A stretch of DNA of 64,000 nucleotides from Akkermansiaceae bacterium (lineage in GTDB: Bacteria > Verrucomicrobiota > Verrucomicrobiia > Verrucomicrobiales > Akkermansiaceae), in assembly GCA_026421245.1 (NCBI GenBank), contig JAPKDJ010000001.1:1-64000 (forward strand), written 5' to 3'. Every line of letters starts with the position of its first letter. Position 1 is the stretch's first letter. Under the pieces are notes generated by a model. It worked only from the letters and a program-made list of their open reading frames with translations. It did no database searches and had not been told where the DNA came from. Shown here in pieces: positions 1 through 64,000 of this stretch. The translations under genes were made by a program, and so were the position numbers.

Positions 1-1
1 T

Positions 2-169
2 GACAATGTTGTGCCTTTGAAAGCCTCGTCCCTCATGGTCGAGGCCTTAAAAAAAGCGGGCGCCACCGTGAAGCTTCGCGAGTATCCGGGAGTGGGGCAT
101 GATTCATGGACGGCGACTTATCGTGACCCCGAGGTCTGGAAATGGCTCTTTTCGAAGAGGTCGGAGTAG
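2..169 (+). CDS. C-terminal end of an alpha/beta-hydrolase-like protein (partial)
   Basis: Only the last 55 codons are in the window, read from base 2 to a TAG at 167-169. The piece begins DNVVP, has a helix resembling 'SLMVEALKKAG', then 'YPGVGHDSW' and ends 'WKWLFSKRSE'. This order of an aspartate loop, a helix and a late histidine loop (GHDSW) matches the end of the dienelactone hydrolase / prolyl oligopeptidase / esterase fold, where that Asp and His complete the catalytic triad. The nucleophile region lies outside the window, so the substrate cannot be named. It is followed by about 70 bases before nrnA on the same strand. The family call is moderately sure; the specific enzyme is unknown. 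Confidence 0.6.
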   Translation, partial: DNVVPLKASSLMVEALKKAGATVKLREYPGVGHDSWTATYRDPEVWKWLFSKRSE

Positions 170-240
170 CGCGGAAGCTCTTTCTTTCGATCAATACTTG
201 ATCACTTGCACTACGTGGGGAAAATGCCGTCCCCGTCGCC

Positions 241-1236
241 ATGTCCGAAAACACTCCCTTTGCCAAAATCGGTGAAGCTTTTGAAGCTCACCAGTCCTTC
301 GCTGTCGTCAGTCACGTTCGTCCTGACGGTGATGCGATTGGTTCGATTCTAGCCCTTGGGCATGCTCTGGAGCAGATGGGGAAATCTGTTCGTTATCTTA
401 ACAACGATGGGTGTCCCGAGAGTCTCGCTTTTCTCCCAGGATCAGAGAAAGTGGAGGTGTCTTCCGAAGCAAAGAATGTCGATGTCGAAGTCGCAATTAC
501 CTTAGACACTGCCGCGCATGCTCGGCTAGGTGAGGGCAGTTTGCAAGCGATCAAGGATGCCAAGATGACGATCAACATCGACCATCACATTTCGAATCCC
601 GGTTACGGAGATTTGAACTATATCGATTCTGACAGTCCGGCGACGGGACAGATTATCTACGATCTCCTGACTACTCTCGATATGCCGATTTCGGAGATTA
701 CCCGCGATTCCATCTATGTGGCGGTATCGACTGATACCGGCTCATTTCAATATCCCGGAACTACTCAGAGGACTTATGAAATGGCTGCCGATTTGGTCGC
801 GCGAGGTTTGAACGTCGGTGAAATTAACCAGCTCACATACGACAATCAACCTTATCGGAGAGTTGAATTGATGCGTGCGCTTTTGAATACCTTGGATCGT
901 AGTGAAGACGGTCGTCTGGTGTGGTGGGACTTGCGAATGGCGACCAAAGAGGAACTCGGGCTCATCGATGACGATACCGAGGGAATGATCGACTTTATCC
1001 GTGCGGTTCAAGGAGTGGTGGTGGCGGTCTTTTTTGAAGATTTGGATGGAGGAAAGATCCGTGTTTCGATGCGTTCCAAAGATCGTCGCATAAACGCGAG
1101 CGAGATTTGCGGAATCTTTGGTGGCGGTGGCCACGCCCTTGCTGCGGGAATTCGAATGGCCGGTCCGCTGGAGTCTGCACGGGAGAAGGTGCTCGCTGAG
1201 ATTCACTTGGCAATTGAGAGGGAAGGACTTTCGTAA
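241..1236 (+). CDS. nrnA: DHH-family phosphoesterase, NrnA-like oligoribonuclease / pAp phosphatase
   Basis: A 331-residue cytoplasmic protein with the full DHH/DHHA1 plan. The metal site shows as SHVRPDGDA (residues 24-32) and IDHH (113-116), with STDTGSF in the middle. The DHHA1 substrate domain ends in GGGGHALAAG (294-303), the hallmark of this family. NrnA enzymes degrade 2-5 nt RNA ends and remove the 3' phosphate from pAp. The length is close to the usual 310-340. It lies 15 bases upstream of truB on the same strand, the neighbour often seen in bacteria where rbfA, nrnA and truB travel together, so the two are probably co-transcribed. The ATG at 241 places the DGD motif at the normal distance from the N-terminus. 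Confidence 0.93.
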   Translation: MSENTPFAKIGEAFEAHQSFAVVSHVRPDGDAIGSILALGHALEQMGKSVRYLNNDGCPESLAFLPGSEKVEVSSEAKNVDVEVAITLDTAAHARLGEGSLQAIKDAKMTINIDHHISNPGYGDLNYIDSDSPATGQIIYDLLTTLDMPISEITRDSIYVAVSTDTGSFQYPGTTQRTYEMAADLVARGLNVGEINQLTYDNQPYRRVELMRALLNTLDRSEDGRLVWWDLRMATKEELGLIDDDTEGMIDFIRAVQGVVVAVFFEDLDGGKIRVSMRSKDRRINASEICGIFGGGGHALAAGIRMAGPLESAREKVLAEIHLAIEREGLS

Positions 1237-1251
1237 TTATATATTTTTAAA

Positions 1252-1977
1252 ATGCAAAATCCGAACGACCTGCCCAGCGGAGTGCTCTTGATCGACAAGG
1301 CTCCGGGAATGACCTCGCACGACGTGGTTGCGATTGCCCGCCGCCAACTCAACATGAAGAAAATCGGCCATTGTGGCACGCTTGACCCGATGGCGACAGG
1401 GCTTCTCATGTTAGTGATCAATCGAGCGACGAAGATTCAGGATCTTCTCATGAGTGAGGATAAGACCTATACCGGAACGATCACTCTCGGCTCGACAACA
1501 TCGACCCAAGACAAGGAGGGGGAAATTGAGGAGGAAAAGGATGTTCCTGAACTCAGTGAGGAAGAGATCAGAGCAGCCTTTGACGCCCACAAGGGAGACT
1601 TTGAACAAATTCCGCCGATGGTTTCGGCTATTAAAAAGGATGGCGTTCCTCTTTACAAACTTGCTCGCAAGGGCTTGGTGGTGGAGCGGAAGCCCCGCCC
1701 GGTCTCTGTCAGGGACTATCGGCTTGACCGTATTGAGCTACCTGAAATCGACTTTGCTGTCGATTGCACCAAAGGTTTCTACGTGCGGACATACGCCCAC
1801 GACATTGGCCAAAAACTTGGTTGCGGAGCCCACCTCAGCACCTTACGCCGGACGAGATCTGGTAAGTTCACTCTGGAGAGGGCGGTTCCCGTAGATGTTC
1901 TCAAAAAGGCAAGCCGCGAGGATCTCGTGAATTCCTTTGTGAGCTTGGCTGAAATTTCCCTGATGCGTGGAGCCTGA
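1252..1977 (+). CDS. truB: tRNA pseudouridine(55) synthase
   Basis: A 241-residue protein that makes pseudouridine 55 in the T loop of tRNAs. The N-terminus has GVLLIDKAPGMTSHD, and the catalytic loop HCGTLDPMATG (40-50) carries the nucleophilic aspartate at residue 45. Further diagnostic blocks are TKGFYVRTYAHDIG and GAHLSTLRRTRSGKF. The length fits the shorter bacterial TruB form with little of the C-terminal PUA extension. It starts at an ATG just after an AT-rich spacer downstream of nrnA and ends 38 bases before lspA, so the three genes may share a transcript. Confidence 0.95.
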   Translation: MQNPNDLPSGVLLIDKAPGMTSHDVVAIARRQLNMKKIGHCGTLDPMATGLLMLVINRATKIQDLLMSEDKTYTGTITLGSTTSTQDKEGEIEEEKDVPELSEEEIRAAFDAHKGDFEQIPPMVSAIKKDGVPLYKLARKGLVVERKPRPVSVRDYRLDRIELPEIDFAVDCTKGFYVRTYAHDIGQKLGCGAHLSTLRRTRSGKFTLERAVPVDVLKKASREDLVNSFVSLAEISLMRGA

Positions 1978-2015
1978 TCTGTGCCATTTGTTTATCGCCC
2001 TTTCGGAAGTTCCCA

Positions 2016-2609
2016 ATGAACCGTCTGCCTAAGATTTTTCTCATTTTGAGTCTGCCTCTCTTTGTGCTCGATCAGATCACAAAGTGGTGGGTGGTTTTTA
2101 AGTTTCACGAGCCCTTGTCCTCGGATTTTCACACGCCGGATCCTCCGGTTGAGATGATCGAGGGCTTTCTTTGGTGGTGGCGGATCCACAACCAAGGGGC
2201 GGCTTTTGGGATGGGAAACGGAACGACCTGGGCGCCCATTGTGTTCTTATTCGTGCTCATTACAGCGTTAGCTATAATCACGATTTTTTGGAGGAAAGGG
2301 GCGTTTGCCAATGCCCCGGCCAAGCTTGCTGCTGCTCTTTTGGTGGCCGGAGTGTGTGGAAACCTTACCGACCGTTTGTTGCAGGGATTCTGGTTGGAGC
2401 AGCATGAGAATAAGACCTTCATGACCCGTCTCTCAAAAGGATACGTGGTCGATTTTATTCGGGTAAAGCTTCCGGGTTACGAGAAAGTTTCACCGAGGAG
2501 CGGAGGATTTTTCCCGACTTTCAACGTCGCGGATTCATGTATTTCGATTGCGGCTGTATTGCTCTTTGTCTCGGCGTTCCGCCCTGAAAATAATAAGAAG
2601 GAGGAGTGA
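2016..2609 (+). CDS. lspA: Lipoprotein signal peptidase (signal peptidase II)
   Basis: A 197-residue inner-membrane aspartic protease that cleaves prolipoprotein signal peptides ahead of the lipidated cysteine. The catalytic aspartates are in GNLTDR (D119) and FNVADS (D173), and the conserved NQGAAFG block is at 59-65. Hydrophobic segments occur around residues 7-18, 72-92, 102-118 and 175-192, giving the expected four helices. The region between the two aspartates (about 125-168) is longer than in E. coli LspA and holds charged residues, a periplasmic insertion of unknown effect. Downstream lies a 340-base stretch with no intact gene. Confidence 0.95.
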   Translation: MNRLPKIFLILSLPLFVLDQITKWWVVFKFHEPLSSDFHTPDPPVEMIEGFLWWWRIHNQGAAFGMGNGTTWAPIVFLFVLITALAIITIFWRKGAFANAPAKLAAALLVAGVCGNLTDRLLQGFWLEQHENKTFMTRLSKGYVVDFIRVKLPGYEKVSPRSGGFFPTFNVADSCISIAAVLLFVSAFRPENNKKEE

Positions 2610-2619
2610 TGAAGGAGAC

Positions 2620-2945
2620 GTTCTAGATTAGCTGGATGTTGGCTGGTGCTAGTCCTGTTCGGGGCAAGGTCCCCGACTTTGGCAGATGAGGTGGAGTTGG
2701 GGAGCCGCCGGCCAATCACGTGAGGGATCGAGATAGCCTATTTCGAAACATCTCGGAGGTTGAGAGGAGATATCCCGCGCTCTGACGTCGGTGGATGAGG
2801 AGTAGGGGATGAAAGTTTATTGGGTCATCCACTCTGATCTCATTGGGGGAAATCCGGTCCCTCCTACCATGCGGTGTCAGAACGCTTGGTTGGGGGAGGA
2901 GAACGAGCGCTTAGATTTTGTGATTCGCGCGACCGGCGGAGGGAA
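2620..2945 (+). pseudogene. Possible decayed remnant of a secreted protein between lspA and the DUF2062 gene
   Basis: No intact gene occupies this interval. In the frame read as AGA CGT TCT AGA from about base 2619 there is a positively charged stretch followed by 'LAGCWLVLVLFGA' and 'LADEVELG', which looks like a signal peptide. There is no in-frame start, and TGA codons cut the frame soon after. A separate 61-codon open frame (2809-2994) begins MKVYWVIHSD and runs into the opposite gene. The pieces may be an old secreted gene now in several frames, but the evidence is only the look of the translation. No terminator or RNA gene was seen here. Confidence 0.25.
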
Positions 2946-2947
2946 AA

Positions 2948-3562
2948 TCAGTTTGATTGATTTTGGGATTCCTCCTTCTTCTGACGGGCGATGACTTTTG
3001 CCTTTGCCCTTTGGTAGCGGGTTTTTGGCAGGATTTTTGGCATCGTGGCTGAGAAAAGGTAGACGACGGGAAAGGCGAGGAGGAAGAGAAGGATTCCCAT
3101 CATGAGGAATCCGGTGATGAAGCTCCCCGCATTCAATTTTTCGAATTCAATTCCCATGATCGCAGGGGGCTTTCCCTCAAGATTTGAGAAGAATGGAATC
3201 CGGGGAAATTTTAATTTCTCATGCAGAATTTTTCCAAACAACTCTTGTTGTCGCATAATGAAGAGCTGGGTGGCTGGGTTGGTAACCCAGCAGGCTGCTA
3301 TAGCGATGGTAACATTTGCTCTGATTTTCATCGCACTCAGGGCGGCAAGAATCATCTGGCCAGGGATGGGAAGCATGGCGACGAAGAGCCCTATACCAAG
3401 TCCCGATGCCACTGATTCACGACAGGGATACCAGAGTTCACGGTTGAAAATTGGGGAGAGAAATTTTCGGAGCCATGGATGGCGTTTCAACCTCGGGCTT
3501 CGGAGAAGTCGGTAAGAGCGCCGGACAAGTCGGAGATAACGTCTTTTTAATTCCGGGGCCAT
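2948..3562 (-). CDS. DUF2062 membrane protein
   Basis: A 204-residue protein from the ATG at 3562; an upstream in-frame TTG at 3583 is less likely. The recognisable core is 'SVASGLGIGLFVAMLPIPGQ' followed by 'CWVTNPATQ', the conserved pattern of DUF2062, a small membrane domain found alone or fused to glycosyltransferases. Hydrophobic stretches lie in the SVASGLGIG..ILAAL region and near the C-terminus ('GFLMMGILLFLLAFPVVYLF'). Basic tails flank both ends. It is the last gene of a minus-strand run that includes the RluA-type synthase 55 bases upstream. The molecular role of the family is not established. Confidence 0.8.
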   Translation of the reverse strand: MAPELKRRYLRLVRRSYRLLRSPRLKRHPWLRKFLSPIFNRELWYPCRESVASGLGIGLFVAMLPIPGQMILAALSAMKIRANVTIAIAACWVTNPATQLFIMRQQELFGKILHEKLKFPRIPFFSNLEGKPPAIMGIEFEKLNAGSFITGFLMMGILLFLLAFPVVYLFSATMPKILPKTRYQRAKAKVIARQKKEESQNQSN

Positions 3563-3617
3563 GGGAGTTTCACTGCGACACAAAGAGAATTGTCTGGGGC
3601 AACAAGATTTTCAAGTC

Positions 3618-4583
3618 TTACCAAAGGGCGTCGAATTTCTTGTAGTCTTGAATCAAACGAACTTGGTTGAGACGCTCTGTCACCTTATCGGTCCAAGGGA
3701 GAAATTCATTAGGAATTTGTGCCTCTTGCTGGATCCATTGACTGGTCAAAGGGTGGGTGATTCCAAGGCGCCAAGCATGGAGCATCAGTCGGCCGGTGGA
3801 GACAGGTTGCCGGTTCGGTTTGCTGTAGAGGGGATCGCCGAGAAGAGGGTGTCCCAGAAAGCGGTTGTGGACGCGTATCTGATGGGTCCGACCAGTGTGC
3901 AAAGCACAAAGAACCAGAGAGGTTCCATCGTCAGCAGTGTGAAGCAGGTGGAGGTCGGTGATTGCTTGTTTTCCCGCTCCAGGGTTGCAGACATCCATTC
4001 GCTGGCGGTGCACGGGGTGACGGGCGATGTTGTTTGAAACAGTTTGGTGGGTTTCTTTGGGAAGAGATTGGGTGACAGCGAGGTAAAGTTTGGCTGTTGT
4101 TCGGTCGGCAAACTGTCCGACCAGATTTTTTAGGGCGGTGTTTGTTTTCGCTGCTACAATGCAACCTGAAGTGTCTTTATCGAGCCGGTGAACGATTCCG
4201 GGTCGGCCTTCCCCTCCTTCCGATGCGAGCTTTCCGGCACAGTGATGAAGGAGGGCGTTGACGAGGGTTCCGTTGGCATTCCCGGCGGCCGGATGAACGA
4301 CCATGCCGTGGGCTTTGTTCAGGAAGATGATTTCATCATCTTCGTAGAGGACAGAAAGCGGGAGGTCTTCGGCATCCGGTTCAACGTTAGATTTTTCGGG
4401 GATCGAGACTGTGATGAGGTCACCCTTTTTGAGCGAGGCTCGAGCCTTGACTAACTTGTCGTTGAGGAGAATGTGGCCGCCTTTTATCAGGTTCTGGATT
4501 TGCGAGCGGGAGAGCCCAGAAAGTCTTCCCGCAAGGAAGGCATCGAGTCGTTGAGCGGTGGCTTCTGAGAAAGTGAGGATCAC
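3618..4583 (-). CDS. RluA-family 23S rRNA pseudouridine synthase (RluD-like)
   Basis: A 321-residue enzyme. The start is set at a GTG at 4583 because the longer open frame to 4730 reads antisense through the upstream gene and begins with a non-family serine-rich stretch. The chosen start lies 10 bases after the neighbour's stop. An S4-like RNA-binding segment comes first (QRLDAFLAG, SRSQIQNLIKGGHILLN), then the catalytic domain with 'GIVHRLDKDTSG', whose aspartate is the nucleophile, and 'LCALHTGRTHQIRVH'. The S4 domain plus length suits RluC/RluD enzymes acting on 23S rRNA, but the modified position cannot be read from sequence. Confidence 0.9.
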   Translation of the reverse strand: MILTFSEATAQRLDAFLAGRLSGLSRSQIQNLIKGGHILLNDKLVKARASLKKGDLITVSIPEKSNVEPDAEDLPLSVLYEDDEIIFLNKAHGMVVHPAAGNANGTLVNALLHHCAGKLASEGGEGRPGIVHRLDKDTSGCIVAAKTNTALKNLVGQFADRTTAKLYLAVTQSLPKETHQTVSNNIARHPVHRQRMDVCNPGAGKQAITDLHLLHTADDGTSLVLCALHTGRTHQIRVHNRFLGHPLLGDPLYSKPNRQPVSTGRLMLHAWRLGITHPLTSQWIQQEAQIPNEFLPWTDKVTERLNQVRLIQDYKKFDALW

Positions 4584-4593
4584 GGATGTCGGA

Positions 4594-5202
4594 CTACCCC
4601 CGGAAGAGGATGAGAAGGCCGACAAAAAGGCAGCCGGCGAGGTTTGCCACAAGATCCCAGCAGGTGTTGATGTATCCCCCGATATTTGTTTCGGGCAGGC
4701 TGATGACGGCGATGAATTCGATGATCTCATTGAGAGCGCCCAAGCCCATGCCTGTAAAAACGCAGAGGAAGATCATGCCCATTGAAGGATAGAGCTTTCG
4801 CCCCAGTCGCTGTTGGATACTGGCTCGAAGAGCTTCCCAGGTCAGCCAGGTACAGCTACCGAATCCAAAGGCATGGACAACGTGATCATACTTCAACCAG
4901 TGGCCGATGACCAACCATGAGTAGAGGGTCTGCTGGTCACCATCATAGGCCCCCTCCACTGGAATTCGGACGAGAACACCGGCGAGATGTATGGCACCCC
5001 AAAGTGTGAGGCACCAGAGAAGGGATTTTGAAAAATTCACCCGGCTATGCATAAAGGCCACAACTCCTGCGATTATGAAGAAGAAGGGAATGTAGATTTT
5101 CAAAAACTGCCAGTTTTGCTGGGTGATGGCAGCGCTGATGGCAGCAACAAGATAGAAGGCTGCGACGAGAATAACCGAACGGGGGAAACGTGCTTTCTTC
5201 AT
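4594..5202 (-). CDS. DUF2238 / YjdF-like inner-membrane protein
   Basis: A 202-residue protein with about six hydrophobic segments. A conserved acidic-histidine region 'KYDHVVHAFGFG' sits mid-protein and 'GALNEIIEF' is followed by 'NTCWDLVANLAGC' near the end. This H-then-E-then-D arrangement inside membrane helices resembles the YjdF/DUF2238 family; the VanZ family is an alternative with similar topology. The function is not known. It lies between the methyltransferase (54 bases upstream) and the pseudouridine synthase (10 bases downstream), so co-transcription is likely without implying a shared pathway. Confidence 0.6.
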   Translation of the reverse strand: MKKARFPRSVILVAAFYLVAAISAAITQQNWQFLKIYIPFFFIIAGVVAFMHSRVNFSKSLLWCLTLWGAIHLAGVLVRIPVEGAYDGDQQTLYSWLVIGHWLKYDHVVHAFGFGSCTWLTWEALRASIQQRLGRKLYPSMGMIFLCVFTGMGLGALNEIIEFIAVISLPETNIGGYINTCWDLVANLAGCLFVGLLILFRG

Positions 5203-5256
5203 GGGCGTTTCGGATTCTAGGGAAAAGTGGCAGGAATCGCGAGATGAAAGCGAGAT

Positions 5257-6033
5257 CTACTTTTCGAAGGATACGATGTGGTATTGGAGGTCGCCGGTTT
5301 GGTAGGCGAGGCGAAGGAGGGGGAAGGTCCAGAGCAGGGAGGGGCGCTTGATGAGTTGTGTGAGCAGGACGGGGAGGAGATTCGGGCGGCGAACGGGGAG
5401 CGAGAGGGATTTCAGGAAAAGATGCGACCACGTGGGCGCTGTTTTTTGGGAAAGATCGTGGGAGTTGGATTCCTTCAGGCCGTAGTGTCGGGCTTTGGCA
5501 GTGAGAGATGCGAAAGATCGCCAGTGGGGAAGGTCTCCGCTTTTTGCAAGATGGCGGAGGAAGGGGCGTTTGCCGTTGTCTGAGAACCAGTCGGCAATGA
5601 CGATTTGGGCGCCGGGTTTGAGGGCAGGGACGGTGTGGGCAAGGAAGGAATCGAAAGAAAGAAAATGAGAGAGGCTTTCGACTGCGATGGCCCCGTCGAG
5701 AGATTGAGGGGTGAGGGGTTGCGCAAGCCAGTCGCCTGTGAGAATTGAGAGAGACGGGTGAGGTTTGATCAAGTTGGCTTGGGTTTTGGAAGCGGTGCTG
5801 GCTACGATCTCGGTATTAAAATCGTTGATGAGCCGGTGGGCGAGGGTTCCATAGCCGCAGCCGATGTCAGCAATTCTTCCTCGAGGCTGAAGGAGATCGA
5901 TGGCCAGGTTGATGAGATTGTCCCGGGCTTGTTGGGGGGATTCCTTTCCTGTGTCCCAAAGTCCATGATGAAGGGAGGTTCCCCAGATTTCCCGGTAGAG
6001 GGGATCGAGGTCATCGTAAAGACGGGATGGCAT
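5257..6033 (-). CDS. Class I SAM-dependent methyltransferase
   Basis: A 258-residue cytoplasmic protein. It opens 'YDDLDPLYREIWG..LHHGLWDTG', like sterol/tocopherol and cyclopropane-fatty-acid-type methyltransferases. The SAM-binding motif I is 'IADIGCGYGTLAHRL' at about 53-67, a GDW acidic loop follows, and 'AIAVESLSHF' fills the motif around the catalytic cleft. The natural substrate is not evident; small lipid or quinone-like substrates are common in related proteins. It starts 3 bases after the stop of the NosR-like gene, so it is surely in the same transcript, which leaves open a role in modifying a redox cofactor. Confidence 0.8.
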   Translation of the reverse strand: MPSRLYDDLDPLYREIWGTSLHHGLWDTGKESPQQARDNLINLAIDLLQPRGRIADIGCGYGTLAHRLINDFNTEIVASTASKTQANLIKPHPSLSILTGDWLAQPLTPQSLDGAIAVESLSHFLSFDSFLAHTVPALKPGAQIVIADWFSDNGKRPFLRHLAKSGDLPHWRSFASLTAKARHYGLKESNSHDLSQKTAPTWSHLFLKSLSLPVRRPNLLPVLLTQLIKRPSLLWTFPLLRLAYQTGDLQYHIVSFEK

Positions 6034-6036
6034 CAG

Positions 6037-7638
6037 CTAGAACAGGTAGGCAAGAAGGCAGAGGAGGCTGGCGATAAAGTCGCGAAGGCTCAAGCGGTTG
6101 GTGCCTGATGACCTGCGGAGGTATTTAAAGAGCGCTCCGGTTGGGCAACCGTATTTGCAGTAGGCGAGGGGGCTGAAAACCGAGGCGATCAAGCCAAGGA
6201 TGGCGATCATGATGGTGGCAAGGCCAGCGGAGCGCCAGAGCCAGGCGTCGAAGCCCTCCCAGTCGGCCAGATTCCACGAGGAACCGAGGATGACTGAGGC
6301 GACAAGGATGACGAGAAGAAGAGACGGAAGGTGAGTGAGGATGTGGTGGACCTTTGGAGGGGTTTTGAACGGTTTGACCGGAAGCTTGCCAAGCCAGCGT
6401 TGGAGAAAGCCGTGGGGACAGAGCTGGTGACAGTAAAGTTGGTGGCCGGAGGACCAGGGGATGAGAAGGGCTGCCGCCGCGAGGAAGATGAGTCCCCAGG
6501 AATCCAATAAAGGGAGCCCATGGCGGGCCCAGCCGAGGAGAAGGGCTTGGGAGAGGATGTCGCCGAGAATGAGGCCGAGTAGGACGACGACGGTGAGTTG
6601 CCAAAGAATACGTGCGAGAGGGTTACCGCGGATTTTGGTAAAGGAAAAAAAGAAGGCGCCGAGGGTGAGGGTGACAAGTGCGAGATTACGCCAGGGGATT
6701 TTCATCGAAGCGGATGAGCGGTCGGACTCGAATCTGGCGAGGCGGCGACCGACGCTTTCGGCAATGGCCCAGGAGGTATGGGTGGCTCCGCTCACGCCTT
6801 CGATTTCGGATTGATTGACAGCAAGGATCTCGTCGATGGTCAATCTATTGTAGAGTTCAAGAAAGTCGGAGTCATCGAGAATACGTTCGTAGTATTCTTC
6901 GTTGTCGTAGCTTTTGCGGAAGCGGAGCCGGGTCACTTTTGTTGCGGTATTATCCAGAACAATGAGAATATCGGTTGGCCCTTGATATCCGTGAAAATAT
7001 TCCTGCGTTGGAGCGGTGCGCAAAGCGTGGCCAATCACAGAGCCCGAGTCGTCTTTCATGATTTTGACACCGGGCAAGTCGGGGTGATCTACGATGGAAT
7101 TCGCTTCGGGAAGCTCGGCGAGAAGGATGGAGGTGGGGAATAGTTTTGAGGTTGTGAGTCCACCAAGTCTTTCGATGATGCTTCGAGTGATCGCAGAACT
7201 GGTCAAAGTGGATCCCGAGACAGCATCGATCTCGGGGGTTCCCGGCGCGCCTAGACTGAGCCCAAGGTGAGCATTCCAAAACGGCTCATTTTCTTTGACA
7301 GAAACAACATGGTCGGAAGTGTCGGCAGAGTGGATGATCCTAGCGTCAGCCAGCTTGCCGGTGCGGTCGAGAGCAAGGGCGAGGTTGGTGGGGCCGGAAT
7401 ATCCTTTGATGTGGTCGCTGTCGGGGGAGGTGGTAAGAAAGAAGCCGAGAAATTTGTCTTCTGAGTTGAAGATTTGATCACCTTCGATGCGGGTTCCATT
7501 GGGGAAAAGAAGGCGAAAATCACCCTGCGGGGGCGGGGATTCCGCCTTGTCAAAAATGAGCCAGGCGATGGTTGCGATGACAGCGAGGCGATAGAGCCGA
7601 ACCCAAAGATGTTTCGGTTTCGGCATGGTTGAATTCAC
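6037..7638 (-). CDS. NosR-like membrane protein with two covalent-flavin (FMN_bind) domains
   Basis: A 533-residue membrane protein. After an N-terminal helix (about 11-28) come two FMN-binding domains ending in the flavin-attachment motifs SGST (141-144) and SGAT (283-286), where FMN is attached through the Thr by ApbE in known relatives. The second half has about five membrane helices (320-533) and two CxxxCP motifs, CHQLCP (403-408) and CKYGCP (494-499), as in NosR/NapH proteins. The usual C-terminal ferredoxin domain is absent. The GTG at 7638 overlaps the preceding stop by four bases (GTGA); an ATG at 7626 is the alternative start. Inferred role: passing electrons across the membrane to the secreted FAD enzyme encoded just upstream. 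Confidence 0.85.
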   Translation of the reverse strand: MNSTMPKPKHLWVRLYRLAVIATIAWLIFDKAESPPPQGDFRLLFPNGTRIEGDQIFNSEDKFLGFFLTTSPDSDHIKGYSGPTNLALALDRTGKLADARIIHSADTSDHVVSVKENEPFWNAHLGLSLGAPGTPEIDAVSGSTLTSSAITRSIIERLGGLTTSKLFPTSILLAELPEANSIVDHPDLPGVKIMKDDSGSVIGHALRTAPTQEYFHGYQGPTDILIVLDNTATKVTRLRFRKSYDNEEYYERILDDSDFLELYNRLTIDEILAVNQSEIEGVSGATHTSWAIAESVGRRLARFESDRSSASMKIPWRNLALVTLTLGAFFFSFTKIRGNPLARILWQLTVVVLLGLILGDILSQALLLGWARHGLPLLDSWGLIFLAAAALLIPWSSGHQLYCHQLCPHGFLQRWLGKLPVKPFKTPPKVHHILTHLPSLLLVILVASVILGSSWNLADWEGFDAWLWRSAGLATIMIAILGLIASVFSPLAYCKYGCPTGALFKYLRRSSGTNRLSLRDFIASLLCLLAYLF

Positions 7639-9887
7639 TCGGCTTTGAGGAGCTGAATGGCGTCGATGTGGAGATTGCCCGGGGCCTGTGAAGTGATGGT
7701 GAGTTCGCCGGGGAGGACATCAACAAATTCGAAAGTGCCGAGGGAGGTGTAGGTTTTTTGAGCCGGGATTTTGGTTTGATCAAGGGTGAGCGTTTCCCTG
7801 CCCTTGGCGTGAGTGAGAGTGAACTCGGCTGCGGTGGTGCGGTTTTGGTGATTGAGCCAGTGAACGCGAACTTCGTATTTCCCGGAGTTTTTGATACGCA
7901 TGTTGTAGATTGCGGAGGCAGGGTGCGGGGCATATTGGTAGCCGAGACCGTGGTGGGGATTGAGGCCGGCGCCCGTTCGCCATTTTCCGGTCAGCTTGGC
8001 TTTAGTGTCATCGACAACGATGCCCTTGAGATTGATGATGTTTTGTTTGGCGGGTTTGACGCGAAGTCCTTCCTCGGGAATTGGAGGAATGGTGAGGGGC
8101 GCGTCTATGGAAGCGCGGCGCGCGCGGCCGGGTTGAATCATGAGATCGATGAGGATAGGGAGGTAGTTTTCATAGACACCGCGCGGGGTGGTATTTTGGA
8201 TGGTGGCAATCCAAGCGGCCTTGCCGACCACTTCTCCCATCATGCCGCAGGTGCGCATGACACGTGTGGTGCCGAGAGCCCGCCGGTCGACCGAGATGCA
8301 GCGCCCGGCCATGAAGAGGTTTTCGATATTGTTGGAGTAGAAACAGCGGTAGGGAATATTGTAGCCGGTCTTGCGGTCGACCTTTCGATCATGAACAGCG
8401 ATGGCGATGAATGGATTTTCTTTGGCTGCGCCCTTCACAAATTCCTTTTTGGGGTAATGGAGGTCAATGGACCATGTGGTGGGGACACTGGCATCGGGAA
8501 ATACCTTTTTCGCGGCGATGTCGTCGCCAGTGAGGATGACGTCCCCTTCAAGGCGACGAGATTCGCGATTTCCACCGATGTAGGCCATCCACATGAGTTT
8601 GGTGTTGGACTCGGACTGTTTGATGTGGGTGAAGGCACCGAAGTTTGCGCGGAGATTCCAATCGCGGATTTGCTCGAGCTCATCAATGGGGTGCTTGTCG
8701 TAGCCGCCTTCCCAGAACCACTCGGCCTTTTTGAACTTTTCGTAGGGACCCCGGGAACCGTGGAGAGACGGGTATTCGCCTTTAGCGAGGGGGAGGGTCC
8801 AGGGAGTTTTTGGCCAATCGACTTTCTCGCCGGTGTCTTTTGTAGACCACATGTTGGACATGCCCATATGGCCTTTTTCGGCCATCATGAATTTGGCGCC
8901 GGCTTGCGCTCCGATCGTTCCGTGACCGGTGGCATCACAAAAGAGGTTGCCTTCGATTCGGATGAAACTTCCAGAAGTGGTGTCGACGGCATCGACCGAC
9001 TCGACACGATTGTTTTTTGCGTTCGTGCGGAAGGCAAAGTGGTTGAGGTAGAGGTCAATATGGTCCTCGGCGCGGACGACTTTTTCCTTCAGGTCATCGA
9101 CGAACTCGCGAATGAGTCCGGGGGAGTCACGTGAGAAGTCGGAGAACTCGTTTACGATTTCGCCGAGGTGGGGGAATTTTCCAAGTTGGGTGCCACCCAT
9201 GGCCCAAACCTGAACTTCAGACGAGCCGTTTCCGCCGAGGACAGCCCGATCGTGAATGAGTGCGACCTTGAGGCCGTGTCGGGCGGCGGAGAGGGCAGCG
9301 CCGATGCCAGAATAACCGCCTCCTACAACGACGAGATCGTAGTCACCCTTGACCGGGGGAACGGCGGGGAGGCTGAGCTTTTGGCGGCGAAAATTGAAGA
9401 GGGCTTGCCCGTCATTGGGTGGTGCCTCTTTGGCATCCTTGGTGAAGTAGAGGGCGTCGCAACGACCGTTGAAGCCGGTGAGATCGTGAAGTTTGAGGGT
9501 AGTTTTCGGTGTGGGGATCTCGATTGTGCCTCCATTTTGCCAGTGCCATTGGGCACCCTTGGTTCCGAAGGTGGTGGAGGCGGGGTTTTCGTTGATGCTG
9601 ACTTTGAATTTCCCCGGAGAACCGGGAGCATTCCATTTAGCGACCCAATCTTTCGTACGGACGTGGAGATGGTAGGTGCCGACTGACGGGAAAGTCACCT
9701 CGGTGGAAGCGTCGGCGACGGGTGTGCCGAGTCCGTGGGCCATGAGGTAGGCCGAGCCCATGTTGAGGATGAACTGGGAGTCGACTGACCATCCGCCACG
9801 ATCAGCGAAGGCTTCGGCTTCGACGAAGAGCGAGTCAGAGGCGTGAAGGGACGAGGTGAGGAGGATGGTTAGGAAAGCTCGCTTCAT
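7635..9887 (-). CDS. Secreted FAD-dependent oxidoreductase with flanking carbohydrate-binding-like domains
   Basis: 750 residues from the ATG at 9887; the longer frame to 9917 needs a TTG and would bury the signal peptide (MKRAFLTILLTSSLHASDS). Residues 20-150 form a beta-rich module, then the dinucleotide site 'DLVVVGGGYSGIGAA' (GGGYSG at 189-194) and 'VLGGNGSSEV' identify an FAD_oxidored (PF12831-type) domain. The C-terminal about 120 residues ('GKYEVRVHWL..', '..IDAIQLLKAE') resemble golvesin/xanthan-lyase type binding domains. The substrate is probably a glycan or other extracellular compound, by inference. It overlaps the NosR-like gene by four bases and is divergent from avtA. Confidence 0.85.
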   Translation of the reverse strand: MKRAFLTILLTSSLHASDSLFVEAEAFADRGGWSVDSQFILNMGSAYLMAHGLGTPVADASTEVTFPSVGTYHLHVRTKDWVAKWNAPGSPGKFKVSINENPASTTFGTKGAQWHWQNGGTIEIPTPKTTLKLHDLTGFNGRCDALYFTKDAKEAPPNDGQALFNFRRQKLSLPAVPPVKGDYDLVVVGGGYSGIGAALSAARHGLKVALIHDRAVLGGNGSSEVQVWAMGGTQLGKFPHLGEIVNEFSDFSRDSPGLIREFVDDLKEKVVRAEDHIDLYLNHFAFRTNAKNNRVESVDAVDTTSGSFIRIEGNLFCDATGHGTIGAQAGAKFMMAEKGHMGMSNMWSTKDTGEKVDWPKTPWTLPLAKGEYPSLHGSRGPYEKFKKAEWFWEGGYDKHPIDELEQIRDWNLRANFGAFTHIKQSESNTKLMWMAYIGGNRESRRLEGDVILTGDDIAAKKVFPDASVPTTWSIDLHYPKKEFVKGAAKENPFIAIAVHDRKVDRKTGYNIPYRCFYSNNIENLFMAGRCISVDRRALGTTRVMRTCGMMGEVVGKAAWIATIQNTTPRGVYENYLPILIDLMIQPGRARRASIDAPLTIPPIPEEGLRVKPAKQNIINLKGIVVDDTKAKLTGKWRTGAGLNPHHGLGYQYAPHPASAIYNMRIKNSGKYEVRVHWLNHQNRTTAAEFTLTHAKGRETLTLDQTKIPAQKTYTSLGTFEFVDVLPGELTITSQAPGNLHIDAIQLLKAE

Positions 9888-9979
9888 GGGTGGGAGGATA
9901 CGAGAGAAGTTTGACAAGTTTTGCGTTAAAGTGGAGAGATTTCAGTGACAAGTGGGGAAAGGGGACTTTTGATTCGTTC

Positions 9980-11257
9980 ATGAGCTGGGACCTGTCGATG
10001 TTTGGAAAAAACCTGTGCGAGGGGAGCGGGATCGGGGAACTGATGGATGATCTTGGCGAAGCCTTGGCTGGCGGAGGAGGCGTGAAGATGTTGGGAGGGG
10101 GGCAACCGGCTCATATTCCCGAGATGGATGCGGTCTGGCGAAAGCGGATGGAGGAAATCATGGCAGAGCCGGGGGGGCTGGAGAAAATGTTGGGGAACTA
10201 TGACGTGCCGGCGGGGAATGAGTCTTTTCGGATGGCTTTGGCGGATCTATTTCGGAAGGAGTTTGGCTGGGAGGTGACCCATGAAAATTTTGCGGTGACG
10301 ATGGGTGGGCAGACCGCATTCTTTTTCCTCTTCAATGCCTTGGCCGGGAGATTCGCGGATGGATCCAGGAAAAAGATTCTTCTGCCATTGCTGCCGGAAT
10401 ACATCGGATACGCAAATCAGTCGGTAGGAGCGGACTTCTTCGAAGCGATCCCGGCGTTGATTGAGAAGACGGGGCCGCATGAGTTTAAGTATCGGGTGGA
10501 CTTTGAAGCGGTTGATCCAGGTGATGATATCGCGGCGATCTGCGTTTCCCGTCCCACGAATCCATCGGGGAATGTGCTCACTGATGGAGAGATTGAGAAG
10601 CTGCGGAAAATTGCGCGGGCGAAGGGGATTCCTTTGATTGTTGACAATGCCTACGGGGCTCCGTTTCCCAATCTCATCTTTTCCGAAGTGACTCCGGTTT
10701 GGGATGAGGAAATGATTTTGACTTTGAGCCTTTCCAAGGTCGGATTGCCGGGAACGAGAACCGGGATCGTGGTGGCGAGTAAGGAGGTGTGTCGACAGGT
10801 GTCGTCAATGACGTCGATCGTGGGGCTGGCGAATGCCAACGTGGGACAGGAAATTTTACGACCTCTGGTGGAGAGCGGGGAAATTTTAAAGCTCAGCAAG
10901 GAGGTGGTGAAACCGTTTTATGAAGAGCGGTCACGGATGGCGCAGGAGTGGTTTGCGCGGGAGTTTAAGAAGTCGGTGCCGTATTACATTCACCGGAGTG
11001 AGGGGGCGCTCTTCCTGTGGTTGTGGTTTGAGGATTTTGCGATCACGGCGCGTGAACTTTACGAGCGGTTGAAGAAGCGCGGGGTGTTGGTGGTTCCGAG
11101 CGAGTATTTCTTTTTCGGGCTGTCGGAGGATGTCGATTGGAAGCACACACGGGAATGTATCCGGGTGAGTTACACGATGGATGCCGAGACGGTGGAATTC
11201 GGAATCAAAGTGATCGCGGATGAGGTGAATAGAGTATACTCGGGGGAAGGAGGATGA
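9980..11257 (+). CDS. avtA: Valine--pyruvate aminotransferase
   Basis: 425 residues from the ATG at 9980; an earlier ATG at 9890 would add 30 residues unlike the family and overlap the divergent promoter region. The N-terminus 'MFGKNLCEGSGIGELMDDLGEAL' lines up with AvtA, which is 417 residues in E. coli. The PLP lysine is in 'LSLSKVGLPGTRTG' (K253), with 'SRPTNPSGN' and 'VDNAYGAPFP' as further fold-type I blocks. The enzyme exchanges the amino group between alanine and 2-ketoisovalerate, giving valine. It stands alone on this strand, separated from the FAD oxidoreductase gene by a divergent intergenic region of about 90 bases. Confidence 0.92.
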   Translation: MSWDLSMFGKNLCEGSGIGELMDDLGEALAGGGGVKMLGGGQPAHIPEMDAVWRKRMEEIMAEPGGLEKMLGNYDVPAGNESFRMALADLFRKEFGWEVTHENFAVTMGGQTAFFFLFNALAGRFADGSRKKILLPLLPEYIGYANQSVGADFFEAIPALIEKTGPHEFKYRVDFEAVDPGDDIAAICVSRPTNPSGNVLTDGEIEKLRKIARAKGIPLIVDNAYGAPFPNLIFSEVTPVWDEEMILTLSLSKVGLPGTRTGIVVASKEVCRQVSSMTSIVGLANANVGQEILRPLVESGEILKLSKEVVKPFYEERSRMAQEWFAREFKKSVPYYIHRSEGALFLWLWFEDFAITARELYERLKKRGVLVVPSEYFFFGLSEDVDWKHTRECIRVSYTMDAETVEFGIKVIADEVNRVYSGEGG

Positions 11258-11347
11258 AGAAAAGCTAAGGCAGAGTGTTCTTTGAACATGTTCTGAAAAA
11301 AACGGATCCCCCGAAATTCACAAAAGGCAATTATTTAAGCGACTCCA

Positions 11348-11797
11348 TTAATTGTTCGCCGATGAGTTTTTTTGATTTCCAAGATCGATCTTGGAAAGAG
11401 CTTTCTTTTCTTCTTCGGTTAGGGGGAATCGCCACTTCTCAACCAAGATGGAAGCGAGGTCTTTTTTATGGCGAGAGAAGCGGAGCATTACCCTCGACAT
11501 TGCGGTGCATGCGGGGAGTTTTTCCGGTGAACTTGAGGTAAGGTAGCCCAGCCTTTATCGAGGTTGCCGATAAATTTGGTCATGACCTTGGGGTCGAAAA
11601 AATCGGTGATGGGGGGGGATGTGATGTTCTCACCCACCCATGGAAACAGGGGGGGTATCAACTTTCTTCGGCTTCCAACGGTCCGGGTAGAAAGCGAGCT
11701 TTGAGTAATCGAGACCGTCGCCTGCTTTGATTTCAGCGGAGGTGAAACGACAAAGGGATGTTAGGGTGCAGAGGCCGATTTCAAAAGGTCGAATCAT
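11348..11797 (-). pseudogene. Multiply frameshifted gene of unknown family
   Basis: Reading the minus strand from an ATG at 11797 gives a convincing protein that keeps changing frame. It begins MIRPFEIGLC and continues 'LDYSKLAFYPDRWKPKKVD', then shifts at a run of seven C (11649-11655) into 'LFPWVGENITSPP' and 'FFDPKVMTKFIGNLDKGW'. It shifts again near 'TGKTPRMHRNVEGN' and a third time into 'HKKDLASILVEKWRFPLTEE', ending at TAA 11348. The joined product would be about 150 residues. I do not recognise the family. It lies 38 bases downstream of the AsmA-like gene on the same strand. At least three shifts are needed, so true decay is more likely than one sequencing slip. Confidence 0.7.
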
Positions 11798-11835
11798 GCC
11801 GGATCACACGAAATTTGGCGGGCAAAAATATCAGT

Positions 11836-14331
11836 TCATTCAGGGACGACTTTGGCCTTACCTGCTTTCTGAATTTGGAAAAGCGGGTCGGCGTTTCCTT
11901 TGGACGGGCGGGTGAAAGGAGAGCTTCGCCAGTTGGGGGTTTTGTAGAGTCCGGTGCCGCGAAATTGAAAGATCCCTTTCAGTGGATGGAGTGGGAGGGT
12001 AAGGATCCCCAAGAGGCCGCGGGCATTAATGCGCACGGTCATGTCCATCTTTTCGGTCTCTAGATCGATCCAGCCATCGCCAGTGAGGACAATGCTTGTA
12101 GAGACGGCGACCAAGTCCTTGGTTTGCAAGACACCATTAAGCACTGCAAAAGTGAATGAAGCATCTTTGGCCCGTTGGTAGCCCATACGTTTGTCACCGA
12201 GGACCCCAGCGATGATCGGGGATAGCGGTCCGAGGACAGGAAGCGAGACAAGGTTGCCTTGGCGGATTCCAACGAGACCATCGGCGTTGAATTTTCGAAC
12301 ACCCCCGGCGATTCCCTGGAAGTCAATGTTGCCCGTGAGGCTTCCTTTTTCTTCGTCTTTAAATTTGTAGGCTTTCGAGATGAGGGGGAAGGATAGGTTA
12401 TCCCATTTCATGGAGCCGCGGTAGCCTGTCTGTCTCCCAGGAGTGACATCAAAGAGAAGCGAGCCGCTGACCGTTCCCCCGAGAGTGGTGCAGGAGAGGT
12501 CCTTGACGGTGATGTTTGTTCCGCGAACGTCAACGTCGGCATTGAAGTCTTGAAGAGGGAGATCGGATCCGAGGAAGGGGAAGTCGGTTTGTCCTTCCGT
12601 GCGGATAGCAACACTAAAGACCGTTTGATCCCGGTCCTCCTCACGACCAGCGAAGCTTCCGTTGAGGGTAAGATTGGGGGGGGTGTGAAAGCGGTAGTTT
12701 TCTTCAAGGTGTTTTGCCACGGGAGGTGCGAAAGCTCTGACAATGGGAGTGGGCCAAACTTTGCCTCGGAGATTACGGATGGTGGTCAAACGGGTGGTGG
12801 TGTCGTAGAAAACACGGTCGGCGTAGACTTCTTCTGATGAAGCTCCCTTGAATCGGAGGCGGGCCGGTTCGTTTTCGTCGTTCAGGTGGGCTTTAATTTG
12901 AGAGAATTCGGCCTGACCGGGAATGAAGTTATAATCGCAGGCGAGATGGTGAAGTCTGGTTCCTTTGTAAAGGAAGTTACTAAGATGGAGCTTTCCGGCT
13001 GCGGACCAATCGGTGAGGTCTGTGTGATTGAGCGAACCAACGACATCGAGGGCGACGATGGAGTTTTCAGAAAACTCAAGATTCCGAACGAATTGGTCGA
13101 GTCCTCGATTGGGCTTGATGAACGGGGCAAAAGCTTCAATCGGAAGGGTGGAACGGACGTCAAAGCGAGCGAGGTCGTCTTGCATCACTAGGTTGCCGTT
13201 CAATTGGCCTTTGCGGTGTTTTACTTCCAGTTCACGGAGGTAAAGGTCACCATCGTGCCAGGAGAATTCAGAGGTCAAACCCTCGAAAGGAGTCTGGAGA
13301 AATTGAAATTTACCAATAGTTCCATGTCCGGTAGCGCGGACGGAAAAGGAATGGGATTCGGGGGCGGAGAAAGTACCTTTTAGCTTTAGACGTGGCGGGG
13401 CATCGAGAGTGAGGTTTTTTAAAACGATTTTGTCGAAGCCGCTTTTCAAAAAGTCTTGAAGCTGGAGATCCGAGTCAAGATCGAAGCGCCCCTCGCGGCG
13501 AATGAGATTCCAATCAACCTGACCAGAGGCCGAACCACTGCGGTCTACGAGAAGGATTTCATCGAGAGTCACCAATTGAGATTGTAGGTCGCCGGAGACC
13601 ATCAGCTCGTCCAGTTGGTAATCATTTCGGCTGAGCTTGCTCGCTTGTAGCTTGAAGGTGGTGTTGAGCCGTTCAGGGTGGTTGAGATCTCCTTTTATCC
13701 GAAAGCTTAGTTCGGGAGGGCTGTCAGATGGGATGGACCAAAGAGCCAATTCATCGAGAACAAGACTAAGCACATGGTTGGACTGAAGGTTTTCTCCCTG
13801 ACTGGGGTCGAGATCTTCTCTTTTTAGTTTTGAGAGCTTCAGGTCGGCAGAGAGGTTGACGCGGATTCCTTCGATTAATCCGGTAGCATCCTTGACGGTG
13901 GCGCGGCCGCTTTCGGTGATGATAAGGCTCCCGTCGATTTCGCTGGCGGTGACCATGCGGCCGTCTTTATCAACTGGGATTCGCGCGGTTCCGTTAGTGA
14001 TACCGATGTTGAGGAGCTTGAATTCCCCCCTGAGAGCCTTCGTCTTGTCGAGATCGAGAGTGACTTCGCCTGCTTCTAGGAGAGGGATTAGATCGCCGTC
14101 GCTTTCGTAAAACGAAACATCCCTGGCAATCAGTCCACGTTGGAGGTCGAAGCGGAGGCTCTCAAAGGAAAGGTGGACGCCGCGATCCGTCAATTCATTG
14201 CGGAGCCAGTCACCATAGCGACCGGGGAAACCAACTTGATTGAGATAGACGAGGATACCGACGACCGCAAAGAGAGTCACCGTCACGGTCAGGGTGACGA
14301 CGGTTTTGGCAATACGATAGGTGTGAATCAT
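11836..14331 (-). CDS. AsmA-like large envelope protein
   Basis: 831 residues from the ATG at 14331 (the listed-longer form needs a TTG three bases earlier). One N-terminal membrane helix (about 8-31) anchors a long periplasmic body of repeating beta strands. The final third has the AsmA C-terminal pattern: 'FNADGLVGIRQGNLVSLP', 'GPLSPIIAGVLG', 'LTGDGWIDLETEKMDMTVRI' and 'PLKGIFQFRGTG'. Proteins of this type (AsmA, TamB, YhdP) form long hydrophobic grooves thought to carry phospholipid between the membranes. It is 42 bases downstream of the MoxR ATPase gene, with a decayed gene following. Confidence 0.8.
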   Translation of the reverse strand: MIHTYRIAKTVVTLTVTVTLFAVVGILVYLNQVGFPGRYGDWLRNELTDRGVHLSFESLRFDLQRGLIARDVSFYESDGDLIPLLEAGEVTLDLDKTKALRGEFKLLNIGITNGTARIPVDKDGRMVTASEIDGSLIITESGRATVKDATGLIEGIRVNLSADLKLSKLKREDLDPSQGENLQSNHVLSLVLDELALWSIPSDSPPELSFRIKGDLNHPERLNTTFKLQASKLSRNDYQLDELMVSGDLQSQLVTLDEILLVDRSGSASGQVDWNLIRREGRFDLDSDLQLQDFLKSGFDKIVLKNLTLDAPPRLKLKGTFSAPESHSFSVRATGHGTIGKFQFLQTPFEGLTSEFSWHDGDLYLRELEVKHRKGQLNGNLVMQDDLARFDVRSTLPIEAFAPFIKPNRGLDQFVRNLEFSENSIVALDVVGSLNHTDLTDWSAAGKLHLSNFLYKGTRLHHLACDYNFIPGQAEFSQIKAHLNDENEPARLRFKGASSEEVYADRVFYDTTTRLTTIRNLRGKVWPTPIVRAFAPPVAKHLEENYRFHTPPNLTLNGSFAGREEDRDQTVFSVAIRTEGQTDFPFLGSDLPLQDFNADVDVRGTNITVKDLSCTTLGGTVSGSLLFDVTPGRQTGYRGSMKWDNLSFPLISKAYKFKDEEKGSLTGNIDFQGIAGGVRKFNADGLVGIRQGNLVSLPVLGPLSPIIAGVLGDKRMGYQRAKDASFTFAVLNGVLQTKDLVAVSTSIVLTGDGWIDLETEKMDMTVRINARGLLGILTLPLHPLKGIFQFRGTGLYKTPNWRSSPFTRPSKGNADPLFQIQKAGKAKVVPE

Positions 14332-14373
14332 CAAGAGGAGTTTGCAATCGATCTCACAGATCCAAAAGATGAA

Positions 14374-15276
14374 TCAGGGGACGGGAGTTTGCTCAAGAGC
14401 AGCGGAGAGAAGGTGATCGGCGTCTGGGGTGTCCTCAGAAAGGAGGCGATGGCGGAGGACGTGCGGGAAGATTTTTTGGACGTGATCCGGGAGGACGGCG
14501 GTTTGATCGTCGAGGAGGGCAGCAGCTTGCGAAGCGCGCTGGAGAGCGAGCGTGGCGCGGGTGGAGACGGCATGATCCTGCCCTATGATGGATCGAACAG
14601 CCTGGCAAAGTTCGAGAAGGTAGCGCTGCAGGGTGTCGGAGACGGAAATATGGCTCGCTTTCTTTTGAAGTTCGCGGAGTTGGTCGAGACTCATGACTGG
14701 TGAAAGGGCAGGAGTGGAGATTTTCTCAGAGTGGTAGCGAAGAATTTTGAGCTGGGTCTGATCATCCGGAAGACTCATGGGGATGGAGAGGATGAAGCGG
14801 TCCAACTGGGGCTCCGGGAGGGGAAAGGTGCCGGTCGAAGACGTGTCATTTTGAGTGGCAACAACGAGGAAGGGATCGGGGAGCTCGCGTGTTGTGCCAT
14901 CAATTGTCACCTGCCGTTCGTTCATGGCTTCGAGAAGTGATGATTGGGTGCGGGGAGAAGCACGGTTGATCTCATCAGCCAGAAGGAGGTTGGCGAAGAC
15001 GGGGCCGGCGATGAATTCAAATTCACCATTTTGCGGACGGTAGAGTTGGTAACCGAGGATGTCGGAAGGGAGGAGATCGGGTGTGAATTGCACGCGCCGG
15101 AAGGTGCCGCTCAGCGATGTTGACAGGGTGTGTGCGAGGGTTGTCTTTCCGATGCCTGGAGGGCCGGTGACGAGGGCATGTCCTCTGGCAAGGAGAGCGG
15201 TGAGGAGAAGATCAACTGCTTCATCCGAACCAAGAACGGTGGAGAGGAGCTGTTGGCGAAGAGCTTGAAGGGGCAT
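14374..15276 (-). CDS. MoxR-family AAA+ ATPase
   Basis: 301 residues from the ATG at 15276, four bases after the TAA of the upstream gene; the frame is open to 15333 but the added residues are not family-like. Walker A is GPPGIGKTT, Walker B is LLADEINRA, sensor 1 is VVATQND, and 'GTFPLPEPQLDRF' is the arginine-finger region typical of MoxR. These ATPases act as chaperones for partner proteins, usually a DUF58 and a von Willebrand A protein coded alongside. Neither partner is here: the neighbours are a TIGR03943 permease subunit and an AsmA-like protein, an unusual setting. Confidence 0.9.
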   Translation of the reverse strand: MPLQALRQQLLSTVLGSDEAVDLLLTALLARGHALVTGPPGIGKTTLAHTLSTSLSGTFRRVQFTPDLLPSDILGYQLYRPQNGEFEFIAGPVFANLLLADEINRASPRTQSSLLEAMNERQVTIDGTTRELPDPFLVVATQNDTSSTGTFPLPEPQLDRFILSIPMSLPDDQTQLKILRYHSEKISTPALSPVMSLDQLRELQKKASHISVSDTLQRYLLELCQAVRSIIGQDHAVSTRATLALQRASQAAALLDDQTAVLPDHVQKIFPHVLRHRLLSEDTPDADHLLSAALEQTPVP

Positions 15277-15280
15277 GAGA

Positions 15281-16156
15281 TTATTGGCGGAGCCGAAATT
15301 CGGAGTAAGGTTCTTCCGCTTGGACAACCTCACGAACTTTGAGGAGGGGAAGCACGGTTCCGTTTACGGTTTCGAAGGTGAGGATGCCCCCTGCCTTCAC
15401 CCAGTCTTCGGACTTGGGTCTGGTGGATCTTTCGGGGAATTGCAGCGAGACCCCGACGACTTGCAGGTCGGCCGCGCAGCAGGTGATGATTGAACGAAAG
15501 ACCCGCATGCGGTCCCCAGCTTCATTGTTGATTTTCTCTGGTGCGATGCGTCCTTCCAATTCGACTGGAAGACCATCGAAGATGTCTTGAATCTCGCGAT
15601 CGCCAGCGGCGTAGTAGGCTGTGATCATGCGGAGCTCGAATTCTCCGTGTTGGTTCTTAGAAACGCGTTTTTCGAGGTCCTCGCGAGTGAAAGGGGGGAT
15701 GTCGCCGGCGTTGGTCAGGGAAGGCGTCTCGTAAAGTCCTTTCTTGGAGAGACCTTGATTGGAGAGTTTGTCTCTGGTGTGAGACATCGCCAAAGTGAGT
15801 GGGATGATGGTGAGAAGGATCGTGACGAGCGGGCCGTGTCCTTCTTCATGATGATGATCGCCTGATTCACAGTCCTCGTGCTCGTGGGGATGGGCGGGAT
15901 CATCTTCATGGTGATCGTGGGCGCAGTCCGCGTCATGGTCGTGGTTGTTAATTTCGGGGTGACTGTCTTTTTTGGGTTGGGGATTAATGATAGAGTAGAC
16001 TCCGAGGATGATCATGCCAATGCCTCCGAATAAGATGAAGTGGTGGAAATCGGCGGCGAGGTAGTCCTTCACCCGGGTCGAGTGATAGAAGTAGATGAGG
16101 ATGGCACCCCATGAAGTGGCTAGGAGACCAAAGAGTCGAGTGTGGAGAGCGGTCAT
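15281..16156 (-). CDS. TIGR03943-family putative permease subunit with His-rich loop
   Basis: A 291-residue membrane protein. Two or three N-terminal helices (about 8-24, 38-56) are followed by a loop of roughly residues 65-108 packed with His, Asp, Glu and Cys (for example HDHDADCAHDHHEDD), which suggests metal binding. A further helix (112-124) leads to a soluble C-terminal domain with the family's CCAAD signature. TIGR03943/DUF1980 proteins are found with DUF318 permeases, as here, where the two genes overlap by four bases (ATGA). Together they probably move or sense a metal ion; which one is not visible. Confidence 0.85.
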   Translation of the reverse strand: MTALHTRLFGLLATSWGAILIYFYHSTRVKDYLAADFHHFILFGGIGMIILGVYSIINPQPKKDSHPEINNHDHDADCAHDHHEDDPAHPHEHEDCESGDHHHEEGHGPLVTILLTIIPLTLAMSHTRDKLSNQGLSKKGLYETPSLTNAGDIPPFTREDLEKRVSKNQHGEFELRMITAYYAAGDREIQDIFDGLPVELEGRIAPEKINNEAGDRMRVFRSIITCCAADLQVVGVSLQFPERSTRPKSEDWVKAGGILTFETVNGTVLPLLKVREVVQAEEPYSEFRLRQ

Positions 16157-17094
16157 GGGGCAAGAGGGATTTCAGATTGTTGGGTCATCCACATCGGAAG
16201 GATCTTCATTTCAAAGAGAAGGCTGAGCGCTCCGGTGAGGATGAAAATGGCCACGAAGAGGAAGGCGATAAACTTCCACTTAAAGACGGTGGAGTAGAGG
16301 AAGACGAGCTTGGCGTCCATCATGGGTCCGAAAACCATGAAGGCGAGCTTGGGTCCGTATTTGAAGTTCGCAAAATTTGCGGCGATGAAGGCATCCGAGG
16401 TTGAGCAGAGGCTGAGGACGAAGGCGAGAATCATCATGCCGGCACTTCCGAGAATTGAATTGTCCGCGAGGTTTTTCCAAAACTCATCGGTCGGATCAAT
16501 GACTGTGGTTTTAAGAATGGCGGTGAGAACGACCCCGATGCAGAAGTAGAGGCCCACGTCCATGAGATCGCGCAGCGAATTGTTCAGTGCGGAGCTGAGG
16601 GTTCGGGGATGATTGTGCTCGTGACCATCTTCTGCTTTAGCGGATGCCTTCAGGAAGAAATCATGGGAAATACGAGCTGCGATCAGGGCGATGATCACGG
16701 CGATGAGGTATCCCATCGTGAGTCGGGAGAACATGATCTCGGATGAGTTGTTGAATGCCTTGTAAGTGCTGATTGCGGTGACGGGATTAAAGATCGGAGC
16801 AGCCAGCATATAGGCAAGGGCACAGGAGACAGGGAGGCCGTTTTTAACGAGTCGGCGGATCACGGGAACCACGGCGCATTCGCAGACCGGGAAAATGGCC
16901 CCTAGAAGGCCGCTTAGGAGAATGGCGAGAGTGTTGTTTTTAGGGAGGATTTTTTCGAAGGTCCCACGTGGGAGATACGTGCCGAGAAATCCGCTCACCA
17001 GAGTGCCGAGGAAGATAAAAGGGAGACCTTCCAAGAAGATGGAAAGGAACTCATACGAGCCATCGGCGAGTTGGTCCTTTGTTTGATCAGTCAC
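16153..17094 (-). CDS. DUF318 / ArsP-type permease
   Basis: A 313-residue integral membrane protein with about eight helices. The signature 'FPVCECAVVPVIRRLVKNGLP' region and the following 'AYMLAAPIFNPVT' identify the PF03773 permease family, whose paired cysteines (CEC) lie in a membrane segment. A cytoplasmic loop contains 'EDGHEHNHP'. The start is a GTG at 17094. It is the first gene of a minus-strand run with its TIGR03943 partner, MoxR and the AsmA-like gene. Family members export arsenicals or act as metal transport components; the His-rich partner favours a divalent metal, by inference. Confidence 0.87.
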   Translation of the reverse strand: MTDQTKDQLADGSYEFLSIFLEGLPFIFLGTLVSGFLGTYLPRGTFEKILPKNNTLAILLSGLLGAIFPVCECAVVPVIRRLVKNGLPVSCALAYMLAAPIFNPVTAISTYKAFNNSSEIMFSRLTMGYLIAVIIALIAARISHDFFLKASAKAEDGHEHNHPRTLSSALNNSLRDLMDVGLYFCIGVVLTAILKTTVIDPTDEFWKNLADNSILGSAGMMILAFVLSLCSTSDAFIAANFANFKYGPKLAFMVFGPMMDAKLVFLYSTVFKWKFIAFLFVAIFILTGALSLLFEMKILPMWMTQQSEIPLAP

Positions 17095-17542
17095 TGAGGT
17101 GATTCAAGCGTAAAGAGGTGGCTTTACTCCAACAAAAAAGCGGCCGATTGACCCCCGGGGAGAAAGTGGTGTCGATTTGAGGCCTTTAGCTGATCTTGAA
17201 GTTCTAGTTGTACTTCCGATTTGTGCTGAAATGCTTGTAGCGATAAAATGGGTTTGATGTTCTTGGCGGTCACGGCGTATTTGTAGCTGCCTGAGGAGAG
17301 ATTGATCGGAGCGGCTTTTAAACGATCTTGCGAGAAGGAGTATTCTTAGTTGTGCTTGGCTTGGGATTGGAGAATCCGCAACTTGTAAAACCGGATACGG
17401 CGATTCGGAAAAGGACGGCAAGGATGAGGCGATGAAACGAGTTTTTTCAGTTCTAATCGTCAAAGTACGCTCGCTGAAAATTAATGGGGGACGAAACGAA
17501 AACTCTGATTTCAGGACGGTTTCTCCTGAGTTGAGGGAGAGT
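17095..17542. other. Intergenic region of about 450 bases with no supported gene
   Basis: This stretch separates the DUF318 permease start from the sulfatase stop. Open frames on both strands were examined. A minus frame without a start codon (about 17122-17342) gives a plausible-looking, Gln-rich 68-residue translation, and other frames are antisense extensions of the sulfatase gene. No clear terminator, tRNA or repeat was seen. It must hold the promoter of the permease run near 17095-17200, but no convincing -35/-10 pair stood out. Confidence 0.4.
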
Positions 17543-19003
17543 CTAGCGACGAAGTTTACGGTCGTGGAGAGGTTTGCCTTTGGGGCGGCGAACGGGGATT
17601 TCGAGAGCTCCGGATTTCTCAAGTTCGTCAAAGAGCTGTTTCTTTAGTGCTTCGACCTGCCCGGCGAAGGCAGGGACGTTGATGAGATTGTGTCGTTCGT
17701 GGGGGTCGGTTTGGAGGTCGTAGAATCCGTTTTTATCCCAGAGGCCGTAGTAGTAGATGTATTTGTATCGGTCGGTGCGGATGGAAAAGAGGGTGGGGGT
17801 GGCAGGGAAGTTCCATTCCCAATGGTATTCGTAGAGAATGTGATCGCGCCAGCGGGTGGCGGGTTCCTTTCCTTCGAGAAGGGAGCGGAAGGAACGGCCG
17901 TCCATGGAGGGAGCATTGCTAGGGGGGGTGACGCCTGCGTAGTCGAGAAGAGTGGGGGCGATGTCGATATTCTGAACCATGCCGTTGGGCGTGGTGCCGG
18001 CTTTGATCCGACCTGGCGCGTAGGCAAGCATGGGGATGCGAATGGACTCTTCGAAGGCGTCGCGCTTGTCGTAGAAGCCGTGTTCTCCAAGAGCAAAACC
18101 ATTATCACCGAGGTAAATGACGATGGTGTTTTTTGCGAGGCCGGACTCGTCGAGGTAGTCGAGAACACGGCCGACGTTTTCATCGAGGCCATGAACGGTT
18201 TCGCAGAATCTCCAGTAAAGGTCGTCGAAGGAGGGGACGGGGTCTTTGTCAAAGGCTCCGGTTTCCATGTGGTCGATTCCGTGAATTCCGTAGCGTCGTT
18301 CGCGGATCCAGCGAGGTTGAGTGACATAGTTTTCGTCGGAGTTCGCCATGGTCTCGGGGTAGTCGATTTTCTTTCCCTGGTAGCGACCGAGATGGCGTTT
18401 GGCGGGTTCGAAGGGGTAGTGGACTGACTTGAAAGCGAGATGCATCATGAATGGGGCGTCCTTGTCTCCACCGCGGTCACCCTTCAGCCAGTCGAGGGCT
18501 TGATCGGTAAGGCGGTCGGCGGTGTAGCCTTTTTGCTCAAGCCGTTTGCCATTGATGTTGAGGGTTTGGTTAAAGTATGAGCCCTGCCCCTGAAAGCTGA
18601 CCCAGTGGTGGAAGCCCTTCCTGGCTTTGTCATTGTCGTGACCCATATGCCATTTGCCGATCATGGCGGTGCGGTAACCAGCGGATTGAAGGTATTCGGG
18701 ATAGAATCGAGTTCCTGCGGGGACGGCGCGTTGGTTATCGACGACCTTGTGACGGTGCATGAATTGTCCGGTCAAAATGGAGGCCCGGCTTGGAGAACAA
18801 AGCGATGTCGTGACAAAGGCATTTTGGAGATGGGCACCGGCTGCGGCCATGCGGTCAAGATTTGGAGTTTCGAGGAAATCCGGAGCTTCCTCCATAAATC
18901 CCATGAAGTCGTATCGATGATCATCGCTCAGGATGACGATGATGTTGGGTCGTTCAGCAGCGAGGGTTGAACTGGCGAGGGCAAGAAGGAGAAAGCGAAT
19001 CAT
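17543..19003 (-). CDS. Secreted sulfatase
   Basis: 486 residues from the ATG at 19003, which begins a signal peptide (MIRFLLLALASSTLAAE). The sulfatase fold is clear: 'RPNIIVILSDDHR' binds the metal, the Cys-type formylglycine site is CSPSRAS with the modified cysteine at residue 69, and 'GKWHMG' and 'LGDNGFALGEHGFYDK' follow. Conversion of the cysteine requires a formylglycine-generating enzyme coded elsewhere. Such enzymes desulfate polysaccharides such as fucoidan or carrageenan in marine relatives, but the substrate is not evident here. It follows a DUF1501 gene and a PSCyt1/DUF1549/DUF1553 gene on the same strand, a frequent trio in this phylum. Confidence 0.93.
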   Translation of the reverse strand: MIRFLLLALASSTLAAERPNIIVILSDDHRYDFMGFMEEAPDFLETPNLDRMAAAGAHLQNAFVTTSLCSPSRASILTGQFMHRHKVVDNQRAVPAGTRFYPEYLQSAGYRTAMIGKWHMGHDNDKARKGFHHWVSFQGQGSYFNQTLNINGKRLEQKGYTADRLTDQALDWLKGDRGGDKDAPFMMHLAFKSVHYPFEPAKRHLGRYQGKKIDYPETMANSDENYVTQPRWIRERRYGIHGIDHMETGAFDKDPVPSFDDLYWRFCETVHGLDENVGRVLDYLDESGLAKNTIVIYLGDNGFALGEHGFYDKRDAFEESIRIPMLAYAPGRIKAGTTPNGMVQNIDIAPTLLDYAGVTPPSNAPSMDGRSFRSLLEGKEPATRWRDHILYEYHWEWNFPATPTLFSIRTDRYKYIYYYGLWDKNGFYDLQTDPHERHNLINVPAFAGQVEALKKQLFDELEKSGALEIPVRRPKGKPLHDRKLRR

Positions 19004-19049
19004 ATCGCCATTCTTAATGATGAGGCATGCCAATGCAACCCGGGAGGAG

Positions 19050-20498
19050 TTAGGCGAGAATGGGCTTCACGACATGGCCGTGGACATCGGTGAGACGGTA
19101 GTGGCGCCCCTGGAATTTGTAGGTGAGCCTTTCGTGATCGATGCCCAGGAGATGAAGCAGGGTGGCTTGGAAGTCGTGAACGTGAACGGGGTCTTTGGCG
19201 ACGTTAAAGCCGATGTCATCGGACTCGCCGTAAGTGATGCCTGGTTTGATTCCTCCGCCAGCCATCCAGACCGTAAAAGTGTAGGGGTGGTGGTCACGGC
19301 CCCATCTCGGGCGGTTCTCAAAGTTGCCCTGAAGAAAAGGAGTACGGCCGAACTCGCCTCCCCAGATGACGAGGGTGTCATCGAGGAGTCCGCGTTGTTT
19401 AAGGTCCTGAACAAGCCCGGCCGAGGGTTGATCGGTGTCGCGGCATTGGTTGTAAAGTTCGGTGGTGAGTGAATTGTGCTGGTCCCAGCCGGCGTGCATC
19501 AACTGGACGTAGCGGGTTCCACGTTCGAGAAGACGTCGGGCGAGGAGACAATTACGGGCAAAGGTGCCGGGTTCGTTGACCTGAGGGCCGTAGAGATCGA
19601 GGGTGGACTTGGACTCGCCCGAAATGTCGGCGAGTTCGGGCACGCTGGTTTGCATGCGGTAGGCCATTTCGTATTGCGCGATCCGGGTTTGGATTTCCGG
19701 ATCTCCGACGGATGCGTATTTTTTTTCGTTGAGCGCGGCAATGCCATCGAGCATTTGACGGCGGAGCGCGGGGCTCACTCCCTTTGGATTGTTGAGGTAG
19801 AGAACGGGATTTGAACCGGCCCGGAGTTTGACCCCCTGGTGATGGGAAGGGAGAAAACCGGAGGACCAGTAGGAATCGTAGAAAATCTGACCGCAACTTG
19901 TGTCTTTGGTGACTGATGTCATGACAACAAAAGTGGGCAGGTTCTCATTCATCGAACCCAATCCGTAAGAAAGCCAGGATCCGAGGGTGGGACGGGAAGG
20001 GAGTTGGAACCCGGAAAGGAAGAAATTGATGGCAGGGGCATGATTGACCTGCTCGGTGTGCATGCTTTTGATGAAGCAAAGTTCGTCGGCGATCTTTGCG
20101 GTGTGGGGCATGAAAGCGCTGACTGTCGCTCCCGATTCGCCATGTTTCTTGAAAGGTTCGACCGGAGCAAGCAGGCGTCTTTTATCAGCGGCAGCCGACA
20201 TGGTGGAGAAACGTTTGCCCTCCATGTAGGAGTCGGGGACGCGCTCGCCATGGAGTTTGGTGAGCTTGGGCTTGTCGTCGAATAGTTCGAGGTGGGAAGG
20301 GGCGCCGTTTTGAAAGAGGTAGATGACCCGCTTGGCCTTCGGGGCGATGTGCCTGGCGGCCTCCAGAATCTGGTCTTCTGACGCTGGGGCGTTGGAGGTG
20401 AGAAGGTGGGCCAGGGCGGGGATTCCGAGGCCGGTAGCCGTTTTTCCAAAAAAGTGGCGGCGGTTGGTGAGGAGCTGGGATTCGAGAAGCGGGTGCAT
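19050..20498 (-). CDS. DUF1501 protein with twin-arginine signal
   Basis: A 482-residue protein. The N-terminus 'NRRHFFGKTATGLGIPALAHLL' is a Tat-type export signal. The body has the DUF1501 (sulfatase-like fold) blocks 'KAKRVIYLFQNGAPSHLELFD', 'QLMHAGWDQHN' and 'VIWGGEFGRTPF', ending with 'ATLLHLLGIDHERLTYKF'. It lies 3 bases after the stop of the DUF1549/DUF1553 gene; the two nearly always occur together in Planctomycetota and Verrucomicrobiota. The biochemical role of the pair is unproven, though they are thought to act in the periplasm, perhaps on complex polymers. Confidence 0.93.
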   Translation of the reverse strand: MHPLLESQLLTNRRHFFGKTATGLGIPALAHLLTSNAPASEDQILEAARHIAPKAKRVIYLFQNGAPSHLELFDDKPKLTKLHGERVPDSYMEGKRFSTMSAAADKRRLLAPVEPFKKHGESGATVSAFMPHTAKIADELCFIKSMHTEQVNHAPAINFFLSGFQLPSRPTLGSWLSYGLGSMNENLPTFVVMTSVTKDTSCGQIFYDSYWSSGFLPSHHQGVKLRAGSNPVLYLNNPKGVSPALRRQMLDGIAALNEKKYASVGDPEIQTRIAQYEMAYRMQTSVPELADISGESKSTLDLYGPQVNEPGTFARNCLLARRLLERGTRYVQLMHAGWDQHNSLTTELYNQCRDTDQPSAGLVQDLKQRGLLDDTLVIWGGEFGRTPFLQGNFENRPRWGRDHHPYTFTVWMAGGGIKPGITYGESDDIGFNVAKDPVHVHDFQATLLHLLGIDHERLTYKFQGRHYRLTDVHGHVVKPILA

Positions 20499-20501
20499 GG
20501 C

Positions 20502-23500
20502 TTATTCCTTGGTGAGAGCTTCGTCGGTGTTGAGGAGGGAGAGGATAGTGGACGTTAAAGCGGCCTGGGTGAGCACGTCGAGTTGGTCTGAGGCGGGGAG
20601 TTCGCCTGTCGCGAGGATGGCTTTGGCGTCGTCGAGATGTTTTTCGAAGTAAGTGCGGGAGTTCTCGTACATCGTGGTGATGATTTGCGATTCCTCTGCT
20701 TTGGGAATTCGGGTGGTGATGATTTGGAAGGCGGCGGTCAGTGGGGCCTGGGGATTTATTTCGTGGGCCCGGTAGGCGATTCCACGGGCCGCTTCGAGAT
20801 AGTGGGGATCGTTAAGGATGGAGAGAGCATGGAGGGGCGAGTTCGTAAGGTAGCGGCCCACCTCGCAGCCTTCGCGCTTGGCATTATCGAATACCATGGG
20901 AGGGGCCGAAATGCGGCGCCAGAAGGTGTAGATGCTCCGCCGCCGGAGCTTCTCACCGGTGTCGGGGGTGTATTTCTTTTTCCCAAAAGTGACCTCTGAC
21001 CAGAGGCCGGAGGGCTGGAATGGCTTGACCGGCTCGCCTCCGATCTTGCGAACGAGTCGACCGGAGAGAGCGAGGGCTTGATCACGAATCATCCATGAGG
21101 GAAGGCGATAGCGGGGGGAGCGGGCAAGGTAGCGGTTCTCCGGGTCACGCTCCAGGGCGAGGGAATCGACCTTGGACGACTGCTGGTAGACGCGGCTGGT
21201 GACGATGGTTTTGATGAGCTTCTTGAAGTCCCATCCCGAGTCCATGAAATCGGCAGCAAGCCAGTCGAGAAGTTCGGGGTGAACCGGGATCTCAGATTGC
21301 ATGCCGAGGTCTTCGGGCGACTTGATGAGTCCAATGCCAAAGAGTTCCTGCCAAACGCGGTTGATGGTGACCCGGGAAGTGAGGGGGTGGTCCCGAGAGA
21401 CAAGCCATTGGGCGAGATCGAGGCGGTTGGGGAATTCTTTTTCGCGAAGGGGGGGGAGAATACCGGGCGTTGCAGGAAGGACTTCCTCGCCTGGTGATTG
21501 GTAGGAACCGACGGCGAGGACGTGTGTTTTCCGGCGTTCCTTCCGGTCTTCCATGATCATAACCCGGGGAGCGGCTTGCTTAATCTTGTTGATTTCATCA
21601 CCGAGCGACTGGACCTTTGCGATGAGCTTTTGGTAAAGGGGCTCTGTTTTTAGATGAACTGAGGTAAGTTTCTCTTGTTGTTGCGCGTTTCTTTGATCGG
21701 AAGGAATGGCAAGAAGCTGGTCGATGTTAGAGTTTTCGGGAGTCAAAGAAGGAGAGCTAGAAGAGGTGACGGAGAGTCGGAAGTGTCCGAGGAAGTGGGC
21801 GAGGTTGTCGGAATTGTGGCGCAAGGTCACTTTGAATCTATCGCCGGCTTTTGGAGTGAGTGGCTCTGCGAGTCGGAAGAGCGCGGAGTGGTCTCGGTCG
21901 ATGGATTTACCATTCCAGACAGCCCAGCCGGTGTTGGGATCGTTATCGAGAGTTCCGGCGATTTTGTGATTACCTTGTTCAAAACTAGCTTCAGGGCGGA
22001 CGAATTTGAGGGGGCGCGCTATTTCGCTGTGACGGAGGAGCGAGACCTCGACTCCGGTGAGGACAAAGTTTCCGCTGTCTGAGCGAGCAGCACCTCCGTT
22101 GGTCATGGTGGCGTGGCGAAGGGCGTCGATCCGCAGCGAGGTGATCGTTTGAGTTGGGAGGGCCGCTTCGATTTCGAAAGTGGCCTTGTCGGGGTTGGTG
22201 CCAGAGACAAGGAGAGACTTGTCGGGGAGAGCTTTGAATTTGAGGCCGGGATCGCTGGCCTTGATGAGTTTGGAATCAAGGGGTAGCCAGCGGCGCGGGG
22301 AGGTGTTTTTTTGGTAGTTTTTTTCCCAGTCGGTTTGCTTTGACTTGAGGGAGGTCGTGAGTTTTTTGAGTTTTTCTTGAGCGGTAGCGAGTTGAATACT
22401 CCGTTCCTTTTCCTTTGCGATTTGTTCGGAAGTGGGAGTTGGTAGGACGGGTTTGGTGCGTGGATCGCCGCCTGCACCTGTGACCGGAGTCTGGTTGAAG
22501 AAGGCGGTGAGCGAATAGTAGTCCTTTTGGCTGAGGGGATCGTATTTGTGATCGTGGCAGCGGCAGCAGTTGAAAGTGAGGCCCATCCAAACGGTGCCGA
22601 CGGTTTCGGCCATGTCGAAGACGTAGTTCACCCGGTTCTCCTCGGGGATGGAGCCGCCTTCACCATTGATGGCGTGGTTGCGGAGAAATCCGGTGGCAAG
22701 TTTTTGCTCGTGAGTGGCATTTGGAAGAAGATCACCGGCGATCTGCCACACTGTGAAGTCGTCGTAGGGAAGATTACGATTGATGGCGTCGATCACCCAG
22801 TCGCGCCAGGGCCACATGGTTCGCTCGGCGTCGCCTTGGAAGCCATTGCTGTCGGCGTAGCGGGCGGCATCGAGCCAGGGCCAAGCAAAACGTTCTCCAA
22901 AGGCGGGGTCGGCGAGGAAGGACTCGACGAGTGTCTCCCAGGCATTGGGTGACTTGTCGGAAAGAAAGTTCGAAACTTCATTCGGGGTGGGAGGGAGTCC
23001 GCGGAGATCGAAGGAAAGACGACGAATGAGGGGCTCTTTTTCGGAAGGGGGCGAGAGTTTGAGGTCGAGGGATTTGAGTTTATTAACGACAAGAGCATCG
23101 ACCGGATGATCTTCAATATTCGGGATGGCTAGTTTTTTTACCGGGATGAAAGTCCAGTGTTCCTCGTACTTTGCTCCTTCCTGGATCCATTGATGGATGA
23201 GCTTTTTCTCATCGCCATCCAGTTTGGGAAAGTGATCTGCCGGAGGCATGACTTCGTCGGGGTCATCCGAAATAATGCGTTTCCAAACGAGAGATTTTTC
23301 GGGATCTCCCGGGAGGATTCCGGGGCCGGTCTTGCGTTCGGCAAAGGCTCCTTCCGGGGTGTCGAGGCGGAGGTCGGCTTCGCGAGCGTTGGCATCAAAA
23401 CCGTGACATGTGAAGCAGTGATCCGAAAGCAAGGGACGGATGTGCGAGTTGAACCCAATTGGCTCGGCTGTTGTGATTGCGGTGAGGGCGATCAGGATGG

Positions 23501-23519
23501 ATGACAGTCGGCGGAACAT
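20502..23519 (-). CDS. PSCyt1-DUF1549-DUF1553 secreted cytochrome-like protein
   Basis: A 1005-residue protein with a signal peptide (1-18). A single c-type haem motif CFTCH lies at 35-39 in the PSCyt1 (planctomycete cytochrome C) domain. DUF1549 follows ('LIRRLSFDLRGLPPTPNEV', 'AWPWLDAARYADSNGFQGD'), then a middle section with an alpha-helical linker near 365-400 and a beta-rich domain, and DUF1553 at the C-terminus ('LAQWLVSRDHPLTSRVTINR', 'LLDWLAADFMDSGWDFKKLI'). The size is typical of the longer family members. It is the first gene of the run with DUF1501 and the sulfatase. Confidence 0.93.
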   Translation of the reverse strand: MFRRLSSILIALTAITTAEPIGFNSHIRPLLSDHCFTCHGFDANAREADLRLDTPEGAFAERKTGPGILPGDPEKSLVWKRIISDDPDEVMPPADHFPKLDGDEKKLIHQWIQEGAKYEEHWTFIPVKKLAIPNIEDHPVDALVVNKLKSLDLKLSPPSEKEPLIRRLSFDLRGLPPTPNEVSNFLSDKSPNAWETLVESFLADPAFGERFAWPWLDAARYADSNGFQGDAERTMWPWRDWVIDAINRNLPYDDFTVWQIAGDLLPNATHEQKLATGFLRNHAINGEGGSIPEENRVNYVFDMAETVGTVWMGLTFNCCRCHDHKYDPLSQKDYYSLTAFFNQTPVTGAGGDPRTKPVLPTPTSEQIAKEKERSIQLATAQEKLKKLTTSLKSKQTDWEKNYQKNTSPRRWLPLDSKLIKASDPGLKFKALPDKSLLVSGTNPDKATFEIEAALPTQTITSLRIDALRHATMTNGGAARSDSGNFVLTGVEVSLLRHSEIARPLKFVRPEASFEQGNHKIAGTLDNDPNTGWAVWNGKSIDRDHSALFRLAEPLTPKAGDRFKVTLRHNSDNLAHFLGHFRLSVTSSSSPSLTPENSNIDQLLAIPSDQRNAQQQEKLTSVHLKTEPLYQKLIAKVQSLGDEINKIKQAAPRVMIMEDRKERRKTHVLAVGSYQSPGEEVLPATPGILPPLREKEFPNRLDLAQWLVSRDHPLTSRVTINRVWQELFGIGLIKSPEDLGMQSEIPVHPELLDWLAADFMDSGWDFKKLIKTIVTSRVYQQSSKVDSLALERDPENRYLARSPRYRLPSWMIRDQALALSGRLVRKIGGEPVKPFQPSGLWSEVTFGKKKYTPDTGEKLRRRSIYTFWRRISAPPMVFDNAKREGCEVGRYLTNSPLHALSILNDPHYLEAARGIAYRAHEINPQAPLTAAFQIITTRIPKAEESQIITTMYENSRTYFEKHLDDAKAILATGELPASDQLDVLTQAALTSTILSLLNTDEALTKE

Positions 23520-23630
23520 GATCTGTGGGGAGAATAGACGAGTTTGGGAGAATGCAAAGGTGTGTGATAGGTTTCTTGCTGGGGCTTACGCTCTTCTGGG
23601 TAGGAATCCCTCCCTCCGCCCTTCAAGGAG

Positions 23631-24075
23631 TTACTGAATGGGAAATTTCAGAGGAAGACGTTTGCCGTTTCGGAGGACGGTGGCGTCGAGTTGAGTGGGC
23701 TTGGAGTAGCGTTGAAGGAGGACGCCGAAGAGTTGTGACTCGGTGTGTCTCTTTGTGATGCCATCGACCTCGATGAGGATGTCGCCAGTTTTTGGGAAGA
23801 GCGAGAGTGACGAGTTTGATGGCGCTTCCGCGTTTGATGGAGAAGAGGAGGGTGTCTTCGACTCTGAGGTGGTGGAGTGCCCAAGCGAGGTCAGCGGGAG
23901 AAATGAGGGTTGCTTTGTTGGCGGTGATAATTTCGTCGCCGCGTTTGAGACCGGCTTTGGCGGAGGGGGAGTTGGGCTGGACTTTAGTGATGGTGGCGCG
24001 GTGGTCCTCGGCGAGGGTGAGGCCGATGGTTTCCGCTGCGGGCATGGGGTGGCTGAGACGGAGGGGGAATTTCAT
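23631..24075 (-). pseudogene. Frameshifted PDZ-domain gene
   Basis: From the ATG at 24075 the frame gives a PDZ domain ('IGLTLAEDH', 'VQPNSPSAKAGLKRGDEIITAN', 'LVTLALP'). The frame then turns to low-complexity sequence, while the next frame continues naturally from 'KTGDILIEVDGITKRHTES' to 'RNGKRLPLKFPIQ' and a TAA at 23631. The break lies at or near a run of five A (minus strand, near 23797), and a +1 shift joins the parts. The second part looks like the latter half of a second PDZ domain, as in HtrA-type proteases, so some sequence may also be missing. It could be one sequencing error, but no protease domain is present. Confidence 0.7.
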
Positions 24076-24270
24076 GGCGGTAGAGAGTGGCAAATTTGGA
24101 AGCGAGAAGGAATGATTTTCAATGCCGAAAAATGTGATAGCTTTGGGGGTGTTTTTTCTGCAGAGAGCGCTTCTTGCGGGGGAGATGGAGTTTCGGTCTG
24201 TTTGGAGAGGGGGAGCAAAATACGATTTTTAATGAGATAACGGGGCGGCTGGGGGTGCGGACCTGAGTTG

Positions 24271-24285
24271 AGGTAATCATTACCT
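24271..24285. promoter_or_regulatory. 15-base perfect palindrome, candidate operator
   Basis: AGGTAAT-C-ATTACCT reads the same on both strands around a central C. The dyad length and symmetry fit a dimeric regulator's operator. It lies about 240 bases ahead of the secretin ATG. No -35/-10 pair was confidently placed beside it. Confidence 0.35.
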
Positions 24286-24501
24286 TTTGCACGATTATCT
24301 GAAGCAGTTTCGGGCGAAGGGACACGAGGTTGGGGTCCCAGTGATCTTGAAGCAAGAAAAGTGGGCGATTGCTGGCAGATCTGGGGGGGGGATTTTCGGC
24401 AAGATCTATCGACGATACGCTCAAAGAGGGGCGGTAAGGGTGGCGGGCTTTCAAAAGAGGACAAAATTTTCGGATTTTCGGCTTATCGGCTGAGGTTTTT
24501 C

Positions 24502-24514
24502 GCTCTATAAGAGC
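24502..24514. repeat. Short inverted repeat in the secretin leader
   Basis: GCTCT-ATA-AGAGC forms a possible 5-base-pair hairpin ending 13 bases before the secretin ATG at 24527. It sits where a ribosome-binding site would be, so it could affect translation; equally it may be chance. Confidence 0.3.
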
Positions 24515-24526
24515 CTCTCCTACGAT

Positions 24527-26953
24527 ATGGGCGATCTACGACTCAAACTCCAACGGGGGCTTCTCTCGGGGCTTCTCGTGTGCGGGGCTCCTGCTCTCGC
24601 GCAAACTTCTCTTTCCAACGAAGCTGCAATACGCTCGGCGGATGCGCGGGATGCATATTCCTTAATCGAAGCCGGTGATTTGGCCTATCTTGAGCAGAAT
24701 TTCAAGGTAGCACTTTCGAAGTATGCCGAGGCTCTTTCGAAACTGCCGGAAGGGGCAAAGTCGATCATGGGGCTTCGCGCTTCAGCGTTGCAGAGGTTTA
24801 CCCAGACATCGTTTGCCCAAGCCCAGCACTTGATGCGAAGGGGGGATGCCAAGGGTGTGAAGGCGCTTTTGGACGAAGTGGAGACGGTTGATCCTGCGAA
24901 TCCCCAATTGAAAGTTTATCGGGCGAAGATGGATGATCCAATCAGGAACAACCCTGCGCTGACTTCGAAGCACTCCGAAAATATCGACCGAGTGCGCCGT
25001 CTCCTATACGAGGCGGAGGGTTATTATGATTTGGGAAAATTCGATCGAGCCTACTTGACCTACGAGGACATTCTCCGAATTGACAAGCACAACAAGGCCG
25101 CTCGCCGGGGAATGGAGCGGTCAAATGCGGCGATTTCGGATTACTCGACGTCGGCACGGGACCAGGCTCGGGCGGAGGCCTTTCAGGATGTGGACGAGGA
25201 GTGGGAGCAAAAGGTATACAAGGAGGAAGATCGTCCAATTGTAGGGGGAGGGGATTTGATCATCACCGGTTCCGGGATGGATTTGTTGACGAAAATGAAT
25301 ACCATCATGGTTCCCGAGTTGATCCTTAATGGTGCGACTCTGGATGAAGCTGTTGATTTTCTCCGCGTGGCAGCAGTGCAGGGGGATGAGGCAACTCTGG
25401 ATGAAAATGAAAAGGGGGTGCCCTTTGTTATTCAATTGGGCGACGAAAACCACCCTGCGGTGAAGAAAATCCGGGGCGCCCGCATCAGCTTAAAGCTCCG
25501 GAATGTGCCACTGTCGGAAGCGGTTCGTTTGGTGACCGAGGCCTCGGGAACGACTTTCCGGGTGGATGAATTTGCAGTTGTCCTTAATGCGGCTGGCTTT
25601 TCGGACCCGGCATTGATTCGAAGAGACTTCCGGGTGCCTCCGAATTTTCTAACCGGGGTGGCAAATACCAAGGTGGCCGGTGACCCCGATCCCTTTGCGG
25701 ATAAAGCGGCCGAGGGAGGATTGATTGCCAAAACTTTAACGGCAAGGGAGAAGCTGCAGACCTACGATGTGAGCTTTCCGGATGGGGCCAGCGCAACCTA
25801 CAATCCTTCGAGCAATATTTTGACGGTGCGAAATACGGTTGCCACTATGCGCCTTATTGAAGCGATTGTAGAAGATATCGTCAAGATGGAGCCTGTTGTG
25901 GTGACTATCCGGACGACGCTCGTGGACATCAGTCAAGTGAATCTCGAGGAGCTGGGATTTGATATGATGCTTGGCGAATTTAATGTTGGCGAATTTGGAT
26001 TTTTGTCCGGTGGATCAACGGGCGTTGGAACTGCGATTAACGATATGATTCCTGGGAATCCGGTCACTTCCGGGAACCGGAGCGGAGATCTCTCTGGAAC
26101 AACGGACGGCCTCGACGCGCTTTTGGCAAGGAAATCACCTCCGACAGCCTCCGGTACGCTGAGTAGCGACGGGAATGGGAACAACGAGAACAGCATTAAT
26201 TTACCTGCAGGAACCAACGGCGGAGCTTCAAGAGCGAGTGGAATTATCAGCTTGCGGGGCCTCATCGATGGGACGGCTCACGAGATTTTGATGAGGGGGT
26301 TGTCCCAGAAGAAGGGCTCCGATATTATGGCCCGTCCGGAAGTGGTGACTCGTTCCGGCGAGAATGCTTCGATCCACTCGATCATCGAGTTTCCCTATCC
26401 CGAGGATTATGAACCACCCGAGATTCCCAACGCGGTGGGAGGAAACGACGGGATCGTGACTCCTGCCACGCCGACAAACTTTACGGTGGCGAATCTTGGC
26501 GTGTCTTTGGAGGTTCTCCCACAAGTCGGACCGGACCGCCGAATCATAGAGGTTGCTTTAAATCCGGTGATTCGGGATTTTGAGGGCTTTGTGAACTATG
26601 GAACGCCGATCGTAGGATCAACTAACACGACAACGGTGAATCTGGTGGACAACACCGCCGCGACCGACAGCGTCTTTGGGGAAATTACCTCCAATGCGAT
26701 TTTAAAACCGATCTTCCGTACCATCAGAGGAAAGACCAGTTTGCGGGTCCTCGATGGACAAACGATTGTTATGGGTGGCCTGGTTACAGAGAGGCGGAGA
26801 CAGATCAGCGACAAGGTGCCAATTTTGGGAGATCTTCCGTTTGTGGGACGAATTTTCCGTAACGATGGAATTTCAGTTGAAAAGCGTTCGGTACTGATAT
26901 TTGTGAATGTCGAGTTAACCGACCCCGCAGGTAATCCTTATCGCGACCGTTAA
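24527..26953 (+). CDS. Amuc_1098-family secretin (outer-membrane channel)
   Basis: An 808-residue exported protein with a signal peptide (about 1-26). Residues 35-230 are TPR-like helices containing the family pattern 'NPALTSKHSENIDRVRRLLY' and 'YYDLGKFDRAYLTYEDILR'. A secretin N-domain spans about 260-440. The pore-forming secretin domain covers about 460-800, with a Gly/Ser/Asn-rich insert near 500-570 and the closing signature 'VLDGQTIVMGGLVTERRRQI' then 'DKVPILGDLPFVGRIFR'. Amuc_1098 proteins in Akkermansia lie in a type IV pilus locus with PilMNO-like genes; none are next to this one. The next gene starts on its stop codon (TAATG). Confidence 0.9.
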   Translation: MGDLRLKLQRGLLSGLLVCGAPALAQTSLSNEAAIRSADARDAYSLIEAGDLAYLEQNFKVALSKYAEALSKLPEGAKSIMGLRASALQRFTQTSFAQAQHLMRRGDAKGVKALLDEVETVDPANPQLKVYRAKMDDPIRNNPALTSKHSENIDRVRRLLYEAEGYYDLGKFDRAYLTYEDILRIDKHNKAARRGMERSNAAISDYSTSARDQARAEAFQDVDEEWEQKVYKEEDRPIVGGGDLIITGSGMDLLTKMNTIMVPELILNGATLDEAVDFLRVAAVQGDEATLDENEKGVPFVIQLGDENHPAVKKIRGARISLKLRNVPLSEAVRLVTEASGTTFRVDEFAVVLNAAGFSDPALIRRDFRVPPNFLTGVANTKVAGDPDPFADKAAEGGLIAKTLTAREKLQTYDVSFPDGASATYNPSSNILTVRNTVATMRLIEAIVEDIVKMEPVVVTIRTTLVDISQVNLEELGFDMMLGEFNVGEFGFLSGGSTGVGTAINDMIPGNPVTSGNRSGDLSGTTDGLDALLARKSPPTASGTLSSDGNGNNENSINLPAGTNGGASRASGIISLRGLIDGTAHEILMRGLSQKKGSDIMARPEVVTRSGENASIHSIIEFPYPEDYEPPEIPNAVGGNDGIVTPATPTNFTVANLGVSLEVLPQVGPDRRIIEVALNPVIRDFEGFVNYGTPIVGSTNTTTVNLVDNTAATDSVFGEITSNAILKPIFRTIRGKTSLRVLDGQTIVMGGLVTERRRQISDKVPILGDLPFVGRIFRNDGISVEKRSVLIFVNVELTDPAGNPYRDR

Positions 26954-28578
26954 TGAGTCAAAATATCCCCCCCCGCTCGCTTCCACCGGAGGACGTTCAA
27001 GATTCAGACGAATCCTCTTCTCAAAAGGATCAGTATAGTCTGGACGAAATAATGAAGGCGCTCCGAGAAAAGGAGCGCGAAAAAGATGAACAAGGGGAGG
27101 TCGTGACTCGCTTAGACGGTTCGATCGCCCGGAAGGTGAAACGTCGGAAACGACGTTCGGGGCAGCAGGAGAAAGCAACACCGGAAAAAGAAAAGAAACG
27201 GGTTTTGTTGAAGATCATCATCGCTGCTGTTCTCCTACTGATGTTGGCGTTGACCGCGCTTTTTTTGATGCTGAATCAGAACAGCAAAAGTTATCGCAAA
27301 AAGCTGGAAATCTCTGCTGCGGAATGGACCGGGGCTGAAGTAGAGTTGAGTGGCTTCAAGAGGCTTCCCTTGTCTGCCAAAATAAACAGAGCGAAATTCA
27401 GTTGGCCGGAAAGCTACTATCTGAGGGAGTTTGAGTTAAAGAACCTGTCGGGAGATGTCAGCTTCCTCACTTTTCTGGGAGCAAGGCCCAGTGGTTTGCA
27501 GCTTGGCGGGACGGTCGGAGAGATGGTGGTAAGAATGCCCGACTCACGGGGAAACGAACTGGAATCAATTGAGGAATCCGAGTTTCCGTTTCTATTTGAA
27601 CAGTATTACTGTCAGGCTCTTGATGTTAAATTCGGCGAGGGCGGGACCGTTGGGCTAAAAGGGGCAAGTGCGAGTCTGAGGCACATTAGCAACGAAGGTT
27701 TTCAAGTTACGATTGATCAGGGAACGTTTCAGTTTGCAGGTTGGCAGGATTTCCCAATCTCGAGTGGACTACTGAGGTTCAAAAATAACACGATCGATCT
27801 AAAGTCATTTTCTCTGGAACCTCCCGATGATGATGATGTGATGCTGAGTTCGAATTTGAAGATTAGCGGAGAAATCCCGCTGATTTCGGGTAAGCAAGTG
27901 CAATTGGATGCAAGCACAGGGAATTTTTCCTTTAGTGGGCTGATCGGTAAAAAGTTGGCACGCCTTTTTAGTGGATCATTGATTGAGTCTAATGGTGCCA
28001 TCATTTTCACTGTTGGAGAGAGTCAAGTTGACGAAATCGTCATGAATTTTACGGCGGATCGTCTCAAGATGGAGAGTTTTCCGTTCCTCTCGAATTTGGT
28101 TGAACTCTTTCCAGATCGAAATTTAGAGGAACTTGAATTCAACAAAGGATTGGTTGATTCAGCCATCAAGGGAGTTTTGCGGGTTCGGCCGGAAGGGGTG
28201 GCGATCGAGAATCTTGAGATGATGGCTCAAAAGGGGAACATTCGAATCAAGGGAGGAGTTGTGGTAGCTGATTCGGGAGAGATTCGAGGCAAGATTGCCA
28301 TGTCCCTCAATCGTGTTTTTGTCACGAATCGCCCGAATCTGGCTAATAACCCGAAATTAGAGGGAAGTAAGGAAAGTGGTTATGTGAATGTGAATTTCAG
28401 GCTGAAGGGAACGATTGACAAACCCGATGACACTTTCCGCACGGAGGTTGGAATGGAGGCAGACCTTCCCGGCGTAGGGCGTTCTTTTGTCGACGATATA
28501 GATGATGATCTTTGGGGGCCTCTCCAGAAAACCGAACCGGACCTCGCTCCCGATATTCTCCGTGAACAGGAAGAGTGA
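26953..28578 (+). CDS. Single-pass membrane protein with AsmA-like periplasmic region
   Basis: 541 residues. The first 80 residues are highly charged and cytoplasmic, with a coiled stretch 'SLDEIMKALREKEREKDE' and a basic block 'RKVKRRKRRSG'. One membrane helix follows at about 86-108. The rest is periplasmic beta-rich sequence with repeated strand-turn units and a late segment 'VRPEGVAIENLEMMAQKGNI' that resembles AsmA/DUF3971 tails. No confident family name can be given. Its start overlaps the secretin stop by one base, so the two are translationally coupled and probably act together across the periplasm. Confidence 0.75.
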   Translation: MSQNIPPRSLPPEDVQDSDESSSQKDQYSLDEIMKALREKEREKDEQGEVVTRLDGSIARKVKRRKRRSGQQEKATPEKEKKRVLLKIIIAAVLLLMLALTALFLMLNQNSKSYRKKLEISAAEWTGAEVELSGFKRLPLSAKINRAKFSWPESYYLREFELKNLSGDVSFLTFLGARPSGLQLGGTVGEMVVRMPDSRGNELESIEESEFPFLFEQYYCQALDVKFGEGGTVGLKGASASLRHISNEGFQVTIDQGTFQFAGWQDFPISSGLLRFKNNTIDLKSFSLEPPDDDDVMLSSNLKISGEIPLISGKQVQLDASTGNFSFSGLIGKKLARLFSGSLIESNGAIIFTVGESQVDEIVMNFTADRLKMESFPFLSNLVELFPDRNLEELEFNKGLVDSAIKGVLRVRPEGVAIENLEMMAQKGNIRIKGGVVVADSGEIRGKIAMSLNRVFVTNRPNLANNPKLEGSKESGYVNVNFRLKGTIDKPDDTFRTEVGMEADLPGVGRSFVDDIDDDLWGPLQKTEPDLAPDILREQEE

Positions 28579-28669
28579 GACAGGGCGGTTTTCCCGACTC
28601 CCTTCGCTTGTCCATCGGTGTTGCTGACTCTAGTCTCTTATTGGAAAACATCTTTACCCTCACAGATTT

Positions 28670-30586
28670 ATGCCAAACCCCTTTGGAACTGCATTCGAAT
28701 CCTTGGAAAGCCCTGCCGGTCCCATTGTTGAGGCCGTCCACGAAGCTCCTTATCGCCGATTGAGTGAACTCATTGATTCTGGAGAAGGGCAGCTCATTTC
28801 CTTGAGAGCTCCCCGCGCCGGATACGGAAAGACGATGCTTTTGTCCCGTCTTCGTGAGAAGAAAAAGGGAGTGATGATGTTTGTTCCGATTCATCTTTCC
28901 GACGGTCGCAGGCTGGAGGGGGAAGGGATACTTGAGGAACTCCTGACACAGCTTACCGAGACCGTATCCGGAGCAGCGGGCCTGACGCGCTTGGATCTGC
29001 ACGTCAGACGGCTCTTTGCCCATGGGTTACTTCCATTGGTGTATTCAGGAGAAGTCCCTTCGCAAGATAAGGATGGAGCGTTGAGTAGTCTGCGCGAGCG
29101 ACCTACCGAAGCCTTTGATTTTCATCACGAAGGTGCGGCAATTGCGCAGTGGACAAAGAACCAGTTTGAGATTCTTTCACCACGCCTTTCTTCGGTGTTG
29201 AGCAAGTCCAGCGGGGCCAGTAGCCGCGATACCTCTTATTGGATTGAACTCTTTTTTAACTACGCCACCCGACCCCCCAACGAGCTAAACCGAACTAGCG
29301 AATTGATGGAAACCGTCTTTGGACGTGAGAGCCGGTTCCGATCGGGAACCGGATATTTGGACAGATTGGGTTCATTTTTGAATCTGATCACATTGGTTGA
29401 ACCGGTGGTGTTACTGCTGGACGAAGTGGACGGGCTCTCAAGTGATAGCGACGCAGCTCTTCGGGCCACAAGTTGTTTGGTTTCGTTATGGGAGTCAGCG
29501 CCTCGAACAAGCGTTGTTCTTTCGGTGAATGATGACGTTTGGCAGTCGGCATTTGCTCCAAGGCTCCCGCTTGGATTACAAGATAGGCTCGAAGATGTCG
29601 TGATTCGTCTGGATGAATTAACTCAAGAGGAAGCTAGATTGCTCGTCACGGTTCGCTCCGGGGACGAGGCCGAGAAAGTTTTGACTCAAATAGACTTTAA
29701 TTCCGGGGGGCTTTATCCAAGAGGAGTGTTAAAGGCGGCCCGCGAAGCCTGGGAGAGGTGGGACAAGGTGGGGAAGGAAACGGACCATACGACTCCCGAA
29801 GTAGTTCAAGCCTCTCAGCTTGAAATGGGTTCTCCGGGAAAGGCCGACAATCAGGAAGTGGTCGCAGATCCATTGATCAAGCTGGATTCCTTTGGATTCA
29901 CCGAGCCTCTCAGGCCGGCTTATCCTCCGCAAGTGGTGCGCCGCGCCGCGCTTCCAAGAAAATTCAACGTGCAAAGGATCCGTCAGTCTCCCTCAGCCAT
30001 TGTTGATTTCGCTTCTCCTGCCGCGATCGTTCCTCCGGCAGTGGTTGAATTTAACCCTGATCCCGCCCCCACTCCGGAAGCTCCAACTCCTCCCGAATTG
30101 GCAAACCCTTTTCAGGTGGCGACACCTCTTCCCATGCAGTCACAACCGGTTTTACCGCCGGCGCGACCGTTTGAGTCCTCTCCTTTCGAACCTTCAGGGC
30201 CGCTGATGGCGCCGGAGATTTCTCCATCCCAGATGGAATCTCCGATACCGCCTCAAACGGAATCAGAAGACCAACGTAGCCTCCACTCATCTCCATCAAA
30301 TTCACCATTCGGTCTAGCTCCTGCTCAACCATCTGTTCAGGAAGATCCTGCTCAGATGCAGTCGTTTTCCCCTGTTCAAACATTTGCAGCCCCCCCGGAC
30401 TTTCCCGCAGCGCCCCCGGAGCAGGCAACCCCACCTCCGATGGGAAACCAACCTGCTCCGATGGGGAGTCCGTTCGAAGCAGCATCATCTGCGGCGGCGA
30501 TTCCACTCGAGCCTGAAGTGCCCAAGGCCGATACTGATGAAATCGACGAATTACTTCGGCAGTTCCGGGAGCATCGGGATTCTTAA
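28670..30586 (+). CDS. AAA/STAND-type ATPase with long Pro-rich disordered tail
   Basis: 638 residues. The first 370 form a P-loop ATPase: Walker A is 'RAPRAGYGKTM' (about 46-56), a variant in which the usual first glycine is replaced, and Walker B is 'VVLLLDEVDGL'. 'TSVVLSVNDDVWQSA' looks like sensor 1. The remaining 270 residues are Pro, Gln and Ala rich with short NPF / SPF-like segments and no fold, ending in an acidic helix 'DTDEIDELLRQFREHRDS'. It is not a PilB/PilT or GspE ATPase. It lies 91 bases after the AsmA-like gene and may power or regulate the envelope module. It converges on lipB. Confidence 0.75.
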   Translation: MPNPFGTAFESLESPAGPIVEAVHEAPYRRLSELIDSGEGQLISLRAPRAGYGKTMLLSRLREKKKGVMMFVPIHLSDGRRLEGEGILEELLTQLTETVSGAAGLTRLDLHVRRLFAHGLLPLVYSGEVPSQDKDGALSSLRERPTEAFDFHHEGAAIAQWTKNQFEILSPRLSSVLSKSSGASSRDTSYWIELFFNYATRPPNELNRTSELMETVFGRESRFRSGTGYLDRLGSFLNLITLVEPVVLLLDEVDGLSSDSDAALRATSCLVSLWESAPRTSVVLSVNDDVWQSAFAPRLPLGLQDRLEDVVIRLDELTQEEARLLVTVRSGDEAEKVLTQIDFNSGGLYPRGVLKAAREAWERWDKVGKETDHTTPEVVQASQLEMGSPGKADNQEVVADPLIKLDSFGFTEPLRPAYPPQVVRRAALPRKFNVQRIRQSPSAIVDFASPAAIVPPAVVEFNPDPAPTPEAPTPPELANPFQVATPLPMQSQPVLPPARPFESSPFEPSGPLMAPEISPSQMESPIPPQTESEDQRSLHSSPSNSPFGLAPAQPSVQEDPAQMQSFSPVQTFAAPPDFPAAPPEQATPPPMGNQPAPMGSPFEAASSAAAIPLEPEVPKADTDEIDELLRQFREHRDS

Positions 30587-30590
30587 GCTC

Positions 30591-31220
30591 CTAACTTTCG
30601 AAGACTTCGCGAAGAGTCGTCTCCATTACTGATTTCATTCCGGAAACCGTGATGGTTTTTTGGGTTTCGTCCTCGGCACAGGTCATGCTGACTCCGTCGA
30701 TTCCACATGGAGTGATGAATTGAAATGGTGGCATGGTAATGGCTTGGACATTGAGGGCAAAACCATGAAGGGTGACCCATGAACGGACGCCGACTCCGAG
30801 TGAGGCGATTTTTCGGTTCTCTACCCAAACTCCGGTGAGGCTCTCGCGTCGTTGTGCTGATATTCCAAATTTGGCAAGGCCCCGAATGAGGGCTTCTTCC
30901 AGATTACGGAGGTGAACATGGAGATCTTTTTCACGTTCACTGAGATCAAGGATGGGATAGCCGACAAGTTGCCCCGGTCCATGATAGGTTCCCTGACCAC
31001 CGCGATTAATTTCAACAACAGGGTGGGGGAGGTGTGGGGTGTCACGGAGGCTGCTTTGGTCACGAGTGCGTCCGATCGTGTAAACAGGCGAGTGCTCCAA
31101 AAGGAGAATGGTGTCGTCGATTTTTCCTTCCCGGCGTTGTTTGACGAGGTCTTCCTGGAGATCCCAGATCTCTTGGAAGTCCCGATCCTTTCCGAGGTCC
31201 TGGAAGGTGAGTTGGCTCAT
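30591..31220 (-). CDS. lipB: Octanoyl-[acyl-carrier-protein] transferase
   Basis: 209 residues from the ATG at 31220, which overlaps the polX stop by four bases (ATGA); a longer frame to 31247 is disfavoured. The enzyme moves octanoate from ACP to the lipoyl domains of 2-oxoacid dehydrogenases and the glycine cleavage H protein. The substrate block 'RGGQGTYHGPGQLVGYPI' is intact, as are the catalytic lysine in 'ENRKIASLGVGV' and the catalytic cysteine in 'ITPCGIDGVSMTC'. Length is close to the family standard (about 210-230). It is coupled to polX, an unusual partner with no known functional link. Confidence 0.95.
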   Translation of the reverse strand: MSQLTFQDLGKDRDFQEIWDLQEDLVKQRREGKIDDTILLLEHSPVYTIGRTRDQSSLRDTPHLPHPVVEINRGGQGTYHGPGQLVGYPILDLSEREKDLHVHLRNLEEALIRGLAKFGISAQRRESLTGVWVENRKIASLGVGVRSWVTLHGFALNVQAITMPPFQFITPCGIDGVSMTCAEDETQKTITVSGMKSVMETTLREVFES

Positions 31221-32950
31221 CGTTTTGACTTGGGTAGGGCGAGCCATTCGCGAATACCGGCAAGTGAACGGCAGTTGACGACGTCTTCGCGCCGAAGCCA
31301 GCCTTTGCGGGCGAGACGGGTTCCGTAAGCGAGAAATTGAAGCTGATCAGTAGAGTGGGCATCGGGATTGATCGAGGTAAGGACTCCTTTGTCACGGGCG
31401 CGATGCCACCATCGCCAATCCATGTCGAGTCGCCAGGGATTACAATTGAGTTCAATGACAGTTCGAGTCTCGGCGGCACAGTCGATGATCTTCTCGATGT
31501 TTACCGCGTAGGGATCACGACGAAGGAGGAGTCGCCCGGTCAGGTGGCCGAGCATGGTGACGTGTTCGTTTTCCATCGCCCGGATGAGGCGAGCCGTCAT
31601 TTCATCTTCGGGAAGGTTGAAGACATTGTGGACCGAGGCCACGCAGTAATCGAGTTGGCTCAAAAGGTCGTTGTTGAAGTCGAGTGATCCGTCTTTGAGA
31701 ATATCGACCTCGGAGCCGGCGATCAGGGCGAATTCGTCGAAAGATTCATTTAGTTTACGAATCGTAGCGATTTGCTCGATCAAGCGATCTTCATCGAGTC
31801 CGTTGGCCTGAAAGGATGACTTTGAGTGATCGGCAATGCCTAGGTATTGGAGGCCGTGGTCCTTGGCCGCTCCGGCCATCTCCTCGAGTGTGTTTTTCCC
31901 GTCCGAGGCGATAGTGTGATTGTGGAAGGTTCCCTTTAAGTGGGAAAGTTCGACCAGACCGGGTAACTCTCCTTGTTGGGCGGCTTCAATTTCACCCCGG
32001 TTTTCGCGAAGTTCGGGGGCGACCCAGTCCATTCCGAGGGCGCGATAGATGTCGGCCTCTTCGTTTACCTTGGGAATGTCCCCTTCACCGGTGAAGTCAT
32101 ACTCGTTGAGAGAGAGTCCTTTTTTTAGGGCGAGGGAGCGGAGCTCAACATTGTGCTCCTTGCTCCCCGTGAAATATTGGAGGGCGAAGGGGAAGTGGTT
32201 GTTACTGACGGCGCGGAGGTCGCACTGGAGTCCGTTTTCGAGACGGATCGAAGCCTTGGTTTCGCCGTGCACGATGACTTCATGAACCTCGGTGAATTGC
32301 GTGAAAAATTTTGTCAGCTCGGCCGGCTCGGTGGTGGCAACGAGAAAATCGAGATCGTGAAGAGTCTCCTTTGATCGTCGATAGGAACCGGCGATGGCAG
32401 AACGGGACACTTTCGGGTGATCGCGGAGACGTTCGAGTAAGGTTTCGGCCAATGGAGCAACTTCTCCGAGGCGGAAACGGTCGGCGAATTTTTCGCGATT
32501 TTCGATTGCGGCGAGAATTTTTTCGACCGTCTTGGCCCCGAACCCGGCGAGGTTTGAAATTTCCTCTCCCTGGCAGACTTCCTTGAGTTCGGCCACGGAG
32601 GAAATACCGAGTTTGTCGTAAAGGGCCTTGATCTTCTTGGGGCCCAATCCTTGAACTTCGAAGAGCTCGAAGAGAGTCGGTGGGAATTCGGCCTTTAAGT
32701 TTTTGTAGTATTGCAAGGTCCCGGTTGAGGCCAATTCGTGCAGCTTTTGTTGAAGGGCGTCGCCAATGCCTTTGATTCCTTTGAGATCGCCCTCGGCAGC
32801 CCGGGCTACGATATCACCGTCGAAATTCTGCACGATATCGGCACCCTTGCGATAGGCGCGGGTTTTGAAGGGGTTTTCTCCCTTAAGTTCGAGAAGGAGG
32901 GCGATCTCTTCGAGAGTGCTTACCAAAGTGTCACGGGTTACGTCAGCCAT
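31217..32950 (-). CDS. polX: DNA polymerase/3'-5' exonuclease PolX
   Basis: 577 residues from the ATG at 32950; the open frame continues to 33388 but is antisense to the TPR gene. The N-terminal half is an X-family polymerase: helix-hairpin-helix segments ('IKGIGDALQQKLHELAST', 'VQGLGPKKIKALYDKL', 'LAGFGAKTVEKI'), then 'AGSYRRSKETLHDLDFLV' with catalytic aspartates. The C-terminal PHP domain starts 'FHNHTIASDGKNTLEEM' and has 'IADHSKSS' and 'ELNCNPWRLDM', the metal site of the exonuclease. It fills gaps in base-excision repair. It is divergent from the TPR gene, with about 80 bases between the starts. Confidence 0.95.
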   Translation of the reverse strand: MADVTRDTLVSTLEEIALLLELKGENPFKTRAYRKGADIVQNFDGDIVARAAEGDLKGIKGIGDALQQKLHELASTGTLQYYKNLKAEFPPTLFELFEVQGLGPKKIKALYDKLGISSVAELKEVCQGEEISNLAGFGAKTVEKILAAIENREKFADRFRLGEVAPLAETLLERLRDHPKVSRSAIAGSYRRSKETLHDLDFLVATTEPAELTKFFTQFTEVHEVIVHGETKASIRLENGLQCDLRAVSNNHFPFALQYFTGSKEHNVELRSLALKKGLSLNEYDFTGEGDIPKVNEEADIYRALGMDWVAPELRENRGEIEAAQQGELPGLVELSHLKGTFHNHTIASDGKNTLEEMAGAAKDHGLQYLGIADHSKSSFQANGLDEDRLIEQIATIRKLNESFDEFALIAGSEVDILKDGSLDFNNDLLSQLDYCVASVHNVFNLPEDEMTARLIRAMENEHVTMLGHLTGRLLLRRDPYAVNIEKIIDCAAETRTVIELNCNPWRLDMDWRWWHRARDKGVLTSINPDAHSTDQLQFLAYGTRLARKGWLRREDVVNCRSLAGIREWLALPKSKR

Positions 32951-33031
32951 TTCATTGAAGATGCTTCGACGAGCGTGATTTGCAAGACTAAGGCCTTCGC
33001 GAAACAGGGGGGATCTGCTACCCCTTCGTCG

Positions 33032-33715
33032 ATGAGCACTCCGAATGTGAAGTTTTATAATGCGGCGATCGACGCAGCCCAGTCCGGCGACATTCCAGCG
33101 GCCCGCGAGGCCATTGAAACGGCTTTGACCGAAGACCCGAACGATGTGCAAGGCTGGCAGCTTTATTCGGTCATTTTGAATGCCCTTGGTGAGACCGAGA
33201 AGGCCGAGAAGGCGGTCGCGAAAACCAAGGAACTCGGACTGAGCGACGTTGATGAGCTGATCATGAAGGCGGCTGATGCCATCGGTCAGAACAAATTTGG
33301 GTTGGCGATCACCCATTATGAGGATGCCTTGGAACTGGATCCCAATCGTCCGGAAGTCTACATCAGCTATGCCCTGGCACTCATGCATGGTAACTATCCA
33401 TCCGATGCCGAAGAGGCCGCGAACAAGGCTGTGGAAATGGCCCCCGATGATGCCTCGGCGTGGTATGCCCGTGGGCGGATTCTGCGACTTCGCGGAAAGA
33501 AGAATGATGCGCTGGAAAGTCTAAAGAAAGCTCTCGAGCTTCAAGGGAATCTTGTTTTGGCCCGTTACGAATGCGGTATGATTCTGGCTGAGACCGGAGA
33601 ACTACAGGCTGCCCTGGAGTGTTTTGAAAAAGTGCTTGAAGACCACCCCGAAGATGAAAATGCCATTTCTGCCAAAGCCGCGATCCTTGCGAAAATGGAA
33701 GAGATGAATTCCTAG
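33032..33715 (+). CDS. TPR-repeat protein
   Basis: 227 residues from the ATG at 33032, chosen because the earlier open frame is antisense to polX. At least five TPR units are visible in tandem, for example 'FYNAAIDAAQSGDIPAARE', 'ITHYEDALELDPNRPEVYI', 'AWYARGRILRLRGKKNDAL' and 'CFEKVLEDHPEDENAISA'. There is no signal peptide or membrane helix, so it is probably a cytoplasmic scaffold. It lies 64 bases upstream of the aminotransferase gene; no partner can be named from the sequence. Confidence 0.88.
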   Translation: MSTPNVKFYNAAIDAAQSGDIPAAREAIETALTEDPNDVQGWQLYSVILNALGETEKAEKAVAKTKELGLSDVDELIMKAADAIGQNKFGLAITHYEDALELDPNRPEVYISYALALMHGNYPSDAEEAANKAVEMAPDDASAWYARGRILRLRGKKNDALESLKKALELQGNLVLARYECGMILAETGELQAALECFEKVLEDHPEDENAISAKAAILAKMEEMNS

Positions 33716-33779
33716 GGATAAGGATTGCATGGCGAGACGGGAAAGGCAGGATGCGCAGCACTAATTGTATCACAAGATC

Positions 33780-34652
33780 ATGAGTCGTAAAATTTGGTTG
33801 GATGGGAACATCGTTGATGAGTCGGAAGCAAAGGTTTCAGTTTTCGATCACGGGCTCCTTTATGGCGATGGAATCTTTGAAGGAATTCGTTTCTACGAAG
33901 GCCGGGTCTTTCGATTGACCGAGCACATCGAGCGACTTTATCTCTCGGCTAAGGCACTTCTTTTAAAGATGCCGTGGACTCTCGAGGAGGTTTGCGAAGC
34001 GACGCTGGAAACGATTCGTGCCAATGAGTTAACCGACGGATACATCCGGCTTGTGGTGACACGGGGAGTAGGGGATTTGGGGCTCAATCCCTACCTTTGT
34101 CCTTCTCCGTCGATGTTTATCATCGCTTCGGGTATCACTCTTTATCCCAAGGAACTTTACGAGAACGGTCTCGAGGTCGTGACCTGCTCGACGCGTCGCC
34201 CGACTCCCGCGAGCTTGAGTCCGCAGGTGAAGTCGCTTAATTATCTCAACAATGTCATGGCCAAGATCGAGGCCCTCAAGGCTGGAGCTAAGGAAGGTCT
34301 GATGCTCAACGAACAGGGATACGTGGCTGAGTGCACCGGCGATAATGTCTTCATCGTGAAGAAGGGGGTTGTCCTGACGCCTCCGGTTTCCGATGGCAGC
34401 CTTGATGGGATCACTCGTCAGGTCATCTTTGATCTTTGTGATGAACTCGGAATTATCATTCGGGAAGTCTCGATGACCCGCTACGATCTCTACACTGCTG
34501 ACGAATCCTTCCTCACTGGAACAGCCGCTGAGACCATCCCCATGGTGAAGCTCGACGAACGTGAAATTGGAGACGGGAAGCCCGGCCCAGTGAGCCTCCG
34601 CTTGATCGAAGCGTATGGTGAAAAGGTCCGCTCCGAAGGCACGGCGTTTTAG
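33780..34652 (+). CDS. ilvE: Branched-chain amino acid aminotransferase
   Basis: 290 residues from the ATG at 33780 (the frame also allows a TTG at 33765). A fold-type IV PLP enzyme: 'VSVFDHGLLYGDGIFEGIR' near the start, 'YIRLVVTRGVGDLGL', the PLP lysine in 'SLNYLNNVMAKIEALKAG', and 'GYVAECTGDNVFIVKKG' and 'FLTGTAAETIPM' at the cofactor-phosphate and substrate sites. It performs the last step of Ile, Val and Leu synthesis or the first step of their breakdown. D-amino-acid transaminase and aminodeoxychorismate lyase share the fold, but the conserved blocks favour IlvE. Confidence 0.9.
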   Translation: MSRKIWLDGNIVDESEAKVSVFDHGLLYGDGIFEGIRFYEGRVFRLTEHIERLYLSAKALLLKMPWTLEEVCEATLETIRANELTDGYIRLVVTRGVGDLGLNPYLCPSPSMFIIASGITLYPKELYENGLEVVTCSTRRPTPASLSPQVKSLNYLNNVMAKIEALKAGAKEGLMLNEQGYVAECTGDNVFIVKKGVVLTPPVSDGSLDGITRQVIFDLCDELGIIIREVSMTRYDLYTADESFLTGTAAETIPMVKLDEREIGDGKPGPVSLRLIEAYGEKVRSEGTAF

Positions 34653-34691
34653 TTGCTGGTCATCGGGTGGCTTCGTTCCTAGGCTCACGGA

Positions 34692-35600
34692 ATGAAGCTC
34701 TTTCTTGCTGCCTCTCTCATACTTAGTTGTGTTCTTTGCGCTACACCCTTTGGGACGCAAATTAGTGAATCTGGAATTAAGCATTCCTTCCTGATCACAG
34801 GGACCAAAACCGCCATCATTGGTGAGGACTGTGAAGTGATTTGGGAGGTGCCCGCCAAGTCGCGAGACGGAGAAGTCTTGGCGAATGGAAATGTTTTGAT
34901 TGCCTTTGCGAAGGAGGTGAAGGAGTTCTCTAGGGAGAAGAAAGTGATTTTTCACTACAAGCTTTCTGATGAAAACAAGGAAATCAGTACCGCAAACCGG
35001 CTTCCGAATGGAAATACCCTGATTGCCGAGATGGGGGAAAAACCGCGAATTTTGGAGGTTGCTTCGGATGGCAGGGTTGTGGTCGAGGTTCCCGTGAAAC
35101 CGGAAAGCGACAACACGCACATGCAGATCCGGATGGCCCGCAAGCTCGCCAACGGAAACTATCTCGTTCCCCACCTGCTTGCATTTGCGATCAAGGAATA
35201 CACTCCGACGGGCGAGGTTGTCCGGACGATTAAAACCGATTTGCTCGAGTTGGGTGGGCGGGAAAAGAGAAACTGGCCTTTTACCGCGATTCTTCTCAAG
35301 GATGGCAGGATCATGGCGAACCTCACTAATGGCAACAAAACGGTCATCTTCGACAAGGAGGGGAAAGTGAACTGGGTGTTTGCCGACGACCGGTGCGCCG
35401 ACCCTTGCGGTGGTCAATTTTTGGCCAACGGAAATGTCGTAGCCTGCCAGTATGGTTCGAATTCAGACGCCAAGCCTGATGCGATCGAGATTAGCCCTGA
35501 CAAGAAAGTCGTCTGGGAATTTAAAGCACCCAAATTCAGGGGGGTTCATGAAGTCCACGTTCTCACCACTAATGGCAAGCCGGCGGGAGGGCGACGTTAG
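34692..35600 (+). CDS. Secreted beta-propeller protein with NGN repeats
   Basis: 302 residues with a signal peptide (MKLFLAASLILSCVLCA). The body is a run of repeats with the pattern L-x-N-G-N, seen as EVLANGNVLIAF, NRLPNGNTLIAE, RKLANGNYLVPH, MANLTNGNKTVI and QFLANGNVVACQ, spaced about 45 residues apart as blades of a propeller similar to PQQ or arylsulfotransferase propellers. No catalytic residues are evident. The C-terminus (KPAGGRR) overlaps the convergent SDR gene by four bases. The role is unknown. Confidence 0.75.
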   Translation: MKLFLAASLILSCVLCATPFGTQISESGIKHSFLITGTKTAIIGEDCEVIWEVPAKSRDGEVLANGNVLIAFAKEVKEFSREKKVIFHYKLSDENKEISTANRLPNGNTLIAEMGEKPRILEVASDGRVVVEVPVKPESDNTHMQIRMARKLANGNYLVPHLLAFAIKEYTPTGEVVRTIKTDLLELGGREKRNWPFTAILLKDGRIMANLTNGNKTVIFDKEGKVNWVFADDRCADPCGGQFLANGNVVACQYGSNSDAKPDAIEISPDKKVVWEFKAPKFRGVHEVHVLTTNGKPAGGRR

Positions 35601-36409
35601 TCGCTCCGCCGGGGCCGACCGGCCATGATGAGGCGGACGGCGGCCATGGGAAGGAGGCCGATCAAAGCAGCGGCAGCGGCAACTTTGAGGCCGGGATAGA
35701 TTCGGGGACGGTCTGCCAGAAGTGCGTTTAAGGAATCGCGGACAACTTTATCTGCCCGGACGTAGAAGGCTTCCTTGACTGGGAGATCACTTGTTGTGCT
35801 TCGTCGGGCAATATCACCGAAGCCGGTTTTGATGGGGCCGGGGCAGACGGCGAGAACCCGGACACCTTGGTCGCGTAGTTCGAGTCGCAGGCCTTCACTA
35901 AAGCTGGTGACATAAGCCTTGGTGGCGGCGTAGACCGCGAAATCTGGAATGGGAAGAACGCTGGCGAGGGAGCTGACGTTCAGGATGGCACCGCGTCGGG
36001 CGATGAGTCCCGGGAGAAGAGTGTGGGTGAGGTGGGTGAGTGCCTCCATGTTGAGGCGGATCATCTGTTCCGTTTTATCCCAGTCGGAAGTATGAAACTC
36101 GCCGTAGTCTCCCATGCCGGCATTGTTCAGCAGGAAATCGGGATAGAGGTTCTCTTGCGAAAGCGCATTAAGGAGGTGGTAGCGACCGGCATCGTTTGCG
36201 AGGTCGGAGGCGAAGGTTTTCACCCGTAGGTGAGGGTGTTTTTCGACCAGATCGGTGGCGATTTTCTCAAGGAGATTTTCACGCCTGGCGACGAGAACAA
36301 GTTTCTCGACGCGGGGCGCAAGTTGGAGGGCATATTCCAGCCCCAATCCCGAGCTGGCTCCTGTAATGAGGGCGCAGCGGAAATCGGGAAGCGAGCCGGG
36401 AGATGACAT
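35597..36409 (-). CDS. Short-chain dehydrogenase/reductase
   Basis: 270 residues. The NAD(P) site is TGASSGLG near residue 15, the NNAG motif is in 'LLNNAGMGDYG', and the catalytic Ser and YxxxK are in 'NVSSLASV' and 'YAATKAY'. The arginine pair in 'VARRE' after the second strand favours NADP(H). The C-terminus has a hydrophobic segment and a basic tail, as in SDRs of the DltE/YqjQ type that act on lipids or sugars at the membrane. The substrate is unknown. It lies 12 bases downstream of the DUF6941 gene on the same strand. Confidence 0.88.
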   Translation of the reverse strand: MSSPGSLPDFRCALITGASSGLGLEYALQLAPRVEKLVLVARRENLLEKIATDLVEKHPHLRVKTFASDLANDAGRYHLLNALSQENLYPDFLLNNAGMGDYGEFHTSDWDKTEQMIRLNMEALTHLTHTLLPGLIARRGAILNVSSLASVLPIPDFAVYAATKAYVTSFSEGLRLELRDQGVRVLAVCPGPIKTGFGDIARRSTTSDLPVKEAFYVRADKVVRDSLNALLADRPRIYPGLKVAAAAALIGLLPMAAVRLIMAGRPRRSD

Positions 36410-36421
36410 GCCTTTCTGGGG

Positions 36422-36838
36422 TTAGCCCTTGGGTTGTTTCTCGTCCACTTTGATGATGCGAAGAGGGAGGCGCTGGATGAGTTCACTATCGACCAGAATA
36501 TCGACAGAGTAGACTCCGGCACGAGGGAAGGTAAGTCCCTGGAAGCCGACGATGAGATGACGGGTCATGAAGGCCACGTTTTCAGGTATTTGCACAGGCA
36601 TGGCACCCTTGATGGGCATCTTGTCGTTGATGGGCTTGCCGTCTTCGTCGATCACAGAAATCTGGAGTTCGTGATCGCCGTCGTCTTCGGGAGTGAAGCA
36701 AAAGCGCATGGCGAGCGAGCACTGGGGGTGCACGATGGGGGTGGCTTTGGCGGCGAGGGCGTCGAAGGTTCCGGAGATGACCATTTTGCCTTGGTATTCT
36801 GCGGCGAAATCGCAGAGAGTTGCTACTTGTAAGTCCAT
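36422..36838 (-). CDS. DUF6941-like small protein
   Basis: 138 residues without signal peptide or membrane segment. The first strand-helix 'LQVATLCDFAAEYQGKMVISG' and the central 'HPQCSLAMRFCFTPEDDGDHEL' fit the DUF6941 pattern of a small beta-sandwich, with a conserved 'FPRAGVYSVDILVD' strand near the end. The function of the family is not known. It probably shares a transcript with the SDR gene, being 12 bases upstream of it, and is separated from PBP2 by 85 bases. Confidence 0.65.
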   Translation of the reverse strand: MDLQVATLCDFAAEYQGKMVISGTFDALAAKATPIVHPQCSLAMRFCFTPEDDGDHELQISVIDEDGKPINDKMPIKGAMPVQIPENVAFMTRHLIVGFQGLTFPRAGVYSVDILVDSELIQRLPLRIIKVDEKQPKG

Positions 36839-36923
36839 AATTGAGATTCAGAAATAAGGGCCGGAATCGGCACGCCCTTGGTTGCCTTATCCGGTCGGAT
36901 TCGTAAAGGGGGAAAGGAGTAAA

Positions 36924-39065
36924 TTACTGGTCTGCGGGTGTCTCGGGAGCTTCACGAGGCTTGTCAGCGGGAGCTTCGGGCTCGGTGGGGGTGACCGGGA
37001 TTGCTTCCGGAATTACTTCCGGAATGTCCTCCCCGGGGACTGTTGGGATGACAGGTTCTGCCGGGGGAATGGCAGAAGGAATTTCGGGCTCGTCCGTGGT
37101 GGGTATCGGGACGACGGGCTCTTCGGTCATGATCTCATCATCTTCAACAATGATGGCCTCCGGGATGCCTGTTTCAGAGGCCTCTTCATCGTCTTCAGTG
37201 ACAATGAGGGCACGGGCTGCGGGCTTTAGGTTTTCTTCGATTTCGGTCTGGAAATTGCGGAAGAAGCGCTTGACCATCGGGGCGGCTTTTTGGCCACCGC
37301 TCACGTTTTCGCCGGGAACGCCTTCGTAAACGACAGCGAAAGCGTAGCGGGGATTGTCGAAAGGAAAGAAGCCGGCAAACCAGGCGAGGTTTTGATTTTT
37401 CTTGGGCTTCCACTGAGCCGTGCCGGTCTTGCCGCACATGATGGTAAAGCCAAGGTCGGCTCTTTGTCCGGTTCCGTAGGGGGCGTGGACGACGTCTCGC
37501 ATTCCCTCCCTTGTTGTTTTTAAGGCGATGTCAGAAAGCCTGAGATCGTTGCGTTTTTTGAAGGTGGGGGCTTCAATGACACGGCCATGGAAGTCTTGGA
37601 TTTGGCGAACGAGCTGGAGATCCATTAGGACAGAGCCATTGCCGATAGCTGCCATGGACTGGGCCACTTGAAGAGGAGAGGCTTCCATTAGGCCTTGCCC
37701 GATAGAAAGGTTGGCGGTGTCACCATCAGTGGCAGGACGTCCCGTCTCCTTCATGATGTAGTCCGGGGATGGGGCAACTCCGGCGGTTTCTCCGAGAAGG
37801 GGAAGGCCGGTCTTGGAACCGTAACCGAGACGGCGGCCGACGGAGAGAAAAGCCTGCGGGCCGGTTTCAATCCCGACCTGGTAGAACCAGGGGTTGATTG
37901 ATTTAGCGAGAGCACGCTTGGCGTCCACCCAGCCCTGGGGGCCTGGCGAGTGATTTCTCATCCAGATATTGCCGATCTTTATTTTATAGGGACAGTCAAA
38001 TTTTTGGTCGTAGCGAATAGCTCCGGTATTAATGGCAGCGAGACTAACGACGGGTTTGAAGGTCGAAGCGGGAGGATAGGCTGATTGGTAGGCTCGGCCG
38101 AATAGGGGGGCGGCTGGGTCCTCGCTGAGTTCCTTATATCGCTCATTGGTAATGTAGGGAACGAATTCATTGAGATCGAAGGTCGGGCGGGAGGCCATGA
38201 CGAGGACTTCGCCGGTTTGAATATCGATGACGACGAAGGCGCCGCGCTTTGATCCTTCGCGAAGAACTCGCTCGGCGTAGCGTTGCCAATCCAGGTCGAT
38301 AGTGGTGATGACGTTTCCTCCCGGACGGGGGCGTCGGATGGGTTCATCGAGGACCTTGGTTCCATTTTTATCGAAGAGTATTTTCTTCAAGCCCGGAACA
38401 CCTCGGAGCTTTTGATCAAAGATCATCTCAAAGCCGGATTTTCCCATGACGGATTGAAAAAGCGGATCGCCCTCATTAATGGGTCCGGAGGGGAGGACGG
38501 TTTGAGCTCCCACGTAGCCGATGAGGTGAGCACCCACCGATTTTTCAGGATAGTATCTGAGGTAAACTGGAAGAAGGGTGAGACCTGTTGGAAGTCTTTC
38601 TTCGAGCTCTTTGGCTTTGCTTTCGGAAAAGATTTGCGAAATTTTCCGGGGGAGCCAACGACGATTACGATAGTAGTTTGCGAGTTTCTTGTCGGAATAC
38701 TGTTGGTCACCATTGACGAGGGCATTGGCCTCTGCGATTCGATCCTGAGCCCAGGCAACGGCAGTTTCGGCTTCGGCCGGGCCTTCGTAGGCCGTGAAAT
38801 CCAGGGCGAGATGGTAAGCCATCTTGGTCTGAGCTAGAGGAAATCCTTCTCGATCAAGAATGAGGCCCCGGGGTGCAGGAACAGAGAGGGTCATGGTTCG
38901 GGCCATACCTTCGCTGAAGATGGAAGCATCGTCAGCGGATGGACCTTGTTCCTCTTCAGTTTCCTCGGGAACCGTGGGATTCACGAGGCGGGGAATTTCC
39001 GTCGACTCCTGCGCGGGAAGGAGGAGGAGGATACTCAGGCCGATGAGGATTTGCTTCCAGATCAT
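36924..39065 (-). CDS. mrdA: Penicillin-binding protein 2 (cell-elongation D,D-transpeptidase)
   Basis: 713 residues, with an N-terminal membrane helix (about 4-17). The dimerisation domain ('APRGLILDREGFPLAQT') is followed by the transpeptidase domain. Active-site motifs are all present: STFK (334-337), SIN (389-391) and KTG (545-547). It cross-links peptidoglycan during rod elongation with RodA and MreB. The catalytic domain ends near residue 615; the last about 90 residues are a Pro/Glu/Thr-rich tail, longer than in well-studied PBP2 and likely disordered in the periplasm. No rodA or mreC gene is adjacent in the window. Confidence 0.93.
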   Translation of the reverse strand: MIWKQILIGLSILLLLPAQESTEIPRLVNPTVPEETEEEQGPSADDASIFSEGMARTMTLSVPAPRGLILDREGFPLAQTKMAYHLALDFTAYEGPAEAETAVAWAQDRIAEANALVNGDQQYSDKKLANYYRNRRWLPRKISQIFSESKAKELEERLPTGLTLLPVYLRYYPEKSVGAHLIGYVGAQTVLPSGPINEGDPLFQSVMGKSGFEMIFDQKLRGVPGLKKILFDKNGTKVLDEPIRRPRPGGNVITTIDLDWQRYAERVLREGSKRGAFVVIDIQTGEVLVMASRPTFDLNEFVPYITNERYKELSEDPAAPLFGRAYQSAYPPASTFKPVVSLAAINTGAIRYDQKFDCPYKIKIGNIWMRNHSPGPQGWVDAKRALAKSINPWFYQVGIETGPQAFLSVGRRLGYGSKTGLPLLGETAGVAPSPDYIMKETGRPATDGDTANLSIGQGLMEASPLQVAQSMAAIGNGSVLMDLQLVRQIQDFHGRVIEAPTFKKRNDLRLSDIALKTTREGMRDVVHAPYGTGQRADLGFTIMCGKTGTAQWKPKKNQNLAWFAGFFPFDNPRYAFAVVYEGVPGENVSGGQKAAPMVKRFFRNFQTEIEENLKPAARALIVTEDDEEASETGIPEAIIVEDDEIMTEEPVVPIPTTDEPEIPSAIPPAEPVIPTVPGEDIPEVIPEAIPVTPTEPEAPADKPREAPETPADQ

Positions 39066-39094
39066 GAGAGGAGACTACGCTGATACCCGGGGTG

Positions 39095-39549
39095 TTACCA
39101 GTCCCACTCGCGAGGATTTCCTTCGATGTTTTTGACGATTTTACCAGAGAGGGAAATGGTTTGCGTTTTCAATTTTGATTCAGGTTTCCTTTCAAAAAGG
39201 ACCCATTTGGTTTCGGTGTGACTATCGACTCGGACGCTGACGTTTAGATGGGTTTTGATTTTCGCGTCGGTTCTGGGAAAGACCCTCAGCTTCCTGGGAA
39301 ACCAGAAATCTGGCAAAGGTGATTCTTTTTTTCCGGGGGAATGGGAACGAATCTGGTTTTGCCGCTCAGACAGGAGAGGGGAATGCCTCTTTTTTCTCCC
39401 GTTGGTTTTACCACGCTTCTGACTTGGGTTTCGTTGATTTGAACTGCTGGGATCTTTCTAAACCTATGGTCGTCCATCAGGATTTGGGCGCAGCTTGGAG
39501 AATAGAGCCACATAATTGCGATGGTGACACGAGCGAAAATTCTCATCAT
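39095..39549 (-). CDS. Small secreted protein split by a -1 slippery heptamer
   Basis: The ATG at 39549 (or 39546) starts a signal peptide-like sequence 'MMRIFARVTIAIMWLYSPSC' and an 87-residue frame ending at 39286. The next frame continues without a start: 'ESPLPDFWFPRKLRVFPRT' and on to a C-terminus ending 'NIEGNPREWDW' with a stop at 39095. The frames meet at A-AAA-AAG (39325-39331 on the minus strand), in phase for a -1 slip, which would give a 151-residue product. Whether this is programmed, a mutation or a miscalled homopolymer cannot be told here. No family recognised; the gene follows the RRM divergent region and precedes PBP2. Confidence 0.6.
39325..39331 (-). other. Canonical -1 frameshift heptamer (A AAA AAG)
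   Basis: In the upstream frame the codons read GAA AAA AAG, the same in-phase slippery site used by E. coli dnaX. A slip of one base back connects the signal-peptide half to the C-terminal half of the protein. Only a weak hairpin (CCAG-attt-CTGG) is visible about 11 bases downstream, and no purine-rich Shine-Dalgarno-like enhancer lies upstream. Confidence 0.5.
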
Positions 39550-39896
39550 GGCGTTTGAAATATGGCGATTTGAGCGGCTGTCAAAGAGAGGGTTGAGGCA
39601 TTCCCGCTTGCGTAATGGTCGGGAAAACCTACCTTTTCGTCGTTGAGGGTCGCCGTGAGCGTCCAAAATCCCCGGAAGGAGCACTTTTCCGATGCCGAAT
39701 CTTCTCTGCAAGCTCGCTCAAATGCACTTGCCCGGCGTCCCTTTCTTGATTTTGGAATCACCGATTTTCAACAAACCATTCGTCGAGGAGTCCGCTTTTC
39801 GGTCGTTGTCGAATTTGTCATAACCCGAACTGGGTTTTCGTTTTCACGGACCGATGCTCCCCGACCACTATTTGGGAAATTAACCCAATCTGAAAC
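39550..39896. other. Divergent intergenic region ahead of the RRM gene
   Basis: About 350 bases between the small secreted gene and the RRM gene. Overlapping open frames are present but none shows family character. A hairpin AACCC-gaact-GGGTT followed by TT lies at 39822-39837, possibly a leader structure. Promoters for both flanking genes are expected here but were not placed. Confidence 0.35.
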
Positions 39897-40643
39897 ATGT
39901 CAGAACCGAATAATAACACGTCGGCCGGTCAGTCTTCACAAGACTCCGGAAATCAATCCGGGAACCGCAACCGGAACAGAAATCGTAACCGCAACCGCAA
40001 CCGGAATCCGCAAGGCGAAGGTGGTGGTGGCGGCGGGCAGCGCAACAACCAGCGCCGCCAGCATAACAACGCCGAAGCTCCGCGTCGCCGCGGGCCTAAG
40101 CCGAAACCTCTCACTGCCTGGGAGAAAATTAAGAAGGTCTTTGGACTCTACAAACCCGTGACTGGTAATCCTTCGAAAAAGGCGGCCAAGAAGGGTGGCC
40201 GTCCTCGTAAAGAGAATGTTCGTGATGCTTCCGGTCGGACCGGAGGCGGAGGCGGAGGCGGAGGTGAAAAAACCGCTCGAGCTCGCCAGAAACCACGTCC
40301 AACTCCCGACAGTTCCCAGGTAGAAGGCAAGCGCCTCTATGTGGGAAATCTTTCTTATGATGCCGCCGAGCATGATTTGGAGGATTTGCTCAAGGGGGTG
40401 GGAGCTGTTCGTAATATCGAGATCGTCTACAACCGTAATACCCACCGTTCGAAAGGCTACGGCTTTGTTGAAATGGCCCGCGTTGACGAGGCGAAGCGAG
40501 CGGTCGAGGTCCTCCATGACCAACCTTTTATGGGGCGTACTTTGATTGTGAATGGCGCTAAATCCACAGGGCCTGTAGATTCCGATGGTGATCCCGCTCC
40601 GCAGGAAAACCCTCCGCCGAACCTTCCTGAGAACAAGGAGTAA
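39897..40643 (+). CDS. RNA-binding protein with RRM domain and disordered basic N-terminus
   Basis: 248 residues. Residues 1-140 are low complexity: an Asn-Arg repeat (about 23-37), Gly tracts, and basic stretches such as 'PRRRGPKPKP' and 'SKKAAKKGGRPRK'. The RRM domain spans about 143-220 with RNP2 'RLYVGNLSYD' and RNP1 'SKGYGFVEM', and the C-terminus is Pro-rich and acidic. Bacterial RRM proteins of this kind bind single-stranded RNA and are often cold-induced; most are about 80-100 residues, so the long N-terminal extension is unusual. A strong terminator follows. Confidence 0.9.
   Translation: MSEPNNNTSAGQSSQDSGNQSGNRNRNRNRNRNRNRNPQGEGGGGGGQRNNQRRQHNNAEAPRRRGPKPKPLTAWEKIKKVFGLYKPVTGNPSKKAAKKGGRPRKENVRDASGRTGGGGGGGGEKTARARQKPRPTPDSSQVEGKRLYVGNLSYDAAEHDLEDLLKGVGAVRNIEIVYNRNTHRSKGYGFVEMARVDEAKRAVEVLHDQPFMGRTLIVNGAKSTGPVDSDGDPAPQENPPPNLPENKE
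39963..40007 (+). repeat. Asn-Arg codon repeat
   Basis: Seven successive Asn-Arg codon pairs (AAC CGC and variants AAC CGG, AAT CGT, AAC AGA) lie inside the RRM gene. Codon variation shows the dipeptide is maintained rather than being a fresh DNA-level expansion. Confidence 0.8.
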
Positions 40644-40663
40644 TTTCTCATTAGTGAAATTTT

Positions 40664-40700
40664 AGCCCGTTCGGAGTTTTCCGAACGGGCTTTCTTTTTC
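40664..40700 (+). terminator. Rho-independent terminator after the RRM gene
   Basis: Twelve-base perfect stem AGCCCGTTCGGA / TCCGAACGGGCT with a four-base loop, followed by TTCTTTTTC. It lies 20 bases after the RRM stop and just before the GTG of miaA. Confidence 0.9.
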
Positions 40701-40712
40701 TACAATCAACTT

Positions 40713-41603
40713 GTGAGTACATCACCTTTCTATCTGTGTGGTCCGACTGCCTCCGGCAAGACGGCGTTGGCCCTTGCCTTGGCTGAGGCCTGGGGCGGGG
40801 AAGTAGTCAATGGGGACGCGTTTCAAGTTTATCGCGGGCTGGAAATCCTTAGTGCGGCACCCTCGGAAGAGGAAAAATCAAGGTGCCCTCATCATCTCTT
40901 CGGAGTCATGAATCCGACAGAGTCTATGGATGCTGCGAAATATGCCACCCTGGCGAGGCCGGTCATTGAGGGGATTGCGGCCAGGGGGAAACGGGCTATC
41001 GTCGTAGGAGGGTCAGGGCTCTATCTTAAGTTCCTCACTCACGGAGTGGCTGCTGCCCCTCCGGGCGATGAGGATATTAGGGCCGAATTGGATCAATTGG
41101 CAGTCGATGAAATCTATCGACGGTTGAAGGAATTAGATCCAGAGGAGGCGGCGAAGCAAAACTCGCAAAATCGCCGACATTTGTCACGAGCCTTGGAAAT
41201 CTGTCTCATCACGGGAGGAAGGGCTTCGGAATTGAGGAAGAATTTCGACGACTCCTCTCGGGTCGAAAATCTCGATGGCATTGCGCTTTCATGGCCCCGG
41301 GAGCTGCTGGCGGAGAGAATCGCGACGCGAACACCGAGGATGTTGGGAGAGGGGGCGGTTGAGGAAGTGAAGGCCTTGCCTTTGGGATCGCCGACTGTTC
41401 GTCAGGCAATCGGAGTGCGTGAAATCGAGGCGTATTTGTGCGGAGAAATGAGCCGTGAGGAGTGCGAAGAACGGATTACCATCTCGACCAGGCAGTATGC
41501 GAAACGGCAACGAAACTGGATTCGGCGTGAGGATTGGCTGAGGTCAATTGACGGGACCCTTCCGGTCGAAGATCAAGTGGAGGCGGTCATTCAATCGGGT
41601 TAG
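40713..41603 (+). CDS. miaA: tRNA dimethylallyltransferase
   Basis: 296 residues, starting at a GTG (40713) immediately after the preceding terminator. The enzyme transfers an isopentenyl group to A37 of tRNAs reading codons that begin with U. The P-loop is 'GPTASGKTALA', 'GEVVNGDAFQVYRGLEILSA' holds the catalytic Asp region, and 'VVGGSGLYLKFL' and 'RQYAKRQRNWIRRE' are diagnostic. Length is slightly short against the usual 300-315. The gene must have its own promoter inside or upstream of the terminator. Its end overlaps the convergent SHD1 gene by 17 bases. Confidence 0.95.
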   Translation: MSTSPFYLCGPTASGKTALALALAEAWGGEVVNGDAFQVYRGLEILSAAPSEEEKSRCPHHLFGVMNPTESMDAAKYATLARPVIEGIAARGKRAIVVGGSGLYLKFLTHGVAAAPPGDEDIRAELDQLAVDEIYRRLKELDPEEAAKQNSQNRRHLSRALEICLITGGRASELRKNFDDSSRVENLDGIALSWPRELLAERIATRTPRMLGEGAVEEVKALPLGSPTVRQAIGVREIEAYLCGEMSREECEERITISTRQYAKRQRNWIRREDWLRSIDGTLPVEDQVEAVIQSG

Positions 41604-42357
41604 CCTCAATGCGTTCGCTGGTGATGCGAACGACGACCGAGTAGTTTGCCCCTTCCTGGCCGGTGCCGAGGAGGACGGAGTGTCCGTCTTCGGTGTGCCA
41701 AAGGTGGGAGCCGAGAATGAGGCCGTCTTGAAGGTCGGACGAGTGGGGGTAGGGGGCGCCTTGCGCCGAGTCGCCGTGGAGGATGGTGAGAAGATTGATC
41801 ATCTCGCTCCAATTCGTCCTGAGTTGTCCACTGTAGGAGGTGAGAGGCTTGCCCTTGGTGCGGAGAGTGACTTCTTTAAGTTTGCCATTTCCGTCCCAGT
41901 CGAAGTAGAGGTGGCAGTGAAGTCCACCAATGGTTTGTTTGGTGCGGAAGGTGCCATTGAGCCCTACCCGGGCGAGCATGGCCTCGGGAACCGTGGCGTC
42001 CACTATTTGGCTTTCACCGAGCTTTTTGATGACGATCTTATGGGTATCACCGAATTTGAGGGTGTCGAAGGCAGCTCCCTTCGGGGCTGGTTTTAATGGG
42101 CCCTTTGGATCCCCATTTTCCGAGCTGCTTTTCTCTTTTTGGGGGTGATTGGCACTGAGCCAGGCCTGGTCATCGGTATGGAGCTTCTTGATGGAGAAGG
42201 TGAGAATGCGCCCCCCTTTTCGGAGCGTGACGAGCTTGCCGTCATTGGAAATATAGGCGGCTTCGAAGGTTTTATCTCCGGAGGCATTCTTCCAATCACG
42301 GGCCGAAAGGCTGGCAATTGAGAAAACGAGAGTGGCGAGGATGAAGAATGGGAGCAT
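41587..42357 (-). CDS. Secreted SHD1-domain protein
   Basis: 256 residues with a signal peptide (1-19). The N-terminal module 'ARDWKNASGDKTFEAAYI', 'GKLVTLRKGGRILTFSIKKL', 'DDQAWL' is the SLA1-homology (SHD1) pattern that is frequent in secreted planctomycete and verrucomicrobial proteins. The C-terminal two thirds form an unrecognised beta-rich domain with 'HLYFDWDGNGKLKEVTLRTKG'. No catalytic motif was seen. The gene converges with miaA. Confidence 0.75.
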   Translation of the reverse strand: MLPFFILATLVFSIASLSARDWKNASGDKTFEAAYISNDGKLVTLRKGGRILTFSIKKLHTDDQAWLSANHPQKEKSSSENGDPKGPLKPAPKGAAFDTLKFGDTHKIVIKKLGESQIVDATVPEAMLARVGLNGTFRTKQTIGGLHCHLYFDWDGNGKLKEVTLRTKGKPLTSYSGQLRTNWSEMINLLTILHGDSAQGAPYPHSSDLQDGLILGSHLWHTEDGHSVLLGTGQEGANYSVVVRITSERIEANPIE

Positions 42358-42600
42358 CTTAAGTGGGAGATAACGGATTAAAAGATCACTTTCTTAACGG
42401 AAAATCTCACAGAGAGCTCCCATGAACAAGCACGAGAACACCAAAATCCCAGGTTGGACGGAAGATCTGGCAAGGGATGGATCGGGACTTTTGATATGAG
42501 GGAACACCGTGCCCCTCTCTTTTGAAGGCGATCCGACGGTTTTATTCCGAGGCGTTCGTTGGAGGGGCATTGATGTGAGGGTTTTGTCCCTGGAATTCTG
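42358..42600. other. Intergenic gap with no recognised feature
   Basis: About 240 bases between the SHD1 gene start and the phospholipase D remnant. The promoter of the SHD1 gene must lie here. No coding frame with family character was seen; lost parts of the cardiolipin synthase may once have been here. Confidence 0.3.
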
Positions 42601-42900
42601 ATGTGGCATTGGCAGACTGGTTGCGTGAGGGGATTTATCCATCACTGAGGGATGACGGGATCAAGTTCCATGAATATCAGGGCCGGGTCCTCCATGCCCA
42701 ATCGATGGTATTTGATGACCGGCTAGCGGTAGTGGGGAGTGCCAACTTTGAGGATCTCTCGATTTCCATGAACTGGGAACTCGGGGTGGTGGACTGGGAT
42801 TGGGCTGAGAGCCGCCCGTGGTGGCGGAGGGGCTTTTTGCTTTGCGCGGATGGATCGGTGCGGCGATCATCCGGAACCTCTAAGCGACCTAACAGGTCAC
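42601..42900 (+). pseudogene. Cardiolipin-synthase-like phospholipase D remnant
   Basis: The frame starting GTG at 42603 gives 'GIKFHEYQGRVLHAQSMVFDD', 'VVGSANFEDLSISMNWELGVV', which is the second HKD half of a cardiolipin synthase. The HxK motif has become H-A-Q, losing the catalytic lysine, and the conserved arginine region has changed. The catalytic N-terminal half and membrane helices are absent, and after about 75 residues the frame runs into unrelated sequence. The remnant ends shortly before the terminator at 42904. Confidence 0.7.
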
Positions 42901-42903
42901 AAA

Positions 42904-42931
42904 AAAACCGCCTTCCGAGGAAGGCGGTTTT
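42904..42931. terminator. Bidirectional hairpin terminator
   Basis: AAAACCGCCTTCC and GGAAGGCGGTTTT form a 13-base-pair stem with a tight GA loop and A/T tails on both sides. It lies 25 bases beyond the stop of the minus-strand TIGR04073 gene and would also stop transcription from the plus-strand remnant. Confidence 0.85.
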
Positions 42932-42955
42932 CGAAAAATCAGAATGAAGGTACGA

Positions 42956-43396
42956 CTACCACTTCTGTGTGCGAGAGTGGCTGAAGTAGGATTCAGCACC
43001 AAGCTCGGGTGGGAACTCAGAGAGACCATCACGAGGATTCATTTCGATACGGTTATCTGCTCCACAACGGGTGTAGGGGGGCTTGAAGGTTCCGTGGAAA
43101 GTAGGGGAGTAGAAGGTGAGGAGTTCATAGAAGCCGTAACCGACGCGCTTGAAGGAGCGGCGTGTTCCATCGGCAACGCCGTAGGACCAACCAACCTGAC
43201 GGCCTCCGGAATCGTTCTTCCGGACGATTTGCTCTGGAATTTCGATAACGCCATAAAGGATGTTACTGACAGCGCGGCCGAGTTTACGAGTAGAATTGTA
43301 TTTAGATCCTGGAGGGACTTGAATGTCTGCTTGTGCAGGCACGGCAAAGCCTAGGGCGAGTGTGATCAGTAGGAGCTTTCTCATTACGTTGTTCAT
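42956..43396 (-). CDS. TIGR04073-family exosortase-system-associated secreted protein
   Basis: 146 residues from the ATG at 43396 (alternative ATG 43384). A signal peptide 'MRKLLLITLALGFAVPAQA' is followed by 'RKLGRAVSNILYGVIEIPEQI', then 'RSFKRVGYGFYELLTFYSP', the blocks of TIGR04073, a family found in bacteria with exosortase/PEP-CTERM systems. The longer open frame to 43510 would precede the signal peptide and is rejected. The function is unknown. It diverges from the D,D-carboxypeptidase gene (137 bases apart). Confidence 0.8.
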   Translation of the reverse strand: MNNVMRKLLLITLALGFAVPAQADIQVPPGSKYNSTRKLGRAVSNILYGVIEIPEQIVRKNDSGGRQVGWSYGVADGTRRSFKRVGYGFYELLTFYSPTFHGTFKPPYTRCGADNRIEMNPRDGLSEFPPELGAESYFSHSRTQKW

Positions 43397-43533
43397 TTCA
43401 CCGAAGTTCGTTCGCCTTGGCAATGGGAAAATGATTAGAAAGTTAAAAAATCTTGGTTTGGAGCGGGCGGCAGTGGTTGCCGGGATTCGGAGTTGTCTTA
43501 GAGAGCCCAACCATTAAAGTCCTCCGCGATCCG

Positions 43534-44508
43534 ATGACTCTGATGTTCCGAACTCCCCGATTTTTGAAGAAATGCACCCTTCTCGTGGCCATTGGTTTCG
43601 GGATTCTCTCTCTGGTTGTGCAGGGAGGGGAGAGCTATATTGCGGCGGAAGCCTTCAGCGGGAAAATTCTTTTGGAGCTCGATGCCGATCAGAAACGTCC
43701 TGTGGCCAGCCTCACCAAGATTGCGACCGCGATGGTCGTTCTTGACTGGGCCGAGCTGAGCAAGACGAGCATGGCGGAAATGGCAATGGTTCCGACTACG
43801 GTTGCCAGTCTGGGTGGGTCCAATCCGATGGGGTTGATCCCCGGTGACCGAATTTCATTACGCGAGGCGATGTATTCCATGCTTCTAGGGTCGGATAACG
43901 TGTCGGCATATACCCTGGCCGATCATGCCGGGCGTTCCATTCAGACGCGTTCCGGTGGGTCGTCGCCTGTGGGTGCCTTTGTGACGGAGATGAATATTCT
44001 GGTCAGGGGGCTTGGGATGCCAAGTACCCATTTTGCCAATCCCCACGGGATGGACACTGCAAAACAGCGGGGGGTATCGACGGCCCGTGATATGGCCAGG
44101 CTTGGGATCTATGCGATGCGAAATACGGGATTTCAATTTTACGTGAAGCAATCCCAGAGGATCATTGCTTCCTATCGGGGAAACCAAAAGCGGGCGTTTA
44201 AGGTTCGAAACACGCATTTCCTGATTGGGAAAGGTGATGCGAATGGAATCAAAAGCGGAAATACCGTCCTGGCAGGTCCGTGTGCTGCTACTAGTTCGGA
44301 GAAGAAACCCATCGTTCAGAAGTTGGCGAATGGAGCAACTCGACTGACTGGCCGTCGCTTGATTATCATTACCTTAGATAGTCCCGATCGTTGGAGAATG
44401 ACGCAAACCTTGATCAATCAGGGTTGGGCTGCCTATGAAGGCTGGCGTCAGCAGGGATCGCCCGTTAGTCAGGCGCGCGAGCTGCTTTCTGTTCCGGCTC
44501 CAAAATAA
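43534..44508 (+). CDS. D-alanyl-D-alanine carboxypeptidase (S11 family)
   Basis: 324 residues from the ATG at 43534 (or 43543). A signal peptide or anchor lies at about 14-33. The penicillin-binding active site is complete: SLTK (59-62) in 'RPVASLTKIAT', SDN (120-122), and KSG in 'GIKSGNTVLAG'. It trims the terminal D-Ala of peptidoglycan stem peptides in the periplasm. The C-terminal domain and amphipathic anchor of DacA are missing, so this is the short type of PBP4/DacF. 'GCC/AANPHGMD' is seen as 'THFANPHGMDTAKQRGVSTA', a conserved loop. Confidence 0.9.
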   Translation: MTLMFRTPRFLKKCTLLVAIGFGILSLVVQGGESYIAAEAFSGKILLELDADQKRPVASLTKIATAMVVLDWAELSKTSMAEMAMVPTTVASLGGSNPMGLIPGDRISLREAMYSMLLGSDNVSAYTLADHAGRSIQTRSGGSSPVGAFVTEMNILVRGLGMPSTHFANPHGMDTAKQRGVSTARDMARLGIYAMRNTGFQFYVKQSQRIIASYRGNQKRAFKVRNTHFLIGKGDANGIKSGNTVLAGPCAATSSEKKPIVQKLANGATRLTGRRLIIITLDSPDRWRMTQTLINQGWAAYEGWRQQGSPVSQARELLSVPAPK

Positions 44509-44541
44509 CTTTCTTCCACACATCAGACACAAAACACAACC

Positions 44542-45615
44542 ATGCGAATTGGAATTCTAAATTGCGGGGGCGATTGCCCGGGACTTAATGCGGTCATTCA
44601 CGGCGTCGTCGGCGCAGCCGCTTCGAGAGGGTGGGAGACTATTGGTTTTCGGGACGGTTTTGAAGGTCTCCTTCCTCCGGGTGATTTTACTTTTCTGACT
44701 CCGAAGGATACCGAGGGGATTTTGAAGCAGGGTGGAACGATTCTTGGAACGACGAACAAGGGGAATTTTGCCGCCAAGATTGGCGAAGGTGATGTTGCCA
44801 GGGTTCCTCAGGAAATCGTGGATCGAGCCAAGAAGACTCTCGATCGACTTGAAGTCGGTGCCCTCGTCGTTGTGGGTGGCGATGGCTCGCTGACAACCGC
44901 CCATCAGCTCTATGAACTGGGATGGCCCATTATCGGTGTGCCCAAGACGATTGACAACGACCTCAAGGCAACCTCGATGACCTTTGGTTTTGATAGCGCT
45001 GTGAGCACCGTGGTTGAAGCTCTTGATCGACTTCATACTACGGCGCAGAGCCACAAACGGGTGATGGTTCTTGAAGTGATGGGTCGTCACGCCGGTTGGA
45101 TTGCCCTCTGGGGCGGCATGGCTGGAGCGGCTAATGTGATTCTTCTGCCCGAGATCCCGTTTGCGTATGAGAAAATTTCGGAGCATTTGAAAAAGCGAGA
45201 AGCTCTCGGTTACACCAGTTCGCTGGTCGTGGTCGCGGAGGGAGCCAAGAATCCTGAAGGGAATCTGGCAACGATCGATGAAAATAGGGGTGGCGAGGTT
45301 CGTCTCGGCGGAATCGGTGAGCAAGTGTCTCGCAAGATCGGTGAACTCACCGGCAAGGAAACCCGTTGCACTACGTTGGGACACGTTCAGAGAGGTGGAA
45401 CGCCGACGCCTCTCGACCGGATTTTGGGAATGCGTTTTGGGGTGATGGCCGCACAACTGGCTGGGGAAGGTGATTTTGGAAAGATGGTAAGCTACCATAG
45501 TTATCACGTTGGCTCGGTGCCCATCAAAGAGGCCATTGAAGAACTCCGACTGGTCGAGCCCGACACCGAAGTGGTCAAGGCCGCCCGCGCCGTGGGTGTT
45601 TGCTTTGGCGATTAA
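44542..45615 (+). CDS. pfkA: 6-phosphofructokinase
   Basis: 357 residues. The N-terminus 'MRIGILNCGGDCPGLNAVI' and 'GGTILGTTNKGNF' mark the family. The nucleotide region has GGDGS (112-116), the ATP-type glycine, but the next signature reads PKTIDND (134-140), the lysine form usual in pyrophosphate-linked enzymes, so substrate preference needs an assay. 'LEVMGRHAGWIAL' binds the sugar phosphate. It catalyses fructose-6-phosphate phosphorylation in glycolysis. The Lrp-like gene follows after 16 bases. Confidence 0.92.
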   Translation: MRIGILNCGGDCPGLNAVIHGVVGAAASRGWETIGFRDGFEGLLPPGDFTFLTPKDTEGILKQGGTILGTTNKGNFAAKIGEGDVARVPQEIVDRAKKTLDRLEVGALVVVGGDGSLTTAHQLYELGWPIIGVPKTIDNDLKATSMTFGFDSAVSTVVEALDRLHTTAQSHKRVMVLEVMGRHAGWIALWGGMAGAANVILLPEIPFAYEKISEHLKKREALGYTSSLVVVAEGAKNPEGNLATIDENRGGEVRLGGIGEQVSRKIGELTGKETRCTTLGHVQRGGTPTPLDRILGMRFGVMAAQLAGEGDFGKMVSYHSYHVGSVPIKEAIEELRLVEPDTEVVKAARAVGVCFGD

Positions 45616-45631
45616 TTCGTTTTTTAATTCT

Positions 45632-46111
45632 ATGAATCAACTCCTCGACCTCCTCAGGCGCAATGCGCGACAGACCAACGCAGATTTGGCGGCCCAAGTT
45701 TCTTCGACTGAAGAAGCGGTGGCGTCGCAAATTGCGGAGTGGGAAGCGGATGGAACGATCCGTGGTTACCAGGCGATGGTTGATCCTGCCCGTAATGGCG
45801 CGGATGATGTCACAGCATTCATCGAGGTGAAAGTGACTCCAGAAAGGGGCGGGGGATTTGATCGGAAGGCCCATCGGATCGCACGTTTTGAGCAGGTGAC
45901 GAGCTGTTACCTGATCAGCGGTGGCTATGACCTGCTTGTGATGGTGGAGGGAAAGGACCTCTTTTCGGTGGCCGCGTTTGTGTCTGAAAAACTGAGCACC
46001 ATTGAAGGTGTCATTTCGACAGCGACCCACTTCCGCCTGAAGTCCTACAAGGAAAATGGATGCCTGTTTGGCGGGGAGGAGGGGGTGTCCCGTCTTCCGG
46101 TGACTCCCTAA
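45632..46111 (+). CDS. Lrp/AsnC-family regulator
   Basis: 159 residues from the ATG at 45632. The N-terminal helix-turn-helix ('LLDLLRRNARQTNADLAAQV', 'VASQIAEWEADGTIRGYQAM') and the C-terminal RAM ligand domain ('VTSCYLISGGYDLLVMVEG') are both intact. Such proteins form octamers that control amino-acid metabolism genes with an amino acid as effector. It lies 14 bases upstream of the aminotransferase gene, so it probably controls that gene or uses its substrate as signal. Confidence 0.9.
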   Translation: MNQLLDLLRRNARQTNADLAAQVSSTEEAVASQIAEWEADGTIRGYQAMVDPARNGADDVTAFIEVKVTPERGGGFDRKAHRIARFEQVTSCYLISGGYDLLVMVEGKDLFSVAAFVSEKLSTIEGVISTATHFRLKSYKENGCLFGGEEGVSRLPVTP

Positions 46112-46125
46112 CGCCCTAGATCTAA

Positions 46126-47292
46126 ATGGACATTCAATCGAAATTGGCCGGGCATTTACAGACCATTCCCCGATCGGGAATTCGTGACTTTTTTGAACTG
46201 GTGATTGGACGGGACGACATCATATCGCTCGGAGTCGGTGAACCTGATTTCACGACTCCGTGGTCGATCCGTGAGGCCGCCATTTATTCGCTCGAGAAGG
46301 GTGAGACGAGTTACACCTCAAATCTGGGGTTATTGACGCTCCGCGAAAAAATTTCGGAGTATGTGGAAGATTTTTTCCATGTGCCTTACGAGGCAAAAAC
46401 CGAGATCCTGATCACGGTTGGGGTGTCGGAGGCCCTCGATTTGGCGTTGCGTGCCCTTCTGAACCCGGGGGATGAAGTGATCTATCACGAGCCCTGCTAC
46501 GTTTCCTACTCGCCTAGCATCGTGATGTCGCATGGGGTAGCCGTGTCAGTGGCCACGACCAAGGAAGATGGGTTTTCGCTGAAGCCGGAGGCTCTCGGGG
46601 CCGCGATCACCGAAAAGACGAAGATTTTGATGTTGAATTTTCCGACCAACCCGACTGGAGCGGTGGCTTCGAAAGAGGATTTGGAAGGGATTGCCAAGCT
46701 TTGCATTGAGAACGATCTGATTGTGCTGAGCGACGAAATCTACAGTGAACTTCGCTATGACGAAGAGGAGCATGTGAGCATTGCTTCGCTGCCTGGGATG
46801 CGGGAACGGACGATTTTGCTTCATGGTTTTTCCAAGGCCTTTGCGATGACGGGTTTCCGCCTTGGTTACGCGTGTGCTCCGGCACCGTTGATCGAGGCCA
46901 TGATGAAGATTCACCAATATGGCATTCTTTGTGCCCCGATCACGAGCCAGGCGGCGGCGCTGGAAGCGCTCAGTGGCGGTCACGAACTCTATGCCCCTAT
47001 GAAGACCGAGTATCACCAGCGACGTGATTTTTTGGTAGATCGGCTGAATGGAATGGGAGTGGATTGTCACTCGCCGGGAGGCGCGTTTTATGTCTTCCCG
47101 GACATTAGCAAGTTTGGCCTGACGAGTAAGGAATTTGCGATAGGGTTGCTGGAAGCGGAGCAAGTGGCAGCAGTTCCAGGCGATGCCTTTGGGCCATGTG
47201 GCGAAGGTTTCCTTCGGTGTTGCTACGCGACCGGGATGGAGGATTTGAAAAAAGCGATGAACGCGATGGAGCGATATGTCGGAACGCTTTAG
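46126..47292 (+). CDS. Class I/II PLP aminotransferase
   Basis: 388 residues. PLP-enzyme blocks are 'SLGVGEPDFTTP', 'NFPTNPTGAV', 'LSDEIYSEL' and the Schiff-base lysine in 'LHGFSKAFAMTGFRLGY'. The closest general resemblance is to archaeal/bacterial aspartate or aromatic aminotransferases (AspC/AraT type Ib); substrate cannot be assigned. Its partnership with the Lrp-like regulator just upstream recurs in many bacteria. The CAAX-like protease gene starts 5 bases after its stop. Confidence 0.9.
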   Translation: MDIQSKLAGHLQTIPRSGIRDFFELVIGRDDIISLGVGEPDFTTPWSIREAAIYSLEKGETSYTSNLGLLTLREKISEYVEDFFHVPYEAKTEILITVGVSEALDLALRALLNPGDEVIYHEPCYVSYSPSIVMSHGVAVSVATTKEDGFSLKPEALGAAITEKTKILMLNFPTNPTGAVASKEDLEGIAKLCIENDLIVLSDEIYSELRYDEEEHVSIASLPGMRERTILLHGFSKAFAMTGFRLGYACAPAPLIEAMMKIHQYGILCAPITSQAAALEALSGGHELYAPMKTEYHQRRDFLVDRLNGMGVDCHSPGGAFYVFPDISKFGLTSKEFAIGLLEAEQVAAVPGDAFGPCGEGFLRCCYATGMEDLKKAMNAMERYVGTL

Positions 47293-47297
47293 GAACG

Positions 47298-48062
47298 ATG
47301 ATTGAACAGCTGAAAGTTTGGCGTGAAGACCGCACCTTGGCGCATGTCGTGCCCTTTGCGGCCTTCATGATCTTTAATCTGATCTACCAGTTTGCGGGGG
47401 AGGCCATACTTTGGGAGCATGACAATGCGCCATGGTATCGCCATTGGCCGGAGCAACTTTTCTACCCCATCCAGACCGTAGTTTGTGCGGGAATTCTGGT
47501 TTTTTTTTGGAAGCACTATGAACTCAAGTGGTCGAACAAGGTGTGGATTGGAGTGATTGCGGGATTTGTGGGGATTGGCTTTTGGTTGTTGCCGACGGTT
47601 CTTTACGATCATCTCGGGATGATCGGAAAGCCTGATGGCTTCTTTGAAAAATTGACGGGATTGGCGCCACGACGAGAGGGATTCGATCCAGGGGTCTTTG
47701 AGAATCCTGCCGCATACTGGGCTTCTCTTATGTTTCGCCTGACTCGCGCAATTATCATCGTGTCGCTGATTGAAGAGATTTTCTGGCGGGGATTCCTTAT
47801 GCGGTTTCTCCTCGATATGGATGGCGACTACTGGAAGGTGCCTTTTGGAAAACCAGCATGGATTTCGTTCATTGTTGTGACTTTAGCCTTTATGCTGGCT
47901 CATGCCCCGCTCGACTGGGCCGGAGCTCTCGTGTATGGGGCGATTACCTTTGGGGTGGCGCATTGGACACGAAGTTTGCTGGCTTGTGTTGTGATGCATG
48001 CGGTGGCCAATGCATCGATGGCAGCCTTTGCGATCCATTATGGAAAATTCGGGCTTTGGTAA
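47298..48062 (+). CDS. TIGR03008-type CAAX prenyl protease-related membrane protein
   Basis: 254 residues from the ATG at 47298 (preceded by TTTAGGAACG, a plausible ribosome-binding site). About seven membrane helices. The protease motifs of the CPBP family are present: 'EEIFWRGFLMRF' with the catalytic Glu pair and Arg, 'FMLAHAP' and 'VVMHAVANA', giving the His/Asn metal-site pattern. TIGR03008 proteins associate with exosortase and PEP-CTERM sorting. No exosortase is in this window. The gene follows the aminotransferase by 5 bases and is 43 bases ahead of the beta-helix gene. Confidence 0.85.
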   Translation: MIEQLKVWREDRTLAHVVPFAAFMIFNLIYQFAGEAILWEHDNAPWYRHWPEQLFYPIQTVVCAGILVFFWKHYELKWSNKVWIGVIAGFVGIGFWLLPTVLYDHLGMIGKPDGFFEKLTGLAPRREGFDPGVFENPAAYWASLMFRLTRAIIIVSLIEEIFWRGFLMRFLLDMDGDYWKVPFGKPAWISFIVVTLAFMLAHAPLDWAGALVYGAITFGVAHWTRSLLACVVMHAVANASMAAFAIHYGKFGLW

Positions 48063-48105
48063 GGAGTGCTAAATCATCTCTTTTGGAGTTGGCCAGCAGA
48101 ATGAA

Positions 48106-50052
48106 ATGAGGCAGTTTTTCGCCGTGGATGACCCTGTCGCACAATCGCTGACTGTCGAAGCTGCCCGGCGGCGGCTTGGGCTTGGGAAAGAAGACCGTCT
48201 TGCCGAGTATCTTCCCCATTGGAAGGAAGTTGAAATACGCTTGGCCGGAATGGCAGCGGAGGCAAAGGAGCCGGCGGCTAGGGCGGGCTTTGAAAAGGAT
48301 TTGGCAGAACTCCGTGAAGTTTTGAAGATCGCAAGCGAGGAGGCAGTTGAGGAATCTTCTAGGGGCAAGGGGCTTCTGGTATGGTTGTTCGTGGTAGGTT
48401 TGCTTTGTGGGGCTGGGTATTGGGGTTGCCATCAATGGGTTCTAAATGGCGGGAGTGACTTAAAATCAGTCATCAATCTCAGGGAAACAGAGGAGCGATT
48501 TGAAGAAGCGCTCGAAACACGTCGCTGGGATGAGGCTGAAAAATTGGTTAAGCTTTTAGCAGCCGAAGGTGCGAATGAAGGAAAGGTGAAGGATGGGCTG
48601 GCTCGGGTGAACCAAGGTCGCGTGGAAGAAAGGGGGCAGCAGATCGCTTTCCTGGTGAGTAATGTCCAATCAGCTCTTGAAGCTGGTCAGTTGTCGGAGG
48701 CTGAGACGTTTTGTCTCGAGATTGAGAAACTTCAGCCGAATCATCCCCAATTGAAGGAGTTCCGAACGGTGATCTCGGAAAGTAAGCTGGAGGTTCGAAG
48801 TTTGCTGATGGTCAAGTCGATTGAGAAGGCGATCGCAGATGATGATTGGCGGGCGGCTGCGATTCAGCTCAATTCACTGGTGAAGGAAAATTCGGCCCAT
48901 GTCAGAATTACTGGATTTCGGAAAGAGCTCGAATCGGCTGAGAAGGATATGAAGGTTCGCCGGAAAAAGGCCGCCGGGTTGGTGGCGAGCGCGCGCGAGT
49001 TGGATAAAGGGACCCACTCCGAAGAGGCTCTGACTTTGGTCGAAGAGGCTGTGCGGCTTGATCCTTCAAAGGAAAATCGGGAGCTTTACCAGAGGATGTC
49101 ATCCTACGGGAAAATGATAAAGGTTCCGGGAGATCATCCAACGATCACGGCGGCTTTCAAGATAGCCGTGGCGAATGATCGGGTCTTTGTGGCAAAAGGG
49201 ATCTATCAGGAATCACTGATGATTCCTGCTGGTGTTGAGTTGGTGGGGGAGAGCCCGACAGATACTATCATCGAGTGTCCGGCGAGTGTGGGGGCCGTGA
49301 TAACAGTCGGCCATGGCGGAGAGAAGGTTAGGATTGCGGCTCTGACATTGAGGCACACAGGGTTGGTGAATGATGAGGAACGATTCCCTATTCTTGCGGT
49401 CGACGGCGGCCGAGTAGAGGTTAATAATGTGATGGTCACACGTGCCAGCGGCCATGGAATTGCTGTTCTGAACGGCGGCGAAGCAGACTTGAACCTCTGC
49501 AAGGTGACCGACTGCGGTTGGGACGGAATCGCTGTGACTGATGAAGGGTCTAGAGTGGTTTTAACTAAGGTGACTTCGGAGAAAAATCTCCATCACGGAA
49601 TCGACTTTTGGGATGGAGCGAGCGGACAGATTTTTGAAAGTGTCTTCACCGGGAACGGCCGAACCGGATTGCTCGCAATTGCCCCAACAAAGATGATTCG
49701 GATTGAAAAGACCAAGAGTGAGAATAACCGCGAGGTTGGATTTGTGTTTTCCGAGGCAGTCGGAGTTGAGCTGATTGATTGTGATGTTCACGAGAACCTC
49801 TTGGGTGGGATTGTGTTTGATCAGGAATCGAAGGGGATCAAGGTCACCAATAATCGGGTGACCAAGAATGGAGAAGCCGGTATCGTATTCGTCAAAGGGG
49901 TTGAGATCGTATCTGATTCGGGGAATATCGTGAAAGATAATAAGGGGAAACAATTTTGGAAAGATGCGGTTTTCCCAGAACGATCTGAAGACGATTCCGT
50001 CTCACCACCACCACCACCACCACCTTTGGATGAGCCCAAGGATGGGGAGTAG
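48106..50052 (+). CDS. Membrane-anchored TPR and right-handed beta-helix protein
   Basis: 648 residues. An N-terminal cytoplasmic domain of about 80 residues is followed by one membrane helix (about 89-105, 'GLLVWLFVVGLLCGAGYWG'). Residues 110-340 are helical with TPR-like units, and about 345-610 are a right-handed parallel beta-helix (NosD/pectate-lyase-like coils such as 'VTRASGHGIAVLNGGEADL' and 'CGWDGIAVTDEG'). The C-terminus is a run of six Pro encoded by CCA repeats. The chimera of periplasmic TPR and beta-helix is not a named family; it may bind glycans or peptidoglycan. Confidence 0.75.
   Translation: MRQFFAVDDPVAQSLTVEAARRRLGLGKEDRLAEYLPHWKEVEIRLAGMAAEAKEPAARAGFEKDLAELREVLKIASEEAVEESSRGKGLLVWLFVVGLLCGAGYWGCHQWVLNGGSDLKSVINLRETEERFEEALETRRWDEAEKLVKLLAAEGANEGKVKDGLARVNQGRVEERGQQIAFLVSNVQSALEAGQLSEAETFCLEIEKLQPNHPQLKEFRTVISESKLEVRSLLMVKSIEKAIADDDWRAAAIQLNSLVKENSAHVRITGFRKELESAEKDMKVRRKKAAGLVASARELDKGTHSEEALTLVEEAVRLDPSKENRELYQRMSSYGKMIKVPGDHPTITAAFKIAVANDRVFVAKGIYQESLMIPAGVELVGESPTDTIIECPASVGAVITVGHGGEKVRIAALTLRHTGLVNDEERFPILAVDGGRVEVNNVMVTRASGHGIAVLNGGEADLNLCKVTDCGWDGIAVTDEGSRVVLTKVTSEKNLHHGIDFWDGASGQIFESVFTGNGRTGLLAIAPTKMIRIEKTKSENNREVGFVFSEAVGVELIDCDVHENLLGGIVFDQESKGIKVTNNRVTKNGEAGIVFVKGVEIVSDSGNIVKDNKGKQFWKDAVFPERSEDDSVSPPPPPPPLDEPKDGE
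49997..50026 (+). repeat. CCA codon run in the beta-helix gene
   Basis: A run of CAC/CCA units codes for six Pro near the C-terminus of the beta-helix protein. Being a pure trinucleotide repeat it can change length readily and gives a flexible tail. Confidence 0.6.
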
Positions 50053-50147
50053 GGAGAAGCGTCACAGAAATGATTAAAAGATTCTCGAATCTACAGATTT
50101 AGGCTGGCCTAGCCGCGAAAAAATGAGCATGGAAAGAGCTTCAACCC

Positions 50148-51875
50148 ATGGTCACAATCCTCTCAATTCTCGGTGCTCTCGGCGTGTTTCTATTTGGCAT
50201 GAAAGTCATGTCCGAAGGTGTTCAAAAGTTTGCTGGCGCCAAGATGCGGGCCGCGCTTTCTTCAATCACCGGTAATCGCTTTAAAGGTGTTCTTACCGGT
50301 TTTTTTACTACCGGGTTGGTGCAATCTTCCTCAGCAACGACCGTGTTGGTCGTTTCTTTCGTCAACGTTGGTCTTCTGACTCTGGTCGAATCGATCGGGG
50401 TGATCATGGGGGCAAACCTAGGCACCACGCTGACTGCCTGGATCATCGCCACGGTTGGTAAATTTAGTGTCGCCAAGATTGCCGTGCCCATCATCGGAGT
50501 TGGTTTCCCTCTCTTTTTTGTAGGAAGAGGAAAGTGGAAATCTTTGGGGGAGTTTGTCCTTGGATTTGGTCTCTTGTTCCTTGGTCTTGGCCTTCTGAAG
50601 GAAGCCGTGCCCGATCTGAAATCCGGGGTGAAGGAAGATCAAAGCGTTATCGAAACCATTCAATGGTGGATTGGACTCCTCAGCGATAAGGGATATCTCT
50701 CATATGTTCTCTTCATGATTGGGGGCGTTATTTTGACCCTCATGGTGCAATCCTCGTCTGCCGCAATGGCGATCACCATCACCTGTGCGACACAGGGCTG
50801 GTTTGGCACCGATGCTTTCGAAGTTTTCAAAATCTCCGCAGCAGTGGTTCTAGGTGAAAACATTGGAACGACGGTGACAGCCTGGCTTGCTTCGCTGGGT
50901 GCGAGCACCGATGCGAAGCGTGCCGCCCGAGCGCACTTTTTGTTCAATGTGATCGGGACTCTCTGGATGCTCATCGTCTTCCTTGGATTCACCAAGATTG
51001 TGTGGGAAGTTGCTCAGCACCTTCCTGAAGGATTGAAGTCGGCCAAAAAGGATTTTTCTTCCCACGAAGTTGCCTTTGCCACCGCTATTTTCCATACCTC
51101 GTTTAACTTGATTAACGTTCTCGCCTTGATTTGGTTTGTTCCCCAGATTGCCCGCCTCGTTGAGAAATGGGTGCCCAGAAAAGAAGCTGATGGACGCGAT
51201 CAAAAACGTCTTCGCTATATTTCACAAAACCTCGTTGATCTTGGAGAGCTGAATATCGCCGAGGCCGAGGATGCGGTTCGCAAGATGGCAACTCACACCA
51301 ATGACATGTTCAAGGGCTTCAAGAGCGTCTTTGATAATCCATCCGCTGATCTCTCTTCCGAAGTCTCCCGTCTTAAGAAGATGGAGGAAGAAGCTGATCT
51401 CATGATGCAGGACATCACGGAATACCTTGTGAAGTGTGTGGCTCATGACATGAACCATAAGAACGCTTCGAACATTGCTGCGATGATTCGCATCGTAGCT
51501 GAGTTGGAGGAAGCGACCGATTGCATCTACCGCCTCGTGAAAATGACCGAGAAGAAGTACAACAAACGCTATCAATTTACTGAGCATCAGACGGATCAAG
51601 TGGGCCAGATCACAGCGGTCGTCGGTCAGGCCCTCGGAGCTGTTGAAAACTTCCTTCTCCGAAAGACTCCGCCTGATGTGATCACTTCGGTGAAGTCGCT
51701 TGAAAAGCAATCGCACAGCATGCGCAAGACTTTCAACAAGGAGGCCATGAAGCGGATGTCCGAAGGTGACATTCGGGTTGAAATGCTCTACACTGATATC
51801 AACACCCAATTGATGGGTCTCGCCAACCACTCCCTTGGAGTGATGGAAGCCAGTGATTCAACTTCGGTTGAGTAG
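50148..51875 (+). CDS. Na/Pi cotransporter family protein with PhoU-like C-terminal domain
   Basis: 575 residues. The two inverted QSSSA motifs, 'GLVQSSSATTVLVVSFV' and 'LMVQSSSAAMAITIT', are the substrate-site repeats of the NptA/PF02690 sodium-phosphate cotransporters. About nine membrane helices fill residues 1-345; the last 200 residues are soluble helical bundles of the PhoU type, as in YjbB-like exporters. The function, phosphate uptake or export, cannot be fixed from sequence. A strong terminator follows. Confidence 0.93.
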   Translation: MVTILSILGALGVFLFGMKVMSEGVQKFAGAKMRAALSSITGNRFKGVLTGFFTTGLVQSSSATTVLVVSFVNVGLLTLVESIGVIMGANLGTTLTAWIIATVGKFSVAKIAVPIIGVGFPLFFVGRGKWKSLGEFVLGFGLLFLGLGLLKEAVPDLKSGVKEDQSVIETIQWWIGLLSDKGYLSYVLFMIGGVILTLMVQSSSAAMAITITCATQGWFGTDAFEVFKISAAVVLGENIGTTVTAWLASLGASTDAKRAARAHFLFNVIGTLWMLIVFLGFTKIVWEVAQHLPEGLKSAKKDFSSHEVAFATAIFHTSFNLINVLALIWFVPQIARLVEKWVPRKEADGRDQKRLRYISQNLVDLGELNIAEAEDAVRKMATHTNDMFKGFKSVFDNPSADLSSEVSRLKKMEEEADLMMQDITEYLVKCVAHDMNHKNASNIAAMIRIVAELEEATDCIYRLVKMTEKKYNKRYQFTEHQTDQVGQITAVVGQALGAVENFLLRKTPPDVITSVKSLEKQSHSMRKTFNKEAMKRMSEGDIRVEMLYTDINTQLMGLANHSLGVMEASDSTSVE

Positions 51876-51897
51876 TCATTCGGAAGTAATTGAATTC

Positions 51898-51938
51898 AGA
51901 ACCCGGTCGGCGGATGCCTGCGACCTGGTTCTTTTTTT
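51898..51938 (+). terminator. Rho-independent terminator after the Na/Pi gene
   Basis: Stem AGAACC-C-GGTCG and CGACC-T-GGTTCT (one mismatch) around an 11-base loop, followed by seven T. It begins 23 bases after the stop codon of the Na/Pi cotransporter gene. Confidence 0.85.
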
Positions 51939-51963
51939 GTCAGTGCTTGTGAAATTCCGATTT

Positions 51964-52269
51964 ATGAGCGAAGAAGAATTCATGAAACCTGTCGTGATTG
52001 TGGGGGCCGGGTTGTCTGGTCTCACTTGTGCGAAGATCCTGCATGAGTCCGGGATTTCAGTGACTGTTTTTGACAAACTGAGAGTTGCTGTGCTCAGGCA
52101 GAAAATTTTGGACCTCTCGAATGAGCAAATCTTCAAACGGCCGGACCAATCGACTGTTTGCGGAGATCACGTGGTGAGTGCCTCAATCGAAGGGGCGATA
52201 TCTTCCGGAAAGATTGCCCCGAGAAAATCCTTACTGGATGACCCGGGGGAGCTTGGGAAGCAGCATTGA
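51964..52269 (+). pseudogene. Internally deleted FAD-dependent amine-oxidase-like gene
   Basis: A short open frame (102 codons) starts with a perfect FAD-binding N-terminus, 'VVIVGAGLSGLTCAKIL' and 'VTVFDK', and ends with the C-terminal FAD signature of the same enzymes, 'TVCGDHVVSASIEGAI'. The roughly 300 residues that should lie between are absent, replaced by an unrelated joint ('LRVAVLRQKILDL'). The two ends remain in frame. This is a deletion remnant, not a small natural protein, because the two signatures belong at opposite ends of one domain. Confidence 0.8.
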
Positions 52270-53360
52270 GGCCGGAGAGCGCTCGCTGGGTTTGCGGATG
52301 AATGGATCTCCAAACTTGGTGAATCCTTCGCCCCCCCCCTGGGAGAGGAAGAATTGCCCGTTTGTCTTTCCCATGTAGCGATCGAGTCGGTCGGATTTTC
52401 CGGTTCCATCATGACTAAATTTGGCAGTGGTGATTTCTTTCCATTCTCCTTTGGCGGTGCGAATCCACTGGTTGCCGCAGAGGGCCTTGCGGAGAAGATG
52501 ACCGTTGCGTCCCGAAATTTTTCCGAGAACGAGTAGAGACCACGGAGACGTTTTCCTTCTTTTGGAGCTTTCTCAGCTTGAGATGAGCATCCATTTTTTC
52601 TTTTCGGGGTGGAAATAATATCCCGCAAAGATGGTGTGTGTGGGATCGACTGGTTCAGCGGTAACGAGGAAACGCTGTTTTTCACCGGTTTTCCATGGGT
52701 AATTGAGGTGGCTGTGACCACCGGTGCCCTCGTTTCCGAAGCTGCCGCTGTTCACTTGCATTCCGAAATACCCGCGATGCCATCCACAGGCCATATTATA
52801 GGGTCAAAGCGGCTCTTCCACTCCGGTTATTTCACAATAGAACGCTGATACTTCCTTTCCTCGCTCGATCGGATAGGAAAGATGGACGGAGGCAGAGTTA
52901 CGGTGTGGTTTAAGATTAAAGTGGGCCGTTGTAATTGCCGGGCCATCGAGAATGAGCGAGTTGATTTTTCCGCGGGGAGCAGGGGAGCAGGGGAGGAGAG
53001 GACGAAGGAATGATACCCTTTCTTTTTGATGTTGAACTTGCCGAAGTCAGCAATGACGGGAGATGTGCCCTTTCCAATGAGGCTCACCTTCCGGATTTCC
53101 TTCCCTAGGGTGAGACTGAGATTAAGTTTATCATCTTTGTTGATCTCGACTTCTACCTTGGCAGTCAGTTCTCCAATCGAATTGATCTGGCCAAACCATT
53201 GCACTTTGATTTTTGGGTCGCTCCATCGAGTGATGCCTGCATCGGTAGTGACTCTGGCCCCATTGGGATTCGGATCGAGATAGGCTGTGAACGAGGGAAC
53301 GGTGAGAGAGTCCCCAAAGGCCATCTGGAGGAGAAAGGGGAGAATGAAGAGTCGCTTCAT
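52231..53360 (-). pseudogene. Degraded DUF3472-domain secreted protein gene
   Basis: From the ATG at 53360 a signal peptide 'MKRLFILPFLLQMAFG' opens a frame with a DUF5077/DUF3472-like beta domain ('KVQWFGQINSIGELTAKVEV'). The frame then shifts ('LILDGPAITTAHFNLKP', 'NSASVHLSYPIERGKEV'), meets a TGA ahead of 'ACGWHRGYFGMQVNS', lacks a stretch before 'GNEGTGGHSHL', then has further shifts into 'KEGKRLRGLYSFSEKF' and 'LCGNQWIRTAKGEWKEITT'. It ends at TAA 52231. The series matches one DUF3472 protein of about 400 residues with at least three shifts, a stop and a deletion. Confidence 0.85.
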
Positions 53361-53396
53361 AAATGATGGGGTAGTTACGCTGTATCCCGAAGGTGC

Positions 53397-53900
53397 TTAC
53401 ACCTCCCGGCGGTCCAATAAGGCAGCGCGCCGAGGGTCGGATGCCTGAAGGTGGGCCAATGCAATGGCAAGGGCATCGGCGGCATCCGGAGGAGGGGTTT
53501 CGGAAAGTCCGAGGAGTGCTCTGATCATAAATGCGACTTGGTTTTTGTCGGCCGTGCCTTTACCCACAATGGCTTTCTTGACCTTTTTGGGTGAATATTC
53601 ATAGATCTTGAGCCCAAATCCCGCTGCCGCGATCAAGGGCGCGGCACGGGCAGCCCCCATGGAAATTGCGGTGCGGTGGGATTGGACATAGATGATTCCT
53701 TCGATCGCGACTTCATCTGGCTGCCATTTTTCAATGAGGTTTCGCACTCCGGTGCAGATTGCCTCAAGTGCCCCGGACTGCTTGATGCGGGCGGGGATGG
53801 AGATGACTCCATAGTCGAGGGCCTTTGCCGAGGTATGATCACCCTCCAGGATCGCGTATCCGGTATTCCGGACAGCGGGGTCAATTCCTAATGTTCGCAC
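53397..53900 (-). CDS. ruvC: Holliday-junction endonuclease RuvC
   Basis: 167 residues from a GTG at 53900. The RNase H-like fold carries the catalytic acids: D7 in 'LGIDPAVRNTGY', E67 in 'VAIEGIIY', and the late aspartates in 'DAADALAIAL'. The lysine pair in 'YSPKKVKKAIVGKG' binds DNA. It resolves Holliday junctions with RuvAB, which are not in the window. It follows a DEAD-box helicase on the same strand (37 bases apart) and is upstream of the DUF3472 remnant by 36 bases. Confidence 0.95.
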   Translation of the reverse strand: MRTLGIDPAVRNTGYAILEGDHTSAKALDYGVISIPARIKQSGALEAICTGVRNLIEKWQPDEVAIEGIIYVQSHRTAISMGAARAAPLIAAAGFGLKIYEYSPKKVKKAIVGKGTADKNQVAFMIRALLGLSETPPPDAADALAIALAHLQASDPRRAALLDRREV

Positions 53901-53937
53901 AAGCTAGTAGGGGCGCAAAGGGCCCCCCGCGTCAAGC

Positions 53938-55155
53938 TTACCTCCGTCGGCGCTTACCTCCACCCCGGCGGGGTTTTTTGATGGGTTTGCGTTTTTCGGT
54001 GTCGAGCAGGGCCGTGTATTGGTAATCGAATCCTTCAAGCTGCTTTCGTTCGATCTTCTTGTTAATGAAGCCTTCGACTGCATCTGCATATTCCAGTTCG
54101 TCGGCAGTCAGAATGGTAAAAGCATCACCTTCTTTTTCGGCACGGCCGGTCCGGCCGATTCGGTGGACGTAATCTTCAGCGTTTTCAGGGACGCGGTAGT
54201 TGATGACATGAGTGACGTCTGAGATGTCGATGCCCCGGGCAGCAACGTCGGTTGCAACAAGAATCTTGTAGGTTCTATCTTTAAATCCCTTCAGGGCTTT
54301 CATGCGGTCATTTTGACGAATGTCGGAATGCATCACAGTTACGGTGTCGCCGATCGCCTCCTGCTGGCCGAGCAAGTTTGCAATGATATCCGCTTCCTTT
54401 CGGGTGCGGGTGAAGATCATGACGGACTCATAGTCTGTTTTGTCTAGGAGGCCGAGTAGGAGTTCGTCGCGCTGAGTCATTGCCACGGGGAAGAAGGAGT
54501 GGGAAACCGTATCAGGCACTTCCCGACGGGCAATTTCAACGGTAGCTGGATCCGTCAGGCACCACTCGGCGAAACCGGCGATGACCGGAGGCATGGTAGC
54601 GGAGAAAAAGAGGGTCTGTCTGCTCTGCTCCTCATTGTTCCAGGGACAGATGTTGATGATCTTTCGTACTTGCGGGAGGAATCCCATGTCGAGCATGCGG
54701 TCAACCTCGTCAAGAATGAGGATCTTGATTCCCTTGAACTTCATCGTGCCGCGATAGAAATGATCGACGAGACGGCCTGGAGTGGCGACGACGATATCGG
54801 CTCCGTTCTTGAGGTCTTCATCTTGCTTCCCGTGTCCCACACCGCCGTAGAGAAGGGCAACTTTGCAGCCGGTTTTATTGCCATAGTGGATGAATTGCTC
54901 GGCGACCTGATCAGCGAGTTCGCGGGTTGGCTCGAGGACAAGAATCTGTGGCTTGCCGAGGGGCTCGATGATGGAAAGAGAGGGCAGGGCAAACGCAGCG
55001 GTCTTTCCGGTGCCGGTTTGGGAGGCGCCAATGACATCCGTTCCTTCCAAAATCAGTGGAATGGCCTGAGCTTGAATGGGGGTTGGGGACTCGTAGCCGG
55101 ACTCGGTCACAGCCTCGAGGACGGTCTCTTTGAGACCAAGTTCGTCAAAACGCAT
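53938..55155 (-). CDS. DEAD-box RNA helicase (RhlE-like)
   Basis: 405 residues. Q motif 'PTPIQAQAIPLIL', Walker A 'ASQTGTGKTAAFAL', 'LEPTRELADQV', motif II as DEVD ('LILDEVDRMLDMGF') instead of the usual DEAD, SAT motif 'FFSATMPP', 'VMIFTRTRKEAD', 'VLVATDVAARGID' and 'YVHRIGRTGRAE' are present in order. The basic tail 'KKPRRGGGKRRRR' binds RNA. It is a general RNA chaperone, often in ribosome assembly or cold response. A single D-to-V change in DEAD keeps the catalytic acids. Confidence 0.93.
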   Translation of the reverse strand: MRFDELGLKETVLEAVTESGYESPTPIQAQAIPLILEGTDVIGASQTGTGKTAAFALPSLSIIEPLGKPQILVLEPTRELADQVAEQFIHYGNKTGCKVALLYGGVGHGKQDEDLKNGADIVVATPGRLVDHFYRGTMKFKGIKILILDEVDRMLDMGFLPQVRKIINICPWNNEEQSRQTLFFSATMPPVIAGFAEWCLTDPATVEIARREVPDTVSHSFFPVAMTQRDELLLGLLDKTDYESVMIFTRTRKEADIIANLLGQQEAIGDTVTVMHSDIRQNDRMKALKGFKDRTYKILVATDVAARGIDISDVTHVINYRVPENAEDYVHRIGRTGRAEKEGDAFTILTADELEYADAVEGFINKKIERKQLEGFDYQYTALLDTEKRKPIKKPRRGGGKRRRR

Positions 55156-55302
55156 GGAGGGGGAGTACGTGAAGCGGCGGGGAAATCAAGGTTTACTATT
55201 ATCGGAATGTCGAGCTACGACGGGAAAATTGACTGTCACAATTGGAAAGCTGGCACATTTGTCCGCGTATGTTAACTTTTAACAGGTAAGACGAAATTCC
55301 CC

Positions 55303-56319
55303 ATGCGACTGCTTATTCTTATTTTTTCCCTCCTTCCTATCTTGGTGAATGGCCAAACTGGCCAAGCCGATGTGCCGAAGAAGGGCGATGATGGCCTGCG
55401 GATTCAAATCTTTCTCGACCAAAAGTGTTTTGGCCCTGGGTATCTCGATGGAAAGCCCGGAAATTTCACCCTTCGTGCCGTGTATTCCTACAATCGCTTC
55501 AAGGGTCGTTCTCCCGGAGCTTGGGATGCTCTTTTGAAGGAGGCCGAGGAAGCGGTAAAAATCCTGTATGCCACTGCTATCGTGCCTTCATTGGCCAAAA
55601 ACTTTATCAATTCCAAACTGCCCCGGAAGTATGACGATGTCGGCGACATCAAACTGATGGCTTATCGGAGCTATCTCGAATTCATGGCCGAGCGGTATCA
55701 TACCTCGGAGTCCTTCCTCATCGAACTCAATGGGAAGAAGAAAGTTTATGGTCTCAAACCCGGTTCCCCGCTGAAGGTTCCAAATATCGAGCCGTTCCGC
55801 ATCGAGAGCCTGAAAGTTGGGCGGATGCATAAGAGCGATGACAAAATGAGCCAGCACAATATCGTCATCGATACTCGGAATAAGCAGTTGTTTGTTTATG
55901 ATCCCAATCAGGCCACGATTGTTGTCCCGGGGACGGCAATGGTCGTTTCAGACGACGAACAAGAGCCACTTGGGAAAATGATTGCGATGTTCCCAACAAC
56001 CCCTGGCCAGGAGAAGTTTATCCACCGGGGGATCTGGAAAGTGCTCGATTGTGTGGAATTTCCAAGTTGGCGTTATGACAAGCAACTTCTCGAAACGGGG
56101 AAGAGGAGCGCCGAGGCAATCGAAGTGGCCCACGGACCAAACAATCCTGTTGGAGTGATGTGGTGTGGACTTTCTAAGTCCGGCATTGGGATCCATGGGA
56201 CATCAAGTCCGCGAACGATTGGGCGCTCCCAAAGCGCAGGATGCTATCGTCTCTCTAATTGGGATGCGGCTCGTTTTCCACAGTATGTGCGTCCCGGAGC
56301 GCGTGTGATTGTGCGATGA
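55303..56319 (+). CDS. L,D-transpeptidase (YkuD)
   Basis: 338 residues, signal peptide 'MRLLILIFSLLPILVNG'. The catalytic domain occupies the last half, ending with 'GIHGTSSPRTIGRSQSAGC' followed by YRL, the HxG...SxGCxR motif with nucleophilic cysteine. A LysM-like piece may precede it ('SLIELNGKKKVYGLKPGSPL'). It cross-links peptidoglycan via 3-3 links or anchors proteins. Its stop overlaps the next gene's ATG by four bases (ATGA), tying it to the SurA-like protein. Confidence 0.9.
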   Translation: MRLLILIFSLLPILVNGQTGQADVPKKGDDGLRIQIFLDQKCFGPGYLDGKPGNFTLRAVYSYNRFKGRSPGAWDALLKEAEEAVKILYATAIVPSLAKNFINSKLPRKYDDVGDIKLMAYRSYLEFMAERYHTSESFLIELNGKKKVYGLKPGSPLKVPNIEPFRIESLKVGRMHKSDDKMSQHNIVIDTRNKQLFVYDPNQATIVVPGTAMVVSDDEQEPLGKMIAMFPTTPGQEKFIHRGIWKVLDCVEFPSWRYDKQLLETGKRSAEAIEVAHGPNNPVGVMWCGLSKSGIGIHGTSSPRTIGRSQSAGCYRLSNWDAARFPQYVRPGARVIVR

Positions 56320-57071
56320 GTGTGCCGAAGATCATGGCCCTCCGAATGGGCGTCTATTGCGTTCTGGTAGGATACTTGGTTTGTGATTTTTTTGTCTTTA
56401 AAGGGCCTGTTTATAAGTCGCTGAACTCGTCTCCTCGGGATGAGAAAACGATGATCGCAGAAGCAAAGGCATCGGGCGTTGTTGCGAGAGTTTACTATCG
56501 ACCGATCTATCGAGCACAGGTGGAAGAGGCGATGAAAGAATACCTCTGGCGCCGGGGTCGCAATCCTGGGGACACCAGCGCTCCGGAAAGAAGACTGTTG
56601 AGGGAGTTGATGGTAAATCAACTCATTGATGAAGAACTCATCAAGTTGCAGATCAAGGTCTCAATGTCCGAGGAAGTCGCTGTGTCCGATGACAAAGTCG
56701 CGCGTGCAGTAGAGATCGAGAAGGGGAGACATCCGGATTCCAGAGTCTATGATGAGCTGGCCCGTCGAGCCGGTTGGTCAGGGGAAAAGGAACGGGAGAT
56801 GAGATTGGCCGCCCGAATACAGCGGGAGGAATACATCGAAAAAATGTTGACGGTCGAGGTGAGCGACGAGGAAGCAAAATCTTGGTTTGAGAAAAATGCG
56901 CCGGATTTTCCAGCTGGTTTTGAAGTGTCAAGAGAGAGCATTAAGGATGCTCTTTCCCTGAAAAAGCGTGATGAAGCGTGGAAGAAATTTCGTTATGAAA
57001 AGCTACGACACCGGGCTGAAGGGAAGATCGATTTGTTTGATGATGTTCTCTTCGCGGAGGAGAGGGATTGA
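56316..57071 (+). CDS. SurA-like N-domain membrane-anchored protein
   Basis: 251 residues from the ATG at 56316, which overlaps the L,D-transpeptidase stop. One membrane helix (about 9-28) anchors a periplasmic helical domain. 'LLRELMVNQLIDEELIKLQI' resembles the SurA/PpiD N-terminal chaperone domain, but no parvulin rotamase domain follows, only helical sequence. A periplasmic chaperone role is inferred from the fold and its coupling to an exported enzyme. The tail 'LFDDVLFAEERD' overlaps a poorly supported minus-strand frame. Confidence 0.75.
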   Translation: MSVPKIMALRMGVYCVLVGYLVCDFFVFKGPVYKSLNSSPRDEKTMIAEAKASGVVARVYYRPIYRAQVEEAMKEYLWRRGRNPGDTSAPERRLLRELMVNQLIDEELIKLQIKVSMSEEVAVSDDKVARAVEIEKGRHPDSRVYDELARRAGWSGEKEREMRLAARIQREEYIEKMLTVEVSDEEAKSWFEKNAPDFPAGFEVSRESIKDALSLKKRDEAWKKFRYEKLRHRAEGKIDLFDDVLFAEERD

Positions 57072-57337
57072 GGAAGTGGGCAGTTCTGGCTTGCTGACCA
57101 GAGATGTCGTAATCTTTGGTAGAGGTTTGATGGGACGGAGGAATCAAACTCCAATGAGATGACTCCGCGTTTGTTGACGCCGGCAATGCGGGTATTTCTG
57201 ATGCTGGCCCTCTTTGAGAAGGGAGTGGGGTTTTCGAATAAAGCCAGGAGGTCGTTGTGTGTGGTCGGAGGCTCTCCATCGAGGTAGCGGATCGGCCAGT
57301 CCGCCGTCTTGAAAAAGTCCCAGATCCTCTTGAACAC
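56993..57337 (-). CDS. Hypothetical small protein downstream of the prolyl oligopeptidase gene
   Basis: A 114-codon frame from a GTG at 57337, twelve bases after the prolyl oligopeptidase stop. The first 70 residues look like a real protein ('RIWDFFKTADWPIRYLDGE', 'SIRNTRIAGVNKRGVISLEF'), whereas the last third is antisense to the SurA-like gene and Ser-rich. The natural end may have been lost through a frameshift near 57100. No family recognised, no signal or membrane segment. Confidence 0.35.
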   Translation of the reverse strand: MFKRIWDFFKTADWPIRYLDGEPPTTHNDLLALFENPTPFSKRASIRNTRIAGVNKRGVISLEFDSSVPSNLYQRLRHLWSASQNCPLPQSLSSAKRTSSNKSIFPSARCRSFS

Positions 57338-57349
57338 GGAATTGGTTTT

Positions 57350-59464
57350 CTAAAGTTTGATCTGGAATCCAAGGGCTCTCGTAAGGAAGGAGTATTTATC
57401 GACGATGGCCTCGATCCGCTTTGTGGTGGGTGTTCCGGCCCCGTGCCCGGCCTTACTTTCGATTCTGATGAGGGAGGGAGCTGGTCCTTGTTGAGCAGCC
57501 TGAAGTGCGGCAGCAAATTTAAAGGAATGCGAGGGAACCACCCGGTCATCGTGGTCGGAAGTGATGACCAGAGTCGCTGGGTATTTTGCCGGCTTCAAGT
57601 TGTGGTAGGGAGAATAGCGGAGGAGGTTTTTGAAGTCGGTGGGATCGTCGGGTTTGCCGTATTCCGCCTGCCAGGCCCAGCCGATGGTGAATTTGTGAAA
57701 ACGAAGCATGTCCATGACTCCCACCGCCGGGAGGCAGGCTCCATAGAGGTCTGGTCGTTGGACCATGCACGCGCCAACAAGGAGTCCGCCGTTTGAGCCG
57801 CCGGCGATAGCGAGTTTCGATGACGAGGTGTAATTTGTTGCCACGAGATGCTCGGCACAAGCGATGAAGTCGTCGAAGACGTTTTGTTTTTTTAACTTCA
57901 TGCCGGCTTCATGCCATTCTTCACCGTATTCACCGCCGCCCCGGAGATTGGCCATGACGTAAACTCCGCCCATGTCGAGCCAAGCGATAGTGGCTGGTGA
58001 GTAGGACGGTCGAAGGGAGATGTTAAAACCACCGTAGGCGTATAAGAGGGTGGGATTTCTGCCGTCGAGCTTTAGGTCCTTTTTGTGAACCACAAACATG
58101 GGAACTTTCGTGCCGTCTTTGGACGTCGCAAAAATCTGCTTGGATTGGTACTCTTTCGGATTGAATTGGGTCTTTGGAGATTTGAAGAGAACCTGGGTAT
58201 TGGTCTTCACATCATATCGGTAGATAGCACCGGGAGTGGTGAACGAGGTGAAGTAGAAAAAGGTTTCATTTTGATCTGACTTTCCTCCAAATCCAGCGGC
58301 AGTTCCTAGCGCGGGCAGTTTTACGGGAGAGAGCTGAGAGCCATCGAGTTCGAATCGGCGGATCTCAGTGCGGGCGTCCTTGAGGTAGTTAGCAACTAAG
58401 ATGCCGCCAACGTGAGAGAGAGAGCGCAGGGTCTCCGGAGATTCGGGAATGATGGTTTTCCAGTTGGCTGCTTCTGGTTTGTTGAGGTCGATGGAGATGA
58501 CTTTTTGTTTGGGAGCATCAAGGTCGGTGCGGATGAGAAAGGTCGATCCTAGGTTGCTGACGTAGTCGTATGAGGCGTCGAATTTCGGGAGAAGTTCGAC
58601 GACCTTAGCGTCAGGGGTGGTGAGATCTTTGTAAAAAAGGCCGTTCTTGGTATCGGTTCCCCGGGAGACCTGGATGAGAAGGTAGCGCCCATCCTCACTG
58701 ACCCAGGCAGAGAGGCCCTCCTTTGGGTGTTCGGGACGTTCGTAGACAATCCGATCACTTTTCTGCGATGCTGCGCCGAGGGTGTGGTAGTAGACCTTTT
58801 TGTGAATGTTTTGAGCGGTCATTTTTCGCCCCTTCTTTGGAGCGGGGAAACGACCGTAGTAGAAGCCCTTGCCGTCCTTTGACCACGAGGCTCCGGAAAA
58901 CTTGGACCAGAGAAGGTGATCGGGAAGGTCCTTGCCGGTAGCGATTTCACGAACCTTCCATTCGATCCAATCGGAGCCGGATGACGAGGTGGAATAGGCG
59001 AGGTGTTTTCCGTTGGGCGAAACTTCGTAGTCGCTGAGGGCCACCGTGCCATCGGCGGAGAGCTTGTTGGGATCGAGAAGGACCTTGGGCTCCGATTCAA
59101 GAGATGGAGTGGAGTAGAGAACGGATTGGTTTTGCAGTCCATCGTTCTTGGTGAAGAAGAAGCGGCCTCCCTCAAAGAAGGGGACGCCAAAGCGTTCCAC
59201 ATTCCAGAGCTTGGTCAGGTGCTTTTCGAGCGGGTCGCGTCCCGGGATTCTTGCAAGGTAGGTTTCGGTGACTTTGTTTTGTTTTGTGACCCACTTGGAG
59301 GTGTCTTCCGAATTCAAGTCTTCAAGCCACCGATAGGGATCGGGCACGCTGACACCATGAATAAGATCGACCGTCTCACCTGGATTGGAATCGGGATAGC
59401 TGATCTTGGGTTCTTTGGCGGTGATGGTGGCCAATGTTATGGCGAGAAGAGCGGTGATTCGCAT
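57350..59464 (-). CDS. Prolyl oligopeptidase (S9A), exported
   Basis: 704 residues with a signal peptide (1-16). The N-terminus 'PYRWLEDLNSEDTSKWV' and seven-bladed propeller precede the hydrolase domain, where the triad is the Ser in 'AIAGGSNGGLLVGA', the Asp in 'ITSDHDDRVVPSHSFKF' and the His in 'SKAGHGAG'. The protein cuts short peptides after Pro, probably in the periplasm. It is 27-30 residues longer than soluble enzymes mainly through the signal. A doubtful small frame follows downstream. Confidence 0.95.
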   Translation of the reverse strand: MRITALLAITLATITAKEPKISYPDSNPGETVDLIHGVSVPDPYRWLEDLNSEDTSKWVTKQNKVTETYLARIPGRDPLEKHLTKLWNVERFGVPFFEGGRFFFTKNDGLQNQSVLYSTPSLESEPKVLLDPNKLSADGTVALSDYEVSPNGKHLAYSTSSSGSDWIEWKVREIATGKDLPDHLLWSKFSGASWSKDGKGFYYGRFPAPKKGRKMTAQNIHKKVYYHTLGAASQKSDRIVYERPEHPKEGLSAWVSEDGRYLLIQVSRGTDTKNGLFYKDLTTPDAKVVELLPKFDASYDYVSNLGSTFLIRTDLDAPKQKVISIDLNKPEAANWKTIIPESPETLRSLSHVGGILVANYLKDARTEIRRFELDGSQLSPVKLPALGTAAGFGGKSDQNETFFYFTSFTTPGAIYRYDVKTNTQVLFKSPKTQFNPKEYQSKQIFATSKDGTKVPMFVVHKKDLKLDGRNPTLLYAYGGFNISLRPSYSPATIAWLDMGGVYVMANLRGGGEYGEEWHEAGMKLKKQNVFDDFIACAEHLVATNYTSSSKLAIAGGSNGGLLVGACMVQRPDLYGACLPAVGVMDMLRFHKFTIGWAWQAEYGKPDDPTDFKNLLRYSPYHNLKPAKYPATLVITSDHDDRVVPSHSFKFAAALQAAQQGPAPSLIRIESKAGHGAGTPTTKRIEAIVDKYSFLTRALGFQIKL

Positions 59465-59577
59465 GGGGGTAATCTAGGAGGCTCCAAGTGCGATGCAAGA
59501 AGGCGGTCGGCATCTTTCTTCCGGACATCCGGGGCGAAAGCTCGACATTTACGGGCGCGGCCCTAACAAGATCACAC

Positions 59578-59865
59578 ATGAAGAAGGTCTTTCCTCTTAT
59601 TTCCGAACGGCACAAACCGGCACGTGTTGCCGAGCAAGTAAAGGGGGATGTTCGTAAATACCTCAAACGCGAGCGTAAAAAGAAACTCGCCGAGGAATTT
59701 GACTACTGGGATTTCGACTGCCGGACAGGAAAATCAGCGAACGAAGCGGTGTCCTGCCATGAAAAGGAGATTGGTAAGGCACTTGACGCAGCACTCACCG
59801 GGAATTGGACGGAGATCTATATTGAGATTCTCTCCAAACAAGCCAAACGCGGTAAGGAGGAGTGA
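59578..59865 (+). CDS. DUF6172-family protein
   Basis: A 95-residue basic protein from the ATG at 59578. The conserved pattern is 'HKPARVAEQVKGDVRKYLKR' followed by ERKKKLAEEFDYWDFDCRTG. The family occurs widely in proteobacteria and Verrucomicrobiota without assigned function. No signal peptide or membrane helix, so cytoplasmic. It is surrounded by minus-strand genes and stands alone, converging with the first of the three tandem paralogs. Confidence 0.75.
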   Translation: MKKVFPLISERHKPARVAEQVKGDVRKYLKRERKKKLAEEFDYWDFDCRTGKSANEAVSCHEKEIGKALDAALTGNWTEIYIEILSKQAKRGKEE

Positions 59866-59869
59866 TGGG

Positions 59870-61255
59870 CTACCAGTCGGACGTTGCTCCATAGCGGGCT
59901 GGGTCGAGTTCCCGTCTCCAGATGTTGAACTCAACGCGGGAGAAGGCGTTGAGGTCAAACTCGGCATCTCCGTAGACCTGAGAGTATCCTTTGATGGTTT
60001 TGTCGTCGAGGGACTTCAGTTTGATCGTGATGTATCCACCTTCATGGAACCACGCTCGGATGTCTCCAGCTTCCATGCGAACTTCGTCTGTTTCCTTGGC
60101 AAGGCCGACGCTTCTCATGCGTTTGACGGGGACTCGGACATCGCCAAAAGAAGTGCCGAGAAAGACCATGTCGTTTTCGATTTTTAAAACGTTTCCAAGC
60201 ACAATATCTCCATTGGCGAGGTGGATTTTTTGGCCTTCCAGTTCTTCCTCCTCATCGGAGGCTTCTTCTTCAGAGATTGCGGACGCCGGGGGGAGAATGC
60301 CGTCCCATTTCGCGACCGAGATTTTTGAGAACTTGATGGGGTTTCCATTTTGTTGGGGAATAAAGTGAAGCCAGTTTCCTTTCAAGGTTGTGTCATCGAT
60401 GCCATCCCATGTGCCGATTTGCTCTTTGTCGATGTAGACAGCACTCGTCCCTTCCTTGGTCCGGTCGAGGAAAATGGTGAATTCAGCCATCTCGGCTTGG
60501 CGAATGTCTCTGATCTGCTTTGAGATGACGTCGGTGTTGCGGGCATTAGGGGCATTTCGGAGGAGACTCAGATAGGTGCGATTGATATTCAGAGCATAAC
60601 CTGTGCCGGGGAAATCTTGGTTCCCGTCATTGGAATAGAAGAGGATTCGGAAATAGGGCGAGGTTTTCCATTCGGCCGTGAATGATATCTTCGCGCGATC
60701 TGGAATTTCCACTTGCCGGGCGATGCCCGTGCGGGACTTTGAGATCATGGAGCGGTTCTTGAAGGTCCAATTTTTCTCGGGATCACCATCTGAGGAGACC
60801 CACCCTTCCGGACCATTAGGGCCATTGTAGAAGCTGGGTGATTGGTTGAAGATATCTAGGGAGCGGACCATGGAGCGACGCAGCGTTAGTTTGCCAGCAT
60901 ACCAGGTGTCGAGGGTGATGGTTTTGTCATCGAGATGAATGAGGCGTCCTCGAATGCTATCGAGGTGGGAATCACGATGGTGATTCGAGATGGTCGCCAG
61001 GGCGTAGTGGTCTGATTCAAACGGTTTTGGATCGCCGTTCAGGGTCATTTCCAAAAGCTTATTGGTCTTCAGGGTGGATTCACCCTGAAGAGAAGGGGAG
61101 TTCAAGGTGAGAAGGTTGGTCTTCCCATCAACCGCTTTTGGAACGCCGGAGATGCGGGTCTTATCGGCAAAGGTAAGGATGGAAGGCTCCTTATCGGCAA
61201 AGCTGCCGTAAGTTCCAATGAGGAGAATGGCGGAGAAAAGGGGAATCGCTTTCAC
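59870..61255 (-). CDS. Secreted beta-rich protein, tandem paralog 1
   Basis: 461 residues from a GTG at 61255 with a signal peptide (about 1-20). Internal plan shared with the next two genes: an N-terminal segment, a 'DDKTITLDTWYAGKLTL' block, then 'FYNGPNGPEGWVSS' leading into a concanavalin-like (LamG/DUF1080-like) domain with 'NWTFKNRSM', and a C-terminal 'GQKIHLANGDIVLGNVLKIE' repeat of the first block. No catalytic residues were recognised. The linker around residues 335-345 is Glu-rich. The shared layout marks it as a duplicated gene. Confidence 0.75.
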   Translation of the reverse strand: MKAIPLFSAILLIGTYGSFADKEPSILTFADKTRISGVPKAVDGKTNLLTLNSPSLQGESTLKTNKLLEMTLNGDPKPFESDHYALATISNHHRDSHLDSIRGRLIHLDDKTITLDTWYAGKLTLRRSMVRSLDIFNQSPSFYNGPNGPEGWVSSDGDPEKNWTFKNRSMISKSRTGIARQVEIPDRAKISFTAEWKTSPYFRILFYSNDGNQDFPGTGYALNINRTYLSLLRNAPNARNTDVISKQIRDIRQAEMAEFTIFLDRTKEGTSAVYIDKEQIGTWDGIDDTTLKGNWLHFIPQQNGNPIKFSKISVAKWDGILPPASAISEEEASDEEEELEGQKIHLANGDIVLGNVLKIENDMVFLGTSFGDVRVPVKRMRSVGLAKETDEVRMEAGDIRAWFHEGGYITIKLKSLDDKTIKGYSQVYGDAEFDLNAFSRVEFNIWRRELDPARYGATSDW

Positions 61256-61283
61256 AATGAATTAGATGGTGGGGCCTTGTTGG

Positions 61284-62582
61284 TTACTTGCTTTTGCTAA
61301 TCGAGCGCATGATGCGGCGGTCGATTTTCAATTGGCCGAGCCAGGGATGAGTGGCGGTGAGCTTATTTTCACCCAATTGGATACCTGAAAAAGTCAAACC
61401 CCCGCCGGTTCGAAGATCGAGTTGATATTGGCCTTTGGTTGAAGGATTGTCCTGACCGTTCGCAAAATACATCACGGCACAGTCTTCCAGCGGGATGGCA
61501 ATGGGATCGGGGCTGAGAGCTGTTTGAATGACGAAGGGGTTCTCCGGTTTTTCGGGGTCATAGGAAAGGATTCGCCCGCTGAATCGATCGCCATCGCCAA
61601 CTGAAAGAGTGTCTTTGTCATCAGCCGCGCGAGGTTCGAGACGCAACCGTTGGGTGGTGGTGTCCCATTCCTGAATATGGAGGTCCATGACCTGGGTGCC
61701 TCCGCTTCCCGATGTCATGCTTTCGAAGATGAGACAGGATCCGGTGGGTGCTTCGGAAGGATCAATCCCCTGTTCGAGCTTGCGACCGTCCAGATAGAGC
61801 TGGAGATTCCCTGTTTTTCGATTCACCCGGAGTTCGATTTGGACTTTCTTGGAAGGCAGATCGCGGAGTTTCACGGAGTGAGTGATGAGAATTTTGGGGC
61901 TCTTTGGCGGGATGACGCGACTAACCTGGATCTCGGTTGGGTTCACCTTAATCAGGTAGCCATTACCGGTGGTTTTACCGTTTGGAGATTCATTATCAGT
62001 GCAGAGGTGGATTTTCATGTTAGGGCTGCTTGCCCACGAGACGGTCGTGCTGAAAATGAAGTTTCCGGAAATCGGGAGCTTCTTGCCTATGAATCCGGCG
62101 GCATGTGAGAGCATGACTCCGTTGGTGAATTTCCATCTGTTCTCATTTGACTGGGTCCAACTATCGATTCCCTTGGGCCCCCGGTAGAGGGTTCGCTGGG
62201 GGGTGACACCAAAAAAGACCGACTCGATTTGTGTTCGAGGGATTTCTAGTGCTCCGGCAAACCAGGTTTGGAATGTGAGGTGGGTTTCGCTGAGTGCCAC
62301 CACCTCTCCGGGGAAGCTATCTCCGTTTTTGAGCTTGAGTTTCTGCGAGTTTTTTTCGAGTTCGCTGGTGGCGGTGTCCGCGAAGTTCAGGCGGAGGAGG
62401 TCCTTGTTCAAGACATTCAAAGGAGTGTCGCTGTGGGGAGTGGCGACTTCGATGAGCCCGTCTTTTAAAGCGATCACTTTGCCAAAAAAGAGGTCTTCGT
62501 TCTTCAAGGTGATTTGGTCATTCACCACAGCGCCGAAGCTGGCAGCGAAAAGGAGGGAACTTGAGAGGAGAAAGCGACGCAT
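61284..62582 (-). CDS. Secreted beta-rich protein, tandem paralog 2
   Basis: 432 residues with signal peptide 'MRRFLLSSSLLFAASFGA'. The same order of blocks as its neighbours: 'NDQITLKNEDLFFGKVI', 'SETHLTFQTWFAGALEIPRT', 'LYRGPKGIDSWTQS', a concanavalin-like domain ('RVNRKTGNLQLYLDGRKLEQG'), then 'GDRFSGRILSYDPEKP'. It begins 19 bases after the preceding gene's stop and ends 28 bases before the next, so the three are probably one transcript. Function unknown; a structural or polymer-binding role is possible. Confidence 0.75.
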   Translation of the reverse strand: MRRFLLSSSLLFAASFGAVVNDQITLKNEDLFFGKVIALKDGLIEVATPHSDTPLNVLNKDLLRLNFADTATSELEKNSQKLKLKNGDSFPGEVVALSETHLTFQTWFAGALEIPRTQIESVFFGVTPQRTLYRGPKGIDSWTQSNENRWKFTNGVMLSHAAGFIGKKLPISGNFIFSTTVSWASSPNMKIHLCTDNESPNGKTTGNGYLIKVNPTEIQVSRVIPPKSPKILITHSVKLRDLPSKKVQIELRVNRKTGNLQLYLDGRKLEQGIDPSEAPTGSCLIFESMTSGSGGTQVMDLHIQEWDTTTQRLRLEPRAADDKDTLSVGDGDRFSGRILSYDPEKPENPFVIQTALSPDPIAIPLEDCAVMYFANGQDNPSTKGQYQLDLRTGGGLTFSGIQLGENKLTATHPWLGQLKIDRRIMRSISKSK

Positions 62583-62600
62583 TGTGAGAAGGAAGTGATT

Positions 62601-64000
62601 TTAAAAGTCGTCGAACCAACTCGATATGTCGGGTGAAGTTTCGACGAAGCGAAGGATGTTTGCCGACTTAAGATCGACTGAAATTTTCCCAAGAAAGGGG
62701 GATGTTCCCTCCAGAGTTGTCTTGGTGGCTGACGTTGGCGCGATTTGGATTCTTCCGAAGGGCTTGTAGAGGATGGTAATGGGGTCCTTTTCCCACAAAT
62801 ACTTTCCGTTGGTTTCGACATCTTCGAGATCAGTCTGTGAAGCCCCTTTCAGAATGATCTTGGATAGGTCGTCAGCCGGAATTTGGACATCCGTATAGCC
62901 TGTCTTGAGACGAGCAATCCCGTTTGTGATGCTGGTAAGTTCTCCCGAGAATCGATCGATGCCGTTGGTGAGCAAGACAACATCACGATCAGGGTGATTC
63001 ATACTTTTGGCGCTGTCGGTCATGCCATTCCAGCTTGTGATCGCGATATCGGAGATCTTGATCTGCGAGCTTGAGGTGTTGTTTGCGATTCCAAACCCTT
63101 TCCCCTTTCCCACATATCCTGAAAGATCATTCCACTGGGCTGCATAGTCACCATTGACAAACAACATCACAAGGGCCTCTTCACGGTTGTATCGAATTTC
63201 GATTTCGGCGTCCCCAGATTCTGAAAGTGACATACTACTGCGAGTTGTGCTGAGGCGTTGTGAGCGGGCGATTCCGGTATCGCTGAAGTCATTCCGGGAG
63301 AGGCTTGGATAGCTCGAATAGATCGTCATGGTGTAACCTGTGCCGTAAATGTCGGCGTGGGTAAGGTTCGTGGGGTTAATCCAAGGAACATTCTGGAAAC
63401 CCTCACCTTTGCGGAGGTCGAGAAGTCGTTCTTCTTTGAGAGGAGCAGGTTCTTTTTCTTCCTCTTTTGGTGCTTCGGTTTTTTTCTCCTCTTCACTCGG
63501 GGCAGGGATTACTTCGTTAGCCTCAGCTTCTTCATCCTCTTTTTCCTCTTTTTCCTCTTTTTCTGCAGGGAGAACGCGGACGAAGTCAGAGTGGAGGACG
63601 AGAGTGATGTTCAGCCGACCTTTCCACGAGGCTTTGAAGCGAATACGTCCGGCCTCAGGGAGCTCGGCATCGGGCATGATCAGTGGACGGGTGCCTAAGC
63701 TGTAGAAGGCGGCTCCAGAGTGGATCCAAGGAGAGGAGACTTCCTTTTTTTTCTCCTGTTTTTTCTTGTCCCCAACCTCTTCTGATTTCTTTTTAGCTTC
63801 CTCCTCTTTTTCCAGTTGAGCTTCGGTCTTTTTGTAGTCGAGAGTCATCCATCCAGCGCTGGTGAATGGTCCGGTGTAGAAAAGTTCGCCATCGAAGGGG
63901 TTTGGCGAGATCGATTTGAGGTGAGTGCGGGGGATGGTGAGGTTTCCTGCAACAGGGCTTTTGAGTGAAAGCGTTTTGTCATCTAACGAAATGATTTCGC
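62601..64000 (-). CDS. Secreted beta-rich protein, tandem paralog 3 (partial, N-terminus outside window)
   Basis: The frame is open from TAA at 62601 to the window edge at 64000 and lacks its start. It carries the same order of blocks: 'ISLDDKTLSLKSPVAGNLTI' and 'LFYTGPFTSAGW', a concanavalin-like domain ('MLFVNGDYAAQWNDLSGYVG') and 'VVLLTNGIDRFSGELTSITN'. It differs by two Lys/Glu-rich insertions, one of about 25 residues after the first block and one of about 65 residues before 'LLDLRKGEGF', coded by short repeats. These charged inserts are not present in the other two copies. Confidence 0.75.
   Translation of the reverse strand, partial: EIISLDDKTLSLKSPVAGNLTIPRTHLKSISPNPFDGELFYTGPFTSAGWMTLDYKKTEAQLEKEEEAKKKSEEVGDKKKQEKKKEVSSPWIHSGAAFYSLGTRPLIMPDAELPEAGRIRFKASWKGRLNITLVLHSDFVRVLPAEKEEKEEKEDEEAEANEVIPAPSEEEKKTEAPKEEEKEPAPLKEERLLDLRKGEGFQNVPWINPTNLTHADIYGTGYTMTIYSSYPSLSRNDFSDTGIARSQRLSTTRSSMSLSESGDAEIEIRYNREEALVMLFVNGDYAAQWNDLSGYVGKGKGFGIANNTSSSQIKISDIAITSWNGMTDSAKSMNHPDRDVVLLTNGIDRFSGELTSITNGIARLKTGYTDVQIPADDLSKIILKGASQTDLEDVETNGKYLWEKDPITILYKPFGRIQIAPTSATKTTLEGTSPFLGKISVDLKSANILRFVETSPDISSWFDDF
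63536..63562. repeat. Triple 9-base direct repeat
   Basis: CCTCTTTTT repeated three times without interruption. It encodes alternating Lys/Glu codons in the charged insertion of paralog 3 and is probably prone to length change by slippage. Confidence 0.85.

Follow-up and report, generated by a model that had tools for sequence, protein, structure and literature searches.

The secretin locus and its genes

The window, that is, the whole 64,000-nt stretch of DNA analysed, lies on contig C68 of a 4.3-Mb, 93%-complete assembly. Its + strand carries a gene for a secretin (24527-26953), one for an AsmA-like protein (26953-28578), and one for an AAA+ ATPase (28670-30586). The original prediction had placed all three open reading frames exactly, in coordinates and in strand, and the genes are intact. 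The AsmA-like start codon overlaps the secretin stop codon by one base (TAATG), and a 91-nt gap separates the AsmA-like stop from the ATPase start. Promoter and terminator signals sought between the genes gave matches no better than those in shuffled sequence, with no convincing terminator before the ATPase. Against the closest relative, which is 82-86% identical outside the ATPase tail, dN/dS was 0.09 for the secretin, 0.08 for the AsmA-like protein, 0.06 for the ATPase core, and 0.24 for the ATPase tail; given the low values in secretin, AsmA-like protein, and ATPase, these are working genes under purifying selection.

The 808-aa secretin scores 772.3 bits against the NCBIfam model NF042912, “Amuc_1098 family type IV pilus outer membrane protein” (cut-off 750), and 95 bits against Pfam Secretin, which bears out its earlier assignment to the Amuc_1098 type. 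It passes neither the GspD nor the PilQ equivalog cut-off (GspD model, 78.4 bits vs 351). Residues 1-26 (24527-24604) likely form a signal peptide, judged by eye from a basic start, a hydrophobic core, and the ending ...GAPALAQ, and the Secretin domain proper (PF00263) covers residues 592-797 (26300-26917). This secretin is paralogous to the pilus secretin Amuc_1098, from which it has diverged. Several open reading frames of about 1060-2970 codons that have no secretin domain also match the N-terminal half of the Amuc_1098 model (G043:C62:25671-26708, G009:C24:20250-21242, G032:C4:138409-139287, G053:C57:32676-33473, and others); they could encode large envelope proteins with this half in common.

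The AsmA-like protein (541 aa) passes no Pfam AsmA-family cut-off; it is recognized by its predicted fold and by its position after the secretin. The AlphaFold2 model (mean pLDDT 76.8) comprises a cytosolic helix with a small hairpin (within 26953-27180), one long predicted membrane-spanning helix with a basic cytosolic side (residues 77-109; 27181-27279), a further helix, and approximately 370 residues of groove-like beta sheet of the AsmA/TamB type, predicted to be periplasmic (residues ~128-500; 27334-28452). The best two Foldseek matches are both TamB (E 1.6e-4 and 3.2e-4). A second aligner, VIA, placed LPD-3, Vps13 (Z 7.4), TamB (Z 6.8), and Atg2 in its top rows, with Z scores of 6-8, all <8 and tied with porins. 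LPD-3, Vps13, TamB, and Atg2 are all groove or bridge proteins. Homologues of the window protein give weak Pfam matches to YhdP, AsmA, and DUF748. The model and the fold matches thus support an AsmA-like fold, a beta-groove (“beta-taco”) with a membrane helix, and on these grounds the original AsmA-like call holds.

Sequence conservation in this protein is strongest at the cytosolic N-terminus, where alignment A1 displays a YSLDEMMKALR helix followed by the basic motif GEVVTRxDGxxARKVKRRxRRS. The motif recurs as REVVVRPDGxKxIRVxKRRR in the Akkermansia muciniphila protein, and its retention together with the conserved N-terminus suggests a docking partner in the cytosol. A second AsmA-like paralogue in the window's genome (G000:C126:19431-20762, L178; 541 aa) lacks the cytosolic motif and lies away from any secretin; it is also present in Akkermansia (L177).

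The ATPase (638 aa) is modelled as a well-predicted AAA+ core (residues ~1-372; 28670-29785; pLDDT mostly >90), about 245 disordered Pro/Gln-rich residues that evolve fast (29786-30523; pLDDT <50), and a short conserved C-terminal helix (DEIDELLRQFREHRD, helix 620-637; 30527-30580). The fold of the core is closest to Cdc6/ORC and TnsC (Z 13-15). In sequence, the window protein has weak matches to AAA_16 and AAA_22, the latter at 20.4 bits and so below the cut-off of 27, with homologues reaching E 1.4e-6; a match to the NACHT/STAND domain is weak and likewise under cut-off (15.2 bits). The Walker A motif PRAGYGKT (28811-28834) keeps its P, A-G, and G-K in 18 homologues, and its lysine, the Walker B aspartate, and an asparagine and an arginine position are invariant in alignment A2. 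For a membrane helix or a peptidoglycan-binding domain, there was neither a Pfam match nor a long hydrophobic helix in the model. A reading of the ATPase as part of a defence system was set aside, as PADLOC returned no match for it.

The C-terminal helix of the ATPase (DEIDELLRQFREHRD, DEIDELLRQFRE) is similar to the AsmA-like protein's N-terminal helix (SLDEIMKALREKER, SLDEIMKALRE; 27040-27090), possibly reflecting the same binding partner, or chance. When the cytosolic AsmA-like motif and the ATPase helix were sought in other proteins from stretches of the window's own genome, only these two proteins were found.

Conservation of the gene pair and its optional third gene

Among 58 related genomes, the secretin family was found in all 58 and the AsmA-like protein in 36, including 24 of the 26 relatives within the genus. 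Wherever the contig allows it to be seen, open reading frame maps place the AsmA-like gene directly 3' of the secretin, within the genus as well as in sister genera and further families of the order. Homologues found with the AsmA-like profile in other orders of the class were never beside a secretin.

A scan of named genomes with the alignment of the window-type secretin (A3) yielded 80 loci, mostly from Akkermansiaceae and Verrucomicrobiaceae (Luteolibacter, Haloferula, Roseibacillus, Rubritalea, Prosthecobacter, and many metagenome assemblies). In 63 of these, the secretin is followed at +1 by the AsmA-like gene in the same orientation; genes of the Amuc_1099-1102 type stand beside the secretin in 12, and no locus out of 80 has both. 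Of the remaining five, three run into a contig end close to the secretin, one (L275) has no recognized partner, and in one (L228) the secretin was missed by the ORF picker. The ratio of 63:12 is biased because the queries were AsmA-paired secretins, a choice that does not account for the absence of mixed loci. On a tree of the secretins from named loci, the canonical and the AsmA-paired contexts are separated by a single change with a support of 100. A wider tree of six families, in which deep branches are uncertain and some joins are long-branch, also clusters the contexts strongly (6 changes vs 25 in shuffles).

The pair persists amid varying flanks (RibF, topoisomerase IV, NADH dehydrogenase-type genes, LipB), so its linkage is not due to a frozen neighbourhood. 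These neighbours are mostly housekeeping genes, and the only functional clues among them are the DUF374 gene of Akkermansia and, in a few lineages, a MoxR-type gene set. At the latter loci (L234, L240, L241, L245, and L112 in G034), the pair is followed by a secreted-like protein of ~670 aa and a MoxR-type AAA+ gene at the position of the window's ATPase, and in L112 a DUF58-like gene comes after the MoxR-type gene. In one congener, the secretin-AsmA-ATPase cluster is split into several reading frames (L109, G014:C4:19000-38000), through decay or poor assembly.

The ATPase behaves differently from the pair. It occurs in 17 of the 26 genus relatives, next to the pair in 16 of them (the contig of the 17th ends inside the AsmA-like gene), and in 20 of the 63 named pair loci, always in third place. 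The link to the other two genes that the original prediction had drawn from position is partly supported: the ATPase is absent from other congeners and, in one sister genus (G032), lies away from the pair, which makes it an accessory rather than a defining component. In other families, its more distant homologues occur on their own, with no shared neighbour found and with different C-termini. A single three-part machine as a fixed unit was rejected, since the ATPase is missing from 43 of the 63 loci and its presence changes at least five times on the secretin tree. The conserved core comprises two genes, not three. The pairing of secretin and AsmA-like protein first noticed in the window is conserved and mostly tightly spaced across the order, and it is distinct from the pilus operon. 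No description of it was found in the open-access papers searched.

A second secretin, the pilus operon, and motors encoded elsewhere

A Pfam search found exactly two secretins in the window's genome. The other one, on contig C110, scores higher against the Amuc_1098 model than the window copy (1055 bits) and heads a canonical pilus operon, in which it is followed by Amuc_1099-, 1100-, 1101 (PilM)-, and 1102-like genes. None of the Amuc_1099-1102 genes is present beside the window secretin. The earlier observation that the locus has no PilMNO, GspE, or pseudopilin gene holds for the flanks examined, in which none was seen.

Motor and platform genes are nonetheless encoded in the same genome, all in trans. 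On contig C56, two GspE genes in tandem are accompanied by GspF and a prepilin-like gene; C50 carries a GspE-GspF-ABC set plus a divergent PilT pair, and C13 another PilT pair, amounting to three GspE, four PilT, and GspF. The tandem arrangement of two GspE-type ATPase genes (L192, G000:C56; L281 in A. muciniphila) is conserved across the family. In two relatives, such genes adjoin the pair itself: GspE-GspF-ABC lies upstream of the secretin-AsmA-ATPase trio in G011, the only relative in which GspE/GspF do so, and PilT-PilT lies upstream of the secretin-AsmA pair in G034. In G006 and G010 the pair is present but a C50-type GspE match is not, and in G009 the opposite holds; all three genomes are incomplete. 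The lack of PilB or GspE at the locus is consequently no lack in the cell, and the original conclusion that this is neither a type IV pilus nor a type II system is not supported, as it cannot be drawn from the locus alone.

The same two-secretin arrangement extends to Akkermansia. Each of the three closed genomes of genus g3 has exactly two secretins, together with two GspE and two PilT genes. In one of them, G168, the canonical secretin exactly matches both published Amuc_1098 primer sequences (PMC4960237), which identifies the genome as A. muciniphila. In G168 the AsmA-like gene comes after the second secretin (~1,979,146-1,981,671). In Akkermansia, 15 nt separate the AsmA-like gene from a DUF374 acyltransferase-like gene downstream of it, and the ATPase was not found beside the Akkermansia pairs. 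With one GspE set for two secretins, motors may be shared. The tag Amuc_1666, first considered for the A. muciniphila copy, was dropped, as the literature on that tag concerns glycan degradation.

A candidate second export machine

The closest known parallel is the pairing of GspD with GspN in Acinetobacter and with Klebsiella PulN, where a secretin works with a single-helix inner-membrane AsmA-like groove protein (PMC12802150). There, too, the gate and groove genes lie close together. GspN is required by the Acinetobacter baumannii type II secretion system for lipoproteins and not for the soluble effector CpaA (PMC12802150). The window AsmA-like protein is predicted to share this build, a single N-terminal membrane helix and an AsmA-like groove. 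It is unmatched by the GspN models (no match at the locus to PF01203 or TIGR04411), so that identity with GspN was rejected in favour of a variant; nor is there a gsp operon around the window pair, whose secretin is of the Amuc_1098 type. The long conserved cytosolic N-terminus also appears to set it apart, as no counterpart is known to us in GspN. Compared with the Amuc_1098-1102 operon, the window locus has a secretin of the same family with a TPR-bearing N-terminal half, in the same genomes, but the secretin falls in a separate clade and an AsmA-like gene takes the place of Amuc_1099-1102. Members of the AsmA/TamB/YhdP family have the beta-groove fold and N-terminal membrane helix predicted here, whereas the window protein is encoded with a secretin and is only 541 aa long. 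The pair is a variant of the known arrangement of a secretin with an AsmA-like partner, order-wide and distinct from the known pilus operon.

By analogy with GspN of the A. baumannii type II system, we tentatively favour, while stopping short of calling it probable, a reading in which the second secretin and the AsmA-like protein form the gate and, anchored in the inner membrane, the lipid-groove adaptor of a second machine of the Verrucomicrobiales related to type II secretion and type IV pili. The secretin would make up the ring in the outer membrane. Anchored through its single helix and presumably in physical contact with the secretin, the AsmA-like protein would shield the acyl chains of lipoproteins or lipids within its periplasmic beta-groove on their way to the gate, as proposed for GspN and GspD, while its cytosolic helix and basic motif would dock to a cytosolic partner. 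Energy would come from GspE/PilT-type ATPases encoded elsewhere; the second gate is probably a component of a further export machine, with the motor genes at another site. This motor link is supported by the neighbourhoods in G011 and G034 and rests on those two genomes and on gene counts. The AAA+ ATPase with its disordered tail would be an accessory that only some lineages have retained, probably acting in assembly or regulation. The lipid transfer raised by the original prediction is plausible and is strengthened by the Acinetobacter work on GspN (PMC12802150). The DUF374 acyltransferase gene beside the Akkermansia pair counts as a lipid link for the GspN-like model.

The AsmA-like protein could instead serve as a scaffold that builds the secretin ring or inserts it, as GspA/GspB (ExeA/ExeB) or a pilotin would, aided by the ATPase where present and with no lipid cargo. 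Its gene is strictly a one-to-one neighbour of the secretin, the protein is predicted to be an inner-membrane anchor with a conserved cytosolic motif, and the ATPase is of the AAA_22 type, the Pfam class to which ExeA belongs, so that the locus resembles GspA/GspB in having an AAA+ ATPase of a related class and a single-helix periplasmic protein beside a secretin. The window ATPase, unlike that of GspA/GspB, is soluble and optional, with a disordered tail and neither membrane helix nor peptidoglycan-binding domain. Given that most pair loci do without it, that the pilus secretin of the same genome forms with no such partner, and that the role needs no groove fold, we regard a scaffold as unlikely. 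We give a similarly low probability to a second pilus gate, that is, a duplicate of the pilus secretin serving another type IV pilus, with the AsmA-like protein replacing the PilN/PilO-type tether of Amuc_1099/1100. The window secretin does pass the NCBIfam pilus-secretin model, the AsmA-like gene and Amuc_1099-1102 are mutually exclusive, tandem GspE and tandem PilT genes match the two secretins, and a PilT pair lies beside the secretin-AsmA pair in G034; yet no locus examined had a prepilin or PilM gene with the pair, and the predicted fold of the AsmA-like protein is a lipid groove, not a PilN/O-like domain.

Less probable again is a lipid bridge, in which the pair would move phospholipid or another lipid between the membranes without a type II or type IV motor and the secretin would act as the outer-membrane anchor. 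AsmA, TamB, and YhdP relatives are phospholipid bridges (literature cited in PMC12802150). The Akkermansia acyltransferase gene would fit this reading too, but a groove of ~370 residues seems short for a full bridge, and other sites of the same genome encode general AsmA-like paralogues, such as the one on C126. Secretins, moreover, are gated protein channels, and we know of none that transfers lipid.

The preferred reading of gate and groove adaptor bears on two families of proteins that were separate subjects until GspN proved to be AsmA-like and to be required for the export of lipoproteins (PMC12802150). Across a large part of a bacterial order, the pair joins an AsmA-like groove protein to a secretin, and that secretin is of the pilus type instead of GspD. 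In its most specific form, which we hold to be doubtful, it would be an order-wide two-gene export module that uses a pilus-type secretin and a borrowed type IV pilus motor to carry acylated cargo, either surface lipoproteins or lipid. If true, this would be the first route of lipoprotein export that is linked to a secretin but not of the gsp operon type, and it would be present in A. muciniphila. The pair gives the second secretin of this cultured gut species a distinct genetic partner, and the cargo of the second gate and its feeding by a lipid groove are directly testable there by gene removal.
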